Positions 1-64,000 of a DNA stretch of 64,000 nt are shown here, piece by piece (the stretch's first letter is position 1; every line of letters begins with the position of its first letter). Below the pieces are notes generated by a model. That model saw only the letters and a list, made by a program, of their open reading frames with translations. It had not been told where the DNA came from and ran no database searches. The position numbers and the translations under genes are program-made. This DNA comes from Thermotogota bacterium. GTDB lineage: Bacteria; Thermotogota; Thermotogae; Thermotogales; Thermotogaceae. Where the stretch lies: the NCBI GenBank assembly GCA_030550515.1, contig JAUQPE010000011.1, positions 194,915 through 258,914 of the forward strand. The letters are read 5' to 3'.

Positions 1-320
1 CTGTCGACGTCCGTGTTCGTGTCGGACGCGGCTTGGACCGCGAGCTCTCTCATCCTTTGGAGGATGGAGTGGACCTCCGTGAGCGCGCCTTCCGCCGTCT
101 GGATCAAGGATATGGCGTCTTGCGCGTTCTTGATCGCCATGTTGAGACCCCTGATCTGGCCCCTCATCTTTTCGCTGATGGCGAGCCCTGCCGCGTCGTC
201 TCCCGCCCTGTTGATCCTCAGACCGGAGGAGAGCCTCTCGAGCGTCTTGCTCATGCCGTACTGAACCTCGCTCAGGTTCCTCCAGGCGTTCAGCGCGCTT
301 ATGTTGTGGTTGATCCTCAT
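1..320 (-). CDS. fliC: Flagellin, N-terminal part (gene runs off the window edge)
   Basis: This is the first 106 codons of a flagellin, the subunit of the flagellar filament exported by the flagellar type III apparatus. The translation begins [20 protein letters not shown] and continues with the conserved coiled D0/D1 segment, including [20 protein letters not shown] around residues 29-48 and the [20 protein letters not shown] region near residues 80-100. These features are diagnostic of the bacterial flagellin N-terminus. The ATG at 320 follows an AGGTG ribosome-binding site. The C-terminal half lies beyond position 1. A sigma-28 type promoter sits at 387-413. The identification is firm; the gene symbol (fliC, hag or fla) is only a convention. 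Confidence 0.95.
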
Positions 321-358
321 GGACACCTCACCTCCGTGTGCGATCTACACTTCCCTGT

Positions 359-372
359 ACCCGGCGCCGGGT
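359..372 (-). other. 14-nt perfect palindrome in flagellin mRNA leader
   Basis: The sequence ACCCGGCGCCGGGT is a perfect palindrome. With the transcription start expected near 380 it would form a very GC-rich hairpin (small loop) close to the 5' end of the flagellin mRNA, about 40 bases upstream of the start codon. A 5' hairpin can protect an abundant mRNA from decay, but that role is inference. It lacks the T-run, on the gene's own strand, needed for a terminator. Confidence 0.5.
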
Positions 373-386
373 TTTTCCATTCTCTA

Positions 387-413
387 TAATCGGAGGAAGA
401 CCGGAGGACTTTA
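387..413 (-). promoter_or_regulatory. Sigma-28 (FliA) promoter of flagellin
   Basis: On the minus strand TAAAGTCC at 413-406 is followed by exactly 11 bases and then TCCGATTA at 394-387. The bacterial sigma-28 consensus is TAAAGTTT-N11-GCCGATAA, so both boxes and the spacing fit. It lies about 65 bases upstream of the flagellin start. The cognate sigma factor gene, fliA, is at 59685-60338. Confidence 0.85.
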
Positions 414-502
414 ATGTTAATTTTTCGTGAAAGGATCGGGAGGCGAACCGTCGTTGTAGAATAGACTGTGCCGAATCGTCGCATAGAGGCGGGAGTGGTC
501 GT

Positions 503-1750
503 ATGAAGTTGAGCGAGAGGGACTACAGGTGGAACTTCTTCGTGAATTCCATCGACTACGCCTTCTTCAGCCTCGGGATGACGCTCGGTTCCATCTCCAC
601 GCTCTTTCCCCTCCTTGCGAGGAACCTCGGGGCTTCAAACGTGGAGATCGGCCTGATCCCAGCGGTCGCGAACCTGGGTTGGGGAATACCAGCAATCCTC
701 GGGGCGAAGTACGCGGAGAGGGCCAGAAAGAAGCTGGATCTCGTCTTGAAGGTGACGCTGGGCGAGAGGCTCCCCTACCTGTTCATGGCGCTCGTGTGCT
801 TTTTCGTCGCCGCGAGGAACGCCAAGCTCGCCCTCTACCTTTCCATCTCCATGCTCGGCGTGGCGACGTTCTCGATGGGTTTTCTGGGACCACCTTGGAT
901 GAGCATGATAGAGAAGGTGATAGACAAGAAGAGGCGAGGAACGTTCTTCGCCGTCGGGAACGGCCTTGGGGCGCTCATGGGTGTTGGAGGGTCGGTCCTG
1001 GCGAGGCACTTTCTGGACAGGTACCCGTTCCCGAAGAACTTCGGGTACTCCTTCTCGACGGCCTTCGCCTTCTTCATGTTCTCCTTCGTCTTTTTGGCGC
1101 TCACCAGGGAAGCCCCAGACGAACCCGATCCAACCTCGGGCGATCCGAGTTACGTGAGGAAGAGCCTTTCGGTCTTCCGCGACAAGAACTTCAGGAACTA
1201 CATCCTGGAGAGGATCACGAACAGCCTCATGTTCGCCTCGAGCGGTTTCGTGACAGTCTACTTGATGGAGAGGTTGTCCCTGCCCGACAGGACGGTGGCC
1301 GAGTTCACGGCCGCCCTGATGATCTCGCAGGGCGTCTCTTCCTTCCTCGTGGGACCCCTGGGGGACAAGTTGGGACACAAGGTGACGCTCGCGATGGGGA
1401 AGGTCCTCTACGCCCTGGCGATGGTGCTCACGGCGCTGTGCAGAAGCCTCCCAATGGCGCTCTCCGTCTACGCCTTGCTTGGCTTCGTCAACACGACGAA
1501 CATGGTCGGGAGCCCCGCCCTGACGCTGGACCTCGTTCCAAGGAACAAGAAGGAGATGTACATGGGCGTGTTGTACTTCTCCATCGCGCCGTTCTCCTTC
1601 GCGGCCCCATTGCTCGGTGGAAAGATCGCGGACTGGTGGGGCTACGAGTCGTTGTTCCTCGGCACGGCGCTGATCGGGGTCTTCTCAACTTTGTTCCTGC
1701 TTTACTTCGTCGAGGACCCGCGGGGAGTTGAAAGAAAGAGGGCGAGATGA
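503..1750 (+). CDS. Major facilitator superfamily transporter
   Basis: This 415-residue polytopic membrane protein has about twelve hydrophobic segments in two halves separated by a charged loop around residues 205-235. It contains an MFS-like loop motif (GDKLGHKVTLAMGK, near residue 290). The pattern MKLSERDYRWNFFVNSIDYAFFSLG at the start resembles the uncharacterised MFS proteins found in thermophiles. The substrate cannot be read from the sequence. The ATG at 503 follows a GGGAGTGG ribosome-binding site. The gene is divergent from flagellin; its last codons contain the promoter of rpsB. Confidence 0.85.
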   Translation: MKLSERDYRWNFFVNSIDYAFFSLGMTLGSISTLFPLLARNLGASNVEIGLIPAVANLGWGIPAILGAKYAERARKKLDLVLKVTLGERLPYLFMALVCFFVAARNAKLALYLSISMLGVATFSMGFLGPPWMSMIEKVIDKKRRGTFFAVGNGLGALMGVGGSVLARHFLDRYPFPKNFGYSFSTAFAFFMFSFVFLALTREAPDEPDPTSGDPSYVRKSLSVFRDKNFRNYILERITNSLMFASSGFVTVYLMERLSLPDRTVAEFTAALMISQGVSSFLVGPLGDKLGHKVTLAMGKVLYALAMVLTALCRSLPMALSVYALLGFVNTTNMVGSPALTLDLVPRNKKEMYMGVLYFSIAPFSFAAPLLGGKIADWWGYESLFLGTALIGVFSTLFLLYFVEDPRGVERKRAR

Positions 1751-1756
1751 TAAAAT
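1728..1756 (+). promoter_or_regulatory. Promoter of rpsB, inside the 3' end of the MFS gene
   Basis: TTGAAA at 1728-1733 and TAAAAT at 1751-1756 are separated by exactly 17 bases. The -10 box is preceded by TGA, giving an extended -10 motif. The TGA is also the stop codon of the upstream MFS gene. Transcription would begin near 1763, leaving a leader of about 110 bases before rpsB. Confidence 0.75.
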
Positions 1757-1762
1757 CGACCA

Positions 1763-1866
1763 GGACGTCCCATCACGCACGCCCCTGGATCCCACCCTCG
1801 GTGCCTGTGAAAAGGCCGGCGTGGGTCGGAAGGGGGCGGAGGACCAAAACCAAACGGAACGGAGGT
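1763..1866 (+). promoter_or_regulatory. Structured rpsB mRNA leader, possible S2 autoregulatory element
   Basis: The leader is GC-rich and can fold. CCAGG near 1760 can pair with CCTGG near 1784, and a second arm pairs CCCAC near 1791 with GTGGG near 1821, enclosing a smaller stem (CGG and CCT against AGG and CCG) with a GTGAAA loop. The rpsB leaders of other bacteria are known to bind S2. That this one does is an inference from position and foldability only. Confidence 0.4.
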
Positions 1867-1873
1867 GTGCGGC

Positions 1874-2659
1874 GTGCCGGTCGTTACGATGAAACAGCTC
1901 CTGGAAGCTGGGGTCCACTTCGGACACAGGACCAGAAGGTGGAACCCCAAGATGGCTCCCTACATCTACACGGAGAGGAAAGGCATCTACATCATCGACC
2001 TCCAGAAGACCCAGCAGCTCCTGGAAGAGGCCTACTACTTCGTCAGGGAGAAGGCCAGCGAGGGTGCCACCATCCTGTTCGTCGGAACCAAGAAGCAGGC
2101 GCAGGGCGTCATCAAGAGTGAAGCGGAAAGGTGTGGGGCCTTCTACGTGAACAACAGGTGGCTCGGAGGGCTCCTCACCAACTTCAAGACCATAAGGTCC
2201 AGGATCGACAAGCTCATCGAGCTCGAGGAGAAGGAGAGGAACGGAGAGTTCGAGAAGCTTCCAAAGAAAGAGCAGAGCAGGATCAGGAGGATCTTGGAAA
2301 AGCTCAGGAAGAACCTCGGCGGCCTCAGGGACATGAGGAGGCTCCCGGACATCGTTTACGTAGTCGATCCCAGGAAGGAGAAGATCGCCGTCGCCGAGGC
2401 GAACAAGATGGGCATACCCATCGTCGCCATAGTGGACACCAACTGCGATCCGGACCCGATAGATTACGTGATCCCAGGAAACGACGACGCGATCAGGTCG
2501 ATCAAGCTCATCACTTCGGTGATAGCCGACGCCTACCTGGAGGGCAGAGAGGGCGCCCCGCTCACCAAGGAGGAACTGGTGGCGACCGAACCGGAAGAGA
2601 TGCCCTCCTTCGAGGAGATGTACGAGGACATGGAAGGGTTCGAAGAGGAGGAGGTTTAA
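1874..2659 (+). CDS. rpsB: 30S ribosomal protein S2
   Basis: The 261-residue protein is S2, a component of the small subunit located between head and body. It contains the family signatures [20 protein letters not shown] near the N-terminus, [21 protein letters not shown] and the [20 protein letters not shown] region that ends the globular domain, followed by an acidic tail (GFEEEEV). GTG at 1874 is the preferred start because GGAGG at 1861-1865 is 8 bases upstream; the GTG at 1865 overlaps that site. Unusually, rpsB is not followed by tsf. Its 3' end overlaps the convergent YbjQ-like gene by 4 bases. Confidence 0.97.
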
Positions 2660-2669
2660 CCCTCCTCCT
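2646..2669. terminator. Hairpin holding two convergent stop codons
   Basis: AGGAGGAGG at 2646-2654 and CCTCCTCCT at 2661-2669 form a perfect 9-bp stem with a 6-base loop. The TAA of rpsB and the TAA of the opposite gene both fall in the loop region. There is no T-run after the stem, so it may act as a bidirectional pause or end-protecting structure, not as a strong intrinsic terminator. Confidence 0.45.
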
Positions 2670-2982
2670 TCTTCAGTTTCACCGCCGTGCCGTAGGCGAG
2701 TATCTCCGACGAGCCGGTCGTGATCGTGGAAGAGGAGAACCTGAAGCCTATCACGGCGTCCGCTCCGAGTTTCTCCGCCTCCTTTATCATCCGCTCCATC
2801 GCCACGTTCCTCGCTTCCGTCAAGAGTTCCGTGTAGCTCTTTATCTCTCCGCCGACTAGGTTTTTCAGGAGCGCCGCGAAGTCTTTGCCGAGGTGTTTGG
2901 CCATCACGGTGTTTCCGCACACTATCCCGAGCACCTTCTCCACCTTGTAGCCCGGCACGTGGTCCGCCGTCGTCACTATCAT
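2656..2982 (-). CDS. YbjQ/UPF0145-family protein
   Basis: The 108-residue protein matches the YbjQ (UPF0145, sometimes called heavy-metal-binding domain) family. It begins [20 protein letters not shown], has [20 protein letters not shown] in the middle, and [10 protein letters not shown] before a C-terminal beta strand. These proteins form small pentameric assemblies of unknown function and the metal-binding label is not proven. The length is normal for the family. It runs convergently into rpsB with a 4-base overlap. The neighbouring ABC exporter genes on the same strand begin upstream, so co-transcription is possible. Confidence 0.85.
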
Positions 2983-2993
2983 GCTCTCACCCC

Positions 2994-3737
2994 TCAGAAG
3001 TCTCTCTCACGAAAGATTTTATAAGAAAGGATCGCTATCGAAGCCGACACGATCGAGTAACCAAGGGTTTGCGAAAGGTTTGGCTCCCCCTTCATGACGT
3101 AGGCGAACGTGTTCAAGAAGGAAAGTCTCCTCACGATCCCGAGCGTGGTGGTTCCGCCCAGCAAGGCCAACGAGATTATGAGGGGCCTCACCTGGTCGGA
3201 AGAGAGGATCGAAAACAGGAAGGTGACGCAGTACCAGAGGATCCCCCCCACAAGATGCGTGACGAGGTACTTCCCGACCGTCCCCGCGTCGAGCGTCTCT
3301 TTGAGGAACGCTGTCACGGGAAGGGGCAGAAGGACCATCGCGACGGTCACGATGGAAAAGGCTATCAGCGGCGCGGAGAACTTGGTGAGGAAGACGGTCT
3401 TCCTCGAAAGCCTCGCCAAAAGGAGCTCGATGGTTTGGTTCTCTACCTCGCGCGCCACGAGGGGGAAGGCCATTATGATGGCGAACAGGGGTATGAACTG
3501 CCCCAGGTTCTTCCCGTACCACTGCGTGGTGATGTAAAAGTTCCAATCGCCGAGTTTTTCGATGAACTCCTCGGTCATCCCGAACCTCTCCAGAAGTCCC
3601 TTCGGGGCCGTCTCGAGTAGCTCGGAAAGGCTCCGCGTGTAATCCTTCATGACGACCAGGAAGACGAAAGTCCCAACGAACAGGAACAGAAACACCAGGG
3701 TTCTGGTCCTAAGATCTTTCAACTCCTTACGCCACAT
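2994..3737 (-). CDS. ABC-2 type transporter permease
   Basis: This 247-residue membrane protein is the permease partner of the ATPase at 3727-4515. It has about six hydrophobic segments, with the first after a short cytoplasmic start (MWRKELKDLRTRTLVFLF). A conserved EVENQTIELLLARLSRKTVFL stretch marks the cytoplasmic coupling region typical of ABC-2 permeases. ATG at 3737 sits 6 bases after a GAGGGGTG site and is preferred over the GTG at 3746. The gene overlaps the ATPase gene by 11 bases. With the YtrA-like repressor upstream, the unit resembles the Bacillus ytr efflux operon. The substrate is unknown. Confidence 0.85.
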   Translation of the reverse strand: MWRKELKDLRTRTLVFLFLFVGTFVFLVVMKDYTRSLSELLETAPKGLLERFGMTEEFIEKLGDWNFYITTQWYGKNLGQFIPLFAIIMAFPLVAREVENQTIELLLARLSRKTVFLTKFSAPLIAFSIVTVAMVLLPLPVTAFLKETLDAGTVGKYLVTHLVGGILWYCVTFLFSILSSDQVRPLIISLALLGGTTTLGIVRRLSFLNTFAYVMKGEPNLSQTLGYSIVSASIAILSYKIFRERDF

Positions 3738-4515
3738 CCCGCTCACCCCTCACGATGGCCTCGAAGATTTCATCGAAAGAGGCGTCCCTCACCTCGACAC
3801 CCTCTGGTATCCGGTCCGCCCGCACGAGGTAGATCAACTCGTTCTTCGTCCTCTTCAAAAGATGCCCTTCCAACTCCCTCTCGCTCACCACCAACTTGTA
3901 AGAGGCCTTCACGTCGTCGAGGTACCCCTGAACGATCACCCTCCCGGCCTTCATGATCAAGATCCTGTCCGCCACCTTTTCGACCTCCGAGAGTATGTGG
4001 CTCGTGTACAGAACGCTCTTTCCCTCGTAAGTCAGAGACCTCAAAGCGTCGAGCACGTCGCTTCTCGCCAGGGGGTCGAGGCCCCAGGTGGGCTCGTCCA
4101 ACACGTACAGGTCCACGTCTTCGGCGAGCACGAGCGAGAGGTAAGTGAGCGTCTTCATCCCGTGCGAGAGCTCCGAGACCTTGAGTTTCGGATCGATGCC
4201 GTACTTTTCCAACGAAGAGATCGCCTTCTCCCTTTTGAAGTTTTTCCCGATCCTCTCGAAGAGGTCCACCATGTCCTTCACCCTGAGGTACGGGTACAGG
4301 TTCTTCTCCTCCGGAAGGTAGGAAAAGCTTCCGGTGAGCCTCACCTCCCCACCGTCTGGGCGTCTGAGGCCGAGGACACACTTGAGCGTTGTGGTCTTCC
4401 CGGCGCCGTTCGGTCCGAGGATCGCGAAGATCTCGGACCTTCCAACTTCGAAGTTCACGTCGTCCACCGCTACCTTTGAACCGTAGGACTTCTTCAGCCC
4501 CCTCACCGTCAACAT
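3727..4515 (-). CDS. ABC transporter ATP-binding protein
   Basis: The 262-residue protein is a nucleotide-binding subunit that energises the adjacent permease. It has a Walker A motif (GPNGAGKTT, residues 34-42), an ABC signature in the degenerate form SHGMK, Walker B followed by Glu (LYVLDEPTWGLDP) and the switch histidine in YTSHILSE. The C-terminal 60 residues form a small regulatory domain as in CcmA/YtrB-type exporters. The start at 4515 follows GGAGGTG. It overlaps the permease gene downstream and the regulator gene upstream, so the three form one tightly coupled operon. Confidence 0.92.
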   Translation of the reverse strand: MLTVRGLKKSYGSKVAVDDVNFEVGRSEIFAILGPNGAGKTTTLKCVLGLRRPDGGEVRLTGSFSYLPEEKNLYPYLRVKDMVDLFERIGKNFKREKAISSLEKYGIDPKLKVSELSHGMKTLTYLSLVLAEDVDLYVLDEPTWGLDPLARSDVLDALRSLTYEGKSVLYTSHILSEVEKVADRILIMKAGRVIVQGYLDDVKASYKLVVSERELEGHLLKRTKNELIYLVRADRIPEGVEVRDASFDEIFEAIVRGERDVA

Positions 4516-4880
4516 CCACCTTCACCTCCGTAGACCTCTCCCACTATCTCGATCACCCTCTCCTCGGAGATTCCCGCCGTTTTGCAGTCCCTGAGGACGT
4601 TCTTGAGGGCATCCTCCAGAAATCCCTGAAGCGCCTCTCTCCTCACGTCGGCGACCACGTATCCCTCTCCCCTTCTCACCTCGAGCACTCCCTCCATCAC
4701 CAGTTCCCTGTAAGCCCTGGCCACGGTGTTCAAGTTCACCCCGAGGTCTTCGGCGAGGCTCCTTATCGAGGGCAAGAACTCCCCCTCTCTCAACCTCCCG
4801 GAGAGTATGAGGAGCTTTATGCCTTCTTTTATCTGCTCGTATATGGGCTTCGAAGAGTGGAAGTCTATCCTGAACCACAC
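4509..4880 (-). CDS. GntR-family repressor, YtrA subfamily
   Basis: The protein of about 123 residues has an N-terminal winged helix-turn-helix (PIYEQIKEGIKLLILSGRL, LPSIRSLAEDLGVNLNTVAR, GYVV) and only a short C-terminal dimerisation tail, which is the hallmark of the YtrA subfamily of GntR regulators. These repress ABC transporter operons and respond to membrane or antibiotic stress. GTG at 4880 gives the typical start MWFRIDFHSSKPIYEQI with AGGTGG six bases upstream; GTG at 4889 is an alternative. It is first in the operon. The palindrome at 4892-4917 is its probable operator. Confidence 0.9.
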   Translation of the reverse strand: MWFRIDFHSSKPIYEQIKEGIKLLILSGRLREGEFLPSIRSLAEDLGVNLNTVARAYRELVMEGVLEVRRGEGYVVADVRREALQGFLEDALKNVLRDCKTAGISEERVIEIVGEVYGGEGGC

Positions 4881-4891
4881 CTCCACCACCT

Positions 4892-4917
4892 CACTGTAAT
4901 ATTATACTATTACAGTG
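4892..4917 (-). promoter_or_regulatory. Palindromic operator overlapping the ytrA-like promoter
   Basis: CACTGTAAT at 4892-4900 and ATTACAGTG at 4909-4917 are perfect 9-bp inverted repeats around an 8-base centre. The centre contains a consensus TATAAT on the minus strand at 4906-4901, and a T-rich TTCTTT -35-like region lies about 18 bases upstream. A repressor bound here would block the polymerase at the -10 box. Autoregulation by the GntR protein encoded immediately downstream is inferred. Confidence 0.8.
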
Positions 4918-4944
4918 TGACAAAAAAGAAGGGGACGCGACGCG

Positions 4945-5724
4945 TCAGCCGTCCCTCTTCAAGAGCGTTTCGATCTCTTCGGGATCTTCGAAGGAGATCC
5001 TCCCGTGTTTTCCCACGGCGACCTCGAAGAAGAAGAGCTGGACGGTCTTTTCGAAATCGACCGTTCCACCCTTCCTCAGGAGGCCTCGCTTCTTCCCGAG
5101 GTTTTCAAAAAACGTCTGAAAGTCTTCCTCCACCCCCGCCTTCTTCCTGTAGATCTCGTAAGAGATCTCGAAGATTTCTGGATCATCTATCTTGTTCACC
5201 GGAAGGCTTCCAACCAGGAGAAGCCTCGCCGCCAATCCTTTGTCGAAGATCTCCTTGTAGAGGATCCCGGGCGTGTCGAGCACCCTCACGCCGTTCTCCA
5301 ACGAGAACCACTGTATTCCTTTCGTCACGCCAGGTTCCGCCCCCACGGCGCTCGCCCTCTTACCTTTGAGCTTGTTTATCACCGTGGATTTCCCAGTGTT
5401 CGGAACGCCGAGCACGAGCACCCTGGCGAGCCTGTCCAAGGAAAGTTTTTTCAGCAGCGCGCTTCGGGGCTCTTCCTTGTGGGTGGTGACCACGGTTTCC
5501 CCGTTCTTTCTGAAGAACTCCACCCACTTTTTCGTCGTCTCTTCGTCCGCGATGTCCACCTTGTTGAGCAGGATGATCCTTCTCTTCCCAGAAAAAGTCA
5601 CGTCGTGTGCGGAGGTCGCGAAAGGGGCTCGAGCGTCTCTGACCTCCAGCACCGTGTTGACGAGCTTGAGGAGCTTTCTTATCTCTCTCTTGGCCTTCTC
5701 GATGTGGCCTGGGTACCAGTTCAT
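4945..5724 (-). CDS. rbgA: Ribosome biogenesis GTPase RbgA/YlqF
   Basis: This 259-residue protein is a circularly permuted GTPase that acts in late assembly of the 50S subunit. The G4 motif NKVD (residues 54-57) comes before the G1 loop GVPNTGKST (106-114) and the G3 motif DTPG, which is the YlqF/RbgA order. The N-terminus NWYPGHIEKAKREI is characteristic. The C-terminal helical domain is a little shorter than in Bacillus. ATG at 5724 overlaps the stop of the phosphohexomutase gene as ATGA, so translation is probably coupled. A longer reading frame upstream is antisense-like coding of the mutase gene and was not used. Confidence 0.93.
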   Translation of the reverse strand: MNWYPGHIEKAKREIRKLLKLVNTVLEVRDARAPFATSAHDVTFSGKRRIILLNKVDIADEETTKKWVEFFRKNGETVVTTHKEEPRSALLKKLSLDRLARVLVLGVPNTGKSTVINKLKGKRASAVGAEPGVTKGIQWFSLENGVRVLDTPGILYKEIFDKGLAARLLLVGSLPVNKIDDPEIFEISYEIYRKKAGVEEDFQTFFENLGKKRGLLRKGGTVDFEKTVQLFFFEVAVGKHGRISFEDPEEIETLLKRDG

Positions 5725-7136
5725 AGCCTCAAGATCTCCTTGACCTTCTTTTGGGCCTCTTCGGTGGCTTTTTCGGCTCTCTCCCTCGTGGTCTCCCTCA
5801 CGTGGATGTAGACCTTGAGCTTGGGTTCCGTGCCGGATGGCCTCACGAAGATCCTGGTGTTGTCGAAGACGAAGAGGATGGTCTCGTTCGGTATCACGCC
5901 GTCGTAGCCCTCGGAGTAGTCGATGATGCCTTCGCGGTCCTTCAAGGATTGGTAGAGCCTTTCCGCTTCCTCCACGGAGGGCAGGTTTACGTTCAAGAGT
6001 TTCTCCACGTAGTACCCGTACTTTCTGTAGAGCTCCTCGAGTCTCCCGTAGGGGTCGTAGTTGCTGAAAGCGATGGCTGCCAAAACGCTCGCTATCACGC
6101 CGTCCTTGTCGCGCACGAAGTCCCCCGCGAGATAGCCACAACTCTCCTCAAAGCCAAAGACGAAGTTCCTGTCGCCCTTTTTGGTGTGTTCCTCTATCAG
6201 ATGACCTATGAACTTGAAGCCCGTTGGCGTTTCCTCCAGGTGCGCCCCCTTCTCCTCGCACATGGGTCTCACCATGTCGGTGGTCACGATCGTCTTTATG
6301 ACGAGAGGATTTTCGACCCTCGTGTGCTCCAGGAGGAAATCCGTCAACAGAACCCCAACTTGATTCCCCGTGAGCCTTTTACCCGAGTACACCACACCCA
6401 CCCTGTCGCAGTCCGGATCGGTGGCGAGTCCCAACGTGGCGTTCTTCCGGTTCAGGAGCACCAGAGCGGCGTCTTCCTCCGGGTTCGGCGTGGGAACCGT
6501 GGAGAAGTTCGGGTCTGGATTCATCTGCTCTTCGACGAGGCGCACGTTGAAACCCAGCCTCTTCAGAACTTCCGGTACGTAGTTGGCCCCCGTGCCGTGC
6601 AGGGGAGAATAGGCGACGTCGAGCTTTATGTTCATCGGAAACTTCGAAAAGCTCCCCACGACCCTCTCTATGTAACTCTCCTTCACTTCGGGAGGGACGG
6701 GCTCGAACTTTCCCTCCCTCACCGAGGACGTATCCACCCTCTTGTAAATCTCGGTGATCTCGTCGGTGTACTCCGGGATCGCCTGAACGCCGTCCCAGGT
6801 GTAGACCTTGTAGCCGTTGTAGTCGGGGGGATTGTGGCTGGCCGTGATCACCACGCCGACACCGGTCTTCATGGTCCTCACGGCGTAGGAGAGGACGGGT
6901 GTCGGTGTGGGTTCGGGGAAGACGTACGCCTTCATGCCTTGCCCCGCAAAGACCTTCGCGGTGAGTTCCGCGAACTCTCTGGAGTTCTTCCTGGTGTCGT
7001 AGGCCACGACGACGTCCTTCAAGCCTTTCTCTCTCATCCAGAGGGCCACGCTCAGGGAGGCCCTGATCACCGTTTCTTCGTCGAACTCGCCCTTTCTCAT
7101 GATTCCCCTGATGCCTCCGGTACCGAAGAGGATCAT
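5721..7136 (-). CDS. Phosphoglucomutase/phosphomannomutase
   Basis: The 471-residue protein is an alpha-D-phosphohexomutase that interconverts hexose 1- and 6-phosphates for glycogen, nucleotide sugars and wall precursors. All four family signatures are present: the phosphoserine loop TASHNPPDYNGYK, the metal loop DPDCDR, the sugar loop GFEESCGYL and the phosphate-binding loop RPSGTEPKLKVY at the C-terminus. Preference for glucose or mannose cannot be decided by reading. The ATG at 7136 overlaps the stop of the upstream radical SAM gene (ATGA), and its own stop overlaps rbgA, so the three genes form one transcription unit. Confidence 0.93.
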   Translation of the reverse strand: MILFGTGGIRGIMRKGEFDEETVIRASLSVALWMREKGLKDVVVAYDTRKNSREFAELTAKVFAGQGMKAYVFPEPTPTPVLSYAVRTMKTGVGVVITASHNPPDYNGYKVYTWDGVQAIPEYTDEITEIYKRVDTSSVREGKFEPVPPEVKESYIERVVGSFSKFPMNIKLDVAYSPLHGTGANYVPEVLKRLGFNVRLVEEQMNPDPNFSTVPTPNPEEDAALVLLNRKNATLGLATDPDCDRVGVVYSGKRLTGNQVGVLLTDFLLEHTRVENPLVIKTIVTTDMVRPMCEEKGAHLEETPTGFKFIGHLIEEHTKKGDRNFVFGFEESCGYLAGDFVRDKDGVIASVLAAIAFSNYDPYGRLEELYRKYGYYVEKLLNVNLPSVEEAERLYQSLKDREGIIDYSEGYDGVIPNETILFVFDNTRIFVRPSGTEPKLKVYIHVRETTRERAEKATEEAQKKVKEILRL

Positions 7137-8932
7137 CTCGCGTCACCTCCCGCCAACAGGTTCTTCACCTTCAGGCTCGGGCACACTCCACATCCGAAAC
7201 ACCCTTTCCACCTACAATCTAGGGTTTGAAGCCCTTTCTTCGCCTTCTCGTACTCCGCCACGAGAAACTCGCGCGCCACGCCCATGTCTATGTGGTCCCA
7301 TGGGAGATCTTCGTTGAGGTCCCTTTCCCTCAGGTACGCGTACGGATCGATGCCGAGCTTTTCGAAGGCCCCCCGCCACCTTTCGAAGTCGAACACCTCG
7401 GACCACTCGTCGAACCTGGCTCCACGCGCGTTTGCCTCGACGATGACTTCGAGCAGTTCTCTACCCCCGCGCGACAGCACACCTTCCAAAAAGCTCATGT
7501 AGGGGTCGTGGAAGGACAGCTCCGCGAACCTTCTCGCTTTCTCCAAGATCTTGAACTTATCTCGGGCTTCCTCTGGGGTAATCTGTCTCGCGAACTGGAA
7601 GGGTGTGTGGGGCTTTGGTATGAAGATCGAAACGGAAGCGGAAACTTCCTTGAAACCCATCCCCTTCACCCGCTTCAGGAGTTCCACGATTTCCATCACG
7701 TCTTCGTCCGTCTCGAACGGCAAGCCGACCATGAAGTAGAGCTTCACCCTCCTCCATCCCGCGCTCTTCGCGGCCGCCAGCGAGTCGAATATGTCTTCGT
7801 CCGTCAACGTCTTGTTTATAATGTTTCTGAGCCTTTGGGAGGCGGCCTCTGGTGCGAAGGTGAGGCCCGTCTTTCTCACGGCGGAGATCATCGAGGCGAT
7901 TTCGACACCGAAGCTGTCCATCCTGGTCGACGGTATGGATACGGCAATCTTTTGATCGCCGAACCTCCTCACCAGTTCCCTCACCGTCTCCTCTATCCTC
8001 GAGTGGTCCATGGCGGACAAGGAGAGGAGCGATACCTCCTCGTACCCGGTGTTCCTCAGCATCTCTTCCAAGTTCTCGACGATGTTTTCCAGCGTGCGTT
8101 CCCTCACGGGCCTGTAGAAGACGCTCGCATGACAAAACCTGCAACCCCTCGTGCACCCCCTCGATATCTCTATCACGGCCCTGTCGTGGACGACCTCTGT
8201 GTTCGGGATGATCTTTTTCACCGGGACGGGTTGCTCGTTGAGGTCTCTGACAACCCTCCTTCTCACCTTCTCGGGAACGCCCGGTTGGATCGGGAAAACC
8301 CTGTTTCCCCTTCGCTCGTACAGAGCGGGAACGTAGACGCCCTCTATCTTTGAGAGCTCTCTCCAGATCGATTCCCTCTTTTCTCCCTTGATCTCCTTCA
8401 GAAGGCTCGCGATCTCCAGTATCACCTCTTCCCCGTCTCCGACGACGATCGCGTCGAAGAGACCGTGGATCGGTTCCGGGTTGGAAGAGCAGGGGCCCCC
8501 TCCCAAAACGATCGGATCGTTCTCTCCCCTCTCCCAGTAGAAGAGGGGAATCTTGGAGAGCTTCAGGAATTCGACCACGTTCGAATACAACAGTTCCGAC
8601 TCGACGGAAATCCCGATCACGTCCATCTCCTTGACGGGCGTGTGGGATTCCAAGGTGAAGAGCGGAACGTCTCTCTCCCTCATCTTCTCCATCATGTCTA
8701 TCCACGGAAGGTAGCTCCTCTCAGCCCACACGTCGGGTTGGGCGTTCAAGACGTGGTACAGGATCTCGAGCCCATGGTTGGACATGCCAACCTCGTACAC
8801 GTCCGGGAAGACCAACGCCACGCGGAGTCGGACCTCCGCTGGATCCTTCACGACGCTGTTGATCTCCCTTCCTATGTACCTGCTGGGTTTTGAGACCCTT
8901 GGCAGCACCTCGTTCAAGAAACGCAGTATCAT
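7133..8932 (-). CDS. B12-binding-type radical SAM protein (TIGR03960-like)
   Basis: This protein of about 599 residues has an N-terminal B12-binding-like domain (VALVFPDVYEVGMSNHGLEIL), then a radical SAM core with the CxxxCxxC cluster motif RGCTRGCRFC (Cys 260, 264, 267). It resembles the first half of the uncharacterised family often fused to a DUF2344 domain; here the DUF2344 part is absent. The C-terminus has four more cysteines (CRWKGCFGCGVC), which could hold another iron-sulfur cluster. ATG at 8932 follows GAGAGG by 8 bases. The substrate is unknown. It heads the operon with the mutase and rbgA. Confidence 0.85.
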   Translation of the reverse strand: MILRFLNEVLPRVSKPSRYIGREINSVVKDPAEVRLRVALVFPDVYEVGMSNHGLEILYHVLNAQPDVWAERSYLPWIDMMEKMRERDVPLFTLESHTPVKEMDVIGISVESELLYSNVVEFLKLSKIPLFYWERGENDPIVLGGGPCSSNPEPIHGLFDAIVVGDGEEVILEIASLLKEIKGEKRESIWRELSKIEGVYVPALYERRGNRVFPIQPGVPEKVRRRVVRDLNEQPVPVKKIIPNTEVVHDRAVIEISRGCTRGCRFCHASVFYRPVRERTLENIVENLEEMLRNTGYEEVSLLSLSAMDHSRIEETVRELVRRFGDQKIAVSIPSTRMDSFGVEIASMISAVRKTGLTFAPEAASQRLRNIINKTLTDEDIFDSLAAAKSAGWRRVKLYFMVGLPFETDEDVMEIVELLKRVKGMGFKEVSASVSIFIPKPHTPFQFARQITPEEARDKFKILEKARRFAELSFHDPYMSFLEGVLSRGGRELLEVIVEANARGARFDEWSEVFDFERWRGAFEKLGIDPYAYLRERDLNEDLPWDHIDMGVAREFLVAEYEKAKKGLQTLDCRWKGCFGCGVCPSLKVKNLLAGGDAR

Positions 8933-8953
8933 GCGTTTCACCTCTCAAGATCC

Positions 8954-8962
8954 ATTTTATCA
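8954..8962 (-). promoter_or_regulatory. Extended -10 promoter of the radical SAM operon
   Basis: The minus strand reads TGATAAAAT at 8962-8954, an extended -10 motif about 20 bases before the start codon of the radical SAM gene. No good -35 is seen, as is usual for extended -10 promoters. Confidence 0.5.
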
Positions 8963-9010
8963 GATGGTTTTGGATGAAACCGGGTTCTGATCCCCGCGCG
9001 AGTTCGAATG

Positions 9011-9016
9011 TATAAT
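9011..9016 (+). promoter_or_regulatory. -10 element in front of the delta'-like gene
   Basis: A perfect TATAAT lies at 9011-9016, about 25 bases upstream of the preferred start at 9042, so the mRNA leader would be very short. No convincing -35 box is seen. Confidence 0.4.
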
Positions 9017-9041
9017 TGAATGGATGGCGGGGTGGTGGGGA

Positions 9042-9983
9042 GTGAGGGAATACCTTCTCGAACACTCGAAAGGGCATCTTGAAGAGATGAAGGCGATCCT
9101 GGAACGCTCTCGAGGGATATCCGTGCTCGTGAGCGGCGAGGACCTCTCTTACCAGAGAGAGCTTGCGTCTTTCTTGCCCGAATTCGTGGAGGGGTTCCCT
9201 CCGAAACTCTCGGACGTGATGGTGATAGATCCGGAGGGGGAAAACATCGGGATAGACGAGGTTCGAGACGCGAAAGAATTCTTGAACTACAGCCCGGAGC
9301 TCTACATGAGGAAGTACGTCATCGTGCACGACTGCGAGAGGATGACCCAGCAGGCGGCGAACGCCTTTCTCAAGACGCTGGAGGAGCCACCCGAATACGC
9401 CGTGATAATCTTGGACACGCGTCACTGGTTCTACCTGCTCCCCACCATAAGGAGCAGGGTGTTCAGGTACAGGGTCGAGGTGCCACGCTCCTTCCTCGAC
9501 CTCTTGAGAGAGAGGCTCAAGGACAGGTGGTCTGACTTCTCTTTCGCCTTCAGGGACTTCAAGGTGGCGGTGGAGATCCTGGAGAAGGGCGAAGAGAAGG
9601 TGAGGGCGAAGATGAATGAACTCCGTACGTGGGATTTGGACAAGCTCTTGAAGAAGGGTGTCGACAGGAATCTGGAAGGTTATCTCTGCAGGAAAGAGAT
9701 ATTGAGACGCGTGTCCGAGATGGGCGAGAAGGAGTTCCTCGATTTCGTGGACCATGCGGTGGAAGTCCTGCGGAACAGGGAGGCCTTCGTGTTCGTTCAG
9801 GAGTTAACGAGACTGGTGATGCTGGAGGATTTTCAAGAAAGTGATTTCCAAAGTTTGAAAGACCTGAGTTTCTTGGACTCGGTTCTGAGGGTGAGGGTCG
9901 CGAATCTGAACGAAAAGTTGACCCTCTTGAACGTGCTCATCCTACACAGGGACAGAAAGCGAGGTGTCAAGAGTTGGAACTGA
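9042..9983 (+). CDS. holB: DNA polymerase III clamp-loader delta'-like subunit
   Basis: The protein of about 313 residues resembles the delta' subunit of the clamp loader, an AAA+ family member that lacks ATPase activity. Visible are the sensor and Walker B-like region YVIVHDCERMTQQAANAFLKTLEEPPEYAVII and the SRx arginine motif TIRSRVFRY, as in DnaX/HolB proteins. The Walker A position (GISVLVSGEDLSYQRE) has no GKT, which fits delta' and not DnaX. GTG at 9042, behind GGTGGTGG, is preferred to the ATG at 9024. The adjacent RicT gene overlaps by 10 bases; holB next to ricT is also the order in Bacillus subtilis. Confidence 0.75.
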   Translation: MREYLLEHSKGHLEEMKAILERSRGISVLVSGEDLSYQRELASFLPEFVEGFPPKLSDVMVIDPEGENIGIDEVRDAKEFLNYSPELYMRKYVIVHDCERMTQQAANAFLKTLEEPPEYAVIILDTRHWFYLLPTIRSRVFRYRVEVPRSFLDLLRERLKDRWSDFSFAFRDFKVAVEILEKGEEKVRAKMNELRTWDLDKLLKKGVDRNLEGYLCRKEILRRVSEMGEKEFLDFVDHAVEVLRNREAFVFVQELTRLVMLEDFQESDFQSLKDLSFLDSVLRVRVANLNEKLTLLNVLILHRDRKRGVKSWN

Positions 9984-10807
9984 AAGCCTTGGTGGTCGGT
10001 GTCGAAACGCTCCCTAAGGGTAAGATCGTCTACTACTCCGTCCCCAACGGGGACAGCTTCAAACGTGGAGACCTCGTGCTCGTGATGGGAGAGTTCGGGC
10101 TGGAAATGGGGGTGGTCCAGATACCCCCAAGGGAGCTCAGCATAGACGAGATCGGTTACGAACTGAAGGCGGTGATCAGAAAGCTCACGGAAGAAGATCT
10201 GGAGCAACACGAGAAGAACGTGAAGGACGCGGTGGAAGCGTTTCGAATATGCAAGGAGAAGATAAAAGAGCACAAGCTTCCGATGAAGCTCTTGCACGCG
10301 CGCTACACGTTCGACAGGTCGAGGTTGATATTCTACTTCAGCGCTGAAGGACGCGTGGACTTCAGAGAACTCGTCAAAGACCTCGCGAGGATTTTCAAGA
10401 CCCGCATAGAGTTGAGACAAGTCGGTGTGAGGGACGAGATGAAGTTCTTCGGGGGTCTTGGTCTTTGTGGTTTGCCCGTCTGCTGCGCCGTCTTCCTGAG
10501 GGATTTCGCGAGCGTAACGTTGAAACACGCAAAAAGACAGCAGATGATGATAAATCCCGCAAAGATCTCCGGGCCGTGCAGGAGACTCCTGTGCTGTCTC
10601 AACTACGAGTACGACTTCTACGAGGAAGCGCTCGAAGGCATACCGGACGAAGGGTCGACGATCACCTACCAGGGGAAGAAGTACAAGGTGGTGAACGTGA
10701 ACGTGTTTCTGGAGACTGTGACGCTCTTTTCGGAAGAGGAAGGCGAGATGTTCAAAGTGCCCTTTTCTCACTTCAGGGAGGGTGAGAAGGGATGTTCCAA
10801 GGAATAG
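9974..10807 (+). CDS. ricT: RicT/YaaT-type PSP1 domain protein
   Basis: The 277-residue protein has the PSP1 C-terminal domain with the conserved cysteine-rich block GLGLCGLPVCC and GPCRRLLCCLNYEYDFY. In Bacillus the homologue RicT joins RicA and RicF in an iron-sulfur-containing complex that modulates RNase Y maturation of mRNAs; no RicA or RicF gene is visible nearby. The start is TTG at 9974 inside the end of the delta'-like gene, giving MELKALVVGVETLPKGKIVYY. It overlaps the DUF2905 gene by 16 bases. The RNA-processing role is transferred from the family. Confidence 0.88.
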   Translation: MELKALVVGVETLPKGKIVYYSVPNGDSFKRGDLVLVMGEFGLEMGVVQIPPRELSIDEIGYELKAVIRKLTEEDLEQHEKNVKDAVEAFRICKEKIKEHKLPMKLLHARYTFDRSRLIFYFSAEGRVDFRELVKDLARIFKTRIELRQVGVRDEMKFFGGLGLCGLPVCCAVFLRDFASVTLKHAKRQQMMINPAKISGPCRRLLCCLNYEYDFYEEALEGIPDEGSTITYQGKKYKVVNVNVFLETVTLFSEEEGEMFKVPFSHFREGEKGCSKE

Positions 10808-11013
10808 GAAAGATGCTGTTGTTGATGGGTATCTTCCTGGTAGCCATCGGCCTCTTCTTGGTCTTCTTCGAGAAGATACCGTTCCTGGGGAAACTCCCGG
10901 GAGACATCATCGTTCGGAAGAAGAACTTCGTCTTCTACTTCCCGATCGTGACGTCGCTCTTGTTGAGCGCGATACTTTCGCTGATATTGTTCATCATCTC
11001 CAGGTTGAGGTGA
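10792..11013 (+). CDS. DUF2905 small membrane protein
   Basis: The 73-residue protein has two transmembrane segments (residues about 7-25 and 48-70) around a loop with the family signature LGKLPGDIIVRKKNFVFYFP. DUF2905 proteins are widespread in Gram-positive and thermophilic bacteria, and their function is unknown. The ATG at 10792 follows a GAGGGTGAG purine tract within the end of the RicT gene. Confidence 0.85.
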   Translation: MFQGIGKMLLLMGIFLVAIGLFLVFFEKIPFLGKLPGDIIVRKKNFVFYFPIVTSLLLSAILSLILFIISRLR

Positions 11014-11017
11014 AAGG

Positions 11018-11320
11018 ATGAGGCAGAGGATCTACAGCTACATAGGTTTCGCCGTTCGCGCGAGGAAAGTGGTGTTCGGTAAAGAAAGGATCAGGGCCTA
11101 CATAAGGTCTCCCCGCGAGAAGAAGTTGATAGTGATCGCGGAAGACGCCAGCGAGAGAACGAAAAAGGACGTCACGCTGAGGTGTGAGAGGAAGAAAGTT
11201 CCCTACGTGGTGATGTTCAAGAAGGAAGAGCTGGGGCGCTTGTTGGGTAAACCCGAGGTTTCCGTGATAGGTATCGAAGAAGATAACTTGGTAACGGCCA
11301 TTCTGGAGATGATAAAATAG
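11018..11320 (+). CDS. L7Ae/L30e/S12e-type RNA-binding protein (YlxQ-like)
   Basis: This 100-residue protein has the L7Ae-like kink-turn RNA-binding fold. The key segment is [15 protein letters not shown], followed by [17 protein letters not shown] and [18 protein letters not shown]. Bacterial members of this kind (YlxQ/YbxF) are commonly encoded just before infB, as here. The RNA target is not known. The start codon follows GAGGTGAAAGG four bases after the DUF2905 stop. Confidence 0.9.
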
Positions 11321-11339
11321 ACAGGGCGAGGTGATAGGA

Positions 11340-13433
11340 ATGGCAAGGCTTAGGGTTTACGAGCTCGCGAAAAAGTTGAACATGTCTCCCAAAGAGCTCC
11401 TCCAGGAACTGGAGGAACTCGGTGTGAGCGTGAAGAATCACATGAGTTACATAGACGAAGAGATGGCGAACATAGTGATAGACCTCTTGGAGGAGGACAG
11501 GAGGAAGAGGAAGGAAAAACAGGTAAAACCCGCAAAGAAAGAGGAAAAAGAGGAGAAAGTCATCGAGGAGATTGAGGGTGGGAAGAGGGTAGAGGAGAAG
11601 AGGAAGAAGATCACCCTGAAGCCGGACGAGCTCAAGTTGGACGTGTTGGCCTCAAAGCTTGGTATCCCGCAGACCAAGATCATCCAAGACCTCTTCGTGA
11701 AGAGGGGTTTAGCCCTCAGGCCTGGGCAGATCTTGAAGCTGGAGGAAGTGAGGGAGATCCTCAAAGAGTACAACGTTGAACTCGCGCTCGAAGAGGAGGA
11801 GAAGGTCGAAGAGGAAGTCGACGAATACGAGTTGCTCGAGAAACGTTTCCAAGAACTCTACCAAAAGGAAAAAGACAAGCTTGCCCCAAGACCTCCCGTC
11901 GTCACCATAATGGGACACGTGGACCACGGAAAGACCACCCTCTTGGACCGCATAAGGTCGTCTCGAGTGGCCGAGCAAGAAGAGGGTGGGATCACCCAAT
12001 CCATAGGCGCGTATCAGGTGGAGGTCAACGGGAAGAAGATCACCTTCATCGACACACCAGGGCACGAGCTCTTCACCGAGATGAGGGCAAGGGGCGTTCA
12101 AGCCACGGATATCGTCGTCCTGGTGGTGGCAGCGGACGACGGGGTGATGCCTCAGACGATAGAGGCCTACAACCACGCCAAGGCCGCCAACGTGCCGGTG
12201 ATCGTGGCCATCAACAAGATAGACAAACCCAACGCCAACGTGGAAAAAACGAAGAAAGAACTCGTGGAAAAGTTGGGTTTGATACCGGAAGACTGGGGCG
12301 GAGACACCGTCGTCGTTCCGATATCCGCGAGGACGGGGCAGGGAGTGGACGAACTGCTCGAGATGATCCTGTTGGTGGCGGACATGCACGAGATCAAGTG
12401 CTACCCAACGGGCCCCGCCAGGGCGGTCATAATAGAGTCCAAGCTCGACAACAAGATGGGACCCGTTGCGAGCGTGATCGTGAAGGACGGGATCTTGAAA
12501 GTCGGTGACGCCATCGTGACCTCCAACACCTACGGAAAGGTGAGGAACCTCTACGATGACAGGATGAGACCTATAAGACAGGCGGAACCTTCACAACCCG
12601 TCCTCATACTGGGCTTTGAGGATGTACCGGACGTGCACTCAAACGTCTACGTCGTTGAAAATCTGGAAAAAGCGAAGGCGATGGTCGAGAAACGGTTGGA
12701 GAAGTTGGAGAAGCAGCGGCAGGGTAGGAAACACTTGAACCTGGAAGAGCTCCTGAAGATGATGCAGGAGAGGGAGAAGAAGGTCCTCAACCTCATCCTG
12801 AAGGCGGACACCTACGGTTCCGTCGCCGCGCTCCAAAACGCAATCGCAAAGCTCCAGACGAAAGAGATAGAGTTGAACGTCGTGCACACCGGTGTTGGTG
12901 AGATCAGCACCAGCGACGTGATGCTCGCCGCCGCCGTCGACGGCGTGGTGCTCGGTTTCAGGGTGAAGGTCAACAGCAAAGCGAGGCTCCTCGCGGAACA
13001 AGAGGGTGTGGATGTCAGGACCTACACCATCATCTACAAGCTGGTGGACGACCTCAAGCTCGCGCTCGAGGGCATGTTGGAGCCTGAGGAAGTTGAGGAA
13101 GTGATAGGTCACGGAGAGATCAAGAAGGTCTTCAAGATTGCCAAAGTTGGGAAAGTCGCAGGGGTTCAGATGACGAGCGGAAAGGCTGATAGAAACGGTT
13201 TTGTGAGGGTATACAGGAACGGTCAGTTGGTGTTCGAGGGTAGGATAGAGAGCTTGAAACACTACAAAGAGGACGTGTCGGTTGTGGAGGCACCGCAGGA
13301 GTGCGGTATAAAATTCGCCGGTTTTGAGGACATCCAGGAAGGGGACGAGCTCGAGTTCTACGTGGTAAAACAGGTCAAGCGCAAGCCCACCTTCCTGGAG
13401 GAGCAAAAGGGTGGAGGATCATTTCACCAGTAA
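11340..13433 (+). CDS. infB: Translation initiation factor IF-2
   Basis: IF-2 is the GTPase that brings fMet-tRNA to the 30S subunit and promotes 50S joining. The 697-residue protein has an IF2-N domain ([21 protein letters not shown]), a charged linker (about 60-100) rich in Lys and Glu, a second IF2-N-like segment, then the G domain with [16 protein letters not shown] and NKIDKPNA, and the C-terminal domains ending near [14 protein letters not shown] at 11340 is 6 bases after GAGGTG and gives the typical start. Its 3' end overlaps the convergent thioredoxin-like gene by 15 bases. Confidence 0.97.
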
Positions 13434-14081
13434 GACCCTGTACACGCCCCTCTTCAAGAGTTCGTCCGCCAGTTCCTTACTTTTGACGACGTAGATCTTT
13501 CTCTTGTCGAGTGAGTTGACGTTCTTTTCGATCAACTGCGAGTTCTTCTCGTGGGCGAGGACGAACTGGGCCTCTTCTTCCGTTACCTCGATCAGCACCT
13601 GCGTCCCCTCGAAGGGATCCTCCTTCTTCAGGTAACTCTCCAGGCTCTCCTTTTTCTCTTGCGCCACGTATTTCAAGACTTTCGTGAAATTTTCACCGTC
13701 CAGATAACCAGGAAGGTACCCCAAAACCTGTTTATCTTTGAAAAAGAAAAAGGTGGGGGTTCCCATCACCCTGAACCTCTCGAAGAGGTCTCTGTAAGTT
13801 GCAGATTGGATCGAAAGCACTTCTTTCGCAAAAAGCTCGCTCTTTTCGGATGAAGGGTAGATCTCCACGAAGACGAAGTTTGGAACAAGAACCGCTTGGA
13901 ACTTCGGATCCGGTAAGACCTTGTCCTTGAAGAGTATGCAGTAGTAGCACGTGGGGCTCGAGAACATGACTATCAGCTTTCTCTGAGTTATCTTGGCGAG
14001 CCTGTACGCGATGTCGATCGTCGAGGAGAACAAAGCGCCAACCATCGCGACTATCGAAAGGATCAACAAAATTCTTCTCAC
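13419..14081 (-). CDS. Membrane-anchored thioredoxin-fold protein
   Basis: The protein of about 220 residues has one N-terminal hydrophobic segment (signal anchor, residues 3-20) and a thioredoxin-like domain with a CxxC motif, CYYC at residues 45-48, and the cis-proline loop [10 protein letters not shown]. It resembles SoxW/YyaL-type periplasmic thioredoxins. A C-terminal region of about 90 residues, rich in Glu and Lys, is not part of the fold. GTG at 14081, eight bases after AGGAGG, is preferred to GTG at 14090. It lies directly downstream of ccdA, which would keep its cysteines reduced. Its substrate is unknown. Confidence 0.8.
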
Positions 14082-14094
14082 AAGAGACACCTCC

Positions 14095-14748
14095 TCAGTA
14101 GGTGATGAACCTTCCAGAAAGTATCAAAATCCCGACCAAGATCAGCAAGGAAGAGCCCACCACCTTCAAAAGCTTGTACCAAGCGGGGCTCCCCAAAACC
14201 CTCCTCTCCAAAAACTTCCCCAAAACGCCTCCGAGGGCCAACAGCGGGATCGCTATTCCGAGAGAGTAAAAGAACAAGAGGACGGCCCCTTTCAAGACGC
14301 TACCGGTTGTGGTGGCTATGGCGAGTATGCTCGCGAGGACGGGACTTGAACACGGTGTCCACACGAGCCCCACAGAGGCCCCCAAGAGAAAACCGCTGAG
14401 GAATCCCTGGGAACCCTTGAATTTCCACAGGTTCACGCCTTTCTTCACTTTGAAGAGAGTCACGTCGAACGCGAAGAAGAAGCCGAACAACAAAACGAGC
14501 AGGCCAGCGGCGACGTTCAACACAAACTTGGGAATCACCGCACCGATGCCACCGAACACGGCGCCCAGTAGGGAAAAGAAGACCGTCAGTCCCAAGAAGA
14601 ACCCCAGGATCTTTAAGAAGCCACCCTTTGTCGAGAGGACGATGCCTAGAAACACCGGGATCAACGGTAAAACACACGGGCTGAAGAAAGCCAACAATCC
14701 GTGTCCCAAGGCCACGAAAACGCTCACGTCTCTCACGAGGAGGGGCAT
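14095..14748 (-). CDS. ccdA: CcdA/DsbD-type thiol-disulfide transporter
   Basis: This 217-residue integral membrane protein has about six transmembrane helices and moves reducing equivalents from cytoplasmic thioredoxin to the outer face of the membrane. The two redox cysteines are in the expected repeats: FFSPCVLPLIP (Cys25) and VWTPCSSPVLA (Cys133). The length is typical for CcdA. No cytochrome c maturation genes are nearby, so it more likely serves the thioredoxin-like protein encoded 14 bases downstream. The ATG at 14748 follows GAGGTGATC. Confidence 0.92.
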   Translation of the reverse strand: MPLLVRDVSVFVALGHGLLAFFSPCVLPLIPVFLGIVLSTKGGFLKILGFFLGLTVFFSLLGAVFGGIGAVIPKFVLNVAAGLLVLLFGFFFAFDVTLFKVKKGVNLWKFKGSQGFLSGFLLGASVGLVWTPCSSPVLASILAIATTTGSVLKGAVLLFFYSLGIAIPLLALGGVLGKFLERRVLGSPAWYKLLKVVGSSLLILVGILILSGRFITY

Positions 14749-14761
14749 CCGATCACCTCAT

Positions 14762-14790
14762 TTTTGATAAAATTAGTCAAAATTATTATA
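14762..14790 (-). promoter_or_regulatory. ccdA promoter with an inverted repeat downstream of the -10
   Basis: TATAAT on the minus strand at 14790-14785 is a perfect -10 box about 37 bases before the ccdA start. Just downstream, TTTTGA at 14762-14767 and TCAAAA at 14777-14782 form a 6-bp inverted repeat over the expected transcription start. An operator is possible; only the symmetry supports it. Confidence 0.45.
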
Positions 14791-14798
14791 CCACAAAC

Positions 14799-14819
14799 AA
14801 ACCCCTTTTTGGAAGGTTT
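14799..14819 (-). terminator. Weak terminator-like hairpin after the liv operon
   Basis: AAACC plus CC can pair with GG and GGTTT around a TTTTT/AAAAA loop, with a two-base bulge, and the minus strand then reads GTTTG. It is where the liv/CBS operon should end, 14 bases beyond the stop at 14833. The stem is imperfect and the T-run poor. Confidence 0.3.
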
Positions 14820-14832
14820 TCTCAAGTTGAAA

Positions 14833-15477
14833 TCAGCTGTGGTAGTAGAGGAGTTTCACGTCGGTCTCTTCGAGGGAATTGACGAACCTCTCGTGGTCTA
14901 TGCCGGTGACCCTGAGGACTGCAAGGTAAGAATCCTTACCTTCCTCGAAGAGCGTGGCGATCGAGATGATGTTCCCATTGCACTCGTATATCCTCTTCGC
15001 CACCTCGAGGAGCTCACCGGGCTTGTCAGGCATCTCCAACGTGTAGCGTATGCTCTTCTCTTTCCTGGTTCCAAAGACTTCGATGAAGATTTTGAAGATA
15101 TCCGTTTGTGTGATTATACCCACGAGTTTTCCCAAATCGTCCACCACGGGAAGGCCACTTATGTCGTGCTCAACCATGACCTTTGCGGCTTCCTCTATCG
15201 GAGTGTTCTCGTTTATGGTGATCACGTTCTTGGTCATGATGTCCTTGATTTTGAGCTTGGAGAGAAGGTAATGGAGCTCCCAAACATCCAAAGTCGTCGC
15301 CTTCGAAGGAGAGGCGTAGAGAAGGTCCTTCTCCGTCACGATCCCCACTATTTTCTCCTTCTCGACGACTATCAACCTCTTTATCTTCTTCTCCCTCATC
15401 ATTTTGAGCGCATCCGAAAAGGGCGTTTCAGGGCTTATGGTGATCGGGTTCCTCGTCATGAAGTCCTTGACCAGCAT
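14833..15477 (-). CDS. CBS-pair plus ACT domain protein at the end of the liv operon
   Basis: The 214-residue protein has two CBS motifs (MLVKDFMTRNPITISPETPF and LKIKDIMTKNVITINENTPI, roughly residues 1-60 and 75-130) and a C-terminal ACT domain (IRYTLEMPDKPGELLEVAKRIYE). CBS pairs bind adenine nucleotides and ACT domains bind amino acids, so this protein could sense both energy and amino acid state. It follows livF by 14 bases, and co-transcription with the branched-chain amino acid transporter suggests that the ligand may be one of those amino acids. A second protein of the same architecture is at 53270-53875. A regulatory target is not visible. Confidence 0.88.
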   Translation of the reverse strand: MLVKDFMTRNPITISPETPFSDALKMMREKKIKRLIVVEKEKIVGIVTEKDLLYASPSKATTLDVWELHYLLSKLKIKDIMTKNVITINENTPIEEAAKVMVEHDISGLPVVDDLGKLVGIITQTDIFKIFIEVFGTRKEKSIRYTLEMPDKPGELLEVAKRIYECNGNIISIATLFEEGKDSYLAVLRVTGIDHERFVNSLEETDVKLLYYHS

Positions 15478-15491
15478 GTTCTTACCCCCCC

Positions 15492-16211
15492 TCACGCGAT
15501 ACCCAGGTACGCCTTCTTGACCAACTCGTTGTTCAGCAGTTCCTGCGCAGGCCCCTCCAAAACTATTGTACCCGTCTCCAACACGTAACCGTAATGCGCT
15601 ACTTTCAGCGCTCCCAACGCGTTCTGCTCGATCAAGAGGATGGTCGTCCCCTCCCTGTTTATCTTCTGGATCACCTCGAAGACCTCGGACACGAGTATAG
15701 GAGCAAGTCCCAGCGAAGGCTCGTCCATCATCAAAAGCCTTGGACGGCTCATCAAGGCCCTGCTGATGGCGAGCATCTGTTGTTCCCCTCCGGAGAGCGT
15801 CCCACCGAGTTGCTTCAGCCGTTCCTTGAGCCTTGGGAAGAGTTGGAATATCCACTCCAAGTCTTCTTTTATGCCGTCCTTGTCCTTCCTGTTGTAGGCC
15901 CCCATGAGGAGGTTCTCGTAGACGGTGAGGTTTGGGAAGATCCTCCTCCCCTCGGGAACGAGCGCTATCCCCAACCTGTTCACGAGGTGAGGTGGTTTGT
16001 TGGTGATGTCTTGCCCTTCGAAGATGACCTTCCCCTTCTGGACCCTCACCAACCCGGCTACAGCTGAGAGGGTGGTGGTCTTCCCCGCCCCGTTGGCGCC
16101 GATCAAGGTCACGATCTGTCCCTTGGGGACCACGAGCGAAATCCCCTTCAAGGCGTGTATGGAGCCGTAATAAACGTGCAAATCCTTTATCTCGAGGGCG
16201 ATCTCAGACAC
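15492..16211 (-). CDS. livF: Branched-chain amino acid ABC transporter ATPase LivF
   Basis: The 239-residue ATPase energises uptake together with LivG. Walker A is GANGAGKTTT, the signature is LSGGEQQML, and Walker B is LLMMDEPSLGLAP. The length and the motif EGRRIFPNLTVYENL are typical of LivF and distinguish it from LivG. It overlaps livG by 8 bases. It is the fourth transporter gene of the operon livJHMGF. Confidence 0.96.
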   Translation of the reverse strand: MSEIALEIKDLHVYYGSIHALKGISLVVPKGQIVTLIGANGAGKTTTLSAVAGLVRVQKGKVIFEGQDITNKPPHLVNRLGIALVPEGRRIFPNLTVYENLLMGAYNRKDKDGIKEDLEWIFQLFPRLKERLKQLGGTLSGGEQQMLAISRALMSRPRLLMMDEPSLGLAPILVSEVFEVIQKINREGTTILLIEQNALGALKVAHYGYVLETGTIVLEGPAQELLNNELVKKAYLGIA

Positions 16212-17064
16212 CTTCCCACTCCCTTCCCAAGTACGCTTCTATGACCTTCGGGTTGTTCTGAATTTCCTTGGGAGTACCTTCGGCTATGATCCTCCCGTAA
16301 TCCATCACGATGATCCTCTCGCAGATTCCCATCACGACCTTCATGTCGTGCTCTATGAGAAAGATGGTCAGGTCGAATTCTTCCCTTATCCTCTCGACGA
16401 ACCTCATCAAGTCCTCCGTCTCCTTTGGGTTCATTCCCGCGGCAGGTTCGTCGAGAAGGAGAAGTTTTGGATCCGTTGCCAAAGCCCGTGCTATTTCCAA
16501 CTTTCTTTGGTCACCGTATGGAAGGGCGGACGCCTTCTCGTGCATGAACTTCGATAGTCCGAGTTTCTCTATGAGTTCTTTCGCTTTCGAAACCATTTCC
16601 TTCTCGAACTTGAGGTATCCTACCTTCAAAACCGACCTCCAGAACCAAAAGTTTGCCACCCTCTTCGCGCTTTTTCCGTTGATCTTGAGTATCCTGTCGG
16701 CGTCCGGGTTGGTGAACTTGTGATGCTGAGCGACCAACACGTTCTCTAGGACGGTCATGTCGGAAAACAATCGGATGTTTTGAAACGTGCGAGCTATACC
16801 AAGATGCGTGATCTGGTGAGGTTTCAGGGGAGTGATGTCGATCCCGTCGAACACGATCTTACCCTTGGTGGGATGGTAGATGCCCGTGATAAGGTTGAAG
16901 ACGGTCGTCTTGCCGGCACCGTTTGGACCTATGAGCCCGACCAGTTCGCCCTGTCTGATCTCCGCGGTGAAATCGTCCACTGCCACCAAGCCACCGAACT
17001 GCATTGTCACTTGGTCGAGAATCAAAATTGGTTTTCTGGAGAGGTCCAACGTGGGGGATGTCAT
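16204..17064 (-). CDS. livG: Branched-chain amino acid ABC transporter ATPase LivG
   Basis: The 286-residue ATPase has Walker A GPNGAGKTTV, the LivG-specific GIARTFQNIRLFSDMTVLENVLVAQH block, and Walker B LLLLDEPAAGMNP. In place of the canonical LSGGQ signature it reads LPYGDQRKLEIARAL, which is normal for LivG. It pairs with LivF beneath the LivHM membrane channel. The gene overlaps livM by 4 bases. Confidence 0.96.
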   Translation of the reverse strand: MTSPTLDLSRKPILILDQVTMQFGGLVAVDDFTAEIRQGELVGLIGPNGAGKTTVFNLITGIYHPTKGKIVFDGIDITPLKPHQITHLGIARTFQNIRLFSDMTVLENVLVAQHHKFTNPDADRILKINGKSAKRVANFWFWRSVLKVGYLKFEKEMVSKAKELIEKLGLSKFMHEKASALPYGDQRKLEIARALATDPKLLLLDEPAAGMNPKETEDLMRFVERIREEFDLTIFLIEHDMKVVMGICERIIVMDYGRIIAEGTPKEIQNNPKVIEAYLGREWEGV

Positions 17065-18122
17065 CCACTCTCACCCCTGCGTTTCAACCACCTGTAGATG
17101 TTGTTCCAAGTGAGCTCTTCTCTTCCCATGATACCCCTCTGCCAGAAGATCATCACCAGTATGAAGATCACGGATATCACGAGCGTCCTCATGCCCTTTA
17201 TCCCTGGGACCCTCATTCCAAACAACACGAACGGTTCCTCCAAGTCCCTGAGCCACTCGAACAAGATGGCGAACAAAGCCGCGCCTATCAGAGAACCCGA
17301 TATGCTGCCCAGTCCACCCAGAACGATCATGATCAACACGTAAAAGGTGAGCATCGGTCCCAGAGTGGTCACCCTTGGATCTATCGTTGTGAGCCAGTGA
17401 GCGTACAAAGCTCCTGAGACACCTGCAAAGAAAGCGCCAACGACGAACGAGATCAGCTGGTGTTTGAACACGTTTATCCCCATGACTTCGGCCGCGACTC
17501 TGTCCTCCCGGATGGCCTTGAGGGCTCGACCGTAGCTACTGTTCACGAGACTCGCGACAAAGATCACCGTCACGAAGAGCCAACCGTAACACCACCAAAT
17601 GTTGGAGTACTCTGGGATGCCTTTCAAGCCCAACGGTCCGTTGGTTATGCTGATCGCGTTCAACGCGAATATCCTGATCACTTCCGCAAACCCCAGCGAA
17701 GCGATCGCGAGGTAATCCCCCGACAATCTCAAAATGGGCCAACCTATGAGGAAAGCGAACAAGGCTGAGAGAGCGCCACCGGCAAGGGTTGCCGTCAGGA
17801 AATCCGTGTGAACGTTTGCCAACCAAGGAACTATTGGTTCTATTATGAACGACATCATTTTTTGCTCAGGTGATAGCGTCAGGAGGGCAGACGTATAAGC
17901 CCCCACCAAGATGAAGCCAGCGTGCCCCAGCGAGAATATACCGGTGATACCGTTTATAAGGTTCAAGCTCACCGCCATGACGCCGTATATGGCTATGAGC
18001 CGTACCACTCGGAGCACGTATTCGTCTAGCTTTTCGTTCGCCAGGTACAACAGGAAGGCGACGAACAGGATGAAAAGTAATGTGAGAACAAAGTTGAGTT
18101 TCTTTGGCAGTTTCCTTTCCAT
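17061..18122 (-). CDS. livM: Branched-chain amino acid ABC transporter permease LivM
   Basis: The 353-residue inner membrane permease has about ten hydrophobic segments. Family signatures are LNLINGITGIFSLGHAGF near residue 54 and the EAA-like loop YGRALKAIREDRVAAEVMGIN before the last helices, which couples to the ATPases. It forms the channel with LivH. The short C-terminal tail is basic (YRWLKRRGESG). The gene follows livH by 6 bases. Confidence 0.96.
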   Translation of the reverse strand: MERKLPKKLNFVLTLLFILFVAFLLYLANEKLDEYVLRVVRLIAIYGVMAVSLNLINGITGIFSLGHAGFILVGAYTSALLTLSPEQKMMSFIIEPIVPWLANVHTDFLTATLAGGALSALFAFLIGWPILRLSGDYLAIASLGFAEVIRIFALNAISITNGPLGLKGIPEYSNIWWCYGWLFVTVIFVASLVNSSYGRALKAIREDRVAAEVMGINVFKHQLISFVVGAFFAGVSGALYAHWLTTIDPRVTTLGPMLTFYVLIMIVLGGLGSISGSLIGAALFAILFEWLRDLEEPFVLFGMRVPGIKGMRTLVISVIFILVMIFWQRGIMGREELTWNNIYRWLKRRGESG

Positions 18123-18128
18123 CTCCCA

Positions 18129-19028
18129 TCACACCTTCTCTATGGCTTTCTTGCCCAAGAGTCCTGAAGGTTTCACCAAGAGCACGGTGATCAGTATTAT
18201 GAAGGCGAAGGCGTCCCTGTAACCCATCACCGAAGGGAAGTACGCGGCGAGGAAGATCTCTATCATTCCGAGGAGGATTCCACCGAGTACAGCCCCGCTG
18301 ATGGAACCTATCCCTCCAAACACCGCAGCGATGAAGGCCTTGAGCCCTGGTACAAAACCCATGTACGGGTGAACGTTTGGAAAACGCATCGCCCACATTA
18401 TTCCACCGGCCGCAGCGAGTGCCGATCCAAGGGCAAAGGTGAAACCTATGACGTTGTCGACGTTGACGCCCATCAAAGAAGTGGTTGGAATGTCGGCGGC
18501 GATGGCCCTCATGGCCATGCCTATTTTCGTTTTGTACACCACGAAGAAGAGTACCGAGAACATGGCGAAGGTGACGATTATCACCAAGAACGTGAGCAGG
18601 GGGATCCTCGCGTCCGCAACCGTGATCGTCTTCTCCAGTATGCTCTTATCTTTGAAGACGTCTAGGAAGGACTTTGGAATAGCCCCGAAGATGACAACCG
18701 CCAGGTTTTCGAGGAAGAACGACACACCTATCGCCGTGATCAAGGCGGAGATCCTAGGGGCTTTCCTGAGGGGCTTGTACGCCACCCGATCTATCAGGAA
18801 ACCGAGGGCAGCGGCTCCCAGAACGGCGACTGTGAACGAAAGGATGGGGTTCAACGAGAACACGACGGCGGAGTAGTACGCAAAGTAGACCCCCATCATC
18901 ATCACGTCGCCGTGAGCAAAATTTATGAGTCTCAGGATACCGTACACCATGCTGTAGCCAACCGCGATGAGCGCGTAAAGTCCACCAAGCATGATACCGT
19001 TGAAGAAGTTCTGCAGAAAGAAGGTCAT
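18129..19028 (-). CDS. livH: Branched-chain amino acid ABC transporter permease LivH
   Basis: The 299-residue membrane protein has eight or more hydrophobic segments. The N-terminus FFLQNFFNGIMLGGLYALIA and the region YGILRLINFAHGDVMMMGVY are characteristic of LivH, as is the coupling loop KIGMAMRAIAADIPTTSLMG. The start at 19028 lies 62 bases downstream of livJ, after the intercistronic hairpin at 19057-19079. Confidence 0.96.
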   Translation of the reverse strand: MTFFLQNFFNGIMLGGLYALIAVGYSMVYGILRLINFAHGDVMMMGVYFAYYSAVVFSLNPILSFTVAVLGAAALGFLIDRVAYKPLRKAPRISALITAIGVSFFLENLAVVIFGAIPKSFLDVFKDKSILEKTITVADARIPLLTFLVIIVTFAMFSVLFFVVYKTKIGMAMRAIAADIPTTSLMGVNVDNVIGFTFALGSALAAAGGIMWAMRFPNVHPYMGFVPGLKAFIAAVFGGIGSISGAVLGGILLGMIEIFLAAYFPSVMGYRDAFAFIILITVLLVKPSGLLGKKAIEKV

Positions 19029-19056
19029 CTTTCACCATCCCTTCTTCGATACACAG

Positions 19057-19079
19057 GCGGAGCCCCTTTCGGGCTCCGC
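19057..19079 (-). terminator. Intercistronic hairpin between livJ and livH
   Basis: GCGGAGCCC and GGGCTCCGC form a perfect 9-bp stem around a 5-base loop, 11 bases after the livJ stop. No T-run follows on the minus strand. Such hairpins after binding-protein genes stabilise the upstream mRNA or cause partial termination, so that the binding protein is made in excess over the membrane parts. That effect is inferred here. Confidence 0.6.
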
Positions 19080-19090
19080 TCAACGTTTTC

Positions 19091-20203
19091 TCACTCCACT
19101 TCGTGAGGCTCGATGGTGGCGGCGAAGTCGAAGGTGGTACCCTTCACCACGTTCACCGTGACCGTCTTCACGGCGTCACCGAGTTCGTTGATGGTGATCG
19201 TGCCGGTTGCGCCCATGAAGTTCTTCGTCTTCCTGATTTCTTCGGCAATCTTCGTGCCATCGAAGCTCTTCGCTCTCTCTATCGCATCAAGCAACACCAT
19301 GTACGCGTCGTAACCGAGCGCGGAAAGGGCGGCTGGTTCTTTCCCGTACTTCTTCTTGTAGGTGTCCAGGAACTTCCTCGCGACCGGGTTGTCCACGGCC
19401 TTGGGGTGGTAATGGGTGGTGAAGAGCAGGCCGTCCACGGCAGTTCCACCTATCTCTATCAGTTCTGGCGCGTCCGCCCCATCGCCGGCGAGGATGTAAC
19501 CTTTGAACCCGAGTTGTCTTGCCTGTCTCGAGATGAGCGCGATCTCTGGGTAGTACCCCGTGATGTAGATGGCGTCCGGTTTATCGGCGAGAGCAACGGA
19601 GAGTTGAGCGGAAAAGTCCTGGTCACCGCTCTTGTAAAAGACCTGCTTTACTTGTCCTCCAAGTGCCTTGAACTTGTCGGAGAAGAACTTGGAGAGACCT
19701 ACGCTGTAGTCTTGCTCGAGATCGGTGAACACCGCAACTTTTCTGGCGTTCAATTTCTTGAAGGCGTAGACCGCCATGGCCGACCCCTGGAACGGATCGA
19801 TGAAGCACACCCTGGACACGTACTTCCTACCTTGGGTGACCAACGGGTTAGTGGAGGCAGGGGTGATCACGGGAACTTTGTTGGATTCGGCGATAGGCGC
19901 GAGAGCCAGGGTGTGGGAACTCGCGACTTCTCCTATGATGGCTATCACTTTTTCTTTCGTTACGGCTCTCGTTGCAGCGTTTGCGGCTTCCGTCTTCTCG
20001 CTGCGCGTGTCCAAGAGTATCAGTTCCACCTCTTCGCCGAGTACTTTTGGTCTTTCTTCATGCGCTATCTGGATGCCTTCCCAGACCATCCTACCAAACG
20101 CGGAAATCCCACCCGTCATTGGAAGGATAACCCCGATCTTCACTGCGGCAAAGAGATTTACCAAGGCCAAAACTGTGAAGACGATCACCAAAAACTTCTT
20201 CAT
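19091..20203 (-). CDS. livJ: Branched-chain amino acid ABC transporter substrate-binding protein
   Basis: This 370-residue protein carries a signal peptide (MKKFLVIVFTVLALVNLFAA) and a type I periplasmic binding fold beginning AVKIGVILPMTGGISAFG, with GEVASSHTLALAPIAESNKVPVITPAST, DLEQDYSVGLSKFF and GYDAYMVLLDAIE. It delivers leucine, isoleucine, valine or related ligands to LivHM outside the cytoplasmic membrane. The exact ligand is not readable. No lipobox cysteine is seen, so it is probably a soluble exported protein. It is the first gene of the operon, behind an extended -10 promoter and a GGAAAGGAGGGAG ribosome-binding site. Confidence 0.95.
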   Translation of the reverse strand: MKKFLVIVFTVLALVNLFAAVKIGVILPMTGGISAFGRMVWEGIQIAHEERPKVLGEEVELILLDTRSEKTEAANAATRAVTKEKVIAIIGEVASSHTLALAPIAESNKVPVITPASTNPLVTQGRKYVSRVCFIDPFQGSAMAVYAFKKLNARKVAVFTDLEQDYSVGLSKFFSDKFKALGGQVKQVFYKSGDQDFSAQLSVALADKPDAIYITGYYPEIALISRQARQLGFKGYILAGDGADAPELIEIGGTAVDGLLFTTHYHPKAVDNPVARKFLDTYKKKYGKEPAALSALGYDAYMVLLDAIERAKSFDGTKIAEEIRKTKNFMGATGTITINELGDAVKTVTVNVVKGTTFDFAATIEPHEVE

Positions 20204-20238
20204 GGGAACTCCCTCCTTTCCCGTTCGAATTTTTCGTG

Positions 20239-20247
20239 ATTATATCA
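20239..20247 (-). promoter_or_regulatory. Extended -10 promoter of livJ
   Basis: The minus strand reads TGATATAAT at 20247-20239, a perfect extended -10 motif 36 bases upstream of the livJ start. The -35 region falls inside the inverted repeat described next. Confidence 0.65.
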
Positions 20248-20250
20248 TCT

Positions 20251-20289
20251 GTCCTTTAACTTAATGTTTCAAAAGGACGTCACAACGTC
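20251..20289. repeat. Two inverted repeats in the liv/aminotransferase divergent promoter region
   Basis: GTCCTTT at 20251-20257 and AAAGGAC at 20272-20278 are perfect 7-bp inverted repeats 14 bases apart. They flank the livJ -35 region. A second perfect repeat, GACGT at 20276-20280 and ACGTC at 20285-20289, lies just upstream of the aminotransferase -10 box. Both could be operators for an amino-acid-responsive regulator acting on the two divergent promoters. No regulator gene is adjacent. Confidence 0.5.
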
Positions 20290-20292
20290 GCT

Positions 20293-20298
20293 TATAAT
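20293..20298 (+). promoter_or_regulatory. -10 element of the aminotransferase-ptb unit
   Basis: A perfect TATAAT at 20293-20298 lies 22 bases before the aminotransferase start. No clear -35 is present, which suggests activator dependence or a weak promoter. Confidence 0.5.
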
Positions 20299-20319
20299 AG
20301 ATTTAAAACAAGGGGAGGG

Positions 20320-21561
20320 ATGTGGGTGAACCTAGAGGAGAAAATCTCAAAGTACGGCAGAAACATGTCTTCCTCCATCATAAGGGAAATACTGAAGTAC
20401 GCTGCCGACGAGGACGCCATATCTTTCGGAGGGGGTGTTCCAGATCCGGAGACCTTTCCAAGGAAAGAGTTAGCGGAGATCGCGAGGGAGATCGTTTTGA
20501 ACGAATACCATTACACGCTTCAGTATTCCACAACCGAAGGAGATCCCCTGCTCAAGAGGCAAATAATAAAACTTCTGGAGCGCATGTACGGCTTGACCGG
20601 GCTCGACGAGGATAACCTCGTTTTCACCATGGGATCACAGCAGGCACTCGACCTCATCGGCAAGATCTTCCTCGACGACGAGAGTTACTGTGTGTTGGAC
20701 GATCCCGCATACCTTGGGGCCATAAACGCTTTCAAGCAGTACCTGGCGAACTTCATCGTTGTTCCCCTTCAGAAGGATGGGATGGACTTGGATTTCCTCG
20801 AAAAGAAGTTGAAGGAGTTGGCTGACAGAGGCGAGATAAAGAAGGTGAAGTTCATCTACGTCGTCTCGAACTTCCACAACCCTGCGGGGGTGACGACCTC
20901 TCTGGAGAAGAGGAAGGCACTCGTGGAGGTAGCCGAGAAGTACGACCTGTTCATCGTCGAGGACGATCCATACGGCGCGTTGAGGTACGAGGGCGAGACG
21001 ATAGATCCCATATTCAAGATAGGCGGTCCCGAGAGGGTTGTCCTCTTGAACACCTTCAGCAAGGTCCTATCACCCGGGCTCAGGATCGGTGTGGTGATAG
21101 GGGACAAGGCGCTCATCAGAAAAGTGGTTCAAGCAAAGCAATCCGCTGATTTGTGCAGTCCCGCGATCACCCACAGGCTGGCGGCCCGCTATCTGGAGAG
21201 GTATGACCTCCTTGAACAACTGAAGCCGACGATAGAGCTTTACCGAAGGAAGAGAAAGGTCATGTTGGAGGCCTTGGAGGAGTACTTCTCCGACATTCCA
21301 GGCGTGGAGTGGGTGAAGGCCGAGGGAGGTCTCTTCATCTGGTTGAGTCTTCCGAAGGGTTTCGACACTTGGGAGATGTTCGAGTACGCCAAAAGGAAAA
21401 AGATCTTCTACGTCCCCGGCAGGGTGTTCAAAGTTTACGACGAACCCAGCCCTTCCATGCGCCTCTCCTTCTGCCTGCCTCCCGACGAGAAGATCGTCGA
21501 GGGTGTGAAGAGGTTGAGAGAGGTGGTGTTGGCTTACGGTACGGAAAAGTCTTTGATTTGA
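20320..21561 (+). CDS. PLP-dependent aminotransferase, class I (LysN/2-aminoadipate type)
   Basis: The 413-residue enzyme is a fold-type I aminotransferase. It shows SFGGGVPDPETFP, the substrate-loop YSTTEGDPLLKRQI, the VSNFHNPAGVT motif with the PLP-pyridine contacts, EDDPYG with the PLP aspartate, and the Schiff-base lysine in NTFSKVLSPGLRIG. This pattern is that of the LysN/KAT II group, which accepts aminoadipate, branched-chain or aromatic amino acids. Its position beside the liv transporter and a phosphate butyryltransferase supports a role in branched-chain amino acid transamination. The start ATG at 20320 follows GGGGAGGG. Confidence 0.88.
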   Translation: MWVNLEEKISKYGRNMSSSIIREILKYAADEDAISFGGGVPDPETFPRKELAEIAREIVLNEYHYTLQYSTTEGDPLLKRQIIKLLERMYGLTGLDEDNLVFTMGSQQALDLIGKIFLDDESYCVLDDPAYLGAINAFKQYLANFIVVPLQKDGMDLDFLEKKLKELADRGEIKKVKFIYVVSNFHNPAGVTTSLEKRKALVEVAEKYDLFIVEDDPYGALRYEGETIDPIFKIGGPERVVLLNTFSKVLSPGLRIGVVIGDKALIRKVVQAKQSADLCSPAITHRLAARYLERYDLLEQLKPTIELYRRKRKVMLEALEEYFSDIPGVEWVKAEGGLFIWLSLPKGFDTWEMFEYAKRKKIFYVPGRVFKVYDEPSPSMRLSFCLPPDEKIVEGVKRLREVVLAYGTEKSLI

Positions 21562-21572
21562 GGAGGATGCCT

Positions 21573-22463
21573 ATGAGGGGATTGGACCGTCTGGTGGAAA
21601 TGGCGAGGGGTCGGATGAAAAGATTGGCAGTCGCGGCCGCGAACGACGATCACGTTCTGAAGGCCCTTTGGATGGCTTTCAAAGAAGGAATCTGCGTGCC
21701 GATCCTGTTCGGGCCGGAGGGAAAGATCAGGGATCTCTTGAAGGAACACGTAGCCGATTGGAAAGACCCTTCAATCGTTGATTGCGAAGACGAGCACCAA
21801 GCCACGGTCAAGGCGGTGGAGTGCGTGGCCAAGGGAGAGTGCAGCTTTCTGATGAAAGGTAAGGTCATGACGGGGGAGTTGATGAGAGTTTACCTGAAGG
21901 AAGAGTACGGTCTGAGGACTGGAAAAACGATAGCCATGGTCAGCGTCATGGAACTACCCAACTTCGACAGGTTTTTGATAATCTCAGATCCGGGAATGGT
22001 GATAAATCCCACCTTGGAGCAGAAGGTTGACATCATCGAGCACTGTGTCTCCGTCGCAAAGCTGCTGGGTATCGAACTACCTAAAGTGGCCATCGTGAGC
22101 GCCGTTGAAACCGTGAATCCAAAGATACAGACCACCGTGGAGGCCGCGGTACTTTCGAAGATGAACCAAAGGGGACAGATAAAGGGATGCGTGGTTGACG
22201 GCCCCTTCGCCTTGGACAACGTGGTGTCCGAGGATGCCGCCAGGAGGAAAGGGATAGAGAGCCCCGTGGCCGGAAAAGCCGACGTGATCGTTCTGCCAAA
22301 CATAGAAGCTGCGAACATACTCTACAAAGCGTTGATCTTCCTGGCGGGCGCAAGATCTGCTTCTGTCATATTGGGTGGAAAGGTTCCCGTCGTGCTCACT
22401 TCGCGGGCGGACTCGGAGGAGACAAAGTTTTACTCCATAGCCTTGGCTTCGCTCTTCGTCTAA
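21573..22463 (+). CDS. ptb: Phosphate butyryltransferase-like enzyme
   Basis: The 296-residue protein belongs to the phosphate acetyl/butyryl transferase family, which exchanges CoA for phosphate on acyl-CoA to give an acyl phosphate for ATP formation. Typical segments are FLMKGKVMTGELMRVYLKEE, the DPGMVINPTLEQK region and GPFALDNVVSEDAARRKGI. The length matches Ptb and not the longer Pta. ATG at 21573 sits 6 bases after AGGAGG and just after the aminotransferase stop. Together they could turn branched 2-keto acids into acyl phosphates if a ferredoxin oxidoreductase and kinase are encoded elsewhere. Confidence 0.85.
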   Translation: MRGLDRLVEMARGRMKRLAVAAANDDHVLKALWMAFKEGICVPILFGPEGKIRDLLKEHVADWKDPSIVDCEDEHQATVKAVECVAKGECSFLMKGKVMTGELMRVYLKEEYGLRTGKTIAMVSVMELPNFDRFLIISDPGMVINPTLEQKVDIIEHCVSVAKLLGIELPKVAIVSAVETVNPKIQTTVEAAVLSKMNQRGQIKGCVVDGPFALDNVVSEDAARRKGIESPVAGKADVIVLPNIEAANILYKALIFLAGARSASVILGGKVPVVLTSRADSEETKFYSIALASLFV

Positions 22464-22470
22464 AAGACGA
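22456..22470. terminator. Short hairpin at overlapping convergent stop codons
   Basis: TCGTCT at 22456-22461 and AGACGA at 22465-22470 form a 6-bp stem with an AAA loop. The ptb and nucleosidase stop codons overlap inside it. The structure parallels the hairpin at 2646-2669. It has no T-run. Confidence 0.35.
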
Positions 22471-23116
22471 GTGATTTCATCGCGTTGACCAGCAAGAGGT
22501 TGGCCAAAAAGCTGTGCTTCTCGTAGTTCTTTCTCAGCTCTTCTTCCGTGCACCCTTCGAGCGATTCTACGATCACCTTCAACGAGAGAAATTCTCTGTC
22601 GTTCTCTTGACACACCTTCGCCACGGCTGCTGAATCGAGATCAAAGCAGATTGCCCCTATCCTTTTCGAAAGCTCCCTTCTCTTGGCGAAATCACTCACA
22701 AAGGTGTCTCCGCTTGCGATCTTTCCTACCAACGGTTTGGTGTCGAAGTACCTGTTCAATTTTTCCAACAGTTCAAGGCTTCCCGCCAAGGTTATTCCGG
22801 TATCCCCCATCATCGTTTCGAAATCGTGTTCGACGTAACAGTCTCCGACCACCACATCACCCACGTGGACGGAGTCAACCAAAGCCCCCGCCACTCCTGT
22901 CAGGAAGACCCTGTCGATCTTGAAGCGATCGAGAAAAGCCTGTGTCACGAGCGAGGCTTCCACTTTCCCGATGAAACCAAAAGTGACTACCACCTCGTTT
23001 CTTCCGATCAGACCCCTTTGGTAGTACCTCTTCACCACACGTCCCCTCTCCAGCACTTCCATTTCCTCCAGAGCGGGTTCCACCTCTGGCTTGAAACTAC
23101 CCAGTATCAGGGTCAT
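22460..23116 (-). CDS. MTA/SAH nucleosidase-like protein with altered catalytic positions
   Basis: The 218-residue protein has the purine/uridine phosphorylase fold of MTAN enzymes, which split methylthioadenosine and S-adenosylhomocysteine. It shows MTLILGSFKPEVEPALEEME, GVAGAL and VGDVVVGDCYVEHDFE. In ordinary MTANs the ribose-binding Glu is in a MEGAA/MESAA motif and the acid is Asp in an SD motif. Here the corresponding positions read DLDSAA (Asp161) and VIVES (Glu184), while the N-terminal Glu11 is kept. It may have a different purine-nucleoside substrate. ATG at 23116 follows GGAGGTGA. Confidence 0.75.
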   Translation of the reverse strand: MTLILGSFKPEVEPALEEMEVLERGRVVKRYYQRGLIGRNEVVVTFGFIGKVEASLVTQAFLDRFKIDRVFLTGVAGALVDSVHVGDVVVGDCYVEHDFETMMGDTGITLAGSLELLEKLNRYFDTKPLVGKIASGDTFVSDFAKRRELSKRIGAICFDLDSAAVAKVCQENDREFLSLKVIVESLEGCTEEELRKNYEKHSFLANLLLVNAMKSLVF

Positions 23117-23136
23117 CTTTTCACCTCCCGTTTCCG

Positions 23137-23167
23137 ATACTATCCTCTGCCACAATTCTGTCACAAT
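23137..23167 (-). promoter_or_regulatory. Promoter of the nucleosidase-like gene over an 11-nt tandem repeat
   Basis: On the minus strand TTGTGA at 23166-23161 and TAGTAT at 23142-23137 are 18 bases apart and fit a housekeeping promoter. The -35 region is made of two adjacent 11-base copies, TCTGCCACAAT at 23146-23156 and TCTGTCACAAT at 23157-23167, differing at one base. Copies one helical turn apart suggest cooperative protein binding. The pilin-like cluster starts 33 bases to the right, so the site could serve both directions. Confidence 0.45.
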
Positions 23168-23200
23168 CTTGATGTTAACTTCGAAGTGGAGGGTGATGGT

Positions 23201-23737
23201 ATGGGTTCGAGGCCCGCGTTCACCATCTTGGAAGCCTTGATCACCATGGGGGTGCTCCTTGCATCTCTACTCCTCGTGCTGGGACTGACGGTCAGGTTCA
23301 TGATCGTCTCGGAATATTCACTTGCGACGGTGAACCTCTCGGATGAGCTTTTGAAGGCTTCGATGAGGATAAGGGAGGAACTTTTAAAGATCGGACCGAG
23401 GATGGACACGGTGCAGCTGTTTCGAAACGGAATCGAGGTGAAAGGCGTTGAAGGTGACGAAGTGAGGTTCGAGGTCAGCATTCCGTTCGGTGGCGAGGGG
23501 AGTTTTTACTCCAAAACCGTGAGGTACTCCATAAAATTCGATGGAACGGAGAAGAAAGTTGTGATCATGGAGCAGAAAGGAGACAAACCAAGCGTCGTGA
23601 GGGTTTTGGCTGAAAACATCGAAGATTGCCGGTTTCGAATGTTGGAACTGGGTACCATATCGTTCTCGATCCAAAAACGTGAAAAACGAATGGCGAGAAC
23701 CATGAGTATGACTGTTTCCCTCTTCAACACGAAGTGA
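23201..23737 (+). CDS. Prepilin-like protein (PulJ/PilW type)
   Basis: The 178-residue protein begins with a class III prepilin signal: a short basic leader (MGSRPA), then FTILEALITMGVLLASLLLV, with the essential Glu at position 5 after the predicted cleavage site. The residue before the cut is Ala where Gly is usual. The rest is a beta-rich globular domain. It is probably a minor pseudopilin of a type IV pilus or type II secretion-like apparatus. ATG at 23201 follows GGAGG by 8 bases. It is first in a three-gene cluster with two more exported proteins. Confidence 0.75.
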   Translation: MGSRPAFTILEALITMGVLLASLLLVLGLTVRFMIVSEYSLATVNLSDELLKASMRIREELLKIGPRMDTVQLFRNGIEVKGVEGDEVRFEVSIPFGGEGSFYSKTVRYSIKFDGTEKKVVIMEQKGDKPSVVRVLAENIEDCRFRMLELGTISFSIQKREKRMARTMSMTVSLFNTK

Positions 23738-23747
23738 GGTGGTCGAA

Positions 23748-25589
23748 GTGAGAAAGGGTTCCATCCTGTTGACTGTGATGGTGATCCTGCTGGTGGTTTC
23801 TGCCATCGGTACAGGTGTTTTCGTGGCCTTTCAAGGTTACAGAAACAGGGCGGAATACAACTGGCAATTGCTCGAGGCTTCCTATAGAGCTTCCAACGGC
23901 CTCAACTTGGGTGTCGCGTTCTTGAAGAAGTACTTCTCCGGCCTTGTGGGAATAAGGATCCCAAGCTGGGCGAGTGGAAGCGTCAACTGGTTCTCGGACT
24001 TCGAAAAGAGAGTTTTCGCACAAGCCGATGGTACAGCTTGGAAGAACACCTTCGAGTTAGTTGACAAAACCAGGTACTACGACTTGGTTTTCGAAAGGGG
24101 CTTCTCAGAAGAGCTCAAAAGAAATGGGTTGGACGGTGTAAAGGTCGTGGCCTTTCCTTTTCAAAGCGCGCACTACTTGCTGCTCGTCTCAAGAGCTCAA
24201 GTTGGAAGGGCGGTTGTCTACAAGTACGCCGTGTTGTCAACGAACTTTCTCAACAAGTACGCTTACTTCACCGAGAAAGAGACACAAACGGATGGGAGAA
24301 TCATATACTTCATCACACAGGACACGATAGATGGTCCTTTCAGATCGAACGACGTCATAAGGGTGAGGGGCAGTCCTAACTTCAAAGGTGTCGTTGAGTT
24401 CGCGGGGATAAGGGTGGAAATGGGTGCTGGTCCCATCTACGGGAACCCACCTCCCAGGTACTTGACCGCTAAAGATATCGAGGAGTACAACATCACCAGG
24501 ATAAAGGAGAGTTACTTCTCCCAACTCGAAAGGGTGGTGATGAAAGTGTCGGACGCGGTGAAGAGCTCCGTCCCCACCGGTTTGAGGCTGCCGAGGACTT
24601 TTCAGGAAGAAAGAAAAGAAGGTGGGAAGACAGTTCTTTATCGAAAGATGTTGGATTACATCGTATCTCTCAAAGAACCGTTAGGTTCAAATTCCGAAGA
24701 AGCCGAGATGGTGAGGGTGGAGTACACGGTGAAAGGGGTCTACAAGAGCGAGGACGGCGTGAGATGGGAGGATGTGACAGGCAGTGTGAAGCCTGGGGAG
24801 AAGAAGGGAGGAGAACTTTTCACGCTCAAATTTAACAGAAAAAAGAACAGTTACCACCTGGTGGTTCGTGGTAACGAGGCCCGGGAAATTTTGGGCCTCG
24901 ACAGAAACGAATACGAGTTGAACTTCAACGGGGTAATCTTTGCGGAAGGAGACGTTTACCTCAAGAGCATGGGTGGAGCTGGGAAACCCGCTTTGGTGGA
25001 TGGTAGGATGACGATCGTGGCAGGCTACAAGACTTTGTACGACTCGAAAGATAAAACCTTCAAGGAGAACATCGCCCATCTTGGCAGCGTTTTCATCGAG
25101 GATCCCATCGTATACGCGGACTACGTGGAAGTTTTGGAAAAGATTGCCGCGGAGCAGGGAAAAAAAGGATCTTTCGAGAAAATCGTCAGTGTGACGACCA
25201 TCGGAGAAGAGTACGCGGAACTTCTGAAAAAACACGAATCGGACGACTTCCTGAACATCGTGGCCGCTCAGAACGTGGTGGTCAACCAAAAGAGGGAAAA
25301 CATGAAGATATTTGCGAGCCTTTACGCCTTCGATGGGAGTTTCTACGTGAAAGACTACAACTTAGGTAGTCCCGTTGGAGAACTCCTGATCTTTGGTTCT
25401 CTCATGCAGTACAGGAGGGGAGCGGTGGGTACCTTTTACTGGGATCCGAGAAGTGGAAAAACCGTCGTTCGGACGGGTTACTACAAGAACTACATCTACG
25501 ATTGGAGGATACTCAAAGGGTTGGCTGCGCCTGGAACGCCGGCGATCGGCGATGACGTGTTGGTTTTGAGCGTCAGAGAGGTGTATTGA
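23748..25589 (+). CDS. Large PilX-like exported protein (DUF4900-like)
   Basis: The protein of about 613 residues starts with a hydrophobic segment (MRKGSILLTVMVILLVVSAIGTG) like that of PilX-type minor pilins, then has a long beta-rich exported domain. The C-terminal third includes FNGVIFAEGDVYLKSMGGAG, GRMTIVAGYKTLY and EDPIVYADYVEV. From memory this repeated pattern is that of DUF4900 proteins encoded with minor pilins. GTG at 23748 is 5 bases after GAGGTGG. It overlaps the following gene region without a gap. The function of the large domain is unknown; an adhesin or assembly-tip role would fit. Confidence 0.65.
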   Translation: MRKGSILLTVMVILLVVSAIGTGVFVAFQGYRNRAEYNWQLLEASYRASNGLNLGVAFLKKYFSGLVGIRIPSWASGSVNWFSDFEKRVFAQADGTAWKNTFELVDKTRYYDLVFERGFSEELKRNGLDGVKVVAFPFQSAHYLLLVSRAQVGRAVVYKYAVLSTNFLNKYAYFTEKETQTDGRIIYFITQDTIDGPFRSNDVIRVRGSPNFKGVVEFAGIRVEMGAGPIYGNPPPRYLTAKDIEEYNITRIKESYFSQLERVVMKVSDAVKSSVPTGLRLPRTFQEERKEGGKTVLYRKMLDYIVSLKEPLGSNSEEAEMVRVEYTVKGVYKSEDGVRWEDVTGSVKPGEKKGGELFTLKFNRKKNSYHLVVRGNEAREILGLDRNEYELNFNGVIFAEGDVYLKSMGGAGKPALVDGRMTIVAGYKTLYDSKDKTFKENIAHLGSVFIEDPIVYADYVEVLEKIAAEQGKKGSFEKIVSVTTIGEEYAELLKKHESDDFLNIVAAQNVVVNQKRENMKIFASLYAFDGSFYVKDYNLGSPVGELLIFGSLMQYRRGAVGTFYWDPRSGKTVVRTGYYKNYIYDWRILKGLAAPGTPAIGDDVLVLSVREVY

Positions 25590-25591
25590 AG

Positions 25592-25978
25592 ATGAGGGGC
25601 GGTAGCACCCTTGTTGAAGCCTTGATCGGTTTGGTTTTGGTCGCGATCGTGATCACCATTTTCTTCACCCTGATCACGTTCGTCTTCACGGCCACAAAAC
25701 TTACGGAAGATACCACAAGGCTCTATTCCTTTTTGACGTTCGTTCAGGATTATCTCTCAAGGTTCAGGGTGGGAAACGTGTTGGACACCACATTTTTGAG
25801 CTCGAAGATCAACGAACTATTCTGGGGTTCCACTAACCCGAAGAAATACCCACTGATCGAGAGTCTTTCCCAAGAAGAGGTGGTGCTGGGAGACGGCGTG
25901 ATCTACAGGAGAGTCATCGCCAAGATAAGGGTGAGTGAAAACAAAATCGTGGAGAAGGTCTTTTTGATCGGTTTCTAA
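25592..25978 (+). CDS. Small prepilin-like protein
   Basis: The 128-residue protein has a prepilin signal MRGGSTLVEALIGLVLVAIV: a leader ending in Gly, then STLVEAL with Glu5, then a hydrophobic helix. The remainder is a short soluble domain. It completes a cluster of three secreted pilin-like proteins. ATG at 25592 follows GAGGTG by 8 bases. Its TAA stop codon is also the first three bases of the sigma-28 promoter at 25976-26002. Confidence 0.75.
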   Translation: MRGGSTLVEALIGLVLVAIVITIFFTLITFVFTATKLTEDTTRLYSFLTFVQDYLSRFRVGNVLDTTFLSSKINELFWGSTNPKKYPLIESLSQEEVVLGDGVIYRRVIAKIRVSENKIVEKVFLIGF

Positions 25979-26002
25979 AGTCTTCGACATCCCAGCCGAT
26001 CT
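25976..26002 (+). promoter_or_regulatory. Sigma-28 promoter of flaG-fliD
   Basis: TAAAGTCT at 25976-25983, an 11-base spacer and GCCGATCT at 25995-26002 match the consensus TAAAGTTT-N11-GCCGATAA at 13 of 16 positions. It lies 40 bases before flaG. The upstream gene's stop codon forms the start of the -35 box. Confidence 0.85.
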
Positions 26003-26041
26003 TTATACATGAGAGAGGACCTTCGGTCTGGAGGGATCCGT

Positions 26042-26386
26042 ATGCGGGTGGAACCCACGGACGGGAAAGGATTCGACCCTCTCCGCGGAGAAAGAATCAT
26101 CATGGAGATGCACGTTCAGAAGAAGCAGGAGTTGGATCCCGTCTTCGCTTCCAAGGACGATGTGAAAAAGGCCGTTGACGAGTTTGCCGAGAAGCTGGAA
26201 AAGCTCAGAAGGATCTTCAGGGGGGAAGCGGTGTTCAAGTACGACGAGGAACTCGACATGGTGATAGTGAAGATAAAGGACCCAGAGACCGGCGAGATCA
26301 TCCGTCAGATACCCCCAGAAGTGGTGGTGAAGATCGCAAAGAGCGTTAGCGAATTCCTCGGTATCCTTCTGGACGAAAGGGTGTGA
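26042..26386 (+). CDS. flaG: Flagellar protein FlaG
   Basis: The 114-residue protein is FlaG, a small protein linked to filament length control and usually encoded beside fliD. The C-terminal signature is clear: VFKYDEELDMVIVKIKDPETGEIIRQIPPEVVVKIAKSVSEFLG. ATG at 26042 is six bases after GGAGG, and the ATG at 26009 lies too near the promoter and lacks such a site. The stop codon overlaps the fliD start. Confidence 0.93.
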   Translation: MRVEPTDGKGFDPLRGERIIMEMHVQKKQELDPVFASKDDVKKAVDEFAEKLEKLRRIFRGEAVFKYDEELDMVIVKIKDPETGEIIRQIPPEVVVKIAKSVSEFLGILLDERV

Positions 26387-28215
26387 TGAGCTTGGATCTG
26401 AGTAAGATTTCCAGTCTCGTAAACATGAGGCACTATTCCAAACTTGGAAAGTTTCAAGTGGGTGGTATCAGCAGCGGCCTCGACACTCAGTCCATCGTTT
26501 CGGCGATACTGGAAGTGGAAAGTGCTCCCCTTCAGAAACTCGTTGAAAGGTACAAAGAATACGATCTCCTTCAAAAGGCCTTCGAAAAGGTGAAAGCATC
26601 CTTAAGAGAGTTCCGGGACTTCGTGTACACGCTCAAATTCCAAAGCAACATCCTGAAGAAGAACGCGGTTTCTTCGGACGAGAAAGCGCTTTCCGCGGAA
26701 GCCACCCCCGTGGCGGTGTCCGGAGTCTACCGAGTGAGTGTGATGAGACTTGCCACACCCACCACCTTGGTTGGGCAAAGCGCTTTGGTGGCTCCACCAG
26801 AACCATCGAAGAAGTATCGGGAACTGAATTACATGTACGTTCCGAGGGAAGGCGTGGTGAGGGTTTACAACAACGAGCAGGGAACTTACAAAGACGTGCA
26901 GATTTCTCTGGAGGATACTATCTCTGAGATCGTCGACAAAATCTCTTCGACCTTTTCGGAACTTGGAATGGATGCGTCGGTGAGTTACGACGCGGCCACC
27001 GCTAGATTCTCCATCTTGTCGAACAAAAACTTCTCCGTCGTCGACGTTTCCGGTAACTTCACCAAAGTTTTCCAACTCGACCAAGCGACGGTTTCGTACG
27101 AAAACGGGGTCTATTCCCTGAGCAGCGGAGTCCCCATCACCGTTTTGTCGCTTGACAAGACGCTCTCACAGCTTTCCGGTTATTCTTCGACGAGCTTCAC
27201 GGGAGGAACCGTGAAAATCAACGGAGTGGAGATAGTGGTGAACGAGAACGACACTTTAAGAGCTGTCTTGAACAGGATAAACAACAGCAAGGCTGGCGTT
27301 TTCGCCTTGTACGATCAGGCAACAGGTAGGATCATGCTCGTCTCAAAGAACACAGGTCCCACCGCGATCACCCTGGAGGACGTCTCGTCGACGGGTTTGT
27401 TCGCCTTGCTCGGTTTGGAGAACCACACCCTACAGCTCGGCCAGAAGGCACACCTGAGGGTCAGTCTCGATGGGGTGAACTGGTTGGACTTGTTCGGTGA
27501 CACCAACGAAGTCAGCTACAACGGAGTCCTTTTCAAGCTCAACCGGACAACCACCGAGCAGGTCACGGTGAAGGTCGATTGGGACAGAGAGGCCATCTTG
27601 AACAAGGTGAAGGAATTCGTTGAAAAGTGGAATTCCTTGATGAACTTCATAAACGAGAAACTCAACGAGGAGAAGGTGAAGGACAAAAAGGAAGAAGAGA
27701 TGAGCGAAGAGGAGAAGTTAAAAGGCGTTCTGAAAGGGAACGATCTTTTAGAGCAGATCCGGAGGGATTTGAGAAAGTTCATCACGCAGAGGATAGAAGG
27801 TGAGATCAAGTATCTGTCAGACCTTGGGATCACCACGGGAAGCGCGGGGATGGGATACCAAAACATGATGAAGGGACTCCTCACGTTCGACGAGGAAAAG
27901 TTCAGAAGAGTTTTGAACGAGAACCCCGAGAGAGTTTGGAACTTTTTTGGAGGAATACACGGCTTTGCGACGAGACTGGACAGCTATCTGTGGGAACTCG
28001 TGAAGTTCAACGGAAGGATAGATCAATTCGTCGGCATCAGCGGAAGGCTCGGACGCGAAAAGAGAGTTTTGGCGAAGCAGATCTCCGATTGGATTGAACG
28101 CCTCTCGAGGAGGGAAAAGGAGCTTTGGAGGAAGTTCTCAGCCCTCGAGGACGCGATCTCCAGATTTCAAGCTCAAGGCATGTGGATCTCTCAAGCCCTC
28201 CAGAGAAAACAATGA
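26386..28215 (+). CDS. fliD: Flagellar filament cap protein FliD
   Basis: FliD caps the filament tip and guides flagellin insertion. The protein of about 609 residues has the N-terminal FliD domain (FQVGGISSGLDTQSIVSAILEVESAPLQKLVERYKEY), a hook-like IN repeat region (ITVLSLDKTLSQLSGYSST; FTGGTVKINGVEIVVNENDTLRAVLNRINNS) and the C-terminal coiled region ending SRFQAQGMWISQALQ. The length is normal. The start ATG at 26386 overlaps the flaG stop by one base, which implies translational coupling. Confidence 0.95.
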   Translation: MSLDLSKISSLVNMRHYSKLGKFQVGGISSGLDTQSIVSAILEVESAPLQKLVERYKEYDLLQKAFEKVKASLREFRDFVYTLKFQSNILKKNAVSSDEKALSAEATPVAVSGVYRVSVMRLATPTTLVGQSALVAPPEPSKKYRELNYMYVPREGVVRVYNNEQGTYKDVQISLEDTISEIVDKISSTFSELGMDASVSYDAATARFSILSNKNFSVVDVSGNFTKVFQLDQATVSYENGVYSLSSGVPITVLSLDKTLSQLSGYSSTSFTGGTVKINGVEIVVNENDTLRAVLNRINNSKAGVFALYDQATGRIMLVSKNTGPTAITLEDVSSTGLFALLGLENHTLQLGQKAHLRVSLDGVNWLDLFGDTNEVSYNGVLFKLNRTTTEQVTVKVDWDREAILNKVKEFVEKWNSLMNFINEKLNEEKVKDKKEEEMSEEEKLKGVLKGNDLLEQIRRDLRKFITQRIEGEIKYLSDLGITTGSAGMGYQNMMKGLLTFDEEKFRRVLNENPERVWNFFGGIHGFATRLDSYLWELVKFNGRIDQFVGISGRLGREKRVLAKQISDWIERLSRREKELWRKFSALEDAISRFQAQGMWISQALQRKQ

Positions 28216-28219
28216 GAAG

Positions 28220-28239
28220 GGTCGGGCAGCTGCCCGACC
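28220..28239. terminator. Perfect 20-bp palindrome between fliD and serA
   Basis: GGTCGGGCAGCTGCCCGACC is a perfect palindrome that fills the gap between the fliD stop at 28215 and the serA stop at 28241. Both flanks carry only short T-stretches, so it is likely a bidirectional terminator of moderate strength. Confidence 0.6.
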
Positions 28240-28240
28240 T

Positions 28241-29161
28241 TCATATCCCAAGTTCTTCGAACACCTTTTGGACTATCTCCGTTCCGACCCTCTTCTGGGC
28301 CTCGTGCGTTGAGGCACCTATGTGAGGAGTGGCCACCACGTTGTCCAAAGACAAGAGCTTTCTCCTCAGCTCATCGTTCGGTGGTTCCACTTCGAAGACG
28401 TCCAAACCCGCCGCGTACACCTTTCCGCTCACCAGCGCTTCGTAGAGCGCTTCTTCATTGATGACTCCACCCCGAGCAGTGTTTATGATGATGACACCGT
28501 CCTTCATCTTGGAGATGGCTTCCTTATCTATGATGTACCTCGTCTCTTCCGTGAGCGGGACATGCAAAGAAACGATGTCACTCTCTCTGAGAAGTTGATC
28601 GAGATCGACGTATTCCACAGGCAGATCTGTCTTAGGTTTTGCTGGGTCGTAAGCTATCACCCTCATTCCGAAAGCCAGGGCCCTTTTCGCCACCTCTTGT
28701 CCTATGCTTCCAAACCCTACCAGTCCGAGCGTCTTACCTAGCAGTTCCCTACCCGTAAGTCCCTTCTTCTCCCATCTTCCCTCCTTGAGGGAAACGGACG
28801 CCTTCACGATTCCTTTCACACACGCGAGCATGAGCGCTAGGGTAAGCTCGGCCACAGACGGTGCGCTGGCACCCGGCGTGTTCAGGACCTTTATGCCTTT
28901 CTCCCTCGCCTTCGCGACGTCTACGTTGTCGAGCCCCACACCAGCCCTAGCGATGATCTTCAACCTTTTGCCCGCTTCGATGACATCGGCGGTGACCTTC
29001 GTGGCGCTCCTCACGATGAGCACGTCGATCTCCGGAATGACTTGGAGCAGTTTCTCCTTGTCCAAATACCCGGAGGTGACCTCCAATTCTTTTTTGCTCA
29101 TCAACATTTCCGTGGCCTCTTCGTCGAGCGGGTCGTTCACGTGGACCCTGTACTTCGCCAT
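28241..29161 (-). CDS. serA: D-3-phosphoglycerate dehydrogenase
   Basis: The 306-residue enzyme oxidises 3-phosphoglycerate to phosphohydroxypyruvate, the first step of serine synthesis. It has the D-2-hydroxyacid dehydrogenase NAD motif LGLVGFGSIGQEVAKRA, INTARGGVINEEAL with the substrate arginine, and the catalytic His in TPHIGAST. It is the short form without an ACT domain, so it should not be regulated by serine through that domain. ATG at 29161 is 8 bases after GGGGAG. The upstream aminotransferase ends 6 bases before it. Confidence 0.92.
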   Translation of the reverse strand: MAKYRVHVNDPLDEEATEMLMSKKELEVTSGYLDKEKLLQVIPEIDVLIVRSATKVTADVIEAGKRLKIIARAGVGLDNVDVAKAREKGIKVLNTPGASAPSVAELTLALMLACVKGIVKASVSLKEGRWEKKGLTGRELLGKTLGLVGFGSIGQEVAKRALAFGMRVIAYDPAKPKTDLPVEYVDLDQLLRESDIVSLHVPLTEETRYIIDKEAISKMKDGVIIINTARGGVINEEALYEALVSGKVYAAGLDVFEVEPPNDELRRKLLSLDNVVATPHIGASTHEAQKRVGTEIVQKVFEELGI

Positions 29162-29166
29162 GGACA

Positions 29167-30321
29167 TCACTCCCCAACGAACTCCTTCGCGAAGACGGAC
29201 TCAGCCGCCCTCACACCTGCCCCGAGCTCGAACTCGTAACCAAGTTCTTTGAGTGTCAGTTCCAAAGCGGTGATGGCCGTTATGATGTCGAAGGGTGACA
29301 TGTAACCGAGGTGCGCTATCCTGAAGATCTTTCCCTTCAACTTGGACTGTCCCCCCGCTATGGTGACACCGTACTTGTCCCTCATGATCTTTGGTATCTG
29401 TTTGCCATCTATTCCCTCCGGCACTTTCACGGCCGTCACCACGTTGGAAGGCCTCTTGGAGAAGAGTTCAAGTCCGAGCGCCCTGACGGCGGCCCTTGTG
29501 GCATCGGCGAGCACCCTGTGCCTTTCCCACACGTTCTCTATACCCTCTTCCTTCAGCATCTTCAGCGACTTGTTGAGCATGTAGATCATGTTGACGGCGG
29601 GTGTGTAGGGGTTGTCTGGGTAAGATTTTTTGTACTCCCTGAGGTCGAAGTAGTACCTGGGTGACTTCGACTGTTCCACGAGCTTCCAAGCCTTCTCGTT
29701 CAAGGTGATCAGTGCAAGACCTGGTGGAAGCATGAGAGCCTTTTGCGAACCTGTCACCACGACGTCGACACCCCATTCGTCCATCTTCAAAGGTTCCGCG
29801 CAGAGTGCGCTCACCGCGTCGGTGACCAAGACCACATCTTTGTCCTTCGTCACCTTTGCTATCCCTTCCAGATCGATTGTGGTACCGGTCGAGGTCTCAC
29901 AGTGTGTGGTGAAGACCACCTTCGCGTCCGGATGGTCTCTCAAGGCCTTTTCTATCCGCTCCGGTGTGACGGCTTCTCCCCATTCCAGCGCTATCTCAAC
30001 GATGTTGGCCCCGTAAACTTGACAGAGCTCCTTCCACCTCTCCCCGAACTTCCCGGCGACGACGACCACGACCTTGTCTCCAGGGCTCACCAAGTTGGCG
30101 ACGGCTGCTTCCATCGCGCCAGTTCCGGTCGAAGCAAGGGCGTAGACGGTGTTCTTGGTTTGGAAAACGTATTTTGCGTTCTCGAGAGTTTCCTCCATCA
30201 AAGCCATGAACTGGGGCGTCCTGTGGTGGATGGTTTCTTTCGCTCCTTCGGTTAAAATTTCGTTTGGAACTGGAGTTGGACCAGGAGCGATGACGTAGTG
30301 TTTCTTGAGGAACTTCCTCAT
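29167..30321 (-). CDS. Class V aminotransferase, probable phosphoserine aminotransferase
   Basis: The 384-residue PLP enzyme is of the serine/alanine-glyoxylate aminotransferase type. It has [36 protein letters not shown], the [20 protein letters not shown] region and the Schiff-base lysine in [13 protein letters not shown]. Because it precedes serA in one operon it is probably the transaminase for phosphohydroxypyruvate, replacing the classical SerC. Direct alanine- or serine-glyoxylate activity remains possible. The ATG at 30321 follows GGGGGAG. Confidence 0.85.
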
Positions 30322-30350
30322 AGAACTCCCCCTTTCGAGAATGGGTGACT

Positions 30351-30376
30351 TTGTTATTTTTTTAACAATTATACCA
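30351..30376 (-). promoter_or_regulatory. Extended -10 promoter and palindromic operator candidate for the serine operon
   Basis: On the minus strand TGGTATAAT at 30376-30368 is an extended -10 motif. Directly downstream, TTGTTA at 30351-30356 and TAACAA at 30363-30368 form a perfect inverted repeat around six T residues, lying across the expected start site. It is well placed for a repressor. The regulator is unknown. Confidence 0.6.
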
Positions 30377-30455
30377 TCTACAAAAAATTTGAGGTGGTTG
30401 GGCGCTCAAAAGACAGCACTTGACATAGGATGTGTCGCTTTTCTTGGGCTGTTCG

Positions 30456-30483
30456 TTGGAAGGATCGACCGATTTGCTATAAT
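30456..30483 (+). promoter_or_regulatory. Promoter of the frr-uppS-cdsA-alaS operon
   Basis: TTGGAA at 30456-30461 and a perfect TATAAT at 30478-30483 are 16 bases apart. The predicted transcript starts about 40 bases upstream of the frr GTG codon. No other promoter is seen until the end of the operon. Confidence 0.65.
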
Positions 30484-30529
30484 CTGAAGAGAGATGTTGG
30501 AACTATTATACACTAGGGAGGGAGAAGCC

Positions 30530-31087
30530 GTGGTAAACCCATTCATAAAAGAAGCGAAAGAAAAGATGAAGAAAAGTTTGGAGAAGATCGAAGAGGAATT
30601 GAAGAAGATGAGGACAGGAAAAGCCTCTCCCGCTCTACTGGAAGAGATAAAAGTGGATTACTACGGTGTCCCCACGCCTGTCAACCAACTCGCCACAGTT
30701 TCTGTAGCCGAGGAGCGAACGCTCGTGATAAAGCCGTGGGACAAGAGTCTCCTCCCCGCTATCGAGAAAGCCATAATCGCTTCGGACCTAGGTCTGACAC
30801 CCATGAACGACGGTAACGTGATAAGGTTGGTCTTCCCTTCCCCAACGACCGAGCAGAGGGAGAAGTGGGTGAAGAAAGCAAAAGAGATCGTCGAAGAAGG
30901 CAAGATAGCCATCAGGAACATAAGGCGTGACATCTTGAAGAAAATAAAGGAAGAGCAGAAGAACGGAAGCATCTCGGAAGACGACGCGAAAAGGCTTGAA
31001 AACGAGGTGCAAAAGGTGACAGACGAGTTCATCGAAAAGCTCGACGAGGTGTTCGAACTCAAGAGAAAGGAGATCATGGAATTCTGA
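30530..31087 (+). CDS. frr: Ribosome recycling factor
   Basis: RRF dissociates post-termination ribosomes together with EF-G. The 185-residue protein has the three-helix-bundle sequence expected: [64 protein letters not shown] and the C-terminal helix. GTG at 30530 gives [13 protein letters not shown] and follows GGGAGGG. The longer in-frame ATG at 30494 lacks a ribosome-binding site. The stop overlaps uppS by one base. Confidence 0.97.
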
Positions 31088-31788
31088 TGCGCGTGCCAAG
31101 ACACATCGCAATAATTATGGATGGGAATGGAAGGTGGGCGCAGAAGAGAGGGCTCCCACGGGTTGAAGGGCACGTGCGCGGTGTGAAGGTTCTGCGTAGA
31201 GTGGTGAAGTGGTGCCTGGAGTTCGGAGTGGAGTACCTCACCGTCTTTTCTTTTTCCACGGAGAACTGGAGGAGACCCAAAGAAGAGGTGGATTTTCTGA
31301 TAGATCTTTTCGTCGACACCGCCGAACGGGAATTACCTTTTCTGGTACGTGAGGGTGTGAAGGTGAGGATACTGGGAAGCAAGGAAGGATTACCCGAGAA
31401 GGTCGTGGAGAAGTGGCGGGAGGTAGAAGAGAGAACGAAAAACTTGAACAGGATGACGCTTGTGGTGGCGTTCAACTACGGTGGCAGAAGAGAGATTGTG
31501 GATGCTGTGAAGAAGATCGTGGAAAAGGTTAAAGATGGAGAAGAAGTCGTGTTGAACGAGGAGAACTTCAGGAATTTCCTCTACGTCCCAGACGTTCCGG
31601 ATCCAGATTTGATCGTGAGGACTTCGGGTGAACTCAGGCTCAGCAATTTCCTACTCTGGCAAGGTGCGTACTCCGAGCTCTTCTTCACGAAAACGCTCTG
31701 GCCAGACTTTTCAAAAAAGGTGTTCCTTAGGGCTTTAGAGAGCTACTCGAAGAGGGAGAGAAGGTTTGGAGGTTTACAACATGGATGA
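31087..31788 (+). CDS. uppS: Undecaprenyl diphosphate synthase (cis-prenyltransferase)
   Basis: The 233-residue enzyme condenses isopentenyl diphosphate onto farnesyl diphosphate to make the C55 lipid carrier of wall synthesis. The catalytic motif HIAIIMDGNGRWA contains Asp12; further signatures are LTVFSFSTENWRRP and, at the C-terminus, PDLIVRTSGELRLSNFLLWQGAYSE. The ATG at 31087 overlaps the frr stop codon and the gene overlaps cdsA by 8 bases. Confidence 0.96.
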   Translation: MRVPRHIAIIMDGNGRWAQKRGLPRVEGHVRGVKVLRRVVKWCLEFGVEYLTVFSFSTENWRRPKEEVDFLIDLFVDTAERELPFLVREGVKVRILGSKEGLPEKVVEKWREVEERTKNLNRMTLVVAFNYGGRREIVDAVKKIVEKVKDGEEVVLNEENFRNFLYVPDVPDPDLIVRTSGELRLSNFLLWQGAYSELFFTKTLWPDFSKKVFLRALESYSKRERRFGGLQHG

Positions 31789-32593
31789 TCTGAGGACACG
31801 GGTGATAACCGCTCTCATTGTAGCTCCGTTCGTGGTCTTGTGCTTTGTGAGTTACAAGAGTTTGGTGGGATTGGTGGCGGCGATCGTGTTGATAGCGGGT
31901 TTTGAACTCCTCTCCATGGAGCTGAAGAACAGGGACACGAAGTACTTTTACCTCCTTCTGGTCACTTTGTATCCGATCCTCGCAGGTTTCTTCTTTCAGG
32001 AAGATCCTTCTCTTCCCTTGGTTCTTCTCTTCATTGCAGGTGTCAGTTTTTCCCTACTCGTCGACAGAGATCCCGTTCTGACCCACAGAAGTGTGTTCGT
32101 GTTCCTCTTGACCCTCTTTTACGTTTCCTATTTCTTGAGCTTCTTTCTACCGATCTACAGGGTTTTTGGAATGGCCAACTCATTGCTCGTGCTGTCGGCC
32201 GTTTGGGCTTACGATTCCTTCGCCTATTTTGTGGGAATGAAATTTGGGAAGACGAGGATCTCTCCACATTACAGCCCCGGAAAGAGTTTGGAAGGACTCT
32301 TCGGGGGGTTGTGTGGGGTGTTACTCTACTCGTTGATCTACAAGGCGATCTTCCAGTACCTCTTCAGGACGACGGTGATCGGGTACAAAACCATCCTCCT
32401 CTTTTCCGCTTTGGTTGCGGTGATGGACACATTTGGCGACGTGTTCGAGTCGGCTTTGAAGAGGTACTACGGTGTGAAAGACTCCGGGAAGGCGTTACCC
32501 GGGCATGGAGGCATGCTCGATAGGATAGATGGTCTGCTGTTCGTGACCCCAACGAGTTACATTCTGTTCAAGTTCTTGGAGGGAGTGATGTGA
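31781..32593 (+). CDS. cdsA: Phosphatidate cytidylyltransferase
   Basis: The integral membrane enzyme of about 270 residues makes CDP-diacylglycerol from phosphatidate and CTP. It has about eight hydrophobic segments and the C-terminal CdsA signature (GVKDSGKALPGHGGMLDRID), with the catalytic aspartates. ATG at 31781 is 8 bases after GGAGG. Its stop overlaps the alaS start as TGATG. Confidence 0.93.
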   Translation: MDDLRTRVITALIVAPFVVLCFVSYKSLVGLVAAIVLIAGFELLSMELKNRDTKYFYLLLVTLYPILAGFFFQEDPSLPLVLLFIAGVSFSLLVDRDPVLTHRSVFVFLLTLFYVSYFLSFFLPIYRVFGMANSLLVLSAVWAYDSFAYFVGMKFGKTRISPHYSPGKSLEGLFGGLCGVLLYSLIYKAIFQYLFRTTVIGYKTILLFSALVAVMDTFGDVFESALKRYYGVKDSGKALPGHGGMLDRIDGLLFVTPTSYILFKFLEGVM

Positions 32594-35193
32594 TGAAATA
32601 CATGTCGTCAGAAGAATTGCGCGAGAGCTTTTTGAGGTTCTTCGAAAAGAAGGGACACAAGGTCCTTCCCAGCGCGTCTTTGATCCCTGACGACCCCCAG
32701 TTGATGTTCACCATCGCCGGTATGGTGCCTTTCAAACCTATATTTTGGGGAAAAGTGGAACCCGTCTACACGAGAATCGCGACCTGCCAGAAGTGTCTGA
32801 GAACCGTGGACATAGAGAACGTTGGCAAGACCCCAAGACACCACACGTTCTTCGAAATGTTGGGTAACTTCTCCTTCGGGGACTACTTCAAAGAGGAAGC
32901 GATAGAGTGGGCATGGGAGTTCGTGACGGAGGTACTGGGTGTGCCGGAAGAAAAGCTCTGGGTCTCCGTCTACGAGGAGGACGAGGAATCCTTCAGGATA
33001 TGGAACGAAAAGATAGGCCTGCCAGAGAGGAAGATCCTGCGTCTCGGGAAAGAGGACAACTTTTGGGGGCCGGCTGGTCCCACCGGTCCGTGCGGGCCTG
33101 ACTCAGAGATCTTCTACGACACAGGGTACTCTGCCGGATGTCCCCAAGGCGTGGAATGCACACCGGCCAATTCCGAAGGACGTTTTGTTGAGATATGGAA
33201 CTTGGTGTTCACCGAGTACTATCAGGACGAAGAAGGGAGGCTCCATCCGCTTCCCAGGAAGAACATAGACACGGGTGCGGGCCTTGAAAGGATGTGCGCC
33301 ATGCTCCAAGGGGTCTACAGCAACTTCGACACGGACCTCTTCAGGCCGATCATCGAGGCGATCCAAGACCTCACGGGTGTTTCCTATGGTTCAGACGAGA
33401 AAAAGGACGTGTCCATCAGGGTGATAGCGGATCACATCAGGGCGATCACCTTCTTGATGAGTGAGGGGGTGTTCCCGTCCAACGAGGGGAGGGGATACGT
33501 GCTCAGAAGGATCGTGAGGCGCGCCATGAGACATGGTGTGCTGCTCGGAGAGAACAAGCCTTTCTTGCACGGGTTGGTGGACGTGGTTGTCGAGAAGATG
33601 GGGAAGGTCTATCCCGAGATCGTCGAGAAGAGGGACACGGTCAGGGAAGTCCTTCAGGAAGAAGAAAGGAAATTCCTGAGGACTCTGGAGCAAGGCATCA
33701 GGATCTTCGAAGAGATAGTGGAGAAGAAAGGAAGGCTCGATTCGAAGGATGTTTTCAGGCTATACGACACCTACGGTTTCCCGGTGGAGATTACCGTGGA
33801 AATGGCCAGAGAGAGAGGGTTGGAAGTCGACACATCCAAGTTCAACGATTACATGGAAGAGCAGAGGAGAAAATCAAGGTTGGCGATGGGAGAAGTGGAA
33901 TTCGCCAAAAAGTACGAATACCTTGAGGAACTTCCACGGGATTTCAAGACAGTTTTCACCGGATACGAGAAGCTCTCGGACGTTGGTAAGGTCGTTTTGC
34001 TGGTGAAGAACGGAGAAGTGGTCCAGAAATTAGTCGAAGGCGAGGTGGGGGAAGTTGTCCTCACGCGCACGCCTTTCTATCCGGAGAAAGGGGGACAAGC
34101 CTCGGACACGGGTAGTATGATCACCCCGCGTGGAAGGGGAACGGTGGAGTACGTGTTCGAGCCGGTCGAAGGCGTGACAGTCCACAGGGTGAGGGTGACG
34201 GAAGGAGAGATCGCCGAGGAAGAGATGGCGGACCTTTTTGTGGACGAGAGAAAGAGACGCGCAACGATGAGAAACCACACGGCCACACACCTTCTCCACG
34301 CTGCGTTGAAGAGGGTACTGGGAGATCACGTCAGACAGGCAGGCTCTTTGGTCGCTCCAGACAGGTTGAGGTTCGACTTCACCCATCCCAAGGCCTTGAC
34401 CGACGAAGAGATCCGGCGGGTGGAGGACCTTGTGAACGAGTGGATCTTGAGCGATTTGCCCGTGGAGGTGTACTACACGAGTTACGAAGAAGCCATCAGG
34501 AAAGGTGTCGTGGCGTTGTTTGCGGAGAAATACGGTGACATCGTCAGGGTGGTGAGGGTGCCTGGTGTGAGCGAAGAGTTGTGCGGCGGAACGCACGTGA
34601 ACCGCACCGGGCAGATAGGCCTCTTCAAGATCGTCTCCGAAGAGGCTTCCTCTTCGGGTGTTCGAAGAATAGAGGCCGTGACTGGATTTGGAGCGTTGGA
34701 GTTGGCGAGGAAGAGAGAAGAAACCATCCTCGAGCTGAAGAAGTTGCTGGGTGTGGGAGAAGAAGGCATCCTGGAAAGGGTACAAGCCCTGAGGGAAAGG
34801 GTACGAGAGCTCGAAAGAAAAGTTTCGAGTGGGAACGTCGTCTCGGAAAAGGTGGTGTTGGAAAGTAGAAGAAACTTGGGCGGTGTGGACGTCTACACTG
34901 GGGTGTTCGACGACGTCGATCCGAAAACGTTGGGTGGGCTGGCTGACAGCGTGTTGGCCAGAGTGAAGAGTGGAATGGTTGTGCTCTTTGGACGAGGAAA
35001 AGAAAAAGTGAACGTGGTCGTCAAGGTGTCCGAGGATCTCCTTGAACGGTTCAACGCCGCTGAGATCGCCAAGAGGATCGCCGAGAGACTGGGGGGGAGT
35101 GGAGGAGGTAGTAAGAGCTTCGCGCAGGCGGGGGGGAAGAGCGTGGAAAAGGTGGGTGAGGTGCTAGAGCGCCTTGAAGATCTGTTGAGGTGA
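32593..35193 (+). CDS. alaS: Alanyl-tRNA synthetase
   Basis: The 866-residue class II synthetase charges tRNA-Ala. Motif 1 (FTIAGMVPFKPIFWG), motif 2 (TCQKCLRTVDIENVGKTPRHHTFFEMLGNFSFGDY) and motif 3 (GRGYVLRRIVRRAMRHG) are in order. The editing domain has the zinc-binding HTATHLLH and CGGTH motifs. The C-terminal oligomerisation region is present and ends with a Gly/Ser-rich linker and a helix. The start overlaps the cdsA stop. The length is standard. Confidence 0.97.
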   Translation: MKYMSSEELRESFLRFFEKKGHKVLPSASLIPDDPQLMFTIAGMVPFKPIFWGKVEPVYTRIATCQKCLRTVDIENVGKTPRHHTFFEMLGNFSFGDYFKEEAIEWAWEFVTEVLGVPEEKLWVSVYEEDEESFRIWNEKIGLPERKILRLGKEDNFWGPAGPTGPCGPDSEIFYDTGYSAGCPQGVECTPANSEGRFVEIWNLVFTEYYQDEEGRLHPLPRKNIDTGAGLERMCAMLQGVYSNFDTDLFRPIIEAIQDLTGVSYGSDEKKDVSIRVIADHIRAITFLMSEGVFPSNEGRGYVLRRIVRRAMRHGVLLGENKPFLHGLVDVVVEKMGKVYPEIVEKRDTVREVLQEEERKFLRTLEQGIRIFEEIVEKKGRLDSKDVFRLYDTYGFPVEITVEMARERGLEVDTSKFNDYMEEQRRKSRLAMGEVEFAKKYEYLEELPRDFKTVFTGYEKLSDVGKVVLLVKNGEVVQKLVEGEVGEVVLTRTPFYPEKGGQASDTGSMITPRGRGTVEYVFEPVEGVTVHRVRVTEGEIAEEEMADLFVDERKRRATMRNHTATHLLHAALKRVLGDHVRQAGSLVAPDRLRFDFTHPKALTDEEIRRVEDLVNEWILSDLPVEVYYTSYEEAIRKGVVALFAEKYGDIVRVVRVPGVSEELCGGTHVNRTGQIGLFKIVSEEASSSGVRRIEAVTGFGALELARKREETILELKKLLGVGEEGILERVQALRERVRELERKVSSGNVVSEKVVLESRRNLGGVDVYTGVFDDVDPKTLGGLADSVLARVKSGMVVLFGRGKEKVNVVVKVSEDLLERFNAAEIAKRIAERLGGSGGGSKSFAQAGGKSVEKVGEVLERLEDLLR

Positions 35194-35200
35194 AAAAGCG

Positions 35201-36244
35201 ATGGAAGTTTCTCTCAAGATCCAGGATTTGAAGAGGTGGCTTTCACTTTTCGACAAGATCACGGGAACTATCGAACCAGAAACAAGGCGGGTAGAGCTTT
35301 TCTACAAGAACGGTTTGTGGTTCAAGGCATCAGACAACTGTGCCGTTTTGAGGATCTTCGTTGGGGAGAGTCCACCTTTCGAGGGGGCACGCACAATTTC
35401 CCTCGATCTGTTGAAGGCCTTCACAAGCGACGTCAAAGGGGACGAGTTGAAACTTTCCATCCAGGAGAACCTCGTCGTGCTCAAAGCTGGGAACGAGTTG
35501 CTCTCCACCAAGACTTCCAGGATATCCGTCGAAGAGAGGGAGGAGGACGAAGAATACGTTTGCACGGTGGTCAAGAAAGATTTCGAAAATGCGTTGAACT
35601 TTGCGAGCTCCAACTTGGAAGAAGGAGCTTTCACAGGTATCATCTTCGAAGACGAAATGGTGACGATGTATGGGGCTTACGAGGAGATCCTCACCATCTC
35701 TTTCTTATCCACCAACCTCTCCAAGGCATTCGCGAAGAAAATCCCTTACGCGACGGCCCGTCACGTGTACAAGTTTTTGGAGAGGTTGAACGTTCAAACT
35801 ATCGATGTGTACACTAAAGGAGAACTTCTTTCTCTCAGGTACCCTTTCTTGGAACTCGACGTCTGTGGGGACTCGCTCGAGGAAACGGAGAGAGAACAAC
35901 TTAGCCGTTTGCTCCAGGAGAAACCTTTGGAGGTTCTTCACGCCAAAAAAGAGATCGTCAGCAGGTTGATCAGAAAAGCCGCTTATCTGGGAAAGAACAC
36001 GAAAGCAACGCTCGTTAGAGATGGTGAAACCATGAAGATCACGTTCAGAGGGCCCCACGTGCTGTACTCCGCGGAATTTTTCGTGAGGGCTGGAAAAGAC
36101 TTTCAGGTGATCTTCTCTCCAAAAAGGCTGAGAGGGGCTCTTTCCAGGATGACGGGGGAGAACCTCGTCTTTGAGCTCACCTCTTCTCACCTTCGCATCG
36201 CGAATCCATCAAAGACCCAGATGATTCTTCTTAAGATCGATTAG
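35201..36244 (+). CDS. Divergent DnaN-like sliding-clamp protein (hypothetical)
   Basis: This 347-residue protein would be called hypothetical by simple matching. I read three tandem repeats of about 110 residues (about 1-112, 118-222, 240-347). Each ends in the same pattern of a helix then two strands: LLKAFTSDVKGDELKLSIQE (from residue 70), VYKFLERLNVQTIDVYTKGE (from 189) and LRGALSRMTGENLVFELTSS (from 320). The last also parallels the C-terminus of bacterial beta clamps, including a final hydrophobic strand (QMILLKI). Size and threefold design match DnaN. It follows alaS by 7 bases and overlaps hslO by 36 bases. Being a second clamp is an inference; it may bind DNA, polymerase or neither. 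Confidence 0.6.
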   Translation: MEVSLKIQDLKRWLSLFDKITGTIEPETRRVELFYKNGLWFKASDNCAVLRIFVGESPPFEGARTISLDLLKAFTSDVKGDELKLSIQENLVVLKAGNELLSTKTSRISVEEREEDEEYVCTVVKKDFENALNFASSNLEEGAFTGIIFEDEMVTMYGAYEEILTISFLSTNLSKAFAKKIPYATARHVYKFLERLNVQTIDVYTKGELLSLRYPFLELDVCGDSLEETEREQLSRLLQEKPLEVLHAKKEIVSRLIRKAAYLGKNTKATLVRDGETMKITFRGPHVLYSAEFFVRAGKDFQVIFSPKRLRGALSRMTGENLVFELTSSHLRIANPSKTQMILLKID

Positions 36245-37081
36245 TTCGCTGAGTTCCTCAGGGGATATTTCGTACTTTGTGTTACACCAAACGCACGTCA
36301 CCTCACCCTTTCCTTCCCTTTTCATCTCCTCTATCTCACCCAGATCGAGGACGAGTATGGCTTCCTTCGCTTTTTCTCTGTTACAATCGCAACGAAACCT
36401 CACTATCCCCGTCTCGACGAATCCAACTGGTTCCCCGAAGACTCTCTCAAGTATCTCGAGAGGATCGCTCTCCTGAAACAGTTCCGTGACCTGCGGCAAG
36501 GTCTTTATGTTTCGCTCGATCCTCAACACTTTTTCCTCTTCCACACTCCTGTCAAGGATCTGAACGGCTATTCCTCCCGCCACCCGGACCCCTTCCGCCC
36601 CCATCAGCACACCGATCAAGAAGGCGGAAGGAATTTGTTCTGAAACGAGAAAGTAGTAAGCGATATCCTCCGCGATCTCTCCGGACTTCAGCGGTACCTG
36701 CGACACGAACGGTGTCCTCAAGCCAAGATCTCTGACCACGCGCAGGGTTCCCTTTCCAACCGCGCCGGAGACGTCAAACTTTCCTCTCTCGTTGAGAGGA
36801 AGCTCGACCTTGGGATTTCCCACGTACCCCCTCACGGAGAAATCGCTTCTGGACTGGGCCACCACTTTTCTTATGGGGCCGTCACCTTCTATGAAGATCG
36901 TCCACACTTCCCTCTCCCCGAGCCAAGGGGAGACAAGCGCTGCGCCGACAAGGGCCCTACCAAGCACGACACTCGCCAGATAGGATAAACTGTGTCTCTT
37001 CCTGGCTTCCTCAACGACTTCGTTCATCTTGACCGCGGAGAACCTGATCTTGTGGTCGTACATTGTACCGTAGTAAATCAT
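36209..37081 (-). CDS. hslO: Redox-regulated chaperone Hsp33
   Basis: Hsp33 is a holdase switched on by oxidation of zinc-bound cysteines. The 290-residue protein has the four C-terminal ligands in the usual CxC and CxxC arrangement (Cys231, 233, 263 and 266, in CDCNREK and CVWCNTKY). The N-terminal domain includes RHSLSYLASVVLGRALVGAAL and GYVGNPKVELPLNERGKFDV. ATG at 37081 follows GGAGGT by 8 bases; a longer frame continuing to 37582 is a shadow of ispD. The clpC-ispD-hslO arrangement suggests an operon with stress functions. Confidence 0.95.
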   Translation of the reverse strand: MIYYGTMYDHKIRFSAVKMNEVVEEARKRHSLSYLASVVLGRALVGAALVSPWLGEREVWTIFIEGDGPIRKVVAQSRSDFSVRGYVGNPKVELPLNERGKFDVSGAVGKGTLRVVRDLGLRTPFVSQVPLKSGEIAEDIAYYFLVSEQIPSAFLIGVLMGAEGVRVAGGIAVQILDRSVEEEKVLRIERNIKTLPQVTELFQESDPLEILERVFGEPVGFVETGIVRFRCDCNREKAKEAILVLDLGEIEEMKREGKGEVTCVWCNTKYEISPEELSELIDLKKNHLGL

Positions 37082-37086
37082 GTTCC

Positions 37087-38036
<950 letters not shown>

Positions 38037-38042
38037 GGCTCA

Positions 38043-40421
38043 TCACCCTCCCTTTGAGATCACCAGACCGTATTCGTCTGCGTCCACCACCACGTGATCG
38101 CCTTCCTTTATGTCACCTTCCAATATTTTGTCCGCCAGCATGCTCTCGAGTTCGAGTTCTATGACGCGCCTCAGAGGCCTTGCTCCGAGGGAGGGAACGA
38201 AACCAGCCCCGGCCAAGTATTCTCTGGCTTTCTCGGTGAGCTCGAGCGTGATCTTCTTCTCCCTGAGGGTATCCTGGAGCTGGCGTACCATCACGTCCAC
38301 TATCTTCTTCACCTCTTCGATGGAGAGGGGTTTGAAAAAGACGATGGCGTCGATACGGTTGATGAACTCCGGTTTGAAAGTCAATCTCAGTTCCTTCTCG
38401 AGTTCAAGTCGAGCGTCCTCCTCACTCATCTCCAGGATCTTGTCGCTTCCGATGTTGCTCGTCATTATGATGATGGTGTTTCTGAAGTCGACGGTGTTTC
38501 CTTTGCCGTCCGTGAGTCTTCCATCGTCGAAGACCTGAAGGAGCACGTTGAAGACCTCAGGGTGCGCCTTCTCTATCTCGTCGAGCAGGATCACGCTGTA
38601 GGGTCTCCTCCTGACGGCCTCCGTGAGTTGCCCACCTTCCTCGTATCCGACGTAGCCAGGAGGCGCCCCTATGAGCCTGGACACGCTGTGTTTCTCCATG
38701 TACTCGCTCATGTCGATCCTGATCATGGCCTCTTCGCTTCCAAAAAGCACCTCGGCGAGAGTTCTGGCAAGTTCCGTCTTGCCAACACCCGTTGGCCCCA
38801 AGAAGAGGAAAACACCGATGGGCTTTTTGGGGTTCTTTATACCAACCCTCGCCCTCCTTATCGTTCGAGCCACGATCCTCACGGCTTCTTCCTGGTTCAC
38901 CAACCTATTGTGTATGAGCTCTTCCAGCTTCAAGAGTTTCTCCCTCTCGGATTCGAGGATCCTGGAGACGGGGATACCCGTCCACTGTTCCACGATCTTG
39001 GCCACCGTGTTCTCGTCGACGACTGGCTCGATCTTTTGCCTTTCCTTGAGCAGCTTTTCGTGTTCTGCCTTCAATCTTTGGTATTCTAACTTCAACTTGG
39101 CGGCCTCCTCGTATTCTCCCTTTATCACAGCCTCGTTCATCCTCTCCTCCAAATCCCTCATTCGCTCTTCGAGTTTCAAGATCTCCTCCGATGGGTAAGA
39201 AGCCTCCAACTTTACGTAAGCGGCGGCTTCGTCTACGAGGTCCACGGCCTTGTCCGGGAGGAATCTGTTCGTGATGTACCTGGCCGAAAGCTTCGCGGCA
39301 GCCTCTATAGCCTCGTCCGTTATCTTGACTTTGTGGTGCTCCTCGAAGACTTTCCGTAAACCCTTCAACATCTCGACGGTTTGCTCAACGGTCGGTTCTT
39401 CCACCAAAACGGGTTGGAATCTCCTCTCCAAAGCCCTGTCTTTCTCTATGTACTTTCTGTACTCCTCAACGGTGGTTGCACCGATGATCTGGATTTCTCC
39501 AGTCGTCAGCTCAGGCTTCATGATGTTGGCTGCATCCAAAGCCCCTTCAGCGGCGCCTGCGCCGACGACCGTGTGAACCTCGTCTATGAAGAGGATCACC
39601 TCGCCTTTCTTCCTCTTGAGTTCGTCGAGGAGTCTCTTCAGTCTCTCTTCGAAATCTCCGCGAAAGCGTGTCCCGGCGACGAGCTTTCCCATGTCCAACT
39701 TCAACACGCGAACGTTCTTGAGAAAGAGAGGCACTTTTCCTTCCACGATTCTTTGAGCGAGCCCCTCCACGACGGCCGTTTTCCCAACACCTGGATCTCC
39801 CACGAGCACCGGGTTGTTCTTGGTCTTCCTGGATAGGATTTGTATCACCCTTCTTATCTCTTTCTCTCTGTTCACAACGGGAAGCAGTTTCTTTTCCCTT
39901 GCGAGCTGTGTCAAATCTATGGTGAACCTCGCGAGGGCCTCCACGTTCTCCATTTCTTCCGTTCTCCCCGTACTTCTGATCTTCCTTATCGCGTCGTAAA
40001 CCCTCTCGGGAGTGACGCCGTACTTGGAGAGCAACCTGAAGGCGGAAGAATCGGGCGTCAACATCATCCCGAGGATCAGGTGCTCGGTTCCTATCCTGGA
40101 ATCTCCCATCCTTCTGGCCTCTTCCCTGGCCTTCTCTATGACGTGTCTTGCGTCTGGGGTGATGAAGATCTGAGACACGGAAGTTCCACCGTGGACCCTC
40201 ATCCCGTACCTTCCAATGAACACCTCCACGTCTTCCCTCAAACGGGCTACATCGACGGAGAGTTCCCTGAGAACGTCGACTCCCAGGTTATTACCTTCTT
40301 CCAAGATCGCAAGGAGAATGTGCTCACTGGAGAGCTGGTTTTGCCTGTACCTCGTCATTATGTCTTGAACACTCATCATCACTTTCTGGGCCTTCTCCGT
40401 GTACTCTTCCAGGTTGAACAC
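38043..40421 (-). CDS. clpC: ClpC-type AAA+ unfoldase
   Basis: The 792-residue protein unfolds substrates for the ClpP protease or acts as a disaggregase. It has a double Clp N-domain ([39 protein letters not shown]), AAA-1 with GDPGVGKTA and a Walker [10 protein letters not shown], a middle domain with an UVR-like motif ([16 protein letters not shown]), and AAA-2 with GPTGVGKTE. The short middle domain points to ClpC and not ClpB. GTG at 40421, six to eight bases after GGAGGTGG, gives [15 protein letters not shown]. No CtsR-type operator is visible. Confidence 0.94.
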
Positions 40422-40463
40422 GTGGGACCACCTCCCGCTCCGGAAAAATATTACCACCGTGGG

Positions 40464-40469
40464 TATAAT
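40464..40469 (+). promoter_or_regulatory. -10 element of the YbhN-like gene
   Basis: A perfect TATAAT lies at 40464-40469, 31 bases before the GTG start of the YbhN-like gene. The -35 region is not recognisable. Confidence 0.4.
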
Positions 40470-40499
40470 CTTTTTAAGTTCCTTGGTGGGGGAGAGAAA

Positions 40500-41504
40500 G
40501 TGAACAAGAGGAGAATCCTTTTCTCGATGGTCCTCAGTTTGGGGACCATGGTGTTCATAGCCTTCACAGTTGGGAGTAGGAAGGTCCTCGCAAACCTGGA
40601 AGATCTCAATCCGAGGTGCCTAATTGCCCTCGCGCTCGACGTGTTAGCGATCCTGGTCGTCGATGGTCTCAGAACGAAACTCATCTTGAAAAAAGTTCCC
40701 TTTGGGGTATGTGTGAAGAACAGCGTTTGGGGGTTCTACGCCAGCGCTCTCACTCCCTTCGCGGCAGGCGGGCAACCCTTCCAGATCTACCATTTGGTGA
40801 TGTCGGGTGTTGATTTTGGAGAGGCGTCCTCCGCTATCGCGCTGCGTTTCTTTTGCTCCTTCACCTTCACAGTCTTATCTGGATTCGTTTTCTTTCTCGT
40901 CTATTTCGATCTGTTCCAGAGGATGGGATTGATAGGTAGGGTCTTCGCGGTGGGAGTTGTCTTCGCCTTCTCCGTGTACGCGTTCGTACTTTTCCTTCTC
41001 TTCAACAGACGGGTTCTTCGGGCAACGTTCGGTTCGAGGTTTGTCTTGAGGATCTTGTCGCTCTTTTCTAGACGTTCCCTTGAAGAAAGTAAAGCTTTGC
41101 TGGAGGAGAGGGTGGGGGCGTATCTCGAGAGGATCAGAGAATTCCTGAAAAATCGAAAATGGGATTTCTTCGTACTTTTTTTGATGTCCGCCTCAATGAT
41201 GGTGATGATTCACCTCGTCTCTTATCTCTCCCTGAAGGCGGTGGATCCAAAGCTCTCACTCTCGGTTTTCGAAATGGTGAGCCTTCAACTTGCGGCGAGT
41301 ATGGTAGTCTACTTCTCCCCAACTCCTGGGGCCAGCGGAACCTCAGAGCTCGTCTATTACATCGTTTATTCAAGCTTTGAAGAAGGGGGATACGTGACGG
41401 CATCCATGTTCCTGTGGAAGTTCTTCACGAACTACGTCTTCCTCCTGCTCGGGACGTTCTTGGGAGTGATGGCACTCGCGAGGAAAGAAAAAAACCGGAG
41501 GTGA
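40500..41504 (+). CDS. YbhN/UPF0104 (MprF-like flippase domain) membrane protein
   Basis: The 334-residue polytopic protein belongs to the UPF0104/lysylphosphatidylglycerol-synthase transmembrane family. It has about eight hydrophobic segments and the signature FYASALTPFAAGGQPFQIYHL, with a second motif YFSPTPGASGTSELVYYIVY near the end. MprF uses the related domain to flip lipids; this stand-alone form probably moves a lipid or lipid-linked sugar, but the substrate is unknown. GTG at 40500 follows GGGGGAGAG. Its last codons contain the terminator of the opposite tRNA gene. Confidence 0.85.
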   Translation: MNKRRILFSMVLSLGTMVFIAFTVGSRKVLANLEDLNPRCLIALALDVLAILVVDGLRTKLILKKVPFGVCVKNSVWGFYASALTPFAAGGQPFQIYHLVMSGVDFGEASSAIALRFFCSFTFTVLSGFVFFLVYFDLFQRMGLIGRVFAVGVVFAFSVYAFVLFLLFNRRVLRATFGSRFVLRILSLFSRRSLEESKALLEERVGAYLERIREFLKNRKWDFFVLFLMSASMMVMIHLVSYLSLKAVDPKLSLSVFEMVSLQLAASMVVYFSPTPGASGTSELVYYIVYSSFEEGGYVTASMFLWKFFTNYVFLLLGTFLGVMALARKEKNRR

Positions 41505-41514
41505 GATCCTCCGG
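41488..41514 (-). terminator. Intrinsic terminator of tRNA-Leu, inside the YbhN-like gene end
   Basis: On the minus strand CCGGAGG, a 6-base loop and CCTCCGG are followed by seven T residues (41494-41488). This is a textbook rho-independent terminator placed 3 bases after the tRNA 3' end. The stem overlaps the stop codon of the convergent YbhN-like gene. Confidence 0.85.
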
Positions 41515-41517
41515 CTC

Positions 41518-41604
41518 TGGTGCCGAGGGCGGGACTTGAACCCGCACGGGCCGAAGCCCACATGGCCCTCAACCATGCGTGTCTGCCAGTTCCACCACCT
41601 CGGC
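41518..41604 (-). tRNA. tRNA-Leu (anticodon GAG)
   Basis: The minus strand folds into a class II tRNA of 87 bases, including an encoded CCA end. The acceptor stem is GCCGAGG with CCTCGGC and discriminator A. The anticodon stem CATGG/CCATG carries the loop TTGAGGG with anticodon GAG, which reads CUC/CUU leucine codons. The long variable arm (GGGC-TTCG-GCCC) is typical of tRNA-Leu, and the T-arm is GCGGG-TTCAAGT-CCCGC. CTC is a very frequent leucine codon in this window. Confidence 0.95.
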
Positions 41605-41619
41605 ATCCTGCTAGACCCT

Positions 41620-41648
41620 ATTTTAACACAAAGACACCAAACCTTCAA
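41620..41648 (-). promoter_or_regulatory. Promoter of tRNA-Leu
   Basis: On the minus strand TTGAAG at 41648-41643, a 17-base spacer and TAAAAT at 41625-41620 fit a housekeeping promoter 16 bases before the tRNA. It begins just after the stop codon of metA. Confidence 0.75.
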
Positions 41649-41652
41649 GCCC

Positions 41653-42567
41653 TCAGTGTATGTCCTCCAACCTGTAGGGCGTTTTCTGGTAGACGCAGTA
41701 GTTGAGCCAATTGCTGAAGAACAGATGCGCGTGACTCCACCAAGTGAGGACGGGGGTTTTGTTTGGATCGTCGTCGGGAAAGTAGTTGGCTGGGATCGGA
41801 ACCTTCAGACCTTTTCCTATGTCCCTGAAGTACTCGTCTCTGAGGGTATACCTGTCGTACTCTGGATGACCCGTGACGAATATTTGTCTTTCCGAGCGGT
41901 TCGCCACCACGTAAACACCCGCTTCTTCGGATTCTGAGAGGATCTCGAGTTCCGGTATTTTCTCCACGTCTTCCCTTCTCACTTCGGTATACCTGGAGTG
42001 AGGTGCCCAGAAGAAATCGTCGTGTCCCCTAAAAAGAACCGACGGCTTGCGCACGGTGTGGCGAAAGACCCCAGAAAGCTTCTCCGGAAGTTCGTACTTC
42101 GGGACACCATAGAAGTGATAGAGTCCCGCCTGAGCCGCCCAACATATGAACATCGTGGAATAGACGTTGTGCCTGCTCCACTCCATTATCTCCACCAACT
42201 CGTCCCAGTAGTCCACTTCCTCAAAGTCCAAAAGCTCCACGGGCGCGCCAGTTATTATGAAACCGTCGAACTTTTTGTCCTTAACCTCTTTGAAGGTGGT
42301 GTAGAACTTGAGTATGTGTTCGATGGGGGTGTGCTTGGGTGTGTGCGTTTCCGTGTAGAGGAAGGTCACGTTGACTTGAAGCGGTGTGTTCCCGAGCAAT
42401 CTCAGGAGTTGTATCTCGGTCTTTATCTTGTCTGGCATGAGGTTCAAGATGAGGATCTCGAGAGGGCGAATGTCCTGATGGATCGCCCTCTTTTCCGTCA
42501 TGACAAATATTCCTTCTTTTGCGAGTATCTTCACTGCGGGAAGACCGCTTGGAACGTTGATGGGCAA
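41653..42567 (-). CDS. metA: MetA homoserine O-acyltransferase, predicted acetyl-CoA type
   Basis: The 304-residue enzyme acylates homoserine in methionine synthesis. The catalytic cysteine is Cys142 ([11 protein letters not shown]), with His234 and Glu236 in [10 protein letters not shown]. Position 111, in GAPVE, is Glu; published work on MetA shows Gly at this position favours succinyl-CoA and Glu favours acetyl-CoA. I therefore predict O-acetylhomoserine as product, which is what the co-operonic MetY uses. The TTG start at 42567 follows GGGGTG by about 7 bases and gives [15 protein letters not shown]. Confidence 0.94.
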
Positions 42568-42573
42568 TTCTTT

Positions 42574-43866
42574 TCACCCCTTTTGCGATTTTTTGAGTGC
42601 TTGATCGAGGTCCGCTATGATGTCTTCCACGTCCTCCAACCCGACGGACAATCTTATCATATCAGGCGTGACACCGGCCTTCAACTGCTCCTCCTCGCTG
42701 AGCTGACTGTGCGTTGTTGTCGCCGGATGAATGGCAAGGGTCCTTGCGTCGCCGACGTTGGCAAGATGAGAGATCAACTCCAGACTATCGATGAACTTCC
42801 TTCCGGCTTCCTTTCCACCCTTGACCCCGAAAGTCACGATAGCCCCGTACCCTTCCTTGAGATACTTCAAGGCGTTCTGTTTCGTCCTGTTGTGCTCGAG
42901 AATGGGATAATTCACCCAACTCACGCACGGGTGGTTTTCGAGAAATTCCACCACCTTCAACGCGTTCTCGCAGTGTTTTTTCATCCTCAAGGAGAGCGTC
43001 TCCAACCCAAGGATGAAGAGGAACGCGTTGAAGGGACTCATACAGCTTCCCACGTCTCTCAAAAGTTGGGCCCTGCACTTTACGATGTAGGCGGCCTCTT
43101 TGAACTTCTCCACGTAACTCACGCCGTGATAGCTCGGATCTGGCTCGACGAAATCCGGGAACTTCCCGTTGGCCCAGTTGAACTTTCCACCGTCCACTAT
43201 GATTCCTCCGATGGACGTTCCATGTCCTTCCAGGAACTTCGTTGCCGAGTAGACCACGATGTCCACCCCGTGCTCGAACGGTCTGAAGATGTAAGGTGTC
43301 AACGTGTTGTCCACTATGAGGGGGATCCCATGACGGTGTGCAATTTCTGCGATCGCTTCGAAATCCGGTACCGTGAGTCCGGGGTTGCTCATGCTCTCCA
43401 CGTACACGGCCTTGGTCTTGGGAGTGATGGCCTCCTCCACACTTTTTGGATCGGTCTCGTCCACGAATTTCACGCTTATACCGAACTTTTTCGGGAATAT
43501 CCTCGCGAAGAGATTGTAAGTACCACCGTAAAGGGCACTACCGCTGACTATTTCATCGCCAGGGCCGGCCAGGTTCAAGATGGCGTAGGTGATGGCTGCC
43601 TGCCCGCTCGAAACCGCGAGCGCTCCCACGCCACCTTCCATTGCTGCTATCCTCTTTTCCAGTACGCTAACGGTGGGATTGCTGATCCTCGTGTATATGT
43701 AACCTTCTTCCTCTAGGTTGAAGAGCTTGATCGCGTGCTCGGTGCTCTTGAAGACGTAAGAGGTGGTTTGGTATATCGGAACCGCCCTGGCGCCGGTTGC
43801 CGGGTCAGGTGGTTCATAACCTGCGTGTAATGCTCTTGTGCTGAAACCGTACTTCTTCCAATCCAA
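42574..43866 (-). CDS. metY: O-acetylhomoserine sulfhydrylase
   Basis: The 430-residue PLP enzyme of the Cys/Met metabolism family converts O-acetylhomoserine and sulfide to homocysteine. Signatures are [50 protein letters not shown] and the lysine in [19 protein letters not shown] prefer the TTG start at 43866, giving [14 protein letters not shown] with GGGGTG six bases upstream; GTG at 43869 or 43875 is possible. It is followed by metA after 6 bases. A promoter with an overlapping palindrome lies at 43904-43944. Confidence 0.94.
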
Positions 43867-43903
43867 CACCGACACCCCCCGATGATAGAATTGAGAACGG
43901 CGT

Positions 43904-43944
43904 TACTAATGTTAGTATCTACCAGTCACAACATCCCGTGTCAA
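43904..43944 (-). promoter_or_regulatory. metY-metA promoter with overlapping palindrome
   Basis: On the minus strand TTGACA at 43944-43939, exactly 17 bases and TAGATA at 43921-43916 form a near-consensus promoter. TACTAATGTTAGTA at 43904-43917 is an inverted repeat (TACTAA, two bases, TTAGTA) that covers the -10 edge and the start site, a position suited to a repressor. No SAM riboswitch is present in the 40-base leader. Confidence 0.7.
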
Positions 43945-43954
43945 CCTGTGTTAG

Positions 43955-46128
<2,174 letters not shown>

Positions 46129-46626
46129 AAGAGTTGGCCGGTCTCACAACTATCGCAGAGTCAAGACCCTGACCGCTCCCACCACAGGCGACGACCCATT
46201 CCGAAGTCCTCACGAGGCCCGCGTCGGCGGCCATTATGGATATCTCAACGGCTACTTTCACACCCTCGCTGAACATCCGTAAGGTGTTGGCTATTATCTC
46301 CAAGGGGTATATCCCACCAAACCTCTTCCGCAGGCACCTTTCCCCTGCGGAAAGAGCGTGGGTTGCTGTCAGAACGTGGTGCCCTCTCTTCAGCAGGAGT
46401 TCTCTGACCTTTTCGTCAAACTCTTGGGTGTCGGGCTCGCTGAAACCAGCGTGATGGGTGACGACCACCAGCTTCAAACCTTCAGGCAAGAGCTCCAGCG
46501 CCTTTAGAGCACTCACGCCTCTCGTGGAAGCTATCACCAGGGTCTTCGAGGGAAGTTGGCAAGCCTTTTCAATGGCAATCCTCAGGGTCTTTTCGGTGTT
46601 CATCTCCCCTTCCTTTTCGAACAGGA

Positions 46627-48573
46627 TCATTCGCCACCACCTCCCACGAGCGAACCACTCCATATCTCAAGCGACAGGAAAGGATCCACTGAGTTCACTT
46701 TCGAGAGAAACTCCACTCTGGCATCGCTTGGGAGATACCTGAACATATCGACCATACTCTCGATCCTCACCCCTCCTGATCTCACCAGGTTGACCAACTC
46801 CTGGTAATCGATCACGTTCAACGATTCCCTCTTCACGAGGAACCTTCTGTTGGTTCGATCACCCACGTCTTTGTAATTCACCTTACCCTCCAACTTTCCC
46901 CACCTTAAGACGATCTCTTTCCACACAGGGGCGCAGTCCGCTCCTCCTGTCAGTTTTTTCCCGTCTTTGACCACCCCGATCAACACATTTTCGTCCCCTC
47001 CAATGAACCAAGCGTTGAGGTCTGATGTTCCTGTCTTTCCCAACACGTTCTTACCGACTATCCTTGCCCTGACACCCGTCCCGAAGTTCACGACGTTCAG
47101 GAGGATCCCTTTCAATATGAGGCTGGCCTCTTGAGGCGTTCTAACGTAAGCGGGTACGACGCTTTCTATCTTTGGAATTCCCTTGTAAACCACGTTACCG
47201 TTTTTGTCCTCTATTCGACTGATCAGGTAAGGTTTCAACACGGTGCCACCGTTGACCAAGGCCGCGTACGCCTTCAAGAGTTCCTCCGGAGCGGTTTCGA
47301 CGGTCCCAAGGGAAGCCGTCAGGTCATCTGGATAGCGTGCCCTCACCTTCAGCGTCTCCGTTATGAAGGTCTTGACCTCACTGTGGGAAAGGTAATCGTA
47401 CAGAAAGACGGAGGGAATGTTCAAGGAATAAGCGAGGGATTCCCTCAAAGTCGCGATACCCGTGAACCTCTCGTCAAAGTTCTTCGGTCTCCAACCTCGA
47501 ACGTCTATAGGGACGTTGGGTAAGAGATCCCGCGGGTTCGCCCCCTTCAGTATCGCGTAGTAATAGTAAAGAGGCTTTATGGCGGAACCCGTTTGCCTCC
47601 AACCCGTCCCGTACTGCACGCCGATCCCTTTGTAGGCGAGAATCTCCCCAGTGTTCACGTTGATGGCGACAACGGCGAGGGTTTCGTCATTCTTCACCAC
47701 CGCATTGACCGCTTCCTGGAGGTGCTTGTCCAAGGTTAGGTATATCTTGTAACCGTTTCTCAACTCTCCTAGGCTTAAACCGATCTCTTCCGCTTCACGG
47801 ATCACCCTCCAAAAGAGCTCTTCGTCGAAAGAGAATTTCACGGGTTTGATCTTCAGCTCCGAAAGCTCTTTGGTGTACCTTCCGTACTCTTCTTTGTCAA
47901 TCCTCTTCTCAGAGAAAGCCCTTTTCAGCACGCTCTCCGCTTTCCGTTTCGAAAGTTCCAAATTCGCCAAGGGGTTGTAGCGTCCAGGCGACCTGATAGT
48001 GGCGATCAACATGGCCATTTCTGGAACCGAGAGCTCCCACAAGTTCTTTCCAAAGTAGTACCTGGCAGCGGTTTGAAAACCGTAGAGGCCGTTTCCCATG
48101 TAGACGGAGTTCACGTACATCTCGAGAATCTCTTGTTTTGTCAGAACTTTCTCGAGCCACAGAGCGATGAGGATTTCTTTGAATTTTCTCACCATGCTCT
48201 TCTCGTAAGAGAGGTACAGCGTTCGCGCGAGTTGCTGGGTGATAGTGCTTCCCCCCTGCGAAAAGCTGAACGTCCTCAAGTTGATGAAGACAGCCCTCAA
48301 AATACCGCTTATATCGATCCCAGGGTGTTTGAAAAAGTTCTCGTCCTCAGAAACGAGGAGCAGATCTATGAACTTTTCTGGAACGTCCTCAAGGTTAACC
48401 CAGATGTTTCTGGACGTGAGCAAGGGAGTGCCGTCCTCGTAGAAAATCCTCGTGGAGGGTATCATTTTCCTCTCGGGTTTTTCCAGGTTGTTCGTGACTC
48501 TCAGATAGGCAAGAAACAACAGTCCTGTTGTCAACACCAGAGAGAGCGATACGATCAGGAGGAACTTCTTCAT
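46627..48573 (-). CDS. Class A penicillin-binding protein (PBP1A-type)
   Basis: The 648-residue bifunctional enzyme polymerises and cross-links peptidoglycan outside the membrane. After an N-terminal anchor (KKFLLIVSLSLVLTTGLLFLAYL) the glycosyltransferase domain has SEDENFFKHPGIDI with the catalytic Glu, and GGSTITQQLARTL. The transpeptidase domain has the serine in GSAIKP (SxxK), SLN in SYSLNIPS (SxN) and KTGTS. ATG at 48573 follows GAGGTGGAG. The stop codon overlaps the next gene, and the start overlaps ogt by 4 bases. Confidence 0.94.
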   Translation of the reverse strand: MKKFLLIVSLSLVLTTGLLFLAYLRVTNNLEKPERKMIPSTRIFYEDGTPLLTSRNIWVNLEDVPEKFIDLLLVSEDENFFKHPGIDISGILRAVFINLRTFSFSQGGSTITQQLARTLYLSYEKSMVRKFKEILIALWLEKVLTKQEILEMYVNSVYMGNGLYGFQTAARYYFGKNLWELSVPEMAMLIATIRSPGRYNPLANLELSKRKAESVLKRAFSEKRIDKEEYGRYTKELSELKIKPVKFSFDEELFWRVIREAEEIGLSLGELRNGYKIYLTLDKHLQEAVNAVVKNDETLAVVAINVNTGEILAYKGIGVQYGTGWRQTGSAIKPLYYYYAILKGANPRDLLPNVPIDVRGWRPKNFDERFTGIATLRESLAYSLNIPSVFLYDYLSHSEVKTFITETLKVRARYPDDLTASLGTVETAPEELLKAYAALVNGGTVLKPYLISRIEDKNGNVVYKGIPKIESVVPAYVRTPQEASLILKGILLNVVNFGTGVRARIVGKNVLGKTGTSDLNAWFIGGDENVLIGVVKDGKKLTGGADCAPVWKEIVLRWGKLEGKVNYKDVGDRTNRRFLVKRESLNVIDYQELVNLVRSGGVRIESMVDMFRYLPSDARVEFLSKVNSVDPFLSLEIWSGSLVGGGGE

Positions 48574-48992
48574 GCTCCACCTCGTTCGATCCTCAAAAGG
48601 TACTCCTTCCATTCAAGACCTGCGCTGAAACCACCAAGCTTGTTTTTGGCAACTACCCTGTGGCAAGGTATGTAGAGTGGGAGGGGATTCTCAGCCAGCG
48701 CCCTTCCTACAGCCCTTGGGGAGGTTCCGAGTTTCTTCGCGATCTCGCCGTAGGTTCTCACCTCACCGTAAGGGATCTTCCTCACCTCTTCCCATACCCT
48801 CTTTTGAAAACAAGTCCCCACAATTTGCGCCTCGAAATCCAATTCCTTTCTGAGGCCGGCCAGGTATTCTTCTATTTGTCTGAGGATGCCCTGGGGGACA
48901 TCCCCTGTTCGAACGTTTCTTCCAAGCTCTATCCTCACCACTTTACCGTCTTCGACCAAGACGGAGATGGGACCAAGTGGTGTGAAGATCAA
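48570..48992 (-). CDS. ogt: Methylated-DNA--protein-cysteine methyltransferase
   Basis: The protein of 140 residues repairs O6-alkylguanine by suicidal transfer to its cysteine. The active site PCHRVV is present, as are the DNA-binding helix region TYGEIAKKLGTSPRAVGRAL and the loop NKLGGFSAGLEWKEYLL. TTG at 48992, 5-6 bases behind GGAGGTG, gives MIFTPLGPISVLV; a longer frame upstream has no ribosome-binding site. It is divergent from thiN and shares a very compact promoter with it. Confidence 0.92.
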   Translation of the reverse strand: MIFTPLGPISVLVEDGKVVRIELGRNVRTGDVPQGILRQIEEYLAGLRKELDFEAQIVGTCFQKRVWEEVRKIPYGEVRTYGEIAKKLGTSPRAVGRALAENPLPLYIPCHRVVAKNKLGGFSAGLEWKEYLLRIERGGA

Positions 48993-49004
48993 GATCGCAC
49001 CTCC

Positions 49005-49017
49005 TGGTAAAATTATA
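49005..49017. promoter_or_regulatory. Overlapping divergent -10 elements between ogt and thiN
   Basis: On the plus strand TGGTAAAAT at 49005-49013 is an extended -10 for thiN. On the minus strand TATAAT at 49017-49012 is a -10 for ogt. The two boxes share bases, so polymerase could start in only one direction at a time. Neither direction has an obvious -35. Confidence 0.5.
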
Positions 49018-49042
49018 GCAGTCTTGCTTGAAAGGAGAGATG

Positions 49043-49657
49043 ATGGTGATCTGTTTTTTCGCAAACGGAATGTATTCCGAGGAAGACATTCCTGTTTCGA
49101 TCTGTGAAAAGATCGTGGCGGTGGACGGTGGTGCCAACTTTCTCAGAAAGAAGTCGATAGTGCCTCACTTGTTCGTGGGAGACGCCGATTCTGTGACGCC
49201 TCAGACCATGGAATGGTTGAAAGAGAACAACGTGGAGATCAAGCTCTTCCCTGAAGAGAAAGACGAAATAGATCTGGAACTCGCGTTGATGATGTTCCCA
49301 GAAGAAGAAAAGATCGTCTACGGATGGCAGGGTGACAGGTACGACATGTTCCTCGCACTGTTACACCTGTTGAAACGCTTCAAGAACACCACCCTTTGGT
49401 CTTCGAACTTGTTGGTGGGATACGTGGAAGGGGAAAAGGTTTTGGCGGCCGAGCCTGGAGAGAAGTGGTCGATCCTGCCTTTAGGTGGAGACGCGGAAGG
49501 TGTGACTCTCGAAGGTTTCAAGTACACTTTAAAGGATGCCCTAATGCCCATCGACAAACCTTTCGGCGTGAGCAACGTGGCTCTTGAAAGAGCTGTCAAA
49601 ATAAAGGTGGAGAAGGGAGGGGTCGTTTACTTCCGATGGAAGAGAGAACCGTCGTGA
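49043..49657 (+). CDS. thiN: Thiamine pyrophosphokinase
   Basis: The protein of about 204 residues transfers diphosphate from ATP to thiamine. It has [26 protein letters not shown] with the metal-binding GDxDS motif, [15 protein letters not shown] with the second acidic site, and [19 protein letters not shown]. The C-terminal thiamine-binding region [21 protein letters not shown] is present. ATG at 49043 is 5 bases after AAAGGAG; ATG at 49040 and GTG at 49046 are close alternatives. It overlaps dxr by 22 bases. Confidence 0.88.
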
Positions 49658-50778
49658 TACTCGGGGTCACCGGATCCATAGGTAGACAAACCCTCGATGT
49701 CATAGAACACGAGAAAGGCTTCAGACTCGTGGGGATCTCTTTTCACAGAAATGTCGATTTCGCAAAGAAAGTTGTGGAAAAGTTCGGCGTGACGAACGTG
49801 GTGGTGACCAGCGAGGTGAGCGTGGACCTCCCGGGGATAAGAATTTGGAGGGGTGTCGAGGGATTGAGGGGGATGTTGGAGGAACTCAAACCTGATATAA
49901 CGGTGATCGCGATCTCCGGTTTCGACGCCTTGGAAGCGGTTTTGATAGCGATAGAAAACTCGAAAAGAGTGTGTCTCGCCAACAAAGAATCCCTCGTATG
50001 TGGCGGTTTTCTCGTTAAGGAGAAACTTGCGAAGCACAACACCGAGTTGATACCCGTCGACAGCGAGCACAACGCCCTCTTTCAGCTGATGGAAGAAGAC
50101 GTTGAGAGGGTAATCCTCACCGCTTCCGGAGGAGCGTTAAGGGACTGGGATCTCGCCGAGTTACCTAAAGCCAAGCCCGAAGACGTCTTGAGACATCCCG
50201 TGTGGAACATGGGAAACAGGATAACTGTGGATTCCGCAACCATGGTCAACAAGGCCTTTGAAGTCCTCGAAGCTATGGAACTGTTCGGCCTGCCGTTCGA
50301 AAAGATAGAGGTCAAGATCCACAGGGAAGGTCTCGTGCACGGAATGTTGGTGTTGCCGGATGGGAACGTGAAGGTCTTGCTTTCGAAGGCGGATATGCGT
50401 ATACCGATAAGTTACGCCCTCTCGTATCCGAACCGGATGAGGTTGAAAGACGCCGTTGTCGAACTCTCCGGAAGATCTCTGGTTTTGTCCTTTGAGGATC
50501 CAGACCCAAAAAGATACCCTGCCTTTTTCTTGGTGGGTCACATAAAACACTCTTACCGCGACAGGATCGCCTACAACGCGGCCGACGAGGTCGCCGTGGA
50601 AGCCTTTTTGAAGGGTAAAATAAGTTTCGGATGCATACACGCGATCATGGAGAAAACGCTGGAGAGGATGACACCTTTCCCTGAGCCACAAAGTTTGGAA
50701 GAGGTGAAGGTTCTTCACGAACTTTCAAAAAGAGAAGCGGAAAGGGTGGAAGAATGGTTGTCGTCTACTTCGTGTTGA
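49636..50778 (+). CDS. dxr: 1-deoxy-D-xylulose 5-phosphate reductoisomerase
   Basis: Dxr makes methylerythritol phosphate with NADPH, the committed step of the MEP pathway. The 380-residue protein has the NADPH motif [24 protein letters not shown], the metal site [11 protein letters not shown], the flexible loop [21 protein letters not shown] and [11 protein letters not shown]. The ATG at 49636 lies within the thiN end and the stop is inside the rseP start. The order dxr-rseP-ispG is maintained as an overlapping block. Confidence 0.97.
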
Positions 50779-52235
50779 TATTAACTGGCATCGTCACGGT
50801 CCACGAGCTAGGGCATTACCTTTTCGCACGACTCTTCAAAGTGAAGGTCTTGGAGTTTGCCTTCGGTTTCGGTCCCAAGCTCTTTTCCGTGAAGGGAAAA
50901 GAAACTGTCTTCCGCTTCAACGTCTTCCCGATAGGTGGGTACGTGCGCATGCTGGGAGAAGAGGGAGAAGTGGTTGAAGAGGAGGAGAGAAGCTTTTACG
51001 GAAAACCAGCGTGGCAGCGATTGCTCATAACGCTTGCGGGCCCTCTTTTCTCCATAGTGGCCGGGTACCTCCTCTTTGTACCCATCACGCTGAGGTGGGG
51101 AATAAACCTTCCAGGAATAGACAGAGTGCTCCCAAACAGTCCAGCAGAAGAGGCTGGTTTGATGCCGGGTGACGTCGTTTACTCCGTGAACGACAAGATT
51201 GCGTTCGACACGAGCGTCGTTTCACGCGAGGTGGAAAAGGGAAAAACCCTGAAGCTCGTGGTTGCCCGGGATGGTCACAAAGTGACGCTTTGGGTGACTC
51301 CAAGGATTTATCCGCCAACGCGCGAGCTTTTCCTCGAAAGCGCGGAGGGAGACCCTCGCGGAAGATTCTTGGAGGTCAAGAACGGTGAGGGTTTGGATTC
51401 TCTGAAGGATCGGATCAACGAGTACGTCGTGCTTTCGTTCGAGGGTGGAGAGGTGAAAGGAATCTTGAAGTCTTTCGTTGAGGCGCCTGCAAGGTACATG
51501 ATAGGGATCTCTTTCTCGGGTCTTTCGCCGATCTTCCAAAGGGACTTCGACCCTTTCAAAGTAGGGGACCGAATAGTGGAGGTGGAGGGACAGAGCGTGG
51601 GAAGCTGGTCTGATCTCGTGGAGTTGTACCAAAGGATCGTCAAAGGCCGAGACAGCTTGATGGTGCGCATCCAAGGAGAGGAAGTGGCTTGGTGGAGAGG
51701 TCTTTCCGGTGAAACGATGGTGAAAGTGGTGGGAAGTTCCGGTGAAGAAAGGTTGGTCGTGGTCGAAGCCTCGGTTTTGAGGAAGATCTTGGAGACCCCA
51801 GGCGTTCTCAAAGTCTTCACGACGCCTTACAAGCCCGCTGGATTCTTGGAAGTTTTGACGCTTTCTCTCAAAACTTGCAACTACGTGTTGGTCACGACGA
51901 TCTCTTCCTTGAAAAACTTTTTCAGCAACGTCAGAACAGGCCAAATCGTCGGTGTGGTGGGTATAGCGGGCGTCATAGGGCAAGCCGCAAAGACGGGGAT
52001 GGAAGCGGTCCTCACTCTGGTAGCTGTGATCACGATCAGCCTTGGAGTGATCAACCTCATGCCTCTTCCTGCCCTCGACGGCGGGAGAATCGTGTTTTCG
52101 CTGTTGGAGATTGTGACACGCAAAAGGGTGGATCCAAAACTTGAGAACGTCATACACCTCATTGGATTCGTGTTGCTCATGGTGTTCTTCGTCTACATAA
52201 CCTTCCTGGACATCGGGAGGTTGCTGGGAATGTGA
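50754..52235 (+). CDS. rseP: Site-2 type membrane metalloprotease RseP
   Basis: The 493-residue protein is an intramembrane zinc protease. The first helix carries HELGH (residues 17-21), the central part contains PDZ-type domains ([23 protein letters not shown] and [12 protein letters not shown]), and the last helices contain the metal-ligand motif [13 protein letters not shown]. It is longer than Bacillus RasP and has two PDZ-like units as in E. coli RseP. No anti-sigma substrate is nearby. It overlaps dxr by 25 bases. Confidence 0.94.
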
Positions 52236-52237
52236 GG

Positions 52238-53269
52238 ATGAGCAGAGCGGTGAAAGTTGGAAACGTTGTGATCGGTGGCGGAAATCCGGTCGTAATCCAA
52301 TCCATGACCACCACCAAAACCGCCAATGTGGAAGCGACGGTGGAACAGATAAAGAGGCTCGAAAAAGCCGGTTGCGAACTGGTGAGAGCAGCCGTTCAGG
52401 ATGAAGAAGACGCAAAGGCTATAAGGGAGATAAAAGAACGTATCACGATTCCAATCGTGGCTGACATCCAGTTCGATCACAAGTTGGCCATTCTGTCGAT
52501 AGAGAACGGAGCGAACAAGATAAGGATAAATCCCGGCAACATCAGCCAGAGAGGCGTGAAAGACGTGATCTTAGTTGCAAAAGAGAGAGGTGTGCCCATA
52601 AGAGTTGGGGCCAACACAGGTTCGCTCAAGAGGAAAACGTCCGAAAGATGGTTGGATCTGGCCGAGTCAGCCCTGGAAGAAGTGAGGTTGTTGGAAAAAG
52701 AAGGGTTCTACGACATAGTAGTCTCTGTCAAAAGCCCGGATGTCTGGGAAACGATAAAAGCAAACGAATACATCGCGGAAAAGGTGGATTACCCGATACA
52801 CCTGGGGGTGACGGAGGCGGGAACGTACGAGACGGCGGTGGTGAAGTCCTCTATGGCACTCGGCTACCTCCTCGCTGAAGGTATAGGTGACACCATCAGG
52901 GTTTCCATAGCGGGCGATCCGGTTCGTGAAGTGGTGGTTGCAAAGAAAATCCTGATGAGTCTCGGTTTGAGAGAGGGTGTGGAAGTGATCGCCTGTCCCA
53001 TGTGTGGCAGAGCGCAAATCGACGTTGAAAACATAGCGCGTGAAGTGGAAGAGAAGTTTTTCCATCTCAACAAGAAATTGAAGATAGCCATCATGGGATG
53101 CGTGGTGAACGGTGTCGGTGAAGGAAGGGATGCGGATATAGGTGTGGCTGGTATGAAAGACGGAGCGGTGCTTTTCGTGAAAGGCGAGATAATCGGAAAA
53201 GTCTCAAAGGAGGAAATCCTGGGAGAGCTTGATCTTCGAGTTCGGGAGATTCTCAAGGGGGCGGTTTGA
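52238..53269 (+). CDS. ispG: 4-hydroxy-3-methylbut-2-enyl diphosphate synthase
   Basis: IspG uses a [4Fe-4S] cluster to form HMBPP in the MEP pathway. The 343-residue protein has [19 protein letters not shown] at the start, [27 protein letters not shown] and the cluster cysteines in IACPMCGRA and [14 protein letters not shown] at 52238 lies two bases after the rseP stop; GTG at 52232 is possible. The length is that of the shorter bacterial form. Confidence 0.96.
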
Positions 53270-53875
53270 ATGGAAATAAGAAGGTGGATCACGAAAGATT
53301 TTCCGGTGGTCACTAAAGGTGCGCTCGTGAGGGAAGTTTTGAACAAGATGAGGATGTTTTCGGTTGATTCTTGCCTGGTGGTGGATGAGGGAGGGCACTT
53401 CATGGGTATCGTACACAAGAACGACCTATCTTCGTTGGATTTGGAGGAGCCAGTGGACAGTGTGGTCTTCCTACCGGACTTCTACGTCCACGAAAACGAG
53501 GAGATAATCCACGCACTGCTGTTCTTCTTGGAGAACCAAGAGCCGTACCTTCCAGTGATAGACGACGAGATGAAGTTGAAAGGTGTGGTGAGCTTGCACG
53601 ATTTCCTGGAGGCGATGATGGAAGCTTTGGCCATGGACTCTCCCGGGATCAGGATACACCTTTCTCTCGAGGATCGACCCGGGGCACTCAAGAGAGTGGT
53701 GGACGTTCTCGCCGAAAACAGCTTGAACATTTTATCCGTGATCACGCTCAGGCGAAGGGATAAAGAGAGAGACGTGGTGATCAAAGTGGACGCGAGGGAC
53801 AAGAATACAATCGAGGAGTTGTTGAAGAGTTACGGTATCCGCTACGAAAAACTCGTTGAAGAAGAGGGGTTCTGA
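53270..53875 (+). CDS. CBS-pair plus ACT domain protein, second copy type
   Basis: The 201-residue protein has two CBS motifs (about residues 1-58 and 66-120; SCLVVDEGGHFMGIVHKNDL and YLPVIDDEMKLKGVVSLHDF) and a C-terminal ACT domain (GIRIHLSLEDRPGALKRVVDVL). It shares architecture with the protein at 14833-15477, though with low identity and shorter spacing. Adenine nucleotide and amino acid sensing is inferred from the domains. It starts on the base after the ispG stop and overlaps uppP by one base. Confidence 0.87.
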   Translation: MEIRRWITKDFPVVTKGALVREVLNKMRMFSVDSCLVVDEGGHFMGIVHKNDLSSLDLEEPVDSVVFLPDFYVHENEEIIHALLFFLENQEPYLPVIDDEMKLKGVVSLHDFLEAMMEALAMDSPGIRIHLSLEDRPGALKRVVDVLAENSLNILSVITLRRRDKERDVVIKVDARDKNTIEELLKSYGIRYEKLVEEEGF

Positions 53876-54588
53876 TGGATAAAATCCTGGGGATGGTACA
53901 AGGATTGACGGAGTTCTTACCAGTTTCGAGTTCGGGCCATCTGGTTTTTTTGTCGCAAGCACTAAACATCAACGTCGCTGGTGTACATCAGATCGCTCTT
54001 CTGCATCTCGGAACATTTCTGGCGGTGTTCCTCTTTTCTTTCCGTGTTTTGAGGAGAATTTTTCATAATTTAAAAGTATTAATCAATCTAATCATTTCGA
54101 CGATACCGGCTGCACTCGCGGGCCTTTTGTTCGAAGAAAAGATAGACGCTTTCTTCTCCGGGTTGGAATTTCTTCCCGCCTTCTTCTCCATAACGGCCGT
54201 GGTTTTATCCCTGACGAAGAACTTGGACGGGAAAAAATGTCTGACCGATATGACTTGGGGAGATGCCCTCTTGGTCGGCTTGGCACAAGCGTTGGCCATT
54301 TTACCAGGCGTCTCCAGGAGCGGGATCACCGTCTCCACATTACTTTTTCTCGGTTTGAAAAGGTCGGACGCCGTGCAATACTCGTTCCTCATGTCGCTTC
54401 CGGTGATCCTAGGGGCGGGGTTGCTCAGCCTCAAGGAGGTTTCCTTTGCGCCGTCTCCTTTCCTTCTCTCCTTCTCCTTTGGGTTGGTTGCCCTGATGTG
54501 GCTCGCAAGGTCCGTGAAATCCGGAGACTTTTGGAAATTCTCCTACTACTGCCTGTTCATGGCTGTTGTAAGTTACTTCGCGGGGTGA
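53875..54588 (+). CDS. uppP: Undecaprenyl-diphosphatase UppP/BacA
   Basis: The 237-residue membrane enzyme dephosphorylates undecaprenyl diphosphate so the lipid carrier can be reused. The two catalytic signatures are present: VQGLTEFLPVSSSGHLVFL near the N-terminus and LAILPGVSRSGITVSTLLFLG after the middle helices. About seven hydrophobic segments are seen. It pairs functionally with UppS at 31087. The ATG overlaps the preceding stop (TGATG). Confidence 0.95.
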   Translation: MDKILGMVQGLTEFLPVSSSGHLVFLSQALNINVAGVHQIALLHLGTFLAVFLFSFRVLRRIFHNLKVLINLIISTIPAALAGLLFEEKIDAFFSGLEFLPAFFSITAVVLSLTKNLDGKKCLTDMTWGDALLVGLAQALAILPGVSRSGITVSTLLFLGLKRSDAVQYSFLMSLPVILGAGLLSLKEVSFAPSPFLLSFSFGLVALMWLARSVKSGDFWKFSYYCLFMAVVSYFAG

Positions 54589-54593
54589 GAACG

Positions 54594-55217
54594 ATGAGAT
54601 TGGTTTTTTTGATGGCCGGAGGGAGCGTTTATATCCCAGACAGGGTGAACGCTTATTTTTCCACCGTCGTGTGCCTGGAACACGATGGACGCGTGATAGT
54701 CGTGGACCCGGGTAACCTTCCTTCGATCGACGAGTACGAAAAGACGTTCAAAGAACATGGTTTGAAACCAGAAGACGTGACGGACGTTCTGTTGACACAT
54801 GTCCACCTAGACCACATTTTCAATTCGATCTTTTTCGAAAATGCGATCGTTTACGTTCACGAATCCTTCAAAACGAAAGACTACAAGTCTTTCGGTCTCT
54901 TCTATGGAAAGGTGTACAGCTGGGTGATCGATTCCTGGAAAAACGTCGAGTTTCTGAAGGGAGGGGAGAGCCTTTTCGGCGGGAAGGTGCGCGTCTTCCA
55001 CACCCCGTGGCACGCCAGGGAGCACCTGTCGTACCTCGTTCACACGGAGAACGTTGGTAACCTCCTGATCGCTGGAGACCTTCTCCCGACGAGGCTCAAG
55101 TACTATGATATAATCAAAGAGTACGAAAAAGGAGATTCGAAGGTATTCCTCGAGAGTGTTATGGGTGAAGTGAACACCATAGTCTTTTCACACGATTCAC
55201 CTTTGGAGGTGAAATGA
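54594..55217 (+). CDS. Metallo-beta-lactamase fold hydrolase
   Basis: The 207-residue protein has the metal-binding motif THVHLDH (HxHxDH) after VTDVLLTHVHLDHIFN, a third ligand histidine in FHTPWHAREHLSYLV and the bridging Asp in LIAGDLLP. It is a small hydrolase of the glyoxalase II/lactonase-like group and the substrate is not predictable. It starts with ATG at 54594 and ends exactly one base before glgA. It may belong to the glycogen-related part of this operon. Confidence 0.85.
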   Translation: MRLVFLMAGGSVYIPDRVNAYFSTVVCLEHDGRVIVVDPGNLPSIDEYEKTFKEHGLKPEDVTDVLLTHVHLDHIFNSIFFENAIVYVHESFKTKDYKSFGLFYGKVYSWVIDSWKNVEFLKGGESLFGGKVRVFHTPWHAREHLSYLVHTENVGNLLIAGDLLPTRLKYYDIIKEYEKGDSKVFLESVMGEVNTIVFSHDSPLEVK

Positions 55218-56678
55218 ATGAGAGTCGTATACGTCTCTTACGAGGTCTTTCCGTTCGCCAAGGTCGGAGGTCTTGGTGATGTGGCGGGAGCACTACCCAA
55301 GTACCTGAGAAAGCAAGGGGCAGAGGTATTCATCATCATGCCGAAACACAGAATGGTTGAGAAGAACGCTGAGAAGTTCGGTTACACGTTGAAAAAAGTC
55401 CGTGAAGGGATACCAGTCCCCCACGTGAAAACGAGCGAGACGTTCGACGTTTACGAATCGGTCCTCCCAGGAACAGATGTCAAGGTTTTCTTCGTAGCCA
55501 ACGACCACTACTTCTCCTCGGAAGATGTGTATGGGGGGGAGGATCTCGCCGAGCAGACATTGTTCTTCAGCGCGGCCGTTTTGGAGCTGATCAAAAGCGT
55601 TGACCTGAAACCAGATGTGATACACGTGAACGACTGGCAGGTGGCCTTGATTCCTGCGTACCTGAAGACCTTGTACAGAGATGACCCTTACTTCCAACAG
55701 ACCTCCACGGTTCTGACCATACACAACCTCGGATATCAAGGAATTTTCGATCCAAATTACCTCTCGTTCTCGGGGCTCCCCGATTACATCTTCCAGATAG
55801 ACGGTTTGGAGTTCTACGGGCAACTGAACTTCCTGAAAGGAGGTATCGTTTTCAGCGATGTGATAAACACTGTCAGCCCCACTTACGCCGAAGAGATACA
55901 AACGGAGGAGTTTGGCGAAAAGCTGGACGGAGTCCTGAGGATGAGGTCGAAAGACCTCTATGGTATTTTGAACGGGATAGATTACGAGTTCTTCAACCCC
56001 TCAACGGACAAGAGGATATACGTTAACTACGACGCAAACCGTGTAGAGCTCAAGCAAGAGAACAAAATTCGTCTGCAGAAAGAACTTGGACTCCCGGAGA
56101 GAGGGGACGTCCCCCTGATAGGTCTGATCAGCAGACTCGTTTCGCAGAAAGGGCTCGATCTCATCATGGAGATCATCGACTACTTGATGCTTTTCGACGT
56201 TCAGATGGTCTTCCTCGGTACCGGGGAGAAGGAATACGAGAACGCGCTTTTGAAAGTGGGAGAACTCTATCCAGACAAGGTCTCCGTGAACATCAAGTTC
56301 GACATAGACCTCGCGCAGCGCATATACGCAGGAGCAGATATGTTCCTCATGCCAAGCAAGTACGAACCGTGTGGTCTTGGGCAGATGATCAGCATGCGCT
56401 ACGGGACGATTCCCATCGTGCGTTACACGGGGGGGCTCGCCGATACCGTGAAAGAATACGACGAGAAAACAATGGAAGGAACCGGGTTCGGCTTCGAAAA
56501 GTACGATTCCACCCATCTGATGAAGGCGGTGGCGAGAGCTCTCTACTTCTATACCAAAAAGAAAGACCATTGGAAGAGAATCGTTTTGAACGCTATGAGT
56601 ATGGATTTCTCTTGGGATCGCTCTGCGAAAGACTACATGAACCTCTACAGAAGAGCCATTTCAAAGGTCAGGAGATGA
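55218..56678 (+). CDS. glgA: Glycogen synthase (ADP-glucose type)
   Basis: The 486-residue GT5 enzyme extends alpha-1,4-glucan from a nucleotide glucose. The N-terminal nucleotide-sugar loop KVGGLGDVAGALPKYL, the VHVNDWQVALIPAYLK block, GLISRLVSQKGLDLIMEI and the C-terminal PSKYEPCGLGQMISMRYG with the conserved Glu are all there. The length is usual. It starts directly after the hydrolase gene stop. Confidence 0.96.
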   Translation: MRVVYVSYEVFPFAKVGGLGDVAGALPKYLRKQGAEVFIIMPKHRMVEKNAEKFGYTLKKVREGIPVPHVKTSETFDVYESVLPGTDVKVFFVANDHYFSSEDVYGGEDLAEQTLFFSAAVLELIKSVDLKPDVIHVNDWQVALIPAYLKTLYRDDPYFQQTSTVLTIHNLGYQGIFDPNYLSFSGLPDYIFQIDGLEFYGQLNFLKGGIVFSDVINTVSPTYAEEIQTEEFGEKLDGVLRMRSKDLYGILNGIDYEFFNPSTDKRIYVNYDANRVELKQENKIRLQKELGLPERGDVPLIGLISRLVSQKGLDLIMEIIDYLMLFDVQMVFLGTGEKEYENALLKVGELYPDKVSVNIKFDIDLAQRIYAGADMFLMPSKYEPCGLGQMISMRYGTIPIVRYTGGLADTVKEYDEKTMEGTGFGFEKYDSTHLMKAVARALYFYTKKKDHWKRIVLNAMSMDFSWDRSAKDYMNLYRRAISKVRR

Positions 56679-56691
56679 GGGGGAGTTGGAA

Positions 56692-57693
56692 ATGCCTGAG
56701 TTCAGGAAGGATCCGATAACGAAAAGGTGGGTTATCATCGCCGTTGAACGCGCAAGGAGGCCACACGATTTTGCGCGGGTTAAAGAGGAGGAAAAGGTAT
56801 CCGCTTTCTGTCCCTTCGACTACGGCAACGAGCACACCACGCCTCCAGAAGTCCTCGCGTTTCGCCCCGCGGACACCGATCCGAACACGCCGGGTTGGTG
56901 GGTTCGAGTCGTGCCAAACAAGTTTCCTGCCGTCACCCCCTCTGAGTCTTTGAGAAGGTACGGAAGGGGCATATACGATGCGGCCACAGGGTTTGGGTAC
57001 CACGACGTGGTGGTGGAGACGCCGGATCACAACACCCACCTCGCTTTGATGGATTACAAGAACGTGGAGGAGGTTATCTGGGCTTACAAGATTCGTTACG
57101 AACAGATCATGAAGGATGAAAAGGTGAAATACATCTTGATCTTCAAAAATCACGGAAAAGATGCGGGAGCTTCTCTCAGCCACCCCCACAGCCAGATCAT
57201 AGCCGTTCCCATCATGCCAAAGAGAGTTCTGGAGGAACTCGATGGCGCGAAAGAGTACTACGACTACAAAGAAAGGTGTCCTTTCTGTGACGTGATAGAC
57301 GAGGAGAGAAGGGAGAGGGAGAGGGTTGTGGAAGAGAACGAGCACTTCTTAGCGATAGAACCCTTCGCCTCCAGGTTTCCCTTCGAAACTTGGATATTGC
57401 CCAAACGCCACATGAACAGCTTTCACATGATCTCCGAAGCTGAGGTGACCTCGCTCGCAAAGATGCTAAAGAACGTGCTCTACAGAATACACGTTGTCTT
57501 GGACAATCCTCCCTACAACTTCTTGATCCACACGGCTCCCACGACCTTGGAGGGAAAGGACTACTACCACTGGCACATCGAGATATTCCCTCGACTCACC
57601 AAAGTGGCAGGATTTGAGTGGGGAACCGGGTTTTACATAAACCCTGTTCCTCCGGAAGATGCCGCACGCTACCTTAGGGAAGTCACAGTGTAG
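56692..57693 (+). CDS. galT: Galactose-1-phosphate uridylyltransferase
   Basis: GalT exchanges UMP between UDP-glucose and galactose 1-phosphate in the Leloir pathway. The 333-residue protein has the active-site HPHSQ with His164 and His166, at the same numbers as in E. coli. The N-terminal zinc site normally reads CPFC; here it is CPFD (Cys40, Asp43), while a CPFC is found later at 196-199. ATG at 56692 is 6 bases behind GGGGGAG. It follows glgA, so sugar nucleotides and glycogen are probably coordinated. Confidence 0.92.
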   Translation: MPEFRKDPITKRWVIIAVERARRPHDFARVKEEEKVSAFCPFDYGNEHTTPPEVLAFRPADTDPNTPGWWVRVVPNKFPAVTPSESLRRYGRGIYDAATGFGYHDVVVETPDHNTHLALMDYKNVEEVIWAYKIRYEQIMKDEKVKYILIFKNHGKDAGASLSHPHSQIIAVPIMPKRVLEELDGAKEYYDYKERCPFCDVIDEERRERERVVEENEHFLAIEPFASRFPFETWILPKRHMNSFHMISEAEVTSLAKMLKNVLYRIHVVLDNPPYNFLIHTAPTTLEGKDYYHWHIEIFPRLTKVAGFEWGTGFYINPVPPEDAARYLREVTV

Positions 57694-57723
57694 TTGATAG
57701 CGGAATCCAGAATGTGGTAAAAT
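57694..57723 (+). promoter_or_regulatory. Promoter of spoVS
   Basis: TTGATA at 57694-57699, 18 bases and TAAAAT at 57718-57723 make a promoter, and TGG before the -10 gives an extended motif. It begins directly after the galT stop codon and lies about 40 bases before the spoVS start. Confidence 0.65.
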
Positions 57724-57760
57724 TCCAAAGAAATTCTCGTGTATGAGGAGGAATGGTAAA

Positions 57761-58033
57761 ATGGAAATCCTGAAAGTTAGTTCGAACTCGAATCCCAACA
57801 AGGTGGCGGGTGCCATCGCTGGGTCTCTCTCGAAAGCCGAAAAAGTGGAGATCCAGGCGATAGGAGCTGGGGCAGTAAACCAAGCGGTGAAAGCCTTGGC
57901 GGTGGCTAGGAGGTTCCTCGAAGAATCCGGGAAAGATCTGTACGTGGTACCAGGTTTCATCGAAATCAAGATAGGAGAGGACGTGAGAACGGGCATTTCC
58001 TTCAAGGTTTTCTTGGAGAACAGTAAAAAATGA
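57761..58033 (+). CDS. spoVS: SpoVS-family protein
   Basis: The 90-residue protein is SpoVS-like: MEILKVSSNSNPNKVAGAIAGSLSKAEKVEIQAIGAGAVNQAVKAL and a C-terminal IEIKIGEDVRTGISFKV. In Bacillus SpoVS affects sporulation; Thermotogota do not sporulate, so a general nucleic-acid or metabolic regulatory role is more likely. The fold is Alba-like. ATG at 57761 is preferred over 57743, because it gives the family start and follows AGGAGG. Confidence 0.93.
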   Translation: MEILKVSSNSNPNKVAGAIAGSLSKAEKVEIQAIGAGAVNQAVKALAVARRFLEESGKDLYVVPGFIEIKIGEDVRTGISFKVFLENSKK

Positions 58034-58036
58034 GAA

Positions 58037-58273
58037 ATGCTCTCCGATGCGCTGAACGAGATAATCAGGGCAGCCAACGAGGACGAACGAATAAGGAGTA
58101 TCATAGTCCAGCTGTTCTCCATGACGGATGAGGAAAGAGAGGTCTTCAAGAAAAAAGTGATGCTCTATTTCATAGATAAAGACTCAGACGCGGACGTTGA
58201 AGCTTTCAAGTTTTTCAAACTGGTTATAGAAAACATAGATTTGTTAGCTGAGAAACTCAATCTAGAAAAATGA
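58037..58273 (+). CDS. Small hypothetical protein downstream of spoVS
   Basis: The 78-residue protein is not recognised. It is helical and acidic (MLSDALNEIIRAANEDERIRSIIVQLFSMTDEEREVFKKKVML) with no signal, cysteine or membrane segment. It begins 3 bases after the spoVS stop, so the two are very likely translated from one mRNA. The ribosome-binding site is weak, which suggests coupling. Its last 17 bases overlap the convergent flagellar-operon gene. Confidence 0.7.
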   Translation: MLSDALNEIIRAANEDERIRSIIVQLFSMTDEEREVFKKKVMLYFIDKDSDADVEAFKFFKLVIENIDLLAEKLNLEK

Positions 58274-58919
58274 GGACGTTCTTGGTCTTGCCATCTTTTG
58301 TGAAGGCTCTAAAAACCATCAAAGACCGAAACTCAGGATTTTTTCCATCGATATCGACGATCAAATCGTTCCCGGCGATCTTGATCGTTCCATTTGGAAC
58401 ATTTTTGAAGTAACCTGAAAACGTCACGCCTTTCAACTCTTCTTTCTCTATCATTTCTTGGAGCACGCGCAGTGCTCTTTCTATTTTTTCTCTCTCCACT
58501 CTTGCCTCTCTCTTAACCTTCTTCCTCCACAGGGGAAGGAGAGAGGGGTTCGAGAGAATACGCGTTTCCAGCGCGGTTACTTTGCGAAGGGACGGTTCCA
58601 CAATCGCAACTTGTTGGAACACTTCGGGAAATTCGAGAAGGGGAGGTTTGTCTTTCGCGTTTGGCGATACAGGTGGGGGTGTGAGCGTGCTCGTTTCGAC
58701 CTTCAGCCTGAAGCATCCCTCCCGCACAACTGGCTGACCTTTCTCGTCTTTCAAGTCTAGGACCCTCGCCTTCACGGAACTCTCCAACACGTGCACGTTC
58801 CAATTGATTTCTCGTTTCAAAAGCTGAGGCTTCTCGACTTCCAAGTCTACGTTGCGAGCTTTCGCTCCCTTGAACTCCAGAAAGAATCCTTTCAACAGCT
58901 CGATTAAGTACTTGAGCAT
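58257..58919 (-). CDS. Flagellar-operon hypothetical protein (220 aa)
   Basis: This is the last gene of the flhF-fliA operon. The 220-residue product is not recognised. Residues 1-15 are moderately hydrophobic and basic (MLKYLIELLKGFFLEFKG), the middle is Pro- and Lys-rich (80-130), and the C-terminal 60 residues form a beta-rich domain (GTIKIAGNDLIVDIDGKNPEFRSLMVFRAFT). There is no clear membrane span. Its start overlaps the next unknown gene by 16 bases, suggesting they work together, perhaps in motility regulation. Confidence 0.75.
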   Translation of the reverse strand: MLKYLIELLKGFFLEFKGAKARNVDLEVEKPQLLKREINWNVHVLESSVKARVLDLKDEKGQPVVREGCFRLKVETSTLTPPPVSPNAKDKPPLLEFPEVFQQVAIVEPSLRKVTALETRILSNPSLLPLWRKKVKREARVEREKIERALRVLQEMIEKEELKGVTFSGYFKNVPNGTIKIAGNDLIVDIDGKNPEFRSLMVFRAFTKDGKTKNVLIFLD

Positions 58920-59386
58920 ACGTACTCCAAAGCTTTTTCGAGTCTTTCGAAGGGTTCGAAAATGTCTAACCCTTCTTCCAGCATTTCGCTCAGTTTTCTG
59001 AGTTTATCGGGCAACACCTTTCCAACGATCCTGAGGGCCCCTTCCCTGTAGGGTACCAAGTATTCCTCTTCGGATATCTTCCTCACTTCGCTTATTTCTT
59101 CTCTTCTTTCCGAGAGGTAAAAGACCCTTTGGTCGATTTCGAGAAGTTCTAAATCCTTCGTGAATATGAAGTCCACGGGTTTTTCGATCTTCTTCACCAA
59201 AGTTGCCGCGATGATTTCTGTCTTCAAAAAGTAGTCGAGAGATTTGCCATAAAGGATCCTTTGGAGTTCGTTCGGAACAATGGGTTCCGTGTACTTGAAC
59301 TCCTGAGGGATACCCCTTTCGTCGACCACGAGAAGTCCCCCCACGAATTTGTTGTTCAGTTTCTCTACAGCCAAGTAACCTATCAC
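58904..59386 (-). CDS. Flagellar-operon hypothetical protein (160 aa)
   Basis: The 160-residue protein has a recognisable core pattern, KFVGGLLVVDERGIPQEFKYTEPIVPNELQRILYGKSLDYFLKTEIIA. To my memory similar proteins occur in other bacterial groups as uncharacterised proteins, but I know no function. It is soluble and mixed alpha/beta. It overlaps its neighbours on both sides (4 and 16 bases), which ties it firmly to the fliA-che transcription unit. Confidence 0.75.
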   Translation of the reverse strand: MIGYLAVEKLNNKFVGGLLVVDERGIPQEFKYTEPIVPNELQRILYGKSLDYFLKTEIIAATLVKKIEKPVDFIFTKDLELLEIDQRVFYLSERREEISEVRKISEEEYLVPYREGALRIVGKVLPDKLRKLSEMLEEGLDIFEPFERLEKALEYVCSST

Positions 59387-59691
59387 AGTCTCACGTCCAT
59401 CAGGAGCCCTTTGTTTTCTTCCTTCAAGCTGATTTCCCTCTTCGTTGGGGCACCGCTTCGAGCGGTGCGAGCTTCGAAACTCCCCCTACCCCCTTCAAGC
59501 GACGACCTAACGGTTGGATTCTCCAATCCTTCTTTCCTCGTCACCGACCTCTGTTCTCTCTGGATACGCTGCAAGATTTCGTGGCTCACCAGTTGTTGAA
59601 CCAACGCTTGTTGGTTCAAAAGGTTGGAGACGTTCTGAACGGTTTCAACGCCCCTCACGATGTACCCCTGAAGATCGACTGGCCTCACCAT
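59383..59691 (-). CDS. Small flagellar-operon protein next to fliA (102 aa)
   Basis: The 102-residue protein has a helical, Gln-rich first half (MVRPVDLQGYIVRGVETVQNVSNLLNQQALVQQLVSHEILQRIQREQ) and a low-complexity, basic second half. A similar small Gln-rich protein beginning with a xPVDLQ motif is found beside fliA in clostridial flagellar operons, and I think this is its counterpart. The function is unknown. It overlaps fliA by 7 bases. Confidence 0.7.
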   Translation of the reverse strand: MVRPVDLQGYIVRGVETVQNVSNLLNQQALVQQLVSHEILQRIQREQRSVTRKEGLENPTVRSSLEGGRGSFEARTARSGAPTKREISLKEENKGLLMDVRL

Positions 59692-60338
59692 CCTTCCACT
59701 TCCCTTCTCAACTTTACGATCGCAACGCTCACTATTTGCGAAACGCGTGATTCTGTGACTCCAAGCACCTGGGCTATCTCCTTCAAAGAGAGTTCCTTTT
59801 CAAACCTCAAGGAAAGCACGATCCTTTCTTTTTCTGAGAGCTTTTCTAACGCTTTCTTCAATCTTTCGAGCAATATCTCTCTCAAGGCGTTTTCGTCTGG
59901 TTGCCCCTCTTCGGCCGGAACTTCCAATTCGAAACCATCCATCATTAGGATCTGTCTCCTTATCATCTCGTTCTTCGCCCTGCTCACATCTTTGGGGTCC
60001 ATTCCCGTTTTTTCCGCTATCTCCTCATCCGTTGGCAGAGAACCCTTTTCTGCCACGATCCGCTCCACCATTTTCACGCTTCTTCTCAGGTCCTTCGGCA
60101 TCCAATCCAACCTACGCAGGTAATCGTACATGGCCCCTTTGATTCTCTTCAGAACAAAAGTCTTGAAAGAGGCACGCATCGGATCGTATCTTTCTATAGC
60201 CGAAAGGAGCGCAACCACTCCCTCTTGGATCAAGTCGTCCAATTCCACGTTTGGGGGAAGTGTGTGGATCAGATCCTCCGCGATTTTCTTCACGAAAGGC
60301 AACATCTCTTTCACCAATTTTTCTTTGTCCCAACTCAT
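59685..60338 (-). CDS. fliA: Flagellar sigma factor sigma-28
   Basis: FliA directs RNA polymerase to late flagellar promoters. The 217-residue protein has region 2 (VELDDLIQEGVVALLSAIERYDPMRASFKTFVLKRIKGAMYDYLRRLDWMP), region 3 (LPTDEEIAEKTGMDPKDVSR) and region 4 helix-turn-helix (SLKEIAQVLGVTESRVSQIVSVAIVKLR). It sits directly after cheD with a 4-base overlap. Two matching promoters in this window are at 387-413 and 25976-26002. No flgM is seen near it. Confidence 0.95.
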   Translation of the reverse strand: MSWDKEKLVKEMLPFVKKIAEDLIHTLPPNVELDDLIQEGVVALLSAIERYDPMRASFKTFVLKRIKGAMYDYLRRLDWMPKDLRRSVKMVERIVAEKGSLPTDEEIAEKTGMDPKDVSRAKNEMIRRQILMMDGFELEVPAEEGQPDENALREILLERLKKALEKLSEKERIVLSLRFEKELSLKEIAQVLGVTESRVSQIVSVAIVKLRREVEGW

Positions 60339-60808
60339 ATTTCCTTTATCTCCAAACGTTCTCCGCCACCAACCTTTCTGATGAGCAACTTTCCCGTTTC
60401 CACGTTGTACTCGACGCTTCTAGCCCTGTTTCCTCCCGTGTCTTCCGCCAGAAGTTTCACGCCAAGTTCCTTCAGCTTCTCTTTCACGGCTTGCACGTTC
60501 CTCTCACCAACGTTGAGCCCCTTCGACTCGAACATGCTTGCACCACCCGCGATCTTCGCTTCAAGCCTTTCGAGCTTTGCCCCCATTTTGAGCAACTCTT
60601 CCACGAGAACTTTCACAGCTGTATTCGCATACTTTCCAGGTTTGTCAGTGGTTTCCTCCCCCTCTGGGAGCATCACGTGCGCCATCCCTCCCACCTTTGC
60701 GACGGGGTCCCTCACGCACACCGCCACGCAAGATCCAAGCCCCAACGTGACTATAACAACGGGATTCCTTTCTATGGCGTACTCTCCAATACCGATCACT
60801 TTCTTCAT
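60335..60808 (-). CDS. cheD: Chemoreceptor glutamine deamidase CheD
   Basis: CheD deamidates glutamines on methyl-accepting chemotaxis proteins and activates CheC. The 157-residue protein has the catalytic triad at positions identical to the T. maritima enzyme: Thr21, Cys27 and His44, in VTLGLGSCVAV and GGMAHVMLP. It is cotranscribed with cheC (4-base overlap), its known binding partner. Confidence 0.95.
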   Translation of the reverse strand: MKKVIGIGEYAIERNPVVIVTLGLGSCVAVCVRDPVAKVGGMAHVMLPEGEETTDKPGKYANTAVKVLVEELLKMGAKLERLEAKIAGGASMFESKGLNVGERNVQAVKEKLKELGVKLLAEDTGGNRARSVEYNVETGKLLIRKVGGGERLEIKEI

Positions 60809-61407
60809 CTTACGCCCATCCTTTCGAAGATTTTGTTGAGATAGCCTGGCTTGGGTATGAGCATCATGTAGGAAGTGAGCTCCTCTCCCTCTATCCTGAG
60901 GAGAGTCTCGACGAGTACCACCTCTTCCTCACCCTCGACATCCTGGATGGAAACCTCCGCGAAGATGGCCGATATCATGTCGACCACGAGATCTGGTGGG
61001 AGGGTTTCTATCTTGAAATCGAGAAAGTTCGCCAAAGCCGAAACGTAGGTGCCACACATGATGTTTCCAACTTCCTTCAAGGCGGAAAGCGAAAATTCGT
61101 CGATCTGAAGGAGGTCTTCTGGCGCGCTTCCTACCAGCATTTCCACGATCTTTTTCGCAACGGAAGAACCCATGATCAAGAGCACGTCTCCCTCCAAATC
61201 CCCACTCACCGGCATCTTCACGCCCACAACCACCTCTTCTGGGTCCTGGGCGACGAAGATCACCTGGCTTACAGGGACAACTTCAACCTCCGGCACGGAT
61301 ATCTCAACTTTTCTGTTTATCATGAAGGAAATGGCCGTCGCAGCGTTCCCGGTGCCGATGTTCCCTATCTCTTTCAACAAGTCCTTTTGCTTTTCGGAAA
61401 TCTCCAC
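60805..61407 (-). CDS. cheC: CheY-P phosphatase CheC
   Basis: CheC removes phosphate from CheY-P and is stimulated by CheD. The 200-residue protein has both active-site repeats, LLKEIGNIGTGNA near residue 10 and ALKEVGNIMCGTY near residue 109, each with the Glu and Asn that act in catalysis. This marks it as a two-site CheC and not CheX. The gene starts one base after the PilZ gene. Confidence 0.95.
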   Translation of the reverse strand: MEISEKQKDLLKEIGNIGTGNAATAISFMINRKVEISVPEVEVVPVSQVIFVAQDPEEVVVGVKMPVSGDLEGDVLLIMGSSVAKKIVEMLVGSAPEDLLQIDEFSLSALKEVGNIMCGTYVSALANFLDFKIETLPPDLVVDMISAIFAEVSIQDVEGEEEVVLVETLLRIEGEELTSYMMLIPKPGYLNKIFERMGVR

Positions 61408-62088
61408 TCAAATCCCTCCTTTCTTCTTCATCTCCAGTTCTTTTTTGAAGACGTACGTCACCAACTTCTTTTCAAGGTTTGGAGGAACGTTCAGGAATTC
61501 CATACCGTACATCCTCAAGCCCTCGGGAGTCACACCCGCTTCCCTTACCACCCTTGTTGGATGGTTCTCGAGTCTCAATCCCTCTTCAAGGAAAAGGTCG
61601 ACGAAGATCACCTGCCCCACCATCAACGCTTCGGACGTCACCATCAGCATACCACCGGCGCTGAAATCTTTGGTTACGAACCTTTTGGGAGTGGGATCTT
61701 CCACTGAGAACCTGAAAGTGCCATCCAACACCAATTCTAACCTCTTGTATCGGCGTCTCTGGATCCTCTGCAAGTTTTCCGGAAATGGAACCTTCGTGAT
61801 GGGGAAACCGTCCGCCCCTCTTCCACTCTCCAGCACCACCGTCCTGAAGGTGTACAGGGCCGATTTGTCTATGACCTTCACGGTGCAACGAGTGCCTCTT
61901 GGAAGCGGGACGAGCCTTCCTTTGAAGCTAGGCATCGATAGAGCGAGGATGTACCTCTCGAAATCCACGTCGTGCACGCTACTTTTGTATTCACCTTCCA
62001 ACTCCTCTGGATAGAAGACGTCGATAACCACGTTTTGACCAGGTTTCAGGACATCTCTTGCCTCCACCGTTTCCACGTAGAACTGCAC
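61408..62088 (-). CDS. PilZ domain protein (YcgR/YpfA-like)
   Basis: The 226-residue protein has an N-terminal YcgR-N-like domain and a C-terminal PilZ domain. The c-di-GMP motif RxxxR reads QRRRYKRLELVLDG, followed by DFSAGGMLMV in place of the DxSxxG site. It probably brakes or tunes the motor in response to c-di-GMP; no cyclase is in the window. It lies between flhG and cheC with very short gaps. Confidence 0.88.
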   Translation of the reverse strand: MQFYVETVEARDVLKPGQNVVIDVFYPEELEGEYKSSVHDVDFERYILALSMPSFKGRLVPLPRGTRCTVKVIDKSALYTFRTVVLESGRGADGFPITKVPFPENLQRIQRRRYKRLELVLDGTFRFSVEDPTPKRFVTKDFSAGGMLMVTSEALMVGQVIFVDLFLEEGLRLENHPTRVVREAGVTPEGLRMYGMEFLNVPPNLEKKLVTYVFKKELEMKKKGGI

Positions 62089-62091
62089 GAT

Positions 62092-62928
62092 TCATCCCCC
62101 TATTCCCAAGAGATGTCTTATCTTGTCGAGGAAACCCTCTTTCTCTCTCTCCACGGACTCCTTCAGGATCTTCTCCCTCAGACCCAGCATCACCAACGAA
62201 GGTTGGGATTTCTCCGCCCAAAGCAAGAAAGGTTTCTGCCTTTCGACGCTCTTTTGGACCACGGGATCTTCCCTCACGATGAAGAAGTGGCGTATGGGAA
62301 CGCCCACGAACCTCTCAACGACGTTCTTCAACCTTTCCACCACTTTTCTGCCTTCCTTCATGTTCCTCACCATGTTCAGAACGAGGAAGATCTCCTCAGG
62401 GTTCACACCTTTGACAGAGAGCACTTTTATGAGCGTGTAAGTGTTTATTATGGAAGTTGGCTCGTCGGTTGTGACGATGATCAAGTAGTCGGAATTCAGA
62501 TAAAACTTGTCCAAGTTCTCGTTGTAACCGGGCGGGAAGTCTACGATCACGTAATCGTAACTTCTGAGGATGCGAGAGAAACTATCGAAAAACTTCTTCC
62601 TGTCGCCGAGGTTGAACAGAAGGAGGTCCTCTATGTCTATGCCGCTGCTGATCACGTCCACGTCGTAAGGGGACTTGTAGACGATGTCCTCTATCTTCAA
62701 TCCCGATTTGAAGAAATCTTTGAGGGTCCTAGGCGCGACGGTGCCTAAGAGGATCTCCACGCTTCCAAAGCCGACGTCCGCGTCAAACAAGAGGATCTTG
62801 AAGTTCCTCTTTTGAAAGGCGAGTGCGAGGTTTACCGCCAATATCGATTTCCCCACCCCTCCTTTCCCGCTCAACACGCTGATGACTTTCGGCTCGCTTT
62901 TCCTGAGGCTTTCAACCTGATCTTGCAT
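62092..62928 (-). CDS. flhG: FlhG/MinD-like ATPase
   Basis: The 278-residue ParA/MinD-type ATPase controls flagellar number with FlhF. It has the deviant Walker A SGKGGVGKSILAVNLA, the switch FDADVGFGSVEILLG and Walker B YVIVDFPPGYN. Short of the MinD C-terminal membrane helix, it ends with a basic region typical of FlhG/YlxH. ATG at 62928, behind AGGTG, lies within the end of flhF; the 17-base overlap suggests coupling. Confidence 0.92.
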   Translation of the reverse strand: MQDQVESLRKSEPKVISVLSGKGGVGKSILAVNLALAFQKRNFKILLFDADVGFGSVEILLGTVAPRTLKDFFKSGLKIEDIVYKSPYDVDVISSGIDIEDLLLFNLGDRKKFFDSFSRILRSYDYVIVDFPPGYNENLDKFYLNSDYLIIVTTDEPTSIINTYTLIKVLSVKGVNPEEIFLVLNMVRNMKEGRKVVERLKNVVERFVGVPIRHFFIVREDPVVQKSVERQKPFLLWAEKSQPSLVMLGLREKILKESVEREKEGFLDKIRHLLGIGG

Positions 62929-64000
62929 ACCTGAGCACCTCACTGGCCACCACGCGCCCCAACTCGATAGGGTTGGCCTCGAAGATATCGTCTGGAACCC
63001 TCTGACCGTTCGTCACGAAAGCTATGGGGAGCTTCGAGATTTCCGTGATGTTCAAAAACATCCCAAAACAGTTCGTTTCATCCATCTTTGTCAGGATCAG
63101 GTGCGTTGGCTTGGCCACGGAAAACTTTTCCACAATTTTTTCCACATCTTCTGTTCTGTAGTTCATCGGGATCACGAGGAAAGAAACATTCGGCTTTACG
63201 GCTTCAACCAGCGCTCTCACCTCGTTCATCTGGATCTCGTTTTGGTGGCTCCGCCCCGCCGTATCCATGAGAATCACATCGTAACCTTCAAGCGCTATCA
63301 CCTCGTACTCTGCTTCTCTGGGAGTGTAAGCGATCTTCATGGGGATGTCCATGATTTCCGCGTACGTTTTCAGTTGCTCGGTGGCAGCCACTCTGTAGGT
63401 GTCGAGCGTCAAGATCGCCACCTTTTTCCTTTTCTCTATCTTGAGCTTGGCCGCAATCTTGGCCAAGGTAGTTGTCTTACCGACGCCCGTTGTCCCGAGA
63501 AACAGAACCTTCCCCTGTATCTCCGGCACGTTCGTTTTGATGAAACTTGCCAGGTATTCGGAAAGAACCTGGAACGAATTTTGTGAGGAGGAATCGAAAT
63601 CTCCGTACTTCAACCTCAAGAAGTCCAAAATCTTCACTTTTATCCCTTCCATGACACCTTGCCTTTCCAACCCGTAAGAGATCCTTGAAAGCCCTTCTGG
63701 GAGTGTCTTCACCTTCTCCACGACGAGCAACTGCTTTATCTCGTTCACCGTTCTCTTTATCTCTTCGAGCTCACTGTTTTTATCGTCACCTAACAACCTG
63801 TTCTTTACGAGCACCTCCTGTAACTTGTAAGTCTCCACGTTTTCCCTCTTCTCCTCACGCACGTCTTCCGCGGCGGCGGTGATCTCGAAATAAACCTTTC
63901 CTCCTATCCCAAACAATCCTCCCTTTCTGATCTTTCTGGTGCTTAGTATTACCGCGTTTTCGCCAAGATCTCTCTTTATCATAGACATGGCTTCCCTTAT
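62912..64000 (-). CDS. flhF: Flagellar SRP-type GTPase FlhF (5' end outside the window)
   Basis: FlhF places flagella at the right site and is a signal-recognition-type GTPase. The visible 362 codons start inside the N-terminal region (IREAMSMIKRDLGENAVILSTRKIRKGG), then a basic linker, then the NG domain with GTTGVGKTTTLAKIAAKL, DTYRVAATEQLKTYAEIM, MDTAGRSHQN and TKMDETN. The gene begins beyond position 64000. It heads the visible operon flhF-flhG-PilZ-cheC-cheD-fliA. Confidence 0.95.
   Translation of the reverse strand: MREAMSMIKRDLGENAVILSTRKIRKGGLFGIGGKVYFEITAAAEDVREEKRENVETYKLQEVLVKNRLLGDDKNSELEEIKRTVNEIKQLLVVEKVKTLPEGLSRISYGLERQGVMEGIKVKILDFLRLKYGDFDSSSQNSFQVLSEYLASFIKTNVPEIQGKVLFLGTTGVGKTTTLAKIAAKLKIEKRKKVAILTLDTYRVAATEQLKTYAEIMDIPMKIAYTPREAEYEVIALEGYDVILMDTAGRSHQNEIQMNEVRALVEAVKPNVSFLVIPMNYRTEDVEKIVEKFSVAKPTHLILTKMDETNCFGMFLNITEISKLPIAFVTNGQRVPDDIFEANPIELGRVVASEVLRYARSG

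What the first reader, a model, noticed from the sequence alone, without database searches (positions are those of the whole stretch)
35201..36244. A second, divergent sliding-clamp (DnaN-like) protein encoded after alaS
The 347-residue product shows three internal repeats of the same length and pattern, ending at about residues 112, 222 and 347. Bacterial beta clamps are threefold with domains of this size, and their last strand ends similarly. The normal dnaN should lie elsewhere in the genome, so this would be a paralogue of unknown purpose, perhaps for a repair polymerase, Okazaki processing at high temperature, or a nuclease. I know of no described function for it. The cysteines and clamp-binding pocket cannot be judged by eye.
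Basis: inference. Interest (0 to 1): 0.75.

Follow-up and report, generated by a model that had tools for sequence, protein, structure and literature searches.

The report
Divergent second sliding clamp in Thermotogota
Besides the normal ring-shaped clamp that holds DNA polymerase on DNA, nearly all sequenced Thermotogota bacteria carry a second, unannotated protein with the same fold that has lost the usual partner-binding and loading parts, and in some families its gene sits right behind that of the main DNA polymerase.

Summary
The 347-aa ORF at 35201-36244 is a three-domain beta-clamp-fold protein, distinct from the genome's one canonical dnaN. The family profile's top 11 PDB hits are all beta clamps (best T. 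maritima DnaN, 2.6e-6). The AlphaFold model (pLDDT 88, pTM 0.85) matches clamps over full length at TM about 0.8. The family was found in 98 of 103 Thermotogota genomes, is inherited vertically under strong purifying selection (dN/dS mostly 0.04-0.1), and was not found in 287 genomes of other phyla. Pfam and NCBIfam give the window protein no meaningful match. It is not simply a second DnaN. The peptide-binding pocket, the loop-I arginine and loop-II motif that touch DNA and loader, and the interface salt bridges are lost. A new near-invariant signature appears: G22, E25, C47, E141, R187-H-x-x-K191, C222, R316. The helices equivalent to the clamp pore lining are more basic than in DnaN (+9.0 versus +2.3). 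In 30 genomes of two families the gene directly follows polC. Best mechanism (inferred): a loader-independent, DNA-binding clamp-like accessory of the PolC replisome, working like UL42/UL44 but related to DnaN. A clamp for a repair polymerase is less likely.

The parts
35201..36244 (+). gene of the divergent clamp-fold protein (347 aa plus stop)
   Evidence: ORF; profile and fold match to beta clamps; phylum-wide homologues
35187..35193 (+). GAGGTGA, likely ribosome-binding site overlapping the alaS stop codon (TGA 35191-35193)
   Evidence: sequence read directly
35201..35536 (+). domain I (residues 1-112)
   Evidence: AlphaFold secondary structure; alignment with DnaN
35537..35866 (+). domain II (residues 113-222)
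35867..36241 (+). domain III (residues 223-347)
35264..35287 (+). G22-x-x-E25-P26-x-x-R29: loop-I equivalent; two residues shorter than DnaN, with the loop-I Arg/Lys (E. coli R24) deleted in every member
35333..35341 (+). D45-N46-C47 (family consensus DGC)
   Evidence: D 97%, C 96% of 80 members
35621..35626 (+). E141-G142: loop-II equivalent; DnaN's R-x-L-N-G motif lost
   Evidence: E 97%, G 85%
35744..35773 (+). P182-Y-x-x-x-R187-H188-x-x-K191 on helix 2 of domain II (equivalent to a pore-lining helix)
   Evidence: R187 and K191 invariant in 80 members
35864..35866 (+). C222, present or lost together with C47
   Evidence: 77 C/C, 3 with both lost, none with one only
36146..36148 (+). R316 on helix 2 of domain III
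   Evidence: 93% of members
32590..35193 (+). alaS, upstream neighbour in this genome and in the seven nearest relatives held

Best explanation
The gene encodes a beta-clamp paralogue that was already in the common ancestor of Thermotogota and was inherited vertically (shown by comparative sequence and fold evidence). It kept the three-domain clamp body, and the helices equivalent to the DNA-facing pore are more basic than in DnaN, but it lost the pocket by which DnaN holds its partners, the loader/DNA-contact loops, and the dimer salt bridges (shown by alignment). Inferred: it binds duplex or primer-template DNA directly through its basic inner face, as a half ring or a ring closed by a different interface, without needing the clamp loader. 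It serves the PolC replisome as an accessory, contacting its partner through a new conserved site at the junction of domains I and II (G22/E25/R29, D45/C47, E141, R187/H188/K191, C222) instead of the classical II-III pocket. C47 and C222 probably lie close together and tie the two domains, as a thiol pair, disulfide or metal site. The polC gene linkage is shown; the physical partnership is not.
For: Profile homology: the top 11 of all PDB sequences are beta clamps; global profile alignment with phylum DnaN gives 98.4% probability over 346 columns; a phage processivity-factor family hits the window protein alone at 1.1e-4. Fold: pLDDT 88, pTM 0.85, TM about 0.8 to clamps. Family: 98/103 genomes, usually single copy; vertical tree; purifying selection. 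Loss of pocket, loops and salt bridges: residues strongly conserved in the DnaN set are replaced. Basic helices: +9.0 versus +2.3 in DnaN, rest of protein -3.0 versus -20.6. PolC link: directly downstream of polC in all 16 evaluable f9 genomes and 14 of 21 f10 genomes, with gaps of -11 to +11 nt in the 16 loci measured. C47/C222 coupling. Precedent for loader-free clamps, high in positive charge and bound to their polymerase, in herpesviruses: PMC9690074, PMC10506467.
Against: No biochemistry exists. PolC keeps a canonical C-terminal QxxLF motif in every case looked at, so it can use normal DnaN and does not obviously need this protein. The polC link holds only in two families; elsewhere the neighbours are alaS, ddl, tsaD, ychF and others. 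The basic-helix argument rests on helix boundaries from a model and on sequence, not on an electrostatic map. Domain I keeps hydrophobic residues at the canonical interface (L101, residue 103), so a loadable closed ring is not excluded. The C47/C222 double loss is in one family only and may be a single event.
Confidence: 0.42

Rival explanations
1. A true second sliding clamp: a closed homodimeric ring put on DNA by the DnaX clamp loader and serving a specialised polymerase or nuclease, with partner binding moved to a new site.
For: Full three-domain clamp fold; basic inner helices; L101 (87%) and a hydrophobic residue 103 in most members at the canonical domain I interface position.
Against: Loop-I Arg/Lys deleted and loop-II motif gone across the 80 members; acidic interface residues (E. 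coli 298, 301, 304) lost. These loops help loading in E. coli, and D150 and R152 there are essential (PMC5042465). Y-family polymerases are absent or depleted in this phylum (PMC12926913).
Confidence: 0.22
2. A heterodimer partner of DnaN: one protomer of DnaN and one of this protein form a mixed ring with only one functional pocket.
For: Hydrophobic domain I interface position retained while the charged interface partners changed; nearly always present together with a canonical DnaN.
Against: No direct evidence of binding to DnaN; the protein evolves much faster than DnaN (47% versus 79% identity to the same relative).
Confidence: 0.13
3. A non-DNA clamp-like regulator: a decoy or scaffold that binds PolC, DnaN or the clamp loader and controls clamp use, without encircling DNA.
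For: Loss of the partner pocket and the loader-contact loops; conserved residues concentrate in domains I and II.
Against: Inner helices are basic in all 80 members (minimum +3, mean +9), with R187 and K191 invariant, which suggests nucleic-acid binding.
Confidence: 0.13
4. A protein with a clamp fold but a role outside replication (for example RNA or translation), given neighbours such as alaS and tsaD.
For: Neighbours in most families are not replication genes.
Against: These neighbours differ from family to family, whereas polC is kept across two families with near-zero spacing; all detectable relatives are replication clamps.
Confidence: 0.1

Closest known systems
Canonical bacterial beta clamp DnaN (PF00712/PF02767/PF02768), e.g. 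T. maritima DnaN, PDB 1VPK
   Same: Three-domain fold, full-length co-linear alignment, conserved Asp of the A-T-D motif in domain I, basic pore-equivalent helices
   Different: About 14% identity; pocket (D173, G174, R176, L177, F241, P242, Y244, P363, R365), loop-I Arg/Lys, loop-II R-x-L-N-G and interface acids lost; own signature gained; net charge far less acidic
DnaN-2 of Bacillus species (reviewed in PMC3290774)
   Same: A second dnaN paralogue beside the normal gene
   Different: DnaN-2 shares about 40% with DnaN-1 and can participate in replication; this protein is about 14% identical, phylum-wide and lacks the clamp pocket
Herpesvirus processivity factors UL42 (monomer) and UL44 (C-shaped dimer)
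   Same: Proposed working principle: clamp-like fold rich in positive charge, direct DNA binding without a loader, tied to its polymerase (PMC9690074, PMC10506467)
   Different: Two-domain PCNA-type proteins of viruses, not members of this family; comparison is of mechanism only
Eukaryotic 9-1-1 checkpoint clamp
   Same: Clamp-fold paralogues beside the main clamp
   Different: Heterotrimer of PCNA-type subunits; no relationship beyond the fold; recalled, not tested here

Membership tests
Beta sliding clamp (DnaN) fold superfamily | Three clamp domains, full-length fold match | tested here: met
   AlphaFold pLDDT 88, pTM 0.85, three repeated units; Foldseek TM about 0.8 over about 370 columns
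Beta sliding clamp (DnaN) fold superfamily | Significant sequence-profile homology to DnaN | tested here: met
   Top 11 PDB hits are beta clamps, best 2.6e-6; hhalign probability 98.4%; phylum DnaN genes hit by the profile down to 3.7e-17
Canonical DnaN (processivity clamp) | Pfam DNA_pol3_beta domains recognised | tested here: not met
   Window protein: no Pfam hit; only 9, 5 and 2 of 69 members hit PF00712, PF02768 and PF02767 at E up to 1, best 1.1e-5
Canonical DnaN (processivity clamp) | Hydrophobic pocket for QxxLF clamp-binding motifs between domains II and III | tested here: not met
   Pocket residues D173, G174, R176, L177, F241, P242, Y244, P363, R365 (92-100% in the DnaN set) are replaced in most members; P242 position is a gap in 95%
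Canonical DnaN (processivity clamp) | Loop I and loop II DNA/loader contacts | tested here: not met
   Loop-I Arg/Lys deleted in all members; loop-II motif replaced by E-G; role of these loops from PMC5042465
Canonical DnaN (processivity clamp) | Head-to-tail dimer forming a closed ring | not testable with these tools
   Only single chains can be folded here; sequence signs are mixed: hydrophobic positions kept in domain I, salt-bridge residues lost
Canonical DnaN (processivity clamp) | Basic DNA-facing inner helices | tested here: met
   Mean net charge of six helices +9.0, versus +2.3 in DnaN; helix borders from the model
Bacillus-type DnaN-2 | High similarity (about 40%) to the resident DnaN | tested here: not met
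   About 14% identity in the profile alignment with phylum DnaN
UL42/UL44-like loader-free processivity factors (mechanism only) | Loader-independent DNA binding and association with a cognate polymerase | not testable with these tools
   Only indirect: basic inner helices and polC adjacency

The most novel reading that the evidence does not exclude
Thermotogota replisomes contain a second, ancestral clamp-fold subunit that binds DNA without a clamp loader and partners PolC through a new domain I-II site, the first cellular bacterial counterpart in mechanism of the loader-free viral processivity factors.
Probability: 0.25. Interest if true: 0.88.

Novelty: new variant of a known kind. Interest (0 to 1): 0.7.

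Why it matters
A core, vertically inherited replication-type protein of a whole bacterial phylum appears to have gone unannotated because it is too divergent for Pfam and NCBIfam. If it works with PolC it would add a subunit to a bacterial replisome and show that a beta clamp can be turned into a protein that no longer needs the pocket, loops or salt bridges thought to define it. Thermotoga is a source of thermostable replication enzymes, so the protein should be easy to make and test.

Tried and rejected
Pseudogene or spurious ORF: rejected (dN/dS about 0.04-0.1 in most pairs, family-wide open frames). The canonical dnaN of this genome: rejected, dnaN is at C8. Recent duplication or lateral transfer from outside the phylum: not supported, the gene tree follows the families and no relative other than apparent canonical DnaN was found among 287 genomes of other phyla; the three strongest outside hits were checked and are canonical DnaN. 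Phage origin: no relative in viral contigs with the pattern used. First genome-contig scan with the single protein found nothing; an alignment query found 8 loci. Alignment of all 69 members was too diverse for that search. For the fold prediction I used only the window protein and relatives fetched by the search for related loci, as the tool rules require, hence 8 sequences. No literature on this protein was found. Two genomes of genus g2 and two of g17 seem to lack it, but these assemblies are fragmented.

Full report
OBSERVATION. The ORF at 35201-36244 (+) encodes 347 aa and starts 7 nt after the alaS stop, with GAGGTGA overlapping that stop. By itself it has no Pfam hit, only a meaningless NCBIfam hit far below that family's cut-off, and no significant PDB hit. 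The genome (1.61 Mb, 29 contigs; Thermotogota, since its closest relatives held include T. maritima-like genomes and named Thermotogales loci) has one ordinary dnaN at C8 (E 2.7e-32).

FAMILY. A whole-genome search found relatives in 92 of 103 genomes of the phylum. A profile of 69 members (A1) raised this to 98 of 103 and added fast-evolving members in G089, G097, G098, G099 and G001 (sequences). Only G087, G088, G065, G003 and G004 gave none, most of them fragmented assemblies. In 287 genomes of other phyla only weak matches appeared; the three strongest were read and are canonical DnaN, scoring 161-220 bits with a DnaN profile against about 40 with the family profile. The gene tree separates every family cleanly, apart from the fast-evolving members of f1, as expected for vertical descent. 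dN/dS is 0.04-0.1 for most close pairs, with one weakly informative pair at 0.23.

HOMOLOGY AND FOLD. The A1 profile against all PDB sequences gives 11 beta clamps as the top 11 hits, best T. maritima DnaN 1VPK at 2.6e-6 over profile positions 1-329. A profile built without DnaN finds the genome's own DnaN at 2.2e-7 in a small set, and DnaN genes of the phylum at up to 3.7e-17 as second hits. Global profile alignment with DnaN of the phylum: 98.4% probability, 346 columns, 14% identity. A phage processivity-factor family hits the window protein alone at 1.1e-4. Foldseek matches full-length clamps with TM about 0.8, and phage clamps similarly.

WHAT IS LOST. A joint alignment with E. coli and phylum DnaN shows: loop I is two residues shorter and lacks the Arg/Lys at E. 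coli R24 in all members; the loop-II motif is gone; the pocket residues D173, G174, R176, L177, F241, P242, Y244, N320, P363, R365 (92-100% conserved in the DnaN set used) are replaced in most or all members; the interface acids at 298, 301 and 304 are lost, while L101 keeps a hydrophobic residue at the F106 position. In E. [quoted passage not shown]

WHAT IS GAINED. Near-invariant positions not shared with DnaN: G22, E25, C47, E141, G142, R187, H188, K191, C222, R316, plus R29 (81%); D45 is shared with DnaN. Even the most diverged members keep G22, E/D25, D45, C47, E141, R187, K191 and C222. C47 and C222 are both present in 77 of 80 members and both absent in 3 (all of family f11), never one alone. 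The six helices equivalent to the pore lining carry +9.0 on average (minimum +3), against +2.3 in DnaN, and the rest of the protein is -3.0 against -20.6. R187 and K191 are one turn apart, at positions matching E. coli 201 and 205, so on the same helix face as K198; inferred to face DNA.

GENE NEIGHBOURHOOD. In the window genome and the seven nearest relatives held: alaS, then this gene, then hslO in reverse. Elsewhere: ddl (f2), tsaD (part of f3), ychF plus a small ORF (f8), thymidylate kinase plus a small ORF (the f10 genus that includes Marinitoga). In all 16 evaluable genomes of f9 (Kosmotogaceae and relatives, named loci) and 14 of 21 of f10 it lies immediately downstream of polC on the same strand (PolC identity by TIGR01405 and Pfam domains), with gaps of -11 to +11 nt in the 16 loci measured. 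Every PolC looked at ends in a QxxLF-type motif (QFTLF in this genome), so PolC can still use canonical DnaN.

MECHANISM. The fold, the basic inner helices, the invariant Arg/Lys and the polC link point to a DNA-bound replication accessory. Loss of the pocket and loops argues against an ordinary loader-dependent tool-belt clamp. Viral clamps UL42 and UL44 are high in positive charge, bind DNA without a loader and stay attached to their polymerase (PMC9690074, PMC10506467); I propose the same principle here, with a DnaN-derived body. This is inference. Rivals: a true second ring, a heterodimer with DnaN, a non-DNA regulator, or a role outside replication.

NOVELTY. No paper in the library searched describes it, and Pfam and NCBIfam have no model that recognises the window protein; I could not check NCBI protein annotations. 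The known Bacillus DnaN-2 is a much closer copy of DnaN (PMC3290774). I rate it a new variant of a known kind.

Noticed in passing
L026:2459-3043 (G059): A second, partial copy (C-terminal part, 195 aa) of the clamp-like gene sits just downstream of the full copy in one genome.
   Followed up: no
G084:C23:20505-21578; G011:C55:30357-31463; G037:C1:1818027-1819064: Extra copies of canonical DnaN in a few genomes (34%, 29% and 33% identity to the window genome's DnaN), the last with stop codons inside.
   Followed up: no
G039-G045 (genus g32, includes Marinitoga), dnaN loci: DnaN matches in two pieces within longer frames (406-432 aa where intact), as if there were an insertion in domain I; the same genus lacks the polC linkage of the clamp-like gene.
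   Followed up: no
window 36209-36244: The 3' end of the clamp-like gene overlaps the convergent hslO gene by 36 bp.
   Followed up: no
L110, L111, L112, L113 (G089, G097-G099): In two genera of the same family the clamp-like protein is very fast-evolving (about 323-330 aa, H188 changed to R) and sits between what look like a cell-wall peptidase-like gene and a methyltransferase-like gene (judged by eye), not next to alaS.
   Followed up: partly
L109 / L125 (Marinitoga lauensis; G041): The clamp-like gene is broken by a frameshift in this assembly, either a sequencing error or a real loss.
   Followed up: no
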